Source of the DNA: a virus
Length of the DNA: 24,462 bases
IMG/VR virus record: IMGVR_UViG_3300028596_000065
Coordinates: 1 to 24,462 of that record
Reading direction: 5' to 3' (one strand)
Positions 1 to 24,462 of this stretch are shown here, piece by piece (position 1 is the first letter of the stretch; every line of letters starts with the position of its first letter). A model generated the notes under the pieces. The model had not been told where the DNA came from, searched no databases, and was given only the letters and a program-made list of their open reading frames with translations. The translations under genes and the position numbers were made by a program.

Positions 1-278
<278 letters not shown>

Positions 279-288
279 CTGCTTGACC

Positions 289-306
289 GGGGCGGTTACC
301 CGCCCC
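289..306 (-). promoter_or_regulatory. Stem-loop between capsid stop and next start codon
   Basis: GGGGCGG, a 4-base loop, then CCGCCCC make a perfect 7-bp GC stem. It lies directly between a strong GGAGGAG sequence and the ATG at 278. There is no T-run, so a terminator is unlikely. If the stem is folded, the ribosome binding site and the ATG are about 10 nt apart, which would explain an otherwise over-long spacer. This is inference from the geometry. Confidence 0.5.
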
Positions 307-317
307 TCCTCCACTGG

Positions 318-1481
318 TTACGGGGCTGGGGCAAAAGCACCTTTGATGATTGCGGTCGGGCGGTAGTGAGTAACCGCCAAGCGTTCTTCGCAGAGAATGG
401 TCAGCATGTTTTTCACGAAGTTGTCGCGGTCCTGGTTGCTGATCTCGATGGTCGCGTCCATGCGGTCCCAGATCTGCGATGCCAAGTCAAAACCACCGAC
501 GGTGAAGGTGCCCTGCGCCTGAGCCTTGGTGGCCACAACCGGCAGCCCCCACATTACGCGCGCAGCGAATGCAGCCGGGCCGCCGAAGATGTAGCGGCCG
601 TCGGCATCCTTCAGCAGCGCGATGGCGTGCCAATCGCGAGGGTTGAGAATGATGCCCGAGGCTTCAAACTCAGATTCAGTAACCTGGAAGATTGCATGCG
701 CGATCTTGTCGGCGCGGGTGTCACCGGCGGCGTCGAGGTCAGTGTCGTAGGCAGTGGCCACCTTGTTCACGCCGATCAGGTTGTCACCGGTGCCGTCGCC
801 GTTGAGCAATTGCCCCTCTTCGACCAGATCCAGGCCAAACAGCAAGCGGCCGTTCACATAGGACTCCAGCATCGGTGCATCGTCCATGATCTGGCGAGAT
901 GCCTGAATCCAGTGGGCGATGGTTTTGACGTTGGCCGTTTCTTTGGTGAAGGTCAGCTGCGACTCTGGCTTCAGAGTACCTTCAGCCACCGGTGCGGCAC
1001 TGTTGGTGAAGACATTCTCGCGGACGTAGTCGATTGCATTGGAAACGGTCCGTCCCTGCGCCATGAGGTCGCGGATGGTCAGTCGGCGCAGGCCTGGCAT
1101 CAAGATGCCAGGATTCATTTGCGGCTGAACCAGTGCACCCGCCGAAGCAGCGCCAGAGCCCAATGCCTTGCTGAAGCTCTTCACATCCACCTTGCCGGTG
1201 GAAGAACCATTCCAGCCTTTCTTCAGGTCTTCAGCCGCTTGAGCAGCAAAAGACTTCTTGTTTTCCGGATTGTCGGGATTGCCGCCAGCAAGCTTCGACT
1301 CCAGGTCGAAAAGGCGGGTGCCGGCGGCTTTCAGCTCTTCCTGCACGGTAGTCAGGTCGGACTGCAGCTGTTTGCTGACAGCGCCGGTGTCCTGGATTTC
1401 TTTTTTCTGTGCGTCGAACAGCTCCTGCATGCGCGTTTGAGCGGTTTCGATCGCCTTCTGGATATTGGCCAGATCAGACAT
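318..1481 (-). CDS. HK97-family phage major capsid protein
   Basis: The 387-aa product is the shell subunit of the icosahedral head. Residues about 10-65 are charged and predicted coiled coil, as in the scaffold-like delta domain of HK97 gp5. A low-complexity linker with GGNPDNPENKK follows, then the capsid fold from about residue 110 (GALVQPQMNPGILMPGLRR, and later the GIILNPRDWHAI motif typical of the family). The delta domain is probably removed by the protease encoded just upstream; a Lys-Ser bond near residues 101-102 is at the position cleaved in HK97, but I infer this. The ATG at 1481 is preceded by AAAGGA at a good distance. It sits 11 bp after the protease stop in the order portal, protease, capsid that is standard for this morphogenesis class. 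Confidence 0.95.
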   Translation of the reverse strand: MSDLANIQKAIETAQTRMQELFDAQKKEIQDTGAVSKQLQSDLTTVQEELKAAGTRLFDLESKLAGGNPDNPENKKSFAAQAAEDLKKGWNGSSTGKVDVKSFSKALGSGAASAGALVQPQMNPGILMPGLRRLTIRDLMAQGRTVSNAIDYVRENVFTNSAAPVAEGTLKPESQLTFTKETANVKTIAHWIQASRQIMDDAPMLESYVNGRLLFGLDLVEEGQLLNGDGTGDNLIGVNKVATAYDTDLDAAGDTRADKIAHAIFQVTESEFEASGIILNPRDWHAIALLKDADGRYIFGGPAAFAARVMWGLPVVATKAQAQGTFTVGGFDLASQIWDRMDATIEISNQDRDNFVKNMLTILCEERLAVTHYRPTAIIKGAFAPAP

Positions 1482-1492
1482 GGTGTCGTCCT

Positions 1493-2158
1493 TTAGTTCA
1501 GGAGTTTGGGGAAGGTGTTGAGGCGCTCAATGAGCGCGGCGATGTCGTCGCCGCCTTCGGACTCACTCCGAACTGCGGACTTGATGCGGGCGATGAACGC
1601 CTGCGCTTCCGACTTGGAGACGCCGGCTACATCCCGCAGCCAATGCTCCGCATCACGAATGCTGGTGATGGTCTCCAGACTCTTCAGCGAATCCACAGTG
1701 GCCAGCTCGTTGGCAGGCTGAGTGCAGATGCTGATCTCGTTGAGACTGGCCATACTTTTGAATGACCGACCCGAGGCAATCAGGTCGAAGTCGTCCTTCC
1801 GCGCTGAGAAACCCACCGACATGCCCTGCACGGTCTGGTGCTCCATGGCGGCTCGTAGGTCTGCGGCGCCGGAATGCCCTTTGGTCAGCTCGCCCCGCAC
1901 ATGCAGGCCTTTACTGTCCTCGGCGATCTCCAGCCACTTGCCTACGGGGATCTCCCAGGTGCGATGGTTAAAGAACATGCCGACCTGGCGAGTTTGCGTT
2001 TCAAGCGCCTTCTTGTAGGCGCCCGGCAGGATGATGTCGCCGTCACCATCGACGACATTGAACACGCTGGCATAGCCCTCGAAGACGCCCTGGGTTCCGC
2101 TCGCGGCGAATTTGATCTCGGCCAGATCGAAGGCCAAGGTCTTTTTGATGCTTGGCAT
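1493..2158 (-). CDS. HK97-family prohead protease (peptidase U35/S78)
   Basis: The 221-aa product matches prohead proteases in length and motifs: the N-terminal FEGYASVFNVVDGDGDII segment, a catalytic-type His at about 65 in MFFNHRTWEIPVGKW, and the serine segment GMSVGFSARKD at about 112-122 (Ser114 or Ser118 as nucleophile). An acidic residue at about 141 (SLNEISICTQPANE) could complete the site. The enzyme is packed inside the procapsid, removes the capsid delta domains and digests itself to make room for DNA. The position between portal and capsid fits exactly. The start ATG at 2158 has GGAGGCAGCAA just upstream. Confidence 0.94.
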   Translation of the reverse strand: MPSIKKTLAFDLAEIKFAASGTQGVFEGYASVFNVVDGDGDIILPGAYKKALETQTRQVGMFFNHRTWEIPVGKWLEIAEDSKGLHVRGELTKGHSGAADLRAAMEHQTVQGMSVGFSARKDDFDLIASGRSFKSMASLNEISICTQPANELATVDSLKSLETITSIRDAEHWLRDVAGVSKSEAQAFIARIKSAVRSESEGGDDIAALIERLNTFPKLLN

Positions 2159-2176
2159 TTGCTGCCTCCAGAATGA

Positions 2177-3445
2177 TCAAGCCCCGCTTGATGCGGGGCT
2201 TGGTTGGCCGAGTTGAGTGATGGGTATGTTCTGCGACTGGCACGTGGCCACGTCGCCGCCGGGAAGCGGTGGCGCGTTGTCCAGACGACGAAGTTCGTTT
2301 CGTGTTCTCAGTCCCTTGTCGACCATTGCTCCCATGAACGCGGCGCGTGCAGCAGAGTCACCGCGCAACAAACCTTCGAGGTTGTGCTCGGCGTGGTACC
2401 TGCCTGCTTCAGCGGGCTTCACCAGCCAGCGGTGAATGGCCTGCTCCCACCAGTCGAGGTATGGCGCCAAGGTGTACTGAAGGAAACCCAAGTTCTGTTG
2501 CTCAATGCCCGAGCCCCAGCTGGTGCTTTTCTCAACGTCGCCCACCAAGTGCGGCGGCACACCGAAGAACCGGGCCAGCTCGCTTACCTGGAACTTGCGA
2601 GATGCCATGGTCTCGGCATCCTGGGGGCTCACACCTATGGACTGGGTGGTGAAACCCGCCTCGAGGATCCACAAGCGCTTGCGGACGGGGCCGCCGGCGA
2701 TCTCCTTGAAGTTCTCCTCAATCTGCCCCCGCTGCTCCTTGCTGAGCACCTTGTCACCGGTCATGAGAATCTGCGGCGACTTGGCTCCGTTGCCGTAGAA
2801 GTCGCGCTGCTGGTCCTCCATCGCCACTGCTACGCCCGCAGTCTTGGCCGAGAAGGCGATCGGCGACAGGCCGACCAGGCCGTTGAACCCGAACCCCTTC
2901 AGATGGAAGATTTCACTCTGCTTGAAATTGGCGTACTCCGTGTCGCGCCGGTACCGGTAAACGATCTTCCCGCCTTCTAGCCGCGGGTCCATGTTGACCG
3001 ACATCAGCGGGATCAGGCTGACCACGTCGCCAGCACCGTTGCGCTCGATCAAGGCGTAGGCGTTGCCGTAGAAACACAGCTGCATCGTCATCGCCGTGCG
3101 GAACTCAACGGCGGTCATGAATCGGTTAGGGCTGTAACGCAGCAGTCGAGCCAGCGGGTTGTCGAGGCCGACCTTCTGACGATCGCCGTCCTTCGTCTCG
3201 AACACGTCGAGCGGCAGGGTTGCAGTAACAGCAGAGATCAGCCGCACGCAAGCGAACACGGTCGAGATCTGCAGCGCTCGCTCGTCGGTGATCACCGAGT
3301 CACCCACGGTGCCTGTCGCAGAAACGGGACCGCCCTGCGAGCCCTTTTCCGGGGTTGCCAGCCGGCCGCCGACGAAGAAGCTGGCCAGGCGCGCCCAAAA
3401 TGGGCTCCGGGTGCGCAAGTCAATGCTGTAGTCGGTATCGGCCAT
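2177..3445 (-). CDS. HK97-family phage portal protein
   Basis: The 422-aa product is the dodecameric ring at the capsid vertex through which DNA enters and leaves and on which the head-tail connector is built. Family features seen are the N-terminal ALQISTVFACVRLISAVTATLPL segment, the FYGNAYALIERNGAGDVVSLIPL segment at about 127-150, and SELARFFGVPPHLVGDVEKST at about 290-310, followed by a Pro-rich C terminus. Its ATG shares one base with the terL stop (TAATG), so translation is probably coupled. The order terL, portal, protease, capsid is the usual HK97 arrangement. Confidence 0.95.
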   Translation of the reverse strand: MADTDYSIDLRTRSPFWARLASFFVGGRLATPEKGSQGGPVSATGTVGDSVITDERALQISTVFACVRLISAVTATLPLDVFETKDGDRQKVGLDNPLARLLRYSPNRFMTAVEFRTAMTMQLCFYGNAYALIERNGAGDVVSLIPLMSVNMDPRLEGGKIVYRYRRDTEYANFKQSEIFHLKGFGFNGLVGLSPIAFSAKTAGVAVAMEDQQRDFYGNGAKSPQILMTGDKVLSKEQRGQIEENFKEIAGGPVRKRLWILEAGFTTQSIGVSPQDAETMASRKFQVSELARFFGVPPHLVGDVEKSTSWGSGIEQQNLGFLQYTLAPYLDWWEQAIHRWLVKPAEAGRYHAEHNLEGLLRGDSAARAAFMGAMVDKGLRTRNELRRLDNAPPLPGGDVATCQSQNIPITQLGQPSPASSGA

Positions 3446-5139
3446 TACATGCTCAATGGTTGTGATAAAAAGTCGAGAAAGTCGCCCGCGTCCGAAGCTG
3501 CAGGGTTCAATGCCATAAGGGTGGCTGCGTCGAAGGTCGCCATCAGTGGGTCGATCTTGGCCGTGCCACTGACCTGTTTGTTGATGGCAATGGCGTTACC
3601 CACCTGTACCGTCCGGGCGTTGCCGACGCACCAAGCCATCAGCCTGGTGCCGCAATGTATGAGCTCGCCGCCGGCCACCTTACGCTCAGTAGTCTTGATC
3701 GCTCCGTTCAGCCTCCAACCTTGGGAAACCGAAGCAATCCGCCCCATCGCGATGCCGCGCTCTTCCGTGGTTAGCTCGTCGACGATGTCGCCGATGCCGG
3801 CGGCATCGACGCCGATAGCCTGCTCTTCCGGCAGCAGCCCGGCGTCTCGAACCCTGCAGATGATGTCGGCAACATCCCGAACGTCATCTCCTGGCAGCTC
3901 TACGATGGTCAGGTCACCATCTGCTGAAAATCCTTCCAACAGGCTGACGATGTCTTTCCGGCGCTCGAGTGCGATTTTGTGTGCCCAGGCGTGCGCCCAG
4001 TGCAGCCACTTGCGGGTGCCGCGCTCACGACCGATCAAGCTGAGCCCAAGCAAGTCATCCAGCCCGCCACCGTCGATGCCAGCAACAACGACTTCGCTTC
4101 GCCGGAGCAACTCGTCGAGGTTGAGTCCAGTGTCGCCCTGGGCTTCCCAGTGGTCCGCCCCCGCCCAGCGATTTGCTCGCAGGTTCATGCCGATCTGAAT
4201 GTTCAGATGCTTCGCAACGAACTTGCGCAACGTTCCTTCGTCGTTGCGAAGCGACTTTGCCAGATTGTCTTCCAGCCACTCCCGGCTCACCGAACGCCCT
4301 AAATTGGGGTTGGTGATGTAGAAATTCTCCGGCTTCAGGTAGGCCTTGCTGTCCACCAGCGTCTGGGGAAACTCATAGAGCACACCCAGCGACTTGCGAT
4401 CTTCAACCACGCCATCACGAACATCGCGGTAGTAGCTCAGTTTTTCCTCAAAGACACCTGCGGGTGGTTCGTCGCTCTGGGTCGACAGCAAGATAACGAA
4501 ACCTTCATCACGCGATATCTGCCCGCCGGTGGCCTCCATGAGCATGGCATCGGCGTTCGCACGCTTGCCGAAGACCCAAAGCTCATCGATCAGGATCTTG
4601 CCAGACTTTTTGCCAGATACCGTGTCGGTGTCGGCGGCCACCACCTTCAACGCTCCGCCGTTCACCCGGTGGGTGATGGTGCGGATATGGTCTTGGACAT
4701 GCAGCAGCGCGCTGAGCTCCGGATCTGCCCGCACCATGGCGGCGGCAGGTTTGTAGCTGTTTGCCGCAACCTCAATGGTCGGCGCGATGATCAGCAGCTC
4801 TTCGTCATGCCGCCAGTTCAGGATCAGCGCCGTCAGCATGATGCCGGCGGCAATCGTCGATTTCGTGTTCTTCTTGCTGATCAGGAGGAAGAACTCACGG
4901 ATAAGTTGCTTCCCGTGCTCGGCATCGTAGGCGCCGAAGATGGCCGCGACAAACTCGAACACCCATTCATCGCAGCACTCGCCAAAGGTTGGCTGCCCTG
5001 GAAGATCGACGACCTTCAGCGCCTTGAATACCTCAAGTGCGGCCTCGGCCTCATCGGGAAACAGCGGCCTGAAGGGAATCAGCGATTGACCGGAGACGAT
5101 CCGCGCCTCCCAATCCGGGCAGGCTGTAGTCCACTCCAT
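3445..5139 (-). CDS. terL: Terminase large subunit (HK97-type TerL)
   Basis: The 564-aa packaging motor has an N-terminal ATPase and a C-terminal nuclease. The Walker A-type segment is ISKKNTKST at about 88-95, a variant P-loop seen in HK97-like terminases, and Walker B is KILIDELWVFG with Asp185-Glu186. The RNase H-like nuclease is marked by acidic residues Asp356 (VVAGIDGGG), Asp445 (GVDAAGIGDIV) and Asp530/Asp537 near the C terminus. It cuts concatemers and pumps DNA through the portal. The start ATG at 5139 lies 3 bp after the terS stop, with AAGGGG as ribosome site inside the end of terS. All the catalytic positions appear intact. Confidence 0.95.
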   Translation of the reverse strand: MEWTTACPDWEARIVSGQSLIPFRPLFPDEAEAALEVFKALKVVDLPGQPTFGECCDEWVFEFVAAIFGAYDAEHGKQLIREFFLLISKKNTKSTIAAGIMLTALILNWRHDEELLIIAPTIEVAANSYKPAAAMVRADPELSALLHVQDHIRTITHRVNGGALKVVAADTDTVSGKKSGKILIDELWVFGKRANADAMLMEATGGQISRDEGFVILLSTQSDEPPAGVFEEKLSYYRDVRDGVVEDRKSLGVLYEFPQTLVDSKAYLKPENFYITNPNLGRSVSREWLEDNLAKSLRNDEGTLRKFVAKHLNIQIGMNLRANRWAGADHWEAQGDTGLNLDELLRRSEVVVAGIDGGGLDDLLGLSLIGRERGTRKWLHWAHAWAHKIALERRKDIVSLLEGFSADGDLTIVELPGDDVRDVADIICRVRDAGLLPEEQAIGVDAAGIGDIVDELTTEERGIAMGRIASVSQGWRLNGAIKTTERKVAGGELIHCGTRLMAWCVGNARTVQVGNAIAINKQVSGTAKIDPLMATFDAATLMALNPAASDAGDFLDFLSQPLSM

Positions 5140-5142
5140 GAA

Positions 5143-5625
5143 TCACCCCTTGTTGTTGACCACCAACTTCGGCGGTGGACGAGAGCCAAAGCGGCCCTTG
5201 TTGACCTCACCAGCAGCAACGACCTTCTGCTCTTTCTTGCCCTGGTCGGCGACCTTGCCGTGGATGTAGGGCATCAGGGCCTTGGCAGCGTCAACTCGAA
5301 GCCTGGGCTCGGCGGCCTGCTCATTCATAACTGCCACCAGGAAGTCGCGGGGGTCATCGAACTCGGCGAACAGCAGGCCGTCTTCAGCCGTCTCTTCCTC
5401 CGGCGGCGAGTTAACTTTTCCCGCAGCTTTAACTTCAGCTGGAGTGGCGCTCTTCGCTCGGGTCTTGCGAGCCAGATAGGTGATGACATCAGGGTCTTTC
5501 GCTAGCTTGGAGCCCGCCTGCGACGCGGTTTTCTCGGAATAGCCAGCGGCAACAGCCGCATCTCTTTTTGAGGCGCCCGACTGCAAAGCGTCAGCAAACC
5601 GGCGCTTTTTGTCGGTTAAAGCCAT
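5143..5625 (-). CDS. terS: Terminase small subunit (TerS)
   Basis: The 160-aa product has an N-terminal helix-turn-helix (KRRFADALQSGASKRDAAVA, then AGYSEKTASQAGSKLAKDPDV) of the Terminase_2 type, which is the DNA-recognition domain of small terminases. A linker rich in Pro/Glu and a helical oligomerisation region (about 90-125) follow, then a basic, Pro-rich C terminus that would contact TerL. It recognises the packaging site and loads TerL. It precedes terL by 3 bp. The packaging site itself is probably in the 146-bp gap upstream, between this gene and the HNH nuclease gene. Confidence 0.9.
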   Translation of the reverse strand: MALTDKKRRFADALQSGASKRDAAVAAGYSEKTASQAGSKLAKDPDVITYLARKTRAKSATPAEVKAAGKVNSPPEEETAEDGLLFAEFDDPRDFLVAVMNEQAAEPRLRVDAAKALMPYIHGKVADQGKKEQKVVAAGEVNKGRFGSRPPPKLVVNNKG

Positions 5626-5771
5626 GTTTAACTTTTCCGTGAAAGGGGAAAAAAACTACGAATGGGAGGGGACGAGGTTTCCGAGCGCGGAAGATCTGGA
5701 ACTTTCGACCCTCCCCTCCCTTTGAAGCACGCCAAAGCCCCCGCCCGCACCATTTCGGTGCGACGCCTCGA
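5626..5771. other. Non-coding gap between HNH gene and terS: candidate cos/TerS-binding region
   Basis: In HNH-associated cos phages such as HK97 the cohesive-end site lies next to the HNH gene and terS. This gap holds a 9-bp inverted repeat, GGGAGGGGA at 5664-5672 and TCCCCTCCC at 5712-5720, and a second hairpin, CGCACC/GGTGCG with a 5-base loop, at 5746-5762. The poly-A/T tract at 5651-5656 is DNA that bends easily. The cut positions cannot be read from sequence, so the cos call is inference from context. Confidence 0.45.
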
Positions 5772-6107
5772 TCAGCCCCGAGGGATCTCGTTCGAGGTCT
5801 TGGAAGCGTGGCAGCCTGTCTTGATGCGCTGGCCATCGATCACCTCGAAGTGAACACAGAGCACCTGGCAGTTCTCTTCCACGTCTTCACCACCCATGAA
5901 GAGCGGGACCTTGTGGTCCAGCTCGAAACCGCTCGGGTAGTCGACCACTCGCCCGCACACTGCACAGGTCGGATCGCGCAGCCATACCGATAGCCGCCGT
6001 GCCTGTAAGCGACGACCAGTGATGCGCCTGTCCGCAACGATCTGCACTTTGGCGATTCGGCTGTCTGCCATCTTGAGCGGTGACTTGATCGTCTTGAGCC
6101 TGGCCAT
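5772..6107 (-). CDS. HNH endonuclease, terminase-associated
   Basis: The 111-aa product has a clear HNH site: Cys48-x2-Cys51 (CAVCG), the catalytic LDHKVPLFMGG with Asp64-His65, Asn79 in EENCQVLC, and a closing Cys99-His100 (GCHASKT) that with the first pair holds a structural zinc. The basic N terminus should bind DNA. In HK97-like phages a neighbouring HNH protein works with TerL and TerS in cos cleavage, so a packaging role is more likely than homing. The ATG overlaps the holin stop by one base (TGATG), so the two are translationally coupled. Confidence 0.9.
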   Translation of the reverse strand: MARLKTIKSPLKMADSRIAKVQIVADRRITGRRLQARRLSVWLRDPTCAVCGRVVDYPSGFELDHKVPLFMGGEDVEENCQVLCVHFEVIDGQRIKTGCHASKTSNEIPRG

Positions 6108-6436
6108 CAGCTGGACCGTCGCGGCAGCTTGAACTCGGCGAACCGGTCAGCCAGGTCGGCGATCTTCTTCACGCCCAGAAAGCCGATGAACACGCCAGCT
6201 GCGGTGGCGAAGTTCTGGGGTAGACCGAAGTACTCAAGCAGCGGTATCAGGCCAATGGTGATCAGGGTGCAGAGCGATGCTTCAAGCAGCGCCTGCCGTC
6301 GCGTACCGCCGCCGTAGATGATCCGTAGTGCGCCGACAACAAACGACAGCGCACCGGCATAGATAGTTGGGGCGTGCTGGCTCAGCCAGGCGAGCACAAG
6401 CAGCCAGGTGTCTGGTTTGTCGGGCATGTTTGGCAT
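6107..6436 (-). CDS. Lambda-S-type holin, possible dual start
   Basis: The 109-aa inner-membrane protein resembles lambda S: three hydrophobic segments at about 22-42, 50-70 and 77-95 (AAGVFIGFLGVKKIADL is close to the last S helix) and a basic C terminus (KLPRRSS). It would oligomerise to form the lesion that starts lysis. It begins MPNMPDKPD, so there is an in-frame second ATG three codons in, much as in lambda S (MKMPEKHD), where the two starts make antiholin and holin. Here the extra residues carry no charge, so the longer form may not inhibit in the same way. The ribosome site GGGAGG lies in a hairpin (6445-6458). No endolysin gene is next to it in the window. Confidence 0.85.
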   Translation of the reverse strand: MPNMPDKPDTWLLVLAWLSQHAPTIYAGALSFVVGALRIIYGGGTRRQALLEASLCTLITIGLIPLLEYFGLPQNFATAAGVFIGFLGVKKIADLADRFAEFKLPRRSS

Positions 6437-6444
6437 CTCTATTC

Positions 6445-6458
6445 CTCCCGAACGGGAG
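6445..6458 (-). promoter_or_regulatory. Hairpin covering the holin ribosome binding site
   Basis: CTCCCG-AA-CGGGAG on the plus strand gives CUCCC-GUUC-GGGAG in the transcript, and its 3' arm contains most of the GGGAGG ribosome site 7 nt before the first holin ATG. Folding would hide the site. Lambda S has a stem-loop (sdi) at the equivalent place that sets the ratio of its two starts; equivalence here is inferred. Confidence 0.5.
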
Positions 6459-6543
6459 CTGGAATTAGTAAAGGTGACGGCAAGGCATGAGGCTACGACT
6501 TGAGCTAGCGTTACATTGGCCTACCAACTCGGAGAAGTAGCAA

Positions 6544-6822
6544 ATGAACAAGGCAAACAGCGCCCTAATGGCAGCTTGCTTGTTAGCAGCTTTTTTTGCG
6601 CAGGCAACCGAAACGAATGTCAAAAGTGCCGACATAGACATTGGTGTCAATACTGAAGTCAGAACTCCTGAACCGAAGCCTTCCGTAGATAATTCTGGCG
6701 AAGTCGGGGCCGCAGTTGACCGAGCGATGAACGCAGGCCCCATCATTAACCAACCAGTAATCCCAGCGCATAGCTTGCCAGGAAGCGGCGCCATTGATGG
6801 CCAGAAGCCTCAGAACGACTGA
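6544..6822 (+). CDS. Small exported protein, moron candidate
   Basis: The 92-aa product starts with a classical Sec signal peptide: MNKANSALMAACLLAAFFAQ with an AQA-TE cleavage site after residue 21. The mature 71 residues are acidic, lack Cys, contain EPKPSVDNSGEVG and are probably poorly structured, in the periplasm or outside. The ribosome site is GGAG 8 nt before ATG. It lies on the strand opposite to all its neighbours, between the Q-like gene and the holin, and ends before a two-way terminator, so it is a self-contained unit that could be read in the lysogen. An overlapping minus-strand frame (6465-6794) lacks such signals. I do not recognise a family; function unknown. Confidence 0.7.
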   Translation: MNKANSALMAACLLAAFFAQATETNVKSADIDIGVNTEVRTPEPKPSVDNSGEVGAAVDRAMNAGPIINQPVIPAHSLPGSGAIDGQKPQND

Positions 6823-6879
6823 ACATTGAGTTCAGCGCGAACTAACAATCCAGCACGATAGCAAAGCTCAGAAACGAGA

Positions 6880-6903
6880 AAGCCCGACACAATGGCCGGG
6901 CTT
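6880..6903. terminator. Bidirectional hairpin terminator (tR'-like on the minus strand)
   Basis: AAGCCCG (6880-6886), a 10-base loop and CGGGCTT (6897-6903) form a 7-bp stem. On the plus strand it follows the exported-protein gene; on the minus strand it is followed by TTTCTCGTTTC and lies a few tens of bases after the probable late promoter, as tR' lies after PR' in lambda. Confidence 0.65.
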
Positions 6904-6945
6904 CTTGGGTCACTCCTCAACACGCGCAGGAATGACAGGATGGCG

Positions 6946-6976
6946 ATAATTTCTCTCACTCTCTCGCTGATGTCAA
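6946..6976 (-). promoter_or_regulatory. Candidate late promoter (PR'-like)
   Basis: On the minus strand a perfect TTGACA (6976-6971) is followed 19 nt later by AATTAT (6951-6946), directly after the stop of the Q-like gene and before the hairpin at 6903-6880. Spacing is 1-2 nt longer than ideal and the -10 is weak, as expected for a promoter whose output is set by antitermination. The only other minus-strand start sites are far upstream. Confidence 0.4.
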
Positions 6977-6983
6977 CAGGCAA

Positions 6984-7670
6984 TTACGCCGCGTCTTTGA
7001 TCAGCAGACCTTCCGCCTCCAGGATCACCCTGACTTCAGTCAGTGCGTCGCAGATCATTCCGTCCAGCTTCTCCTTGACACCTGCCCTCCAGCGATAACG
7101 CGTTGGCTCCGACGTGGCTTCCAGATCCCAAGTGTTCATGTCGTAGAAGCTGTCAGGGAGGATGATTAGATCTTCTGCCAAGGCCTCTGCCTTCTTTCGC
7201 TCGGCCTGCCCGGCAGCCAGAGCAGCATTAACCAGGTTGTCACGGCGCCAATCTGATGCATCCAGCGGAATGTCTACCGACACCGAGCGCGGGCCCTTCC
7301 GGCGAGCCCCTTTCAGTTTCGGGATAGCCCAGGTCGTTACCGCCTTGTAGATAAACAGCTGTGGCGCCGGGCTGGCAATCAGCGGGACCACAGCAGAGAT
7401 ACCCTGCAGCTTCTTGGCCTTGTTGGTGGCGTACTTGGCATTCAATGCGCTCCAGTGCCGCGGGATCAGCAGGTGATGCAGGCGCGCCGACAGCCAGTAA
7501 TCTACCTGGGTGCGGTCAAGCCCATGCGACTGGCCACCCAGAGAGGCGAGGCACCCGCCCTCCTCCTCTGCCGACTTGTACAACTTCTGCCACGCCTGCC
7601 CCTTCGCCGCACCCTTCTCACCTGCTGCCAGTGCTGCAACTACCGCCCCCGATACGCTGCTATAGATCAT
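6984..7670 (-). CDS. Conserved-type phage protein in the position of late antiterminator Q
   Basis: The 228-aa product is last in the early-right operon, directly before a PR'/tR'-like arrangement and the lysis/packaging genes, exactly where lambda has Q. Its sequence is mostly helical and basic, with SHGLDRTQVDYWLSARLHHL and HWSALNAKYATNKAKKLQGI around residues 50-95; the second stretch could be a DNA-binding helical unit. A region rich in Ala/Glu/Lys (about 150-165) may be coiled coil. I do not recognise a named domain with confidence, so the late-regulator role comes from position. The ATG lies 10 bp after the stop of the zinc-ribbon gene. Confidence 0.6.
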   Translation of the reverse strand: MIYSSVSGAVVAALAAGEKGAAKGQAWQKLYKSAEEEGGCLASLGGQSHGLDRTQVDYWLSARLHHLLIPRHWSALNAKYATNKAKKLQGISAVVPLIASPAPQLFIYKAVTTWAIPKLKGARRKGPRSVSVDIPLDASDWRRDNLVNAALAAGQAERKKAEALAEDLIILPDSFYDMNTWDLEATSEPTRYRWRAGVKEKLDGMICDALTEVRVILEAEGLLIKDAA

Positions 7671-7680
7671 GTCCTTCCCC

Positions 7681-7998
7681 TCAATCCCCGGTGTAGTTAT
7701 TGCCCCCGGCGCCCAGCCGGTTGCCTTCCTGATACAGCGCCTCCGGCCCAGTGGCCCGAGGGTGCTTCAATTCGTTGATGTGTCGCTGTGCGGCCTGCAG
7801 CCTCATGCTGAGCTGGGTCACCAGCTCATCCAGGGCTAGGGCCTCACCAGTTGCGGCCGCTACCCAGCCTGAGGCGTTGCACTGGACGCAGGCCAAGTCG
7901 TGAAACACGCCCCTGATCACCGCTTTGCCACGGCAGGCCGGGCACTCAACCAGATCGATTGCCTCCTTGCGGAAGGCCGGTCCGTGGCTCTTTTTCAT
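7681..7998 (-). CDS. Small zinc-ribbon phage protein
   Basis: The 105-aa product begins MKKSHGPAFRKEAIDLVECP and has two Cys pairs, Cys19-x2-Cys22 (CPACRGKAV) and Cys37-x2-Cys40 (CVQCNASGW), a zinc ribbon like those in DnaJ-like or nucleic-acid-binding proteins. A helical segment follows (about 52-78, EALALDELVTQLSMRLQAAQ), then a polar C terminus. The frame stays open upstream to 8163, inside the recombinase gene, but the ATG at 7998 comes 16 bp after the recombinase stop and has AAAGG and GAGGA nearby, so I take it as the start. Early-right operon, next to the Q-like gene; perhaps a regulator, function unknown. Confidence 0.75.
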   Translation of the reverse strand: MKKSHGPAFRKEAIDLVECPACRGKAVIRGVFHDLACVQCNASGWVAAATGEALALDELVTQLSMRLQAAQRHINELKHPRATGPEALYQEGNRLGAGGNNYTGD

Positions 7999-8014
7999 GC
8001 CTTTGAATCCTCGC

Positions 8015-9292
8015 CTATGGTTTGTCAGTGGAATGGCTGGAACCCGCGTCAATAGCGGCCTCCACTGGAAAACAAGAAACTTCGCGTAATGCCTCGGCAA
8101 TGGTGTGGATCGAGGAGAAACCACGGCCATCAAGCCACTGGTGCCACTTCTCCAGCGCCTCACGCTTGCCGGTCTCCACCCACGAATGGATGTAGGTCTG
8201 CACGTTCCTGCCCATGGCGTGATTGAGCAGCAGCTCTCCGATCAAGAAGTCGATCCCCAGATCCACCCAGGCGGTGCGGGCCACTTTGCGCAGGTCATGA
8301 CTGGTCCACTCGCCACGACCCAGGCGGGTAAAGATCGCGAAGGCCTGGCTATCGCTCAATGGCTTGCCGGACTTGGCCGGGAACAGGTACAGGCCGCTGT
8401 AACCGCTCGCTGCCTGCGCCTGGTGGTAGCGCTTGAGCAGCTGGCAAGCCTGCTCCGTCAGCGGCAGGGTCAGCTCGGTTCGGGTCTTGGTGTTCTTGGC
8501 CGGGATATGCCACTGGCGCTCGTCCAGGCTGAAGTCTCGCCAGGCCGCCAGACGGGTCTCGGATACGCGAGTGCCGTGACACAGCATCATCAAGGCCAAC
8601 ATGGCCTCGGCCGGGGACTGAACGAAATGCTCATCCAGTTGGCTCAGCAGCCCTTCTACCTGAACGTCCCGGAGACGAGCTGGCTTGGGCTTGATCTTGG
8701 CCTTGGAGAAATCGCTGAAGCGGATGGCGGCCATGCCGTTCGTGGTGATCATGTTCAGGCGAGCGGCCTGCTTGAAGGCCAAGGCCAGCAGGCGAAAGAT
8801 CAGGCGCAGGTACTCCAGCGAAAGCTCAGCCTGGAGCGGCCACATCAGGCGCGCATCGATCTCAGACTTGCTCACCTCAGCCAAAGGTAGATCGCCCAGG
8901 CGAGGAATCAGGTGCTTGGTCATGGCCGAATGCGCGGTGGACTTGCGTTTGTCCGACAGATTGCGGTCCTTGCTCATGCGCTCGTCGAACCACTTCAGCA
9001 ACTGGCCGGTGGTAAGCCATGTGCCCACAGCTGCATTTGCCCCGGGCTCGCCCACCACCCGAGCGCGAACGGTCGGCAACACGCTCAGCACCGCCTTGGT
9101 GTTGAGGTCTGGGTAGTTGGCGATCTTGTTCCATTTGCTGCCATGCACCAGATACCAGGAGCCGCGGGTGCGGTCTTGCTTGTATCGAAAACGGAAGGCC
9201 GGCTGCCGGGTGTCGCGAAGGTCGCGAATCTCGCTTTCTGCATGCCGGCGAATCTCGGCATCGGACAAGGTAACGGTCAGTGTCTTGCTCAT
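8015..9292 (-). CDS. Second tyrosine recombinase, inside the early-right operon
   Basis: The 425-aa product is a complete tyrosine recombinase: an N-terminal arm-binding-type domain (residues 1-90, with SWYLVHGSKWNKIANYPDLN, like the DUF4102-type modules of P4-like integrases), a SAM-like core-binding domain (about 95-185), and a catalytic domain with Arg242 (CHGTRVSE), Lys267, His332-x-x-Arg335 (HDLRK), His358 (LNHAMGRN) and nucleophile Tyr367 (QTYIHSW). All catalytic positions are present. It overlaps the VRR-NUC gene by 4 bp (ATGA) and is read away from the attachment site, under PR, so it is not the partner of the tRNA-Ser site; the integrase at 23166-24227 is. It may resolve multimers, act in recombination with the two adjacent nucleases, or be a captured integrase. 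Function inferred only. Confidence 0.9.
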   Translation of the reverse strand: MSKTLTVTLSDAEIRRHAESEIRDLRDTRQPAFRFRYKQDRTRGSWYLVHGSKWNKIANYPDLNTKAVLSVLPTVRARVVGEPGANAAVGTWLTTGQLLKWFDERMSKDRNLSDKRKSTAHSAMTKHLIPRLGDLPLAEVSKSEIDARLMWPLQAELSLEYLRLIFRLLALAFKQAARLNMITTNGMAAIRFSDFSKAKIKPKPARLRDVQVEGLLSQLDEHFVQSPAEAMLALMMLCHGTRVSETRLAAWRDFSLDERQWHIPAKNTKTRTELTLPLTEQACQLLKRYHQAQAASGYSGLYLFPAKSGKPLSDSQAFAIFTRLGRGEWTSHDLRKVARTAWVDLGIDFLIGELLLNHAMGRNVQTYIHSWVETGKREALEKWHQWLDGRGFSSIHTIAEALREVSCFPVEAAIDAGSSHSTDKP

Positions 9293-9720
9293 GCGGCCAC
9301 CTTGGTCTGCGGCTGCAGCAGGTAAGCGCGAATCGCCTCCAGTGCGTCGATGGCGCCACGGCAGACGATCGCCAGATAGCCCTGGTCGAGCAGCGCCTGA
9401 ATGTAGGCGTCCTGGCTCGGTGACACGGCGGCGTCGAACGGAGGCTTAGCCTTGAACTCGATGTAGAGGCCGAAGTGACCACCACGCGCCATCGGCAGCA
9501 CCAAGTCAGGAACACCGGCTTTCACGCCCTGCTCTTTCAGCTTAATCGCCACCAGCTTGTGCCGATGACCACCATTCGGGACGTGGTAGATCAGCTTGGC
9601 GGCAGCCGGATAGCGCAGCGCAATCTCGGTCATCAGCGCGGCCTGCTCCAGGCCTTCGCGGTCGATGGACTTGGCGCGGGGCTTCTTCGGGGCGAAAACG
9701 CGGGGCTTGGCTTTCAGCAT
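9289..9720 (-). CDS. VRR-NUC domain nuclease
   Basis: The 143-aa product is a stand-alone VRR-NUC (PF08774) nuclease of the PD-(D/E)xK fold. Active-site signatures are GVKAGVPDLVLP with Asp72, IEFKAK with Glu88 and Lys90, and the following SPSQDAYIQALLDQGY with Gln103. Phage versions cut Holliday junctions or other branched DNA; eukaryotic FAN1 carries the same domain. Likely role: resolving recombination and replication junctions before packaging, the job of RusA or NinG in other lambdoids. It overlaps its neighbours on both sides (7 bp with DUF1364, 4 bp with the recombinase), so the three are likely made together. Confidence 0.92.
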   Translation of the reverse strand: MLKAKPRVFAPKKPRAKSIDREGLEQAALMTEIALRYPAAAKLIYHVPNGGHRHKLVAIKLKEQGVKAGVPDLVLPMARGGHFGLYIEFKAKPPFDAAVSPSQDAYIQALLDQGYLAIVCRGAIDALEAIRAYLLQPQTKVAA

Positions 9721-10013
9721 GCGGCAACCACTCCCTCGCTCATCAGCTTGGCCTGGGTGCGCATAACGCCCTCGGCATGGTGCTGGCGGGCTTCGGCGCG
9801 GCTGATCAACTGGCTGCGGCCGTCACAGGCGTCGTGGCAGGCGCTGCACGCCCAGGCGCCCTGCAGATCGTTCGGCTTCATGCCGACGCCGCAGGTGCCG
9901 GACATTCGGTAGTGGGCCAGCACAGTGGTGTCAGGGTTGCCGTTGCAAACGCCCGGGATGCGCACCTGGCACTCCCGACCGCGCGCGGCCTTGGTCAACT
10001 TGGTCTGTCTCAT
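9714..10013 (-). CDS. DUF1364 (YbcO-like) putative endonuclease
   Basis: The 99-aa product matches the DUF1364 pattern: Cys15 and Cys23 (CQVRIPGVC), His34 (VLAHYRMSG), then CSACHDACDGR with Cys56, Cys59, His60 and Cys63. Members such as E. coli YbcO from DLP12 have an HNH-like metal fold and are thought to be nucleases acting in recombination. The ATGA overlap with the small gene upstream (stop at 10010) and the overlap with VRR-NUC downstream place it in the same translation unit. Length is normal for the family. Confidence 0.85.
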   Translation of the reverse strand: MRQTKLTKAARGRECQVRIPGVCNGNPDTTVLAHYRMSGTCGVGMKPNDLQGAWACSACHDACDGRSQLISRAEARQHHAEGVMRTQAKLMSEGVVAAC

Positions 10014-10213
10014 GGGCGGTCGTCCTTGTGGAGGTCAACAACAGTGAAGGTGGCGGGCCACATACGCACACCGTGGATGCGCGCCGACTCCTCGTCGCGG
10101 TACAGACCAACGGGCGGATGTGGCTGGCTGGTGAGATCGAGCAGATGCCCGCAGGCGTACAGGGCCCATCGGTATTCAGTCAGGTTGGGAGGCAGCAGCA
10201 TCGGACTGGTCAA
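10010..10213 (-). CDS. Small phage protein between P-like and DUF1364 genes
   Basis: The 67-aa product (MTSPMLLPPNLTEYRWALYA...) shows no domain I recognise. It contains several aromatic and Pro residues, a GLYRDEESARIHGVRMWPAT segment and an acidic/basic end KDDRP. The reason to accept it is its fit: its ATG overlaps the P-like stop by 4 bp and its stop overlaps the DUF1364 start by 4 bp, both ATGA, which is hard to get by chance. Probably a small nin-region factor. Confidence 0.75.
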   Translation of the reverse strand: MTSPMLLPPNLTEYRWALYACGHLLDLTSQPHPPVGLYRDEESARIHGVRMWPATFTVVDLHKDDRP

Positions 10214-10878
10214 GAGTGAGCCCCCATAGCGGCGCGCAGCTGTTGCAGTGCGGCGCGACCGACATCGAGAGAGCGCGGCACCGCAGGAGCAGCAAGCTCA
10301 GCGACCGGCACCGGACCCAGGCTTTCGCCCTTCCAGATCTTCCGGCACTGCACCAGGTAGTGCTTCTCGAAGCAGCTCATCCCGAGATCGCGCGACATCA
10401 GCGGCAGACTGTGGAAGCCAGCTGCAGCGGTTGCGTGGTAGACGGCTGGGTGCATCCACTTCGCTGAATCGCGCATCGCTGGATGGCAATTGCGCAGGCC
10501 TTGGGCATAGGCCTTCTCGACGCTGGGCAGGCCCAGGCCTTCCGGCGCAAAGCACCAGCTCACGAACACGCCCGGCGCCGGAACGAATGCGGACTTGCTC
10601 GCGCTCAGCACACGCATGCCGTGGTCGATTTGCTCCAGACGGGTGATGCCCGAACGCATGAACTCACCAAGCCATTCCAACTTGGCCGCATCCATCACAG
10701 CAGGCGTCGGCCAGGACTGCCGCCAAGCACCGCAGGCACCGCGCAACCGAAGAAACAGGTCTTCGATCACCTGGCGGGTAGCCGGATCGATTGGCATTGC
10801 ACCGGGCTCTGCCGGTGGCTGGTAGGACGGATCGGCCCGGCGGTTGGCCAGCAGCTGGCGAACATTGGTTGCGGTCAT
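10210..10878 (-). CDS. Replication protein P-like (helicase loader)
   Basis: The 222-aa product resembles lambda P-type replication proteins (PF06992): a poorly conserved N-terminal arm (MTATNVRQLLANRRADPSYQ), then IDPATRQVIEDLFLRLRGACGAWRQSWP, and a conserved block LEWLGEFMRSGITRLEQIDHGM and FVPAPGVFVSWC around residues 68-115. P recruits the host DnaB helicase to the O-bound origin. The frame extends to 10977, but the ATG at 10878 overlaps the O-like stop by 4 bp (ATGA) and the added residues are unlike the family, so I use this start. Confidence 0.85.
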   Translation of the reverse strand: MTATNVRQLLANRRADPSYQPPAEPGAMPIDPATRQVIEDLFLRLRGACGAWRQSWPTPAVMDAAKLEWLGEFMRSGITRLEQIDHGMRVLSASKSAFVPAPGVFVSWCFAPEGLGLPSVEKAYAQGLRNCHPAMRDSAKWMHPAVYHATAAAGFHSLPLMSRDLGMSCFEKHYLVQCRKIWKGESLGPVPVAELAAPAVPRSLDVGRAALQQLRAAMGAHS

Positions 10879-11654
10879 ACTCGAACTCCCTTTTCGGTCC
10901 AGTCGGTCATGGCCTCTTCCTGCCCTGCTGCGGCCTTGGCCTTCTCGCTCTTGAGCCACTTGGCCAGCCGGAAGCACCAGCCGCCGTTGCTGTCGAACAC
11001 CCGAGGCTTGGCGACGTAGTAACCCAGGAAGCTCTTGAGCGCTTCCTCAGTGAGCGCATCAAGGGTCAGGCCGGCCAGGGTCAGCTGGGTGGCCACCAGG
11101 GCTGCCGGTGGATTCCACTCGGCGAACATGGCGAAGCGCTGCAAGTCATCCTGCGCATCCAGCGCCTGGCGATCCTGCTCCTCGATCACGCCAGCCAAAT
11201 CGCGCGGCTGCTGCTCTTCGGTTCCTTGATGGTTCACTGACGGATTGGGTGCAGCTGCTGCACCCCGTTCTGCGTTTTCCTGCACCCCGTTCTGCGGTGA
11301 GCTGCACCCCGTGCGGTTATCTGCACCCCGCTCTTTACGAGGTGCAGCATTTGCACCCCGCTTTAGCTGGAGGTCATAGACCACCGGCCGGCGATCGCGG
11401 CGCTCGATATAGGCAGCAGCAATTGCCTGATTGCCTTCAGTGATCCACCCGGCCTTCTCCAGCTCATCCAGTTTCAAGCGCACGGTGCGCTCGGACAGGC
11501 CGGTGTCTTCCGAGAGGGTTCCTGCCGACGGGAAAGCTCCACGACCGTCACTCCCTGCATAGTTGGCCAGGCACAGAAGCACATGACGCGCTGCAGGGTT
11601 ATCCAGGACTGCCTTGGGGATGGCCAAGGCCCAGGTCATAGCTTGAACACTCAC
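10875..11654 (-). CDS. O-like replication initiator with winged helix and DnaT-like C terminus
   Basis: The 259-aa product begins with a winged helix-turn-helix (about 18-75: RHVLLCLANYAGSDGRGAFP, then TLSEDTGLSERTVRLKLDEL). A low-complexity, charged middle (about 95-150) is coded by the iteron DNA, and a C-terminal DnaT-type DNA-binding/primosome module follows (about 175-240, with FLGYYVAKPRVFDSNGGWCF). In lambda, O likewise carries the origin inside its own gene. The start is GTG at 11654, overlapping the stop of the antirepressor gene by 4 bp (GTGA), with GAGGG upstream. It binds the origin and, with P, loads DnaB. Confidence 0.85.
   Translation of the reverse strand: MSVQAMTWALAIPKAVLDNPAARHVLLCLANYAGSDGRGAFPSAGTLSEDTGLSERTVRLKLDELEKAGWITEGNQAIAAAYIERRDRRPVVYDLQLKRGANAAPRKERGADNRTGCSSPQNGVQENAERGAAAAPNPSVNHQGTEEQQPRDLAGVIEEQDRQALDAQDDLQRFAMFAEWNPPAALVATQLTLAGLTLDALTEEALKSFLGYYVAKPRVFDSNGGWCFRLAKWLKSEKAKAAAGQEEAMTDWTEKGVRV
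11247..11360. repeat. Iterons inside the O-like gene: probable phage replication origin
   Basis: Five direct copies of TGCACCCCG start at 11259, 11281, 11303, 11322 and 11352, the first three exactly 22 bp (two helical turns) apart. Inverted partial copies (GGGTGCAG at 11247-11254, and GGTGCAG near 11341) flank them, the first making an 8-bp inverted repeat with copy 1. The location, inside the initiator gene, is that of lambda ori. No obvious AT-rich unwinding element is visible beside it. Confidence 0.8.
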
Positions 11655-12397
11655 AGAGAACCCTCAGCTTGAAGTTCCGCCAATCGACTCAAGCCTTTCG
11701 GCGTCACCAAAACGTCAAATGCAGCACGGTCTAAGCCGGTTTCCGGGTCTGGCTTCAGGTCAGTCACTTTGTGCTTCATCAAGCCTGTGGTGATACGAGG
11801 CTGAAAGGCGATCCAGCGGCGGGACCCTTTGCGGCGGTATATCCAGCGGTGCCGCTCAAGCCAGTCGAATAACTTCGAGGGGTGCAGTTGCAGGTGCTTG
11901 GCGGCGTCGGTGATGCAGATCGCACCACCAGCAGCAGCCAGGCGCTTGATAGCGGCCACCTTCGGCGCCTGGTGGTCGATGACCTGCTGCAGTTTCTGAT
12001 TCTGTTCGGCCTGCTCGGCAGCCAGGCGCAGGGCTTCGGCGAAGTTGGTCGGCACTTGAAGGTGAGCGACCACCCTGCCCTCCAGCTCCTGCCAACGGTC
12101 GATGATCTTGGCGCGCAGCTCGACGCTGTAGCCAGAGACCACAACCATGGTGTCGCGGTAGGAAAGCTGGAACTCGGTGTAGCGCTGGCCGTTCTGCGGG
12201 TGGGTATAGGGGGTCTCGTTCGAAGAAACGACACCCTTCTTGATCAGGCCACGAACTGTTTTCAGCACGTTGTCATGGGTGCTGCCTGTCAGCTCGGCAA
12301 TCTCCCGCGACGACATGACCTGACGCGTCAGATTTGACGTATTGGCAAAAACTGACGTTCTCTCCTTGGTGTTGCCTGCATCGAGTGCGGTGTGCAT
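11651..12397 (-). CDS. Rha-type regulator fused to a KilAC/ANT antirepressor domain
   Basis: The 248-aa product has an N-terminal Rha-type domain (about 20-100: MSSREIAELTGSTHDNVLKT, a TEFQLSYRDTMVVVSGYSVE segment and RAKIIDRWQELE) and a C-terminal ANT/KilAC DNA-binding domain (about 135-240: QAPKVAAIKRLAAAGGAICI, HLQLHPSKLFDWLERHRWIY, VTPKGLSRLAEL). Such proteins inactivate phage repressors or interfere with host regulators. It is the first gene after cro, behind a hairpin terminator, in the place of lambda cII. The frame extends to 12496 but ATG at 12397 has GAGG 6 nt upstream and follows the terminator, so I choose it. Confidence 0.85.
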   Translation of the reverse strand: MHTALDAGNTKERTSVFANTSNLTRQVMSSREIAELTGSTHDNVLKTVRGLIKKGVVSSNETPYTHPQNGQRYTEFQLSYRDTMVVVSGYSVELRAKIIDRWQELEGRVVAHLQVPTNFAEALRLAAEQAEQNQKLQQVIDHQAPKVAAIKRLAAAGGAICITDAAKHLQLHPSKLFDWLERHRWIYRRKGSRRWIAFQPRITTGLMKHKVTDLKPDPETGLDRAAFDVLVTPKGLSRLAELQAEGSL

Positions 12398-12423
12398 AAT
12401 CGACCTCGTTGTGTGCAGTGAAG

Positions 12424-12449
12424 AAGCCGGGGTGCCTCCCGGCTTTTTT
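12424..12449. terminator. Hairpin terminator between cro and antirepressor gene (tR1-like)
   Basis: AAGCCGGG (12424-12431), loop of 6, CCCGGCTT (12438-12445), then a T-run to 12449 on the plus strand. The minus-strand (PR) transcript reads the same stem with a weaker U tract (UUCUUC). It splits cro from the rest of the operon, as tR1 does in lambda. The plus-strand T-run would also stop any antisense transcript. Confidence 0.75.
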
Positions 12450-12539
12450 GTGTCTGCGATTTGGGTACTGGATGGATCAGCAGGTGTTTTGGTCATCTAC
12501 TGGCGCAATGCCAGATGATCGACAATTCGCTTCATCGAC

Positions 12540-12713
12540 CTAAGAGGGCTTGTGGTCGGCCTGAAAGCGGCCTTTGGAAAGCACCTGGATCTGGTACTGG
12601 CGCGACTGAGGGACAGACTCCCCCCACATGGTTACCGCGCTGGGCTGGATCCCCAGGGCATCCGCCAGCTTCTTCTTGCTACCGAAAAAATCGGCTACTT
12701 CACGCGTTTTCAT
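12540..12713 (-). CDS. cro: Cro-like repressor (57 aa)
   Basis: The product reads MKTREVADFFGSKKKLADAL followed by GIQPSAVTMWGESVPQSRQY and IQVLSKGRFQADHKPS. Residues 12-30 are the helix-turn-helix (KKKLADALGIQPSAVTMWG), and the QSRQYQIQVLSKGRF segment is typical of lambda-class Cro proteins. The ATG at 12713 has GAGG 7 nt upstream; an out-of-frame ATG at 12720 ends at once. It is the first gene of the PR operon, divergent from cI, with the operators between. Length is a little under lambda Cro (66 aa). It should bind the same operators and shut down cI, then early transcription. Confidence 0.88.
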   Translation of the reverse strand: MKTREVADFFGSKKKLADALGIQPSAVTMWGESVPQSRQYQIQVLSKGRFQADHKPS

Positions 12714-12740
12714 TGCGCATCCTCGTTCGTGCGTAAGCCA

Positions 12741-12769
12741 ATTTCAGCATGCTTAAGTTTATGCGTCAA
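12741..12769 (-). promoter_or_regulatory. PR promoter (drives cro and the early-right operon)
   Basis: TTGACG (12769-12764) and TGAAAT (12746-12741) are separated by exactly 17 nt on the minus strand. The -10 is overlapped by the operator at 12743-12756, so repressor bound there blocks RNA polymerase. The spacing to the cro start is normal. Confidence 0.65.
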
Positions 12770-12812
12770 CGGAGCACGAAGACAACTGCATACTTAAATT
12801 CAGTTAACTTAA
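12743..12812. promoter_or_regulatory. OR operators between cro and cI
   Basis: Two good copies of one 14-bp partly symmetric motif are TTCAGCATGCTTAA (12743-12756) and TTCAGTTAACTTAA (12799-12812); a weaker one, AACTGCATACTTAA, is at 12784-12797. The first covers the PR -10, the last lies within about 10 bp of the cI start. The same motif recurs three times at 13942-14000 before PL. CI and Cro are the expected ligands. Confidence 0.7.
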
Positions 12813-12822
12813 TATCGGTGCC

Positions 12823-13479
12823 ATGGAAAGACATGAGCGAATAGCCAAAGCCATTGCGGCGAGCGGCAAGAAAAAGGGCGAGATCGCGACTGAATGTGGC
12901 GTCGCGAACTCAGCTGTTACTCAATGGATCTCAGGCGAAAGTAAAAGCCTAAGACCAGAGAACCTCTACGCCCTGGCGAAGGCGACCGGGTTCCGCGCTG
13001 AATGGCTTGCCATCGGGGAAGGGCCTGAAATCGATAGCCCCGAGCCGAGTAATGTTGCTCCGGCAATGCAACCGAAAATGTCCTATCGCTATCCAGTCAT
13101 AAGCTGGGTCGCTGCAGGTGCCTGGGCTGAGGCTGTGGAGCCCTTCCCGCCTGGATTCTCTGACCGCTATGAGATCTCTGACTACAACTCGAAAGGTGTT
13201 GCGTTCTGGCTGGAAGTCAAAGGCGACTCAATGACATCGCCAGTAGGTACCAGCATCACCGAAGGAATGATGATCCTGGTCGATACCGAGGCCGAAGCGA
13301 TCTCCGGAAAGCTCGTAGTAGCAAAGCTTTCTGATAGCAACGAAGCCACGTTCAAGAAGCTGGTGGAGGATGGTGGACGGCGCTTCCTGAAGCCTTTGAA
13401 CCCGGCATATCCGGTTGAGATGTGCGCAGAAAATTGTCGCATCGTGGGCGTGGTGGTTCGCGCAATGATGAAGCTCTGA
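12823..13479 (+). CDS. cI: CI-like repressor with S24 autocleavage domain
   Basis: The 218-aa product has an N-terminal helix-turn-helix (about 16-40: KKKGEIATECGVANSAVTQW) and a C-terminal LexA/CI S24 peptidase. The cleavage bond is Ala98-Gly99 (VAAGAWAE), the nucleophile Ser136 (VKGDSMTSP) and the general base Lys178 (ATFKKL). RecA filaments should trigger self-cleavage and induction. It is divergent from cro. There is no ribosome site before ATG at 12823 and the nearest promoter-like TAATAT is at 12810-12815, so the message from PRM may be leaderless as in lambda. A strong terminator follows. Confidence 0.93.
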   Translation: MERHERIAKAIAASGKKKGEIATECGVANSAVTQWISGESKSLRPENLYALAKATGFRAEWLAIGEGPEIDSPEPSNVAPAMQPKMSYRYPVISWVAAGAWAEAVEPFPPGFSDRYEISDYNSKGVAFWLEVKGDSMTSPVGTSITEGMMILVDTEAEAISGKLVVAKLSDSNEATFKKLVEDGGRRFLKPLNPAYPVEMCAENCRIVGVVVRAMMKL

Positions 13480-13496
13480 AGCCTGCGCCCTCTCAC

Positions 13497-13520
13497 AAGC
13501 CCGGTTAGCCGGGCTTTTTT
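13497..13520 (+). terminator. Terminator after cI
   Basis: AAGCCCGG (13497-13504), loop TTAG, CCGGGCTT (13509-13516) and a T-run to 13520, 18 bp after the cI stop. A textbook intrinsic terminator that isolates cI from the SOS gene. Confidence 0.9.
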
Positions 13521-13613
13521 GTGCCTTATGAAATCTGGTCCCGCGCGAAAAATTTACCTTCCAAGTAACTTTACACACCTACCTCTATTGCAAAGCTCCT
13601 TGAAACCGAATAA

Positions 13614-13629
13614 CTGTATGTATATACAG
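13614..13629 (+). promoter_or_regulatory. LexA-binding (SOS) box
   Basis: CTGTATGTATATACAG fits the CTGT-N8-ACAG consensus of gamma-proteobacterial LexA perfectly and is nearly palindromic. It sits 18 bp before the chosen ATG and covers the TATATA core that would serve as -10, so LexA would block transcription of the next gene. Confidence 0.9.
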
Positions 13630-13647
13630 TAAATGGAGTTTTCGTAC

Positions 13648-13899
13648 ATGCCACCCCTCGCCTTCTCACAAACGCCTGGCTCTTCCTTTGCGCGCCTAGG
13701 CCAGAGAATCCAGCGCCTTATCTGTTCACCTCATGTGCAGAAGGTTCAGATTATTGATGTGTTGCCTGAGCCATCAGAGACCTCCAGCGATTGGGACCGA
13801 TTGATCGAAGAGCTCGAGGGAACCCACGGAATCCGCGTCGAGCGTTTGCAGTCCGGTGCGATCCGCATAGGTTGGCGCGAGTTCACCGACGCCATTTGA
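13648..13899 (+). CDS. DUF1654-type small protein under LexA control
   Basis: The 83-aa product contains the pattern of DUF1654, a family found mainly in Pseudomonas and its phages: SSFARLGQRIQRLICSPHVQ, then QIIDVLPEPSETSSDWDRLI and GTHGIRVERLQSGAIRIGWR. No enzyme motif is visible. I chose ATG 13648 because GGAG lies 9 nt upstream; an in-frame ATG at 13633 overlaps that site. It is a one-gene unit with its own LexA box and terminator, placed between cI and PL where lambda has rexAB. Function is unknown; the setting suggests an SOS-timed effector, perhaps affecting the repressor or host division. Confidence 0.85.
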   Translation: MPPLAFSQTPGSSFARLGQRIQRLICSPHVQKVQIIDVLPEPSETSSDWDRLIEELEGTHGIRVERLQSGAIRIGWREFTDAI

Positions 13900-13904
13900 A
13901 CGTT

Positions 13905-13929
13905 AGCCCGCCAATGAGCGGGCTTTTTT
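13905..13929 (+). terminator. Terminator after the DUF1654 gene
   Basis: AGCCCGC (13905-13911), loop CAATGA, GCGGGCT (13918-13924) and a T-run to 13929, six bases after the stop. It keeps SOS transcription out of the PL operon. Confidence 0.9.
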
Positions 13930-13941
13930 ACGCAGATTAAA

Positions 13942-14000
13942 TTCAGCATTCTGAAATTATTCATTCAGCATGCTTGACTCAATAATTTCAGTTTGCTTAA
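13942..14000. promoter_or_regulatory. OL: three operators at 22-23 bp spacing
   Basis: TTCAGCATTCTGAA (13942-13955, symmetric), TTCAGCATGCTTGA (13964-13977) and TTCAGTTTGCTTAA (13987-14000) are copies of the 14-bp motif found at OR. Their regular spacing of about two helical turns is that of lambda OL1-OL3 and allows cooperative repressor binding. They overlap both elements of the PL promoter. Confidence 0.8.
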
Positions 14001-14002
14001 AT
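13974..14002 (+). promoter_or_regulatory. PL promoter (drives the early-left operon)
   Basis: TTGACT (13974-13979) and TTAAAT (13997-14002) are separated by exactly 17 bp on the plus strand. The -35 lies in the second operator and the -10 overlaps the third, so CI bound at OL represses it. Confidence 0.7.
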
Positions 14003-14260
14003 TTCTCTCAAGCGATGCCGGATCACCACCGGCCAGCAACAAAGGCAGCGATGGACAGGCCTCAACAGTCCAGAGGGTTGGCAACTGACCCAGGCGTGCA
14101 GCGTAAAGCGCCAAGAACAGTTATCCGGCGGACCAGGGTCGCGGTCGGAGAAACAACCAAGGAAGTGCTCCCGACCTGTCGCCAGTAGCGAGGCCGGGAC
14201 CAACGATTCACTGATGCCGCTTCGATGAGGCGGTATTGGGAATCCACTGGAGGCAACAAA
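14003..14260 (+). other. Untranslated leader of the PL transcript
   Basis: About 250 bp lie between the PL -10 and the first gene with a good ribosome site. An ORF at 13970-14188 begins upstream of the PL start point and lacks a ribosome site, so I do not call it. No gene for an N-type antiterminator and no clear nut hairpin are visible, though such a leader is where a nut site would be expected. Confidence 0.4.
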
Positions 14261-14572
14261 GTGAACAAAGAAGAGATTTACGACGACCAGGTCAGCCCGC
14301 TGATGCAGCAGATCATCACCATCTGCAAAGACAACGGCATCGCAATGCAGGCCAGCTTCGACATTACCCACGATGGCGAAGGCCCGAATGGTGAGGACTG
14401 CTCCAGCCTGACCTGCACCACTCACCTTCCAGATGGTGAAGGCAAATTCAACGAACGTTTTGCCAAAGCCAACTCGATCATTCGCCAGGGCCACAGCTCA
14501 CACAGCACTCCGGTGATGCATATCACCACAGAGCGCGCCGACGGCTCCAAAACCCTGACGGCAATCATCTGA
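14261..14572 (+). CDS. Small early-left phage protein
   Basis: The product is 103 aa from GTG at 14261, which has GGAGG 7 nt upstream; an upstream in-frame ATG at 14225 has no ribosome site. It is acidic, beginning MNKEEIYDDQVSPLMQQIIT, and the second half contains THLPDGEGKFNERFAKANSI and a His/Thr-rich end. No domain is recognised. As first gene after PL it is made immediately after infection or induction, a position often used for host takeover factors. Confidence 0.75.
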   Translation: MNKEEIYDDQVSPLMQQIITICKDNGIAMQASFDITHDGEGPNGEDCSSLTCTTHLPDGEGKFNERFAKANSIIRQGHSSHSTPVMHITTERADGSKTLTAII

Positions 14573-14634
14573 TTTCACTGGCTGGCCTTCCTACGAGGGC
14601 CAGACGGGAAATCAACCGCCCGGAGGGCAAGACG

Positions 14635-14919
14635 ATGAAGCTCTACACCCGACACGATGGACTGCTTGCCCTCAAGAAAGAACGCATCGAAGCATGCAAA
14701 GCTGCTGGAGTAACCGTTCTTGGCTTCGGCGAGCATCTGCCGAAGGATGGAATTTTGATAGCTGATTGCCGACCACGCGGTTTCGTTGGTGGCCGCGTCC
14801 TTGAGCGCGACCCTGCGGCAACGATGCTGTACGTCGGAGGCGTGTTCAAGCCGGAAAAGACCTATTACTTCGAGAGTTTCAAGCGAGCATTGAAGAAGGC
14901 TCAGAAGCTCGCAGCCTGA
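14635..14919 (+). CDS. Small basic early-left phage protein
   Basis: The 94-aa product starts MKLYTRHDGLLALKKERIEA and has a GGRVLERDPAATMLYVGGVF segment and a Lys-rich C-terminal helix (FKRALKKAQKLAA) that could bind nucleic acid. GGAGG lies 10 nt before ATG. It follows the previous gene by 62 bp. I do not recognise the family. Confidence 0.75.
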   Translation: MKLYTRHDGLLALKKERIEACKAAGVTVLGFGEHLPKDGILIADCRPRGFVGGRVLERDPAATMLYVGGVFKPEKTYYFESFKRALKKAQKLAA

Positions 14920-15153
14920 ACAACCAGCGCCACGCCAGCCTGACGTTAACTGCCCGATCACCTGGCCCCCCCCATCACCAGGCTGCATCGGGATGTGATC
15001 TGAATGCGCAGGCCGATGCGCAGTAAGCGTCAACGAGTGGCGAATCTGAACATGGGTATCCATCCCCTAACTCGCGCAAATCGCTAAACACTCGTTATGC
15101 CGGGCTCGGCGCCGGCCAGATCACACCCCAATGCAGCCCACCGAGGACACTTC

Positions 15154-15537
15154 ATGGAAACGATCACCTGCGGCTCATGGATTGGTCAGCTCGGAAAGGC
15201 GCTGGCACCCCGTGAACTTGAAGCACTGTTGTGGGTGGCCCAAGGGCTCACCACCAAAGAAATCGCCCGCCAGATGGCGGTCACTCCAGGCACCGTGGCC
15301 AATCGCATCGAGGCCGCGCTTTTCAAACTGGAAGCCGGTCGCCGCATCGAGGCCGTCACCAAGGCCATGCGCCAACAGATCATCAGCCCGCTGTGCATCG
15401 CCCTGGCCGGGTTGATGGCTATGCACGCCGTCATGGGCGATGCCGACCCTATGCGCCGCGACCGCCGCGTGCCTGAGCGACGTATTGCCCAGGTCCGAAT
15501 CATCCGCAAGGCCGAATCGTTCGACCTGCACGCCTGA
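15154..15537 (+). CDS. LuxR-type HTH protein with a hydrophobic C-terminal segment
   Basis: The 127-aa product has a GerE/LuxR-type helix-turn-helix at about 16-66: LAPRELEALLWVAQGLTTKE, then IARQMAVTPGTVANRIEAAL. Residues 75-94 (QQIISPLCIALAGLMAMHAV) are hydrophobic and could be a membrane helix, followed by a very basic stretch (MRRDRRVPERR). There is no receiver or autoinducer domain. I start at ATG 15154 with GAGGA 5-6 nt upstream; the frame opens earlier, at 15097. It may regulate host or phage genes; membrane tethering would be unusual and is inferred. Confidence 0.8.
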   Translation: METITCGSWIGQLGKALAPRELEALLWVAQGLTTKEIARQMAVTPGTVANRIEAALFKLEAGRRIEAVTKAMRQQIISPLCIALAGLMAMHAVMGDADPMRRDRRVPERRIAQVRIIRKAESFDLHA

Positions 15538-15559
15538 CCCCTGCCCCGAGGACTTCAAT

Positions 15560-15829
15560 ATGCATTCAGCTATCCAAGCTCGCCGGGATGGCCTGGCCGA
15601 TCTGCGCGCTCGCGCCAATCTCTCCACCGCTGACTTTTACGCCAAGATCGGGCGCCCGACGCCGGTGCAGCAGATCCGCTACCAGGTCGTCACTAAGGCC
15701 AAGGCCTACCACATAGTGGAACTGTCGACCGGTAAGACCAAAGGCTTTTGCTTCAGCTATCGAGCAGCGGTGAACTTCGCCCAGGCGCTGGAGGCAGCTG
15801 CAACGCGCAAGCTGGTTGGGCGGCAATGA
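15560..15829 (+). CDS. Small early-left phage protein
   Basis: The 89-aa product starts MHSAIQARRDGLADLRARAN and has a PTPVQQIRYQVVTKAKAYHI strand-rich middle and an Ala-rich C-terminal helix. The ATG at 15560 has GAGGA upstream; the frame is open from 15440, inside the previous gene, but has no other good start. The stop overlaps the next start by 4 bp (ATGA). No family is recognised. Confidence 0.75.
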   Translation: MHSAIQARRDGLADLRARANLSTADFYAKIGRPTPVQQIRYQVVTKAKAYHIVELSTGKTKGFCFSYRAAVNFAQALEAAATRKLVGRQ

Positions 15830-16284
15830 GCAAGCGCAAGCCGCACAACATGCGTGCCCGCATGGAGCGGACCTGCAGAGCGCTGGTCAACGCCAACTAC
15901 GCAGCTGTGGTGAATATAGACCCGAGCGGCCAGCAGGTGCTGATGAACTGGAAGAACTGCAGGCAGATCTGCATGCGCCAGGTCGTCGACGCCGTGTGCG
16001 ACACCCCCCACCGCTGGACCATCTACCTCAGTGTCATGTGCCAGAAGCCGAACGGCGAGCAGTACTGCAAATCGGTCGAGATCGCACCGCAGGGCAACTA
16101 CCTAGCTTCGCACCTCACAGACATAATCGAAGCCACCTACACCGACCTGCGGGCTCAGGCCAATACAAACCACCTGGTGGCGGCCGGATGGATCGCCATA
16201 CCCGCGGACATCACGCTGGATGAAGCGCAGGCCGCGAAGGTCTTTGCGGCCATGGGTGTTTGGAGCAAGCATATAGCGATATAG
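15826..16284 (+). CDS. Early-left phage protein, family not recognised
   Basis: The 152-aa product starts MSKRKPHNMRARMERTCRAL, basic, and continues with VVNIDPSGQQVLMNWKNCRQ, several spaced Cys (NCRQICMRQVVDAVC and MCQKPNGEQYC) and a C-terminal helical part with ITLDEAQAAKVFAAMGVWSK. The Cys residues are not in a standard zinc pattern. The ATGA overlap with the previous gene fixes the start at 15826. Function unknown. Confidence 0.78.
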   Translation: MSKRKPHNMRARMERTCRALVNANYAAVVNIDPSGQQVLMNWKNCRQICMRQVVDAVCDTPHRWTIYLSVMCQKPNGEQYCKSVEIAPQGNYLASHLTDIIEATYTDLRAQANTNHLVAAGWIAIPADITLDEAQAAKVFAAMGVWSKHIAI

Positions 16285-16322
16285 AGACTCGATTGATTTG
16301 TGTTACTTACCTCAAGGCGCCC

Positions 16323-16919
16323 CTAAACATTAACGGTAAAACGACTTATTGACTTCATGTCTAGGTTTTCAACATTGAATCGCCCCCAATACCGGTGCAA
16401 TGATCGATACAGTTCGTAGACATATTTATGATAGTCGGCATAAAAATCGGAAAGATCTATTGCACCCGCAGTCCTATCGGTAATTGCATGGGCGGTGAAG
16501 TTCCTGACTTTTCTAAACTTCTCTCCGAAATCAGTAGGAATTTCCACGTCATAGTAGGAAATGTCGTTTTCCCACCCTTCTCCTTGCCCGGACTGCAATC
16601 GATCAACAAAGCCTCTAAAAACACGAGATGCTTCAGCTTGAAAGAGCTTGTCCTTCTTTACAGATCCGGGTCGCCCAGAGAAACCCTCATCACTACCTTG
16701 ATCTCGCATGAAACATGCAACTGACAACTCATAAAGATGGTGCAGGAACGAAGTATAGCTACTGAATAGCTGAACTTGCTCAACAGCTGACAGCTCCGAC
16801 ACAATTTGCTTTTGGCCCAACCGCACAAACGCGTCATGGCTGGCTTTCATGAGGAAGCTTTCATGATGAATAGTAGCTATTAGAGCGCTGTCGAGTTCCC
16901 CATCTGAGAAGTTCTTCAT
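16323..16919 (-). CDS. HEPN-motif protein, moron/defence candidate
   Basis: The 198-aa product is mostly alpha-helical and carries RNFTAH at residues 139-144, an exact RNxxxH motif as found in HEPN ribonucleases and toxins (Rx4-6H, with a polar residue after Arg). The preceding helices (EQVQLFSSYTSFLHHLYELS, about 47-66) and the following DFYADYHKYVYELYRSLHR fit the four-helix HEPN bundle. ATG 16919 has AAGGAG 6 nt upstream; a longer frame to 17261 is not supported. It is lower in GC than its neighbours and lies on the strand opposite to the PL operon, so it is probably expressed separately, in the lysogen. No antitoxin-like partner is directly adjacent on the same strand. An RNase or abortive-infection role is inferred. 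Confidence 0.75.
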   Translation of the reverse strand: MKNFSDGELDSALIATIHHESFLMKASHDAFVRLGQKQIVSELSAVEQVQLFSSYTSFLHHLYELSVACFMRDQGSDEGFSGRPGSVKKDKLFQAEASRVFRGFVDRLQSGQGEGWENDISYYDVEIPTDFGEKFRKVRNFTAHAITDRTAGAIDLSDFYADYHKYVYELYRSLHRYWGRFNVENLDMKSISRFTVNV

Positions 16920-17030
16920 TGACATCTCCTTAATCCGGTAAATTCCGACCACACGTAATAACCCATCCCAACCCAAATTGCCACTATGCCGCATCCGGCC
17001 ACGGAGGGCGGCGCATGCATGGAGAAAGCC

Positions 17031-17792
17031 ATGGCGAAGTTCTACTACCAGATCAAGGGTCGTCGCCCGGCAACAAGCGCATATGGCGAGACTGAGTGGG
17101 CCTGGCCACCAGTGTTCAGCGGAATGGTCGAGGCGACCGACCGCAAGGCAGCGAAGGCCGCGGTCGAGGATCAATACGAACGCAAGTTCCCATCGCGCGT
17201 GCTGCGCAAGGACATGGAAGCGCACGAGTACTTGCTGCACATCCAGCCGATCGACGAGCACGACACCTACCTACTGGGTCGCTTCGAAAACAGACCGTGC
17301 AAGGAGTGCGGCACCGTCTTCAAATTGATCGACAAGTACAACGACCCGCACACCGAAACGAAAAGCCACGACTACTGCACCGAGGCGTGCCAGGCGGCCG
17401 CTAAGTTCCGTGACCTATCGGAGTTCCGCCTAGCCAGCGAGGGTCGGTCGCCGCCGGTGATCTACCAGGTGCGCCAGAAGTCTACCGAGCGGGTCTATGT
17501 CGGTCAGACAACCCAGCCATTCACACTGCGCTGGTGGCAGCACCTCAGCAATCCAACTGGCTGCAAGTTCCACTCAGCGCTGGGCAGCACCGACATCACC
17601 GACTGGGAATTCTCCGTGATCGAAGTGATTACCTACCCGGACCACTGCAATAATCGAGCGGCCTACATCAGTCAACGCGAAGGCCACTGGATCGAGGCTC
17701 TCTCGGCGGTAGATACAGGATTCAACACTGTTCGCCCTGCCGGCATTGCCGATCAAGCCCAGGTACTCCTGCCGCTTGCAGACCTGGCCTAA
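17031..17792 (+). CDS. GIY-YIG nuclease with an N-terminal zinc-finger region
   Basis: The 253-aa product has a C-terminal GIY-YIG domain: IYQVRQKSTERVYVGQTTQP (GIY at about 144, YVG at about 156), an Arg at about 167 in TLRWWQHL, and Glu217/Glu222 in REGHWIEAL. Before it lies a four-Cys module, Cys90-x2-Cys93 (CKECG) and Cys116/Cys120 (CTEAC), and an N-terminal domain starting MAKFYYQIKGRRP. The start is uncertain; ATG 17031 has GGAG 6 nt upstream, while ATG 17019 is also in frame. It could be a homing-type nuclease or a phage endonuclease acting on host or competitor DNA. Confidence 0.85.
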   Translation: MAKFYYQIKGRRPATSAYGETEWAWPPVFSGMVEATDRKAAKAAVEDQYERKFPSRVLRKDMEAHEYLLHIQPIDEHDTYLLGRFENRPCKECGTVFKLIDKYNDPHTETKSHDYCTEACQAAAKFRDLSEFRLASEGRSPPVIYQVRQKSTERVYVGQTTQPFTLRWWQHLSNPTGCKFHSALGSTDITDWEFSVIEVITYPDHCNNRAAYISQREGHWIEALSAVDTGFNTVRPAGIADQAQVLLPLADLA

Positions 17793-17924
17793 TCATCTGG
17801 CGCTACCAGCCAGTGGCTTCCCCTACCCCCCCGATAAGGCCTCCCCAGCTAGGGCGTCTCAATGAACAATGCCATGGAGCACGTTGGCACGGGAAACAAA
17901 CGATACTGCCTTAAATGATCTGAC

Positions 17925-18722
17925 TCATTTGTTTGAAGATTTAGCAAGACTCCCTCTACTTTTCACCCCCATCTGGACCCTCTCCGCCAACCGTTGGAAA
18001 TAGGGAGTTTTTGAAATATCCGAAGAAATAAACATAAGCCGAACGCCATGCGCTTGAAACGGAGCTTTCGCTGTATTGCTCACTTTATCACCGGCATACA
18101 TAGAAATTTTCAAACCCAGTAGGGAAAATGAGTAAACGGTGTCACCTTCCACCACAGAACAGGTCGGCAGTGACATCATTGCACGCGTGTCAGAATGCTC
18201 ATTTAAATTAACAAGTATAAAAACATCATCAAGGTCACACATACCGAGTAAAAACAGTCGAAATCTCTCTAGGAGATCTGCATCAACACTTGCTTTGTGA
18301 GTTGTTTTGCTTCCCCAATCCCAAACCTGAGCGCGCCAAAAGACACTCACAACAAAGTAAAACACACTAGATACGACCTCAGTAGGAAGCGCTCTGCTGT
18401 CATACATAGCAAATTTTTCACCTCTCCCTAAAAATGCCCTGGCAATCAAAATATCAAGCAATGGGAAACTATTTTTAGTTGCCCACAGCGACCCCATTCG
18501 CCGCTCGCCATTTTTCGAAAAAAGGTTCTCGCACTCGGAGCAAAGCAATGGTTGTTTGATCTGTTTGTCAGTACTAAAAGCTGATTTTTCATCAAACTGT
18601 ATCTGGACTGGTGAACTGTTACCTATTGCGCCATTTCCTCGTACATGCACGTATGCAGCGGCAGGTAGCAAGTGACTGTTGATTAGTTTTCCTTTTTCAA
18701 CTTTGCACAGCGCACAAATCAT
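17925..18722 (-). CDS. CxxC/CxxC protein with SHxxP motif, moron candidate
   Basis: The 265-aa product starts MICALCKVEKGKLINSHLLP, so Cys3-x2-Cys6 is followed by Ser16-His17-x-x-Pro20, and a second pair Cys61-x2-Cys64-Glu lies in LLCSECENLFSKNGE. This combination resembles zinc-bound, HNH-like N-terminal modules of uncharacterised bacterial proteins, but catalytic residues are not evident. The C-terminal 180 residues are hydrophobic-rich and have no domain I recognise. The GTG at 18734 is also in frame; I prefer ATG 18722. It is clearly lower in GC than the operon and runs against it. Function unknown; a defence or exclusion role is possible. Confidence 0.75.
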   Translation of the reverse strand: MICALCKVEKGKLINSHLLPAAAYVHVRGNGAIGNSSPVQIQFDEKSAFSTDKQIKQPLLCSECENLFSKNGERRMGSLWATKNSFPLLDILIARAFLGRGEKFAMYDSRALPTEVVSSVFYFVVSVFWRAQVWDWGSKTTHKASVDADLLERFRLFLLGMCDLDDVFILVNLNEHSDTRAMMSLPTCSVVEGDTVYSFSLLGLKISMYAGDKVSNTAKAPFQAHGVRLMFISSDISKTPYFQRLAERVQMGVKSRGSLAKSSNK

Positions 18723-18774
18723 TTTCAGCCCCACAGCATTAATTATGAAGTGAATATACCGACGAGATCATCTT

Positions 18775-19698
18775 ATGCATACTGCTATCGACCTGTTCGC
18801 CGGCCTCGGCGGATGGAGCACAGGCGCACGCGCCGCAGGCGTCCAGGTTCTCTGGGCGGCAAACCACTGGCCTGAGGCCGTGAAATGGCACGCAGCCAAC
18901 CACAAGGAAACTGAGCACGTCTGCCAAGACCTGCACCAGGCCCGATGGGAGCAGGTACCAAAGCATGATCTGCTTCTGGCCTCGCCGTGCTGTCAGGGTC
19001 ATTCGAAAGCCCGGGGCAAGGCATCAGGCAACCCGCAACACGATTCGTCGCGCTCAACAGCGTGGGCAGTCGTGTCGGCGCTGGAGTTTCATCGACCAGA
19101 AGCGGCACTGGTGGAGAACGTCGAGGAGTTCACCGACTGGGCGCTGTACCCGGCCTGGGTATCGGCTGTGCAGGCTCTCGGTTACCAGGTCTCGCCGCAC
19201 GTTGTGGACTGCGCCGATCTGGGCGTGCCTCAGCATCGCGTCAGGCTGTTCCTGGTCCTGACCCGCAGCAAAGCACCACTGATGCTTGAGCTGCACCGAC
19301 ACCAGCATGTGCCGGCCGCCAGCTTCCTCGACTTCGACACAGGTAAGTGGACTGCCATCGAGAAACCAGGCCGTGCCCAGGCGACGCTGAATCGCGTGCG
19401 CAATGGTCGGGCGCGCTTTGGTGACCGGTTCATAATGCCCTACTACGGCAAAGGCTCGGGCACCACCGGGCGCGACATCAACCGCCCGATCGGCACCATC
19501 ACGACCCTGGACCGTTGGGCTCTGGTCGATGGCGGCCGCATGCGAATGCTCAGCGCCAACGAGGCCCTGGCTGCGCAGTCATTCCCGGCCGACACCCTCC
19601 GCCCGGACAACCACCGGCTAACCATGCACATGGCCGGCAATGCAGTGCCGCCGCTGGCCGGCCAGCGCGTTATTGAGGCTCTGTTAAAAGCGGCCTAG
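18775..19698 (+). CDS. DNA (cytosine-5) methyltransferase, solitary
   Basis: The 307-aa product carries the C5-MTase motifs in order: I (AIDLFAGLGGWSTGA, residues 4-18), IV (ASPCCQGHS, with catalytic Cys73; the usual PPCQ is PCCQ here), VI (ENV at 114-116), VIII (GVPQHRVRLF, 150-159), a short target-recognition region (about 165-240), and IX/X (GTITTLDRW and GNAVPPLAGQRV). No restriction enzyme partner is beside it, so it is more likely to protect phage DNA from host restriction or to mark it. The intergenic distance to the divergent 17925-18722 gene is only 52 bp, and its ribosome site is weak. Confidence 0.93.
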   Translation: MHTAIDLFAGLGGWSTGARAAGVQVLWAANHWPEAVKWHAANHKETEHVCQDLHQARWEQVPKHDLLLASPCCQGHSKARGKASGNPQHDSSRSTAWAVVSALEFHRPEAALVENVEEFTDWALYPAWVSAVQALGYQVSPHVVDCADLGVPQHRVRLFLVLTRSKAPLMLELHRHQHVPAASFLDFDTGKWTAIEKPGRAQATLNRVRNGRARFGDRFIMPYYGKGSGTTGRDINRPIGTITTLDRWALVDGGRMRMLSANEALAAQSFPADTLRPDNHRLTMHMAGNAVPPLAGQRVIEALLKAA

Positions 19699-19958
19699 TG
19701 CTTCCGGCTCTTGCCGAGTCCAAATGCCCCGCCACCGACAGTGAAGACACTTCGACGCTTTTTCTTCTTCTGCGGCCCCTCGAGCAGGATTTTCAGTCGA
19801 CGCGCCCTCGCGGCACCAGTGAGGTCGCAAACGCGCTTCCCGGCTGGCCCCATGCATCGCTCCAAATGTTTCTTCAGCGCCTTCGCTGTGAACATGGCTT
19901 TGCAGTAGCGGCACACCTGGTCAATCGGCCTTCCTTTCCCATCCACTGAAACTGTCAT
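19695..19958 (-). CDS. Small zinc-finger-like basic protein, opposite strand
   Basis: The 87-aa product starts MTVSVDGKGRPIDQVCRYCK and has a C2HC-like finger Cys16-x2-Cys19-x11-His31-x3-Cys35 (CRYCKAMFTAKALKKHLERC), then a basic region with PQKKKKRRS at about 62-70 and a Gly-rich tail. GGAGG lies 6 nt before ATG 19958, the best ribosome site on that strand in this area. The stop overlaps the methyltransferase stop region by 4 bp. The longer frame to 20513 is antisense to the next plus-strand gene and is not used. A DNA-binding function is likely; the target is unknown. Confidence 0.7.
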   Translation of the reverse strand: MTVSVDGKGRPIDQVCRYCKAMFTAKALKKHLERCMGPAGKRVCDLTGAARARRLKILLEGPQKKKKRRSVFTVGGGAFGLGKSRKH

Positions 19959-20003
19959 GGCATCCCTCCGATGAAGCCATGAGCATAACCGCGAGGTATC
20001 CCT

Positions 20004-20492
20004 ATGCCCACAGAAAACCGATCCAGCAACACCGAACAGATGGTCAGCGTGCTGGCCAGCAAGCTGAAGAAGATTCATCGCGACCTGGACGCCTGTCAAA
20101 AGGTGATCTGGCTTCGCGGCGGGTTCGACCCGGCCTACTGCAAGGACGCCCTGGATTCGCTCAAGGACATCGACGCCCTTCTCGTCCAGCCAGGCGCCCA
20201 GCGCCTGGGCGAACCACAGCCATGGATGTGGGCTTTGATGGGGTCGGATGGCAAGCCACACTTCGACGACTTCTGCGTTTCCAGTGAACCGGCACACCTG
20301 GAATGCAACGAGGAAGGCGTCACGGTTGTGGCTGTCTACCGCCACCCAGCAATCTCTGACGGAGCCAGCCCCGAGCAGATGACGACCCAAGGCGCCGACG
20401 GCTACCGGAACGGGATCAAGGCAGCAGCTGAGCTTGCCGCAGACTATCCAGATCTGGCCCAGGCCATCCGCGCATTGCCGCTGCCGCAGTAG
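20004..20492 (+). CDS. Early-left phage protein, family not recognised
   Basis: The 162-aa product has a helical N-terminal part (about 10-55, with LASKLKKIHRDLDACQKVIW) and a second part with PWMWALMGSDGKPHFDDFCV and VTVVAVYRHP, then an Ala-rich C-terminal helix (GIKAAAELAADYPDLAQAIR). GAGG lies 8 nt before ATG 20004. It is divergent from the 19695-19958 gene with only 45 bp between. No known domain is visible. Confidence 0.75.
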   Translation: MPTENRSSNTEQMVSVLASKLKKIHRDLDACQKVIWLRGGFDPAYCKDALDSLKDIDALLVQPGAQRLGEPQPWMWALMGSDGKPHFDDFCVSSEPAHLECNEEGVTVVAVYRHPAISDGASPEQMTTQGADGYRNGIKAAAELAADYPDLAQAIRALPLPQ

Positions 20493-20504
20493 CTTTTGAC
20501 CCAA

Positions 20505-20522
20505 GGAGTACATTTGTACTCC
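20505..20522 (+). promoter_or_regulatory. Stem-loop containing an AAGGAG sequence
   Basis: GGAGTAC (20505-20511), loop ATTT, GTACTCC (20516-20522) is a perfect 7-bp stem. Its 5' arm includes AAGGAG, and a TTG 5 nt further would begin a 10-codon reading frame ending at TAG 20543-20545. No T-run follows, so a terminator is unlikely. Function unknown. Confidence 0.4.
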
Positions 20523-20544
20523 ACCCCTCTCCCCTCTATTGAAT

Positions 20545-20562
20545 AGCCGCTATATGGCGGCT
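20545..20562 (+). promoter_or_regulatory. Stem-loop just before the 20574 gene
   Basis: AGCCGC (20545-20550), loop TATATG, GCGGCT (20557-20562), followed by only TTT and then GGAG of the next ribosome site. It may be a weak terminator or tune translation of the following gene. Confidence 0.4.
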
Positions 20563-20573
20563 TTGGAGAAGTC

Positions 20574-21317
20574 ATGCCTGAAGAAATGAAGCTGATCCAA
20601 CGTGTGACCGTCGAGCGCGATGAAGACGGCTGGTGGGGCCACCCCGACGAGCCGGACTTCGATGAAGACTACGCGGCGTTCAAGGCCTGGCTCGTGCAGC
20701 AGGGGCTGGAGCTGAAGCAGTGGCACATGGAGGCGGATATCAGTGACCACCACCCTTATGACGACGGTGAGTGCCATTGCCTCGGGTGGGAGCCTGAAAC
20801 TCCTGGCCCTGAGTGGTTCCTGCTCGGGATCTTCGATACGGAAGACGGGCCATGCGTGAGCTGGGCGCGCCGCAAAGTAGACGAAGCCTGGTCGGTGAGT
20901 GGCGACAACGGATCGTGGGACTACTCGAGCCTGGCCGAACTGCTCCGAGACAACTTCGGCAGCGCGGCGGAAGGTACCAATTTCGGCCCCGGACTGGGTA
21001 ACGGCCTCAAGGTCGGCGAAGTTGTGCAGACGGGTGTCGTTTGCAAGGCTGACCCTGCCGGATTCCTGCTGGATGCCGACGAGTTGCTCGACCACATGCA
21101 CGAGGAAGCCGCTGGAAGCGATGCGGGCGAATGGGTCGACAACTACCCAGACATCGACGATGAGGCGAAAGCGGCACTTGAGCAGGCGCTGGAACCTCTG
21201 AAGGACTGGGCTCGTAAGTTCTGCCAGCCGAAGTTCTTCACCGTGGAGAAAATCACCGAGCACACCATTACCGAAGAGGACGTGCGCCTGGCCAAGACAT
21301 ACGGCGCACTTCTATGA
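20574..21317 (+). CDS. Acidic phage protein, family not recognised
   Basis: The 247-aa product is strongly acidic in its first part (RDEDGWWGHPDEPDFDEDYA at about 15-34, then ISDHHPYDDGECHCLGWEPE). A C-terminal domain (about 160-247) contains LLDADELLDHMHEEAAGSDA and a helical stretch of about 20 residues followed by FFTVEKITEHTITEEDVRLA. GGAG lies 7 nt before ATG. Acidic phage proteins made early are often DNA mimics (anti-restriction), but there is no specific evidence for that here. The stop overlaps the lipoprotein gene by 4 bp (ATGA). Confidence 0.75.
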   Translation: MPEEMKLIQRVTVERDEDGWWGHPDEPDFDEDYAAFKAWLVQQGLELKQWHMEADISDHHPYDDGECHCLGWEPETPGPEWFLLGIFDTEDGPCVSWARRKVDEAWSVSGDNGSWDYSSLAELLRDNFGSAAEGTNFGPGLGNGLKVGEVVQTGVVCKADPAGFLLDADELLDHMHEEAAGSDAGEWVDNYPDIDDEAKAALEQALEPLKDWARKFCQPKFFTVEKITEHTITEEDVRLAKTYGALL

Positions 21318-21664
21318 CCCGCCTCGCCCTCTGCCTCCTGCTGCTGGCCGCCCTGGCCGGCTGCCGGGAGCCTGAAAAACCAGCCGCAACCGTCGCAGCT
21401 GGCGACTACCAGGTCGACAAGCTTTTCACCGTTGAAGGCTGCACCGTCTACCGCTTTCTCGACAGCGGCGGCAACAAGTACTTCACGAACTGCTCGGGCA
21501 CTACGGCCTGGAGCGAGGACTGCGGCAAGGGTTGCGACCCTCAAAAAGGGATCCCTGGCGGTGCTCACCACACCGGGCGCCAGCTCTCCCCGCACAAACA
21601 AGACAACACCCCTACCCCAGCATTGGCGCCAGTGCGCTGGAATGAAGAGAGGTATTCGCTGTGA
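21314..21664 (+). CDS. Predicted lipoprotein (DUF4884-like)
   Basis: The 116-aa product starts MTRLALCLLLLAALAGCREP, a type II signal peptide with lipobox LAGC and acylated Cys17. The mature part has YQVDKLFTVEGCTVYRFLDS and KYFTNCSGTTAWSEDCGKGC, resembling DUF4884-type small lipoproteins (moderate recognition), then a Pro/Asn-rich tail. It would sit in the envelope; phage lipoproteins often block superinfection (Cor, Llp) or alter the host surface. ATGA overlap with the previous gene indicates coupled translation. Confidence 0.75.
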   Translation: MTRLALCLLLLAALAGCREPEKPAATVAAGDYQVDKLFTVEGCTVYRFLDSGGNKYFTNCSGTTAWSEDCGKGCDPQKGIPGGAHHTGRQLSPHKQDNTPTPALAPVRWNEERYSL

Positions 21665-21879
21665 ATGAGATCGCTCAATGGCTCGGGTATGGCGTGATGG
21701 TGTGCGCCGCTGTAGGCGTGCTTGCCGTAATCCTGTTCGTCCTGTCCTATTCGTGCTTCGTAATCGTGAGCAAGTGGGTCAAGGAAATGATGCGCGCCTA
21801 CGACCTCAATACCCTGCGCAAGACCATGCGCCAGCTGGAGGCGGAAGGGAAGGTAAAGCGCAAGGAGGTATCGCCATGA
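21661..21879 (+). CDS. Small single-span membrane protein
   Basis: The 72-aa product starts from GTG 21661 (GTGA overlap with the lipoprotein stop). It has one clear membrane helix at about 9-36 (GYGVMVCAAVGVLAVILFVL) and a basic cytoplasmic part with LNTLRKTMRQLEAEGKVKRK. GAGAGG lies 9 nt before the GTG. It is the third in a run of three overlapping envelope-related genes. Function unknown. Confidence 0.7.
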   Translation: MNEIAQWLGYGVMVCAAVGVLAVILFVLSYSCFVIVSKWVKEMMRAYDLNTLRKTMRQLEAEGKVKRKEVSP

Positions 21880-21965
21880 TCCTCCTACCCATCGCCGCCC
21901 CGCTCTACATGGCCTGGATGACCTGGAAGGGCCCGAGGATGGTCCCTTCTACATTGTTCTTTTAA
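21876..21965 (+). CDS. 29-residue ORF ending at the edge of the low-GC cassette, possibly truncated
   Basis: It reads MILLPIAAPLYMAWMTWKGP then RMVPSTLFF and stops at 21963-21965. AAGGAGG lies 7 nt before ATG and ATGA overlaps the previous gene, so translation is well supported. The stop touches the stop of the minus-strand gene at 21966, and the last codons are AT-rich like that cassette. It may be the 5' remnant of a longer membrane-protein gene cut by insertion of the cassette. Confidence 0.6.
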   Translation: MILLPIAAPLYMAWMTWKGPRMVPSTLFF

Positions 21966-22364
21966 TCACTTGCTCGCTTGGGTCTTTGACTCCACTGCTT
22001 TGTTTGCATACTCAAACATTTGCATTGGTGACATTGCGCCCATCGATACAAGCATTATTAGCACACCAAACAATGCAACCCCACCCGCAAGCCAAACACT
22101 TTTTGCTTGTATGTAACTAAGAACAGCACCCCACAAAAACGCCACGCTACCTAAAATAAAGAAAAACGTTTTACCCGAAGGGGATAGCCAATTACAAAAA
22201 AGCAATGAAGAAACCGCAAAAAGCAACAAGACTGCCGGCAAAAAATACCAAGCATTATTCATTGGAGCAGATGCTGGTTCAAAATATTTCTTAGGATCCA
22301 TACCATGGTTTTCCAAGAAACCTTTAATCTCTTCTGGAGTCCCTTCAGCTTGCCCTAGCTTCAT
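21966..22364 (-). CDS. Three-span membrane protein, second gene of a low-GC pair
   Basis: The 132-aa product has a polar N terminus with GTPEEIKGFLENHGMDPKKY (about 8-27) and three predicted membrane helices at about 39-59 (WYFLPAVLLLFAVSSLLFCN), 66-85 and 90-110, then a short charged tail. It starts 2 bp after the stop of the upstream gene, so the two are one operon. The hydrophobic core without transporter motifs would suit a pore or membrane-disturbing effector, which is inference. Low GC and reversed orientation mark it as an acquired cassette. Confidence 0.75.
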   Translation of the reverse strand: MKLGQAEGTPEEIKGFLENHGMDPKKYFEPASAPMNNAWYFLPAVLLLFAVSSLLFCNWLSPSGKTFFFILGSVAFLWGAVLSYIQAKSVWLAGGVALFGVLIMLVSMGAMSPMQMFEYANKAVESKTQASK

Positions 22365-22366
22365 GC

Positions 22367-22759
22367 TCAGCCCCTAAATTTTCGTGGAACTATCCGATTA
22401 ACATCGGCCTTTGCCGACTCTTCGGTCCACTCACTAGGACTTCCATCCTTAATTATAACTACTCCATTAGACTCCATTATTATATTGGTGCCTTTAAAAT
22501 CAAATCCATCAAGATTTCCGCCAAATGCGTGCTGACGGATTTTTGAAAGCGCTTTATTTACGGATGACACATCCATTTTATAGACATCTTCATTACCATC
22601 ATAAGCATCAAACTCAAAAAGCATTACTGCCCCACCTTGCTTTGCAGGGTAAACAACGCATTTAACACCTAGCCCTGGCTTCATGAAGGTAGACAACAAC
22701 CTTCTGAAGTTATTTATATAGGCCTGCATCGTGCTTCGCTGAACTTTAGTCTCGCTCAC
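22367..22759 (-). CDS. Soluble protein, first gene of the low-GC pair
   Basis: The 130-aa product starts from GTG 22759 (GGGAG 5 nt upstream). It is predicted soluble and mixed alpha/beta: MSETKVQRSTMQAYINNFRR helix, then VKCVVYPAKQGGAVMLFEFD and a NIIMESNGVVIIKDGSPSEW strand-rich part. No catalytic motif or known domain is visible. It is followed at 2 bp by the membrane protein gene. The soluble-plus-membrane pair on the lysogen strand recalls RexA/RexB in layout only, not in sequence. Confidence 0.72.
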   Translation of the reverse strand: MSETKVQRSTMQAYINNFRRLLSTFMKPGLGVKCVVYPAKQGGAVMLFEFDAYDGNEDVYKMDVSSVNKALSKIRQHAFGGNLDGFDFKGTNIIMESNGVVIIKDGSPSEWTEESAKADVNRIVPRKFRG

Positions 22760-22921
22760 AAAGTCTCCCTTTCCTTTCCAATTAATGCCCTACAAACCTT
22801 AAGCGTCCCAAGCAAGGCAAACGCCTGCGTCATCATACCGAAACCTGAAAAATTAGGCCCACAAAAGTGGCAAGAGCAACTACCAGAAAACACCCGACCT
22901 ATTCGGGATGGAGACCACCCA

Positions 22922-23164
22922 ATGGAAACCGAGATCCTTTCAGAGGAAGAACTGGCTGAGCTAACCGGCTACAAGGCCAGGGGCTACCAGCGCCGCTGGC
23001 TTGAAGAGCGCCAATGGCACTTTGTCGAAAGTCGCGGTGGACGACCATTGGTTGGCCGGCAGTACGCCCGGATGAAACTGGGTATCACCATTCAAGTGAT
23101 GCCCGTAGCTCCCCCGCCTCTGCCGGTACCGGCATGGACGCCTGATATTTCTAAGGTTAGGTAA
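22922..23164 (+). CDS. DUF4224-type protein, putative excisionase
   Basis: The 80-aa product starts METEILSEEELAELTGYKAR and continues with YQRRWLEERQWHFVESRGGR and QYARMKLGITIQV, the DUF4224 pattern, a winged/MerR-like small DNA-binding domain. GGAG lies 8 nt before ATG. It stops one base before the integrase start, and in this position such small proteins are usually directionality factors (Xis) that bend att DNA for excision. That role is inferred from family and place. Confidence 0.85.
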   Translation: METEILSEEELAELTGYKARGYQRRWLEERQWHFVESRGGRPLVGRQYARMKLGITIQVMPVAPPPLPVPAWTPDISKVR

Positions 23165-23165
23165 T

Positions 23166-24227
23166 ATGCGCCCCCGGAAGAATGAAAACAGGGACTTGCC
23201 GCCGGGGATGTACCGGCGCAAGCGCAGCAGTAAAAGCAAGAAAAGCCCGAAAAAAGAGTGGATCAGTTACATCTACCTAGACAAATCAGGCAAGCCAATC
23301 CCCCTTGGCACCGACCTGAACCTAGCCAGATTGAAGTGGGCCGAACTGGAAGCCAAGGAGAAGCCGCGCGATCTCCTCCAAATGAAGTCAGTCTTCGATC
23401 GATATGAACGAGACATCATCCCCAAGAAAGCGCCACGCACGCAAAAAGACAACCTGGCGGAGCTTCGACAGCTTCGGCCGTTCTTCGACGGCGCCCCCAT
23501 AGACGCCATCACGCCGTCACTTGTCGCTCAGTACAGAGATGCGCGCTCGGCCCCTGTCCGGGCGAACAGGGAAATCGCTCTCCTATCTCACATCTACAAC
23601 ATGGCGCGCGAGTGGGGCCTATCTACCAAGGAAAACCCGTGCCAGGGTGTACGGAAGAACAAGGAGAAGCCGCGCGACTTCTATGCAAATGATTCGGTCT
23701 GGAAAGCCGTATATGCCAAAGCGGTGGATGAATTGAGGGTAGCCATGGATTTGGCGTATCTGACGGGCCAGCGTCCAGCGGACGTACTGGTGATGAGGAA
23801 GGACGACATCGAGGACAACGCTCTCGGTGTGACGCAGAAGAAGACCCACAAGAAGCTGCGGATCATGCTTGAAGTAGACGGAGCGGAAAGCGGCCTTGGC
23901 GTCCTCATCAAAGAGATCCTGAAGAGAAACGAAGCGCACACGTCACCGTACCTGATCTTGACGGACGGTGGCCAGCGGGTGACCGCGTCGATGCTTCGGC
24001 GCCGCTGGGATGATGCTCGGGAGGAGGCGGTGAAGGAAGCGACAGCCTCTGGCGACCAGGCCCTGGCCGGCCGCATCAGTCAGTTCCAGTTCCGCGACAT
24101 ACGCCCCAAAGCTGCATCGGAAATCACTGATGTGGAACACGCCAGCCTGCTGCTTGGACACACTAAAGGCGACATCACTGAACGGGTTTACCGGCGCGTA
24201 GGAGCCCTGGCGAAACCCACCAAGTAG
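23166..24227 (+). CDS. int: Prophage integrase (tyrosine recombinase)
   Basis: The 353-aa product has a Lys/Arg-rich N terminus (about 1-65; MYRRKRSSKSKKSPKKEWIS) for arm-site binding, a core-binding domain (about 70-165, with PSLVAQYRDARSAPVRANRE), and a catalytic domain with Arg203 (TGQRPADVL), Lys229/230, Arg313 in QFRDIRPKA, His332 (LLGHT) and Tyr342 (ERVYRR). The first His of the usual HxxR box is Arg310 here, as in several phage integrases. It lies next to the tRNA-Ser gene and its start follows the DUF4224 gene directly, so it is the enzyme of this prophage's attachment site. Confidence 0.95.
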   Translation: MRPRKNENRDLPPGMYRRKRSSKSKKSPKKEWISYIYLDKSGKPIPLGTDLNLARLKWAELEAKEKPRDLLQMKSVFDRYERDIIPKKAPRTQKDNLAELRQLRPFFDGAPIDAITPSLVAQYRDARSAPVRANREIALLSHIYNMAREWGLSTKENPCQGVRKNKEKPRDFYANDSVWKAVYAKAVDELRVAMDLAYLTGQRPADVLVMRKDDIEDNALGVTQKKTHKKLRIMLEVDGAESGLGVLIKEILKRNEAHTSPYLILTDGGQRVTASMLRRRWDDAREEAVKEATASGDQALAGRISQFQFRDIRPKAASEITDVEHASLLLGHTKGDITERVYRRVGALAKPTK

Positions 24228-24233
24228 CCGAAG

Positions 24234-24253
24234 TTTTGTCAGCGCTGACAAAA
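24234..24253. repeat. Perfect 20-bp palindrome after int
   Basis: TTTTGTCAGC and GCTGACAAAA abut with no spacer, 7 bp after the int stop. With the loopless centre it is more like a dimeric protein-binding site than a terminator, although it could act as both (T-run on each side). It lies between int and the tRNA, where integrase, IHF or excisionase sites occur. Confidence 0.7.
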
Positions 24254-24260
24254 TAAACCA

Positions 24261-24283
24261 TTCCCAAGGGTGTTCCCAAGGGT
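24261..24283. repeat. Tandem 12-bp spaced repeat, possible integrase arm sites
   Basis: TTCCCAAGGGT occurs at 24261-24271 and 24273-24283, one base apart. CCCAAGGG-type sites near a tRNA attachment site fit arm-type sites of a tyrosine integrase. Only two copies are visible here. Confidence 0.5.
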
Positions 24284-24309
24284 AGTTTTTCCATGCCCCA
24301 AAAATGCAA

Positions 24310-24333
24310 AAAGCCCTGAATAATCAGGGCTTT
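24310..24333. terminator. Terminator between int and tRNA-Ser
   Basis: AAAGCCCTGA (24310-24319), loop ATAA, TCAGGGCTTT (24324-24333) is a perfect 10-bp stem. On the minus strand, downstream of the tRNA, it is followed by a T-rich stretch, so it ends tRNA transcription; it may also stop read-through from int. Confidence 0.8.
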
Positions 24334-24338
24334 AGAAG

Positions 24339-24386
24339 TGGCGGAAGCGTAGAGATTCGAACTCTAGGATAGTTGCCCATCGACGG
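24339..24386. other. Probable attachment site core (prophage end) in the 3' half of tRNA-Ser
   Basis: Tyrosine integrases of temperate phages usually recombine in the 3' half of a tRNA gene, and int lies 112 bp from this 3' end. The exact core needs the other end of the prophage, which is outside the window, so the limits given are approximate. Confidence 0.5.
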
Positions 24387-24426
24387 TTTTCAAGACCGTT
24401 GCCTTAAACCACTCGGCCACGCTTCC
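24339..24426 (-). tRNA. tRNA-Ser (anticodon UGA)
   Basis: The minus strand begins GGAAGCGTGGCCGAGTGGTT, and the anticodon arm ACGGT-CTTGAAA-ACCGT gives anticodon UGA. A long variable arm (GATGGGCAACTATC) identifies a class II Ser tRNA. The T arm AGAGTTCGAATCTCT is intact, the acceptor stem pairs fully (GGAAGCG/CGCTTCC), and the 3' GCCA is encoded. The gene is complete, so phage insertion rebuilt its 3' end. Its 3' end faces the integrase. Confidence 0.95.
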
Positions 24427-24442
24427 TCGTATTGCGGGCGCC

Positions 24443-24448
24443 ATAATA
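24443..24448 (-). promoter_or_regulatory. -10 element of the tRNA-Ser promoter
   Basis: TATTAT on the minus strand followed by a GC-rich discriminator (GGCGCCCGC), typical of stable-RNA promoters. The -35 would be at or beyond the window edge. Confidence 0.5.
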
Positions 24449-24462
24449 CCGAAATGAAACAA

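Follow-up and report, generated by a model that had tools for sequence, protein, structure and literature searches.

Can a single small gene, lying in the early-left region of a temperate, Pseudomonas-type phage with its coding strand opposed to the surrounding operon, defend the lysogen against other phages on its own? The question is raised by positions 16,323 to 16,919 of a 24,462-nucleotide stretch of viral DNA (IMG/VR record IMGVR_UViG_3300028596_000065, positions 1 to 24,462; hereafter, the window), where an initial annotation, made from the letters alone, had proposed a defense moron encoding a HEPN ribonuclease. The reading that we favor, with a probability of about 0.68, is that this gene encodes a stand-alone HEPN endoribonuclease, carried as a moron in an early-left defense hotspot, and that it guards against superinfection.

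Gene, Composition, and Orientation

The gene (16,323 to 16,919, minus strand, stop codon included) is an open reading frame (ORF) of 198 amino acids, starting with an ATG at 16,919 to 16,917. A Shine-Dalgarno sequence, AAGGAG, can be read on the same strand at 16,926 to 16,931, 6 nt 5' of this ATG. Compared with prophage relatives of 63–71% amino-acid identity, synonymous change is saturated (pS ~0.9) while pN is only 0.17–0.31, so that the protein appears to be under purifying selection. Judged by these sequence features, the ORF is a real gene and not a chance one. Its GC content is 44.6% (GC3 44%), against 60–61% (GC3 76–78%) for both flanking phage genes, a difference that had been correctly noticed at the outset. 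The plus-strand early-left genes tested, from cI via the methylase gene to int, range from 55 to 64% GC, and 42–44% GC is also found in three other minus-strand early-left genes (17,925 to 18,734, 21,966 to 22,364, and 22,367 to 22,759).

The strand of the lysogeny and early-left block is set by a CI-like repressor gene (12,823 to 13,479, plus strand; phrog_4, 2e-50), and a tyrosine integrase gene lies at the far end of the block (23,166 to 24,227, plus strand; phrog_1). A small Cro-like gene (12,540 to 12,713) is on the minus strand, as are the antirepressor, terminase, and capsid genes. Since the plus strand carries cI, int, and the early-left genes alike, the HEPN gene, being on the minus strand, is antisense to the cI/early-left operon. 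The initial annotation had placed it on the lysogen-type strand, which has to be reversed, the direction being that of the Cro-like, terminase, and capsid genes; similarly, its description as lying within the early-left operon is right as to position, but not as to operon membership. The immediate neighbors are a phage gene on the 3' side, convergent with the HEPN gene (15,748 to 16,284, plus strand), and, on the other side, a divergent gene for a GIY-YIG domain protein (16,986 to 17,792, plus strand; PF01541, 6.6e-08).

Conservation of the Motif

The HEPN proposal was founded on the sequence RNFTAH (R139 to H144; codons at 16,488 to 16,505, minus strand). Taken alone, this motif is weak evidence, as R[NDH]xxxH arises in 7% of shuffled versions of the protein. 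This frequency, together with the non-significant E-values of the structure comparisons described below, speaks for a chance motif in an unrelated helical phage protein, a reading that the comparison with homologues brings close to nil. These homologues were collected using the pattern F[LIV]HHLYE[FL] and tblastn, the RN motif playing no part, and the scan of 84,980 genomes yielded 29 homologue loci. R139, N140, and H144 are invariant in 30/30 aligned homologues, with identities of 24–70%, and because these sequences were not found via the RN motif, RNFTAH counts as a HEPN motif. H19, E20, Y55, F58, R136, R149, F159, H164, and F194 are likewise invariant in this alignment. The same is true of E64, the acidic residue of helix 2, at the end of the stretch H60-H-L-Y-E64 (codons at 16,728 to 16,742, minus strand); the invariance of HHLYE is partly by construction, as it served as the seed of the genome scan. 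An extra Pseudomonas copy, recovered by a profile search, has LHLYE instead of HHLYE, and retains RNKVAGH.

All 30 aligned sequences carry RNx(3,4)H, that is, Rx4-6H with a polar residue (N, D, or H) after the arginine. Eight members, among them each of the four Pseudomonas-type prophage copies, have the spacing Rx4H and the other 22 have Rx5H, a split that corresponds to a single branch of the tree (support 99/98). HEPN proteins with an RNx(3,4)H-type motif are metal-independent endoribonucleases, usually dimers, and we infer RNase activity and dimerization for the window protein as well. In some HEPN families, such as MtlR, the motif has been lost and RNA is probably bound but not cleaved (PMC3710099), which is the precedent for a HEPN fold without RNase activity, acting as an RNA-binding regulator of the prophage or of the host. 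Because the catalytic R, N, and H have stayed unchanged across more than 70% divergence, a non-catalytic regulator of this kind is very improbable here.

Predicted Fold

The AlphaFold2 model of the window protein had a pLDDT of 89.5, and that of a Methylomonas homologue reached 92.3. In line with the helical protein initially assumed, the window model is nearly all helix (residues 7–40, 45–74, 82–109, 131–143, and 156–178). R139 and N140 are close to the end of helix 131–143, and H144 starts the following loop; E64 is within helix 2, an acidic residue being present there in the models; and helix 82–109 forms an insert between HEPN helices 2 and 3. HEPN proteins are described as having their motif at a helix end and loop start, an acidic residue in helix 2, and an extra helix between helices 2 and 3 (PMC3710099). 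The structure prediction that had been recommended as a check thus returned a bundle of helices in which the motif falls at the helix-3/loop junction and an invariant acid lies in helix 2, and the motif is predicted to sit where HEPN RNases have theirs. The suggestion of a sensor-fused protein is not supported, as the 198 amino acids make up one helical domain and one inserted helix.

When the model of the Methylomonas homologue was compared with the PDB using Foldseek, 12 of the 50 matches listed were HEPN structures (HepT/HEPN toxins and 3jrt, an integron HEPN protein), with E-values of at least 2. The 11 highest target-normalized TM-scores among these 50 matches (0.45–0.61) all belonged to HepT/HEPN toxins, and 3jrt ranked second by E-value. 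With the window protein's own model, HEPN structures were absent among the 50 matches listed, and nothing significant was found in the PDB or in BFVD, the best E-values across models being 0.5–2. We take the enrichment of HEPN structures in the TM-scores as support for the predicted fold, and the E-values as a caveat.

Assignment to the Bxe_C0808 Family

The window protein had zero matches in Pfam, including PF07751 (AbiF/AbiD, Abi_2), PHROG, PADLOC, and NCBIfam, and the 29 homologues gave nothing coherent against Pfam. A sequence search of the PDB with the family profile was also without a match, so that 3jrt, which shares the HEPN fold, and has in common with one family member an integron setting, is not linked to the family at the sequence level. 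The PF18734 (AbiU2) model matched none of the 30 family members, although AbiU2 has a HEPN motif of the RNxxxAH form, and hhalign against the AbiU2 profile aligned the motif region alone, weakly (pairwise P 0.005; reversed control 0.086).

The family could be recognized through a homologue on chromosome 3 of Paraburkholderia xenovorans LB400 (L033; 839,894 to 840,496), which overlaps by 4 bp an upstream HEPN_AbiU2 gene (5.8e-17), the sole PF18734 match in this 9.7-Mb genome. Table 1 of Anantharaman et al. (2013; PMC3710099) contains a HEPN family named Bxe_C0808, with a conserved Rx4-6H and an operon with AbiU2. Because genome, chromosome letter, and AbiU2 operon all agree, the LB400 homologue is almost certainly Bxe_C0808 itself. 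The window protein aligns with this exemplar, with full-length homology at ~25–29% identity and the RNx(3,4)H motif in common; the exemplar differs in its AbiU2 operon and its Rx5H spacing, whereas members of the window clade stand alone, are carried by phages, and have Rx4H. A full-text literature search for the tag Bxe_C0808 found only PMC3710099, and no experiment on the family was found in the literature searched. The family is, therefore, a known prediction, made in 2013 from one AbiU2 operon, and the window gene is a phage-borne solo member of it and not a new kind of system; what the window adds is its occurrence in temperate phages as a gene on its own. Annotation pipelines miss the family because searches of Pfam, NCBIfam, PHROGs, and PADLOC gave no model of it.

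The invariance of the motif in 30 homologues, its position in the predicted fold, the HEPN toxins heading the TM-scores, and the match to Bxe_C0808 together exclude in practice the chance motif in an unrelated protein. RNFTAH is, on the same sequence comparisons, predicted to be a true HEPN catalytic motif, as had first been proposed.

Spread of the Family

Bxe_C0808-family genes are rare and scattered: they occur in 3/399 Pseudomonas and 2/300 Burkholderiales genomes (each count including the seed genome), with additional copies in Acidobacteriota and Thermodesulfobacteriota. Among viral contigs, homologues were found at 100% (L001, a short contig of another data set), 71% (L002), 67% (L005), and 28% identity (L006). 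Two further homologues are on plasmids, of Bradyrhizobium and P. syringae, and the family is also present in another tailed phage and in an integron-type array. The array is that of Vreelandella lionensis (L011, 2250 to 3666), where attC-like sites are found at 2250 to 2347 and 2934 to 3032, and the HEPN gene follows the second. The preceding cassette gene (2361 to 2939) has no assigned function. The integron cassette was considered as a general carrier of the family and rejected, as attC-like sites clearly flank the L011 copy only, with one more near L021.

Search for a Partner

Rather than a defense gene acting alone, the window gene might be the RNase toxin of a toxin–antitoxin (addiction) system, with an antitoxin located elsewhere (an RNA, a protein acting in trans, or a neighboring phage protein), serving prophage maintenance or stress dormancy. 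Toxins are often carried by integron cassettes. HEPN proteins are commonly toxins of such systems (PMC3710099, PMC7641770), the Paraburkholderia copy is paired with AbiU2, itself a HEPN protein, and the Bradyrhizobium copy is located 5 bp 3' of a SEC-C/TPR gene. HepT of the HEPN/MNT system (5yep, 7bxo; PMC7641770) provides the top TM-score matches among those listed for the homologue's model and has its motif at the same position.

The resemblance to HepT stops there, as the window protein has no sequence match to the HepT model, contains the extra helix 82–109, and has no MNT nucleotidyltransferase gene adjoining it, the neighbors being the phage gene and the GIY-YIG gene. No AbiU2 gene is found beside the window gene either. 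A search with Rfam over 15,500 to 19,000 found no RNA, and hence neither an RNA antitoxin nor an AbiF-type regulatory RNA. The absence of an adjoining antitoxin, asserted from the start, was borne out in this region. All-against-all BLAST across the family revealed no conserved neighbor except in near-identical copies and in the AbiU2 pairing. AbiU2 as an obligatory partner was also rejected: LB400 served as the positive case, and AbiU2 was absent from eight other host genomes, including the one that holds the closest relative from a bacterial genome (L007). In view of these results, and of the defense-type genes in the slots of sister prophages (see below), the toxin–antitoxin reading, although the main rival, is unlikely. 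Proteins with sub-threshold similarity to Cthe2314 or RiboL-PSP adjoin the P. syringae and Massilia copies, and the fact that a few copies lie beside a weakly HEPN-like or repeat-bearing protein suggests an effector whose partners, if it has any, are exchangeable.

On the Bradyrhizobium plasmid pBBta01 (L003, 5830 to 8603), a 245-aa protein with N-terminal CxxC/H motifs, the SEC-C/TPR protein, and the HEPN homologue are encoded close together, beside caspase-like and TIR genes, and this trio looks like a three-gene defense operon.

A Variable Slot in Sister Prophages

The case for a stand-alone defense gene is strengthened by its location. The 15,748–16,284 gene is the anchor of a variable slot, bounded on the other side by the GIY-YIG gene, and slot contents were read beside relatives of this anchor gene in other viral contigs. 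One such slot (L061) holds, in antisense, a gene for a 420-aa AriA-like (PARIS) ATPase (PADLOC AriA, 1.6e-39) and a gene of 297 amino acids; another (L064) holds, also in antisense, a gene for a RelA_SpoT protein (PF04607, 5.2e-16; PADLOC PDC-S33, 1.5e-06). In a third (L063), the antisense gene is DUF2971-like, at an E-value of 0.018, below the cut-off. The phage of L002 carries a gene for a DUF6602/NucC-like (PD-DExK) nuclease antisense to its phage genes.

The HEPN gene thus fills a slot in which relatives keep known or suspected defense genes, which is an association and not a proof. Since sister viruses keep anti-virus genes there, the window gene probably serves to shield its host against competing viruses; the defense moron initially proposed is, in this sense, well supported by context, given the AriA-like and RelA/SpoT genes. 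Being solo, phage-borne, and in a slot common to AriA-like and RelA/SpoT genes, it is a ready candidate for a one-gene defense test, and the slot offers a simple route to more defense genes.

Two slot proteins may be described further. The 297-aa partner of the AriA-like protein (within L061, 5794 to 7937, minus strand) has no Pfam or PADLOC match and is possibly a divergent AriB. The RelA_SpoT protein (L064, 5592 to 6728, minus strand) has a C-terminal coiled-coil-like part and resembles single-gene defenses of the toxSAS/CapRel type.

Proposed Mode of Action

In the lysogen, the HEPN protein would probably be expressed from a promoter of its own, with the operon on the other strand, and would be harmless through its low level or a missing trigger. 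Upon superinfection, the predicted RNase, which, as with other HEPN RNases, is probably a homodimer, would cleave tRNA or mRNA, and the resulting shutdown or dormancy would stop the superinfecting phage. When the prophage itself is induced, strong early-left transcription would run antisense through the HEPN gene, lowering its expression and limiting self-harm. Two points count against this explanation: a solo RNase would require some unseen control, and a promoter scan 5' of the HEPN gene gave no good sigma-70 candidate. A stronger version, in which one small protein both senses the phage and cuts RNA without a partner, antisense early-left transcription provides the self-protection, and the slot acts as a general switch for exchangeable defense genes, is rather unlikely.

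A related arrangement is that of Tha, a defense effector encoded by an S. aureus prophage, which is a protein of ~300 amino acids with an extra N-terminal part and a C-terminal HEPN domain (PMC11087260). The tha gene is in sense in the cI operon and its inhibitor gene, ith, is antisense, an antisense layout that switches Tha off (PMC11087260). Both cases involve a prophage-encoded HEPN protein and an antisense ('noncontiguous') cI-operon layout tying expression to lysogeny, but the window protein is a 198-aa single domain, the HEPN gene itself is the one in antisense, and no inhibitor is apparent. Such a layout makes the avoidance by prophages of their own defenses testable in a Pseudomonas setting.

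Other Features of the Window

Further minus-strand genes of the early-left region were observed. The gene at 17,925 to 18,734 (269 aa, GC 43.5%), antisense to the operon, encodes CxxC pairs near the N terminus, has only weak PHROG matches (phrog_19960, 6.9e-07), and is likely another moron. Near the excisionase/integrase end, the antisense pair at 21,966 to 22,364 and 22,367 to 22,759 (minus strand, GC 42%) constitutes a candidate two-gene moron; one of the two products is membrane-protein-like, and its companion has a match to phrog_18061 (1.4e-14), a family of unknown function. Finally, a tRNA-Ser (TGA) gene at 24,339 to 24,426 (minus strand) adjoins the integrase gene and is likely to be the attachment site.
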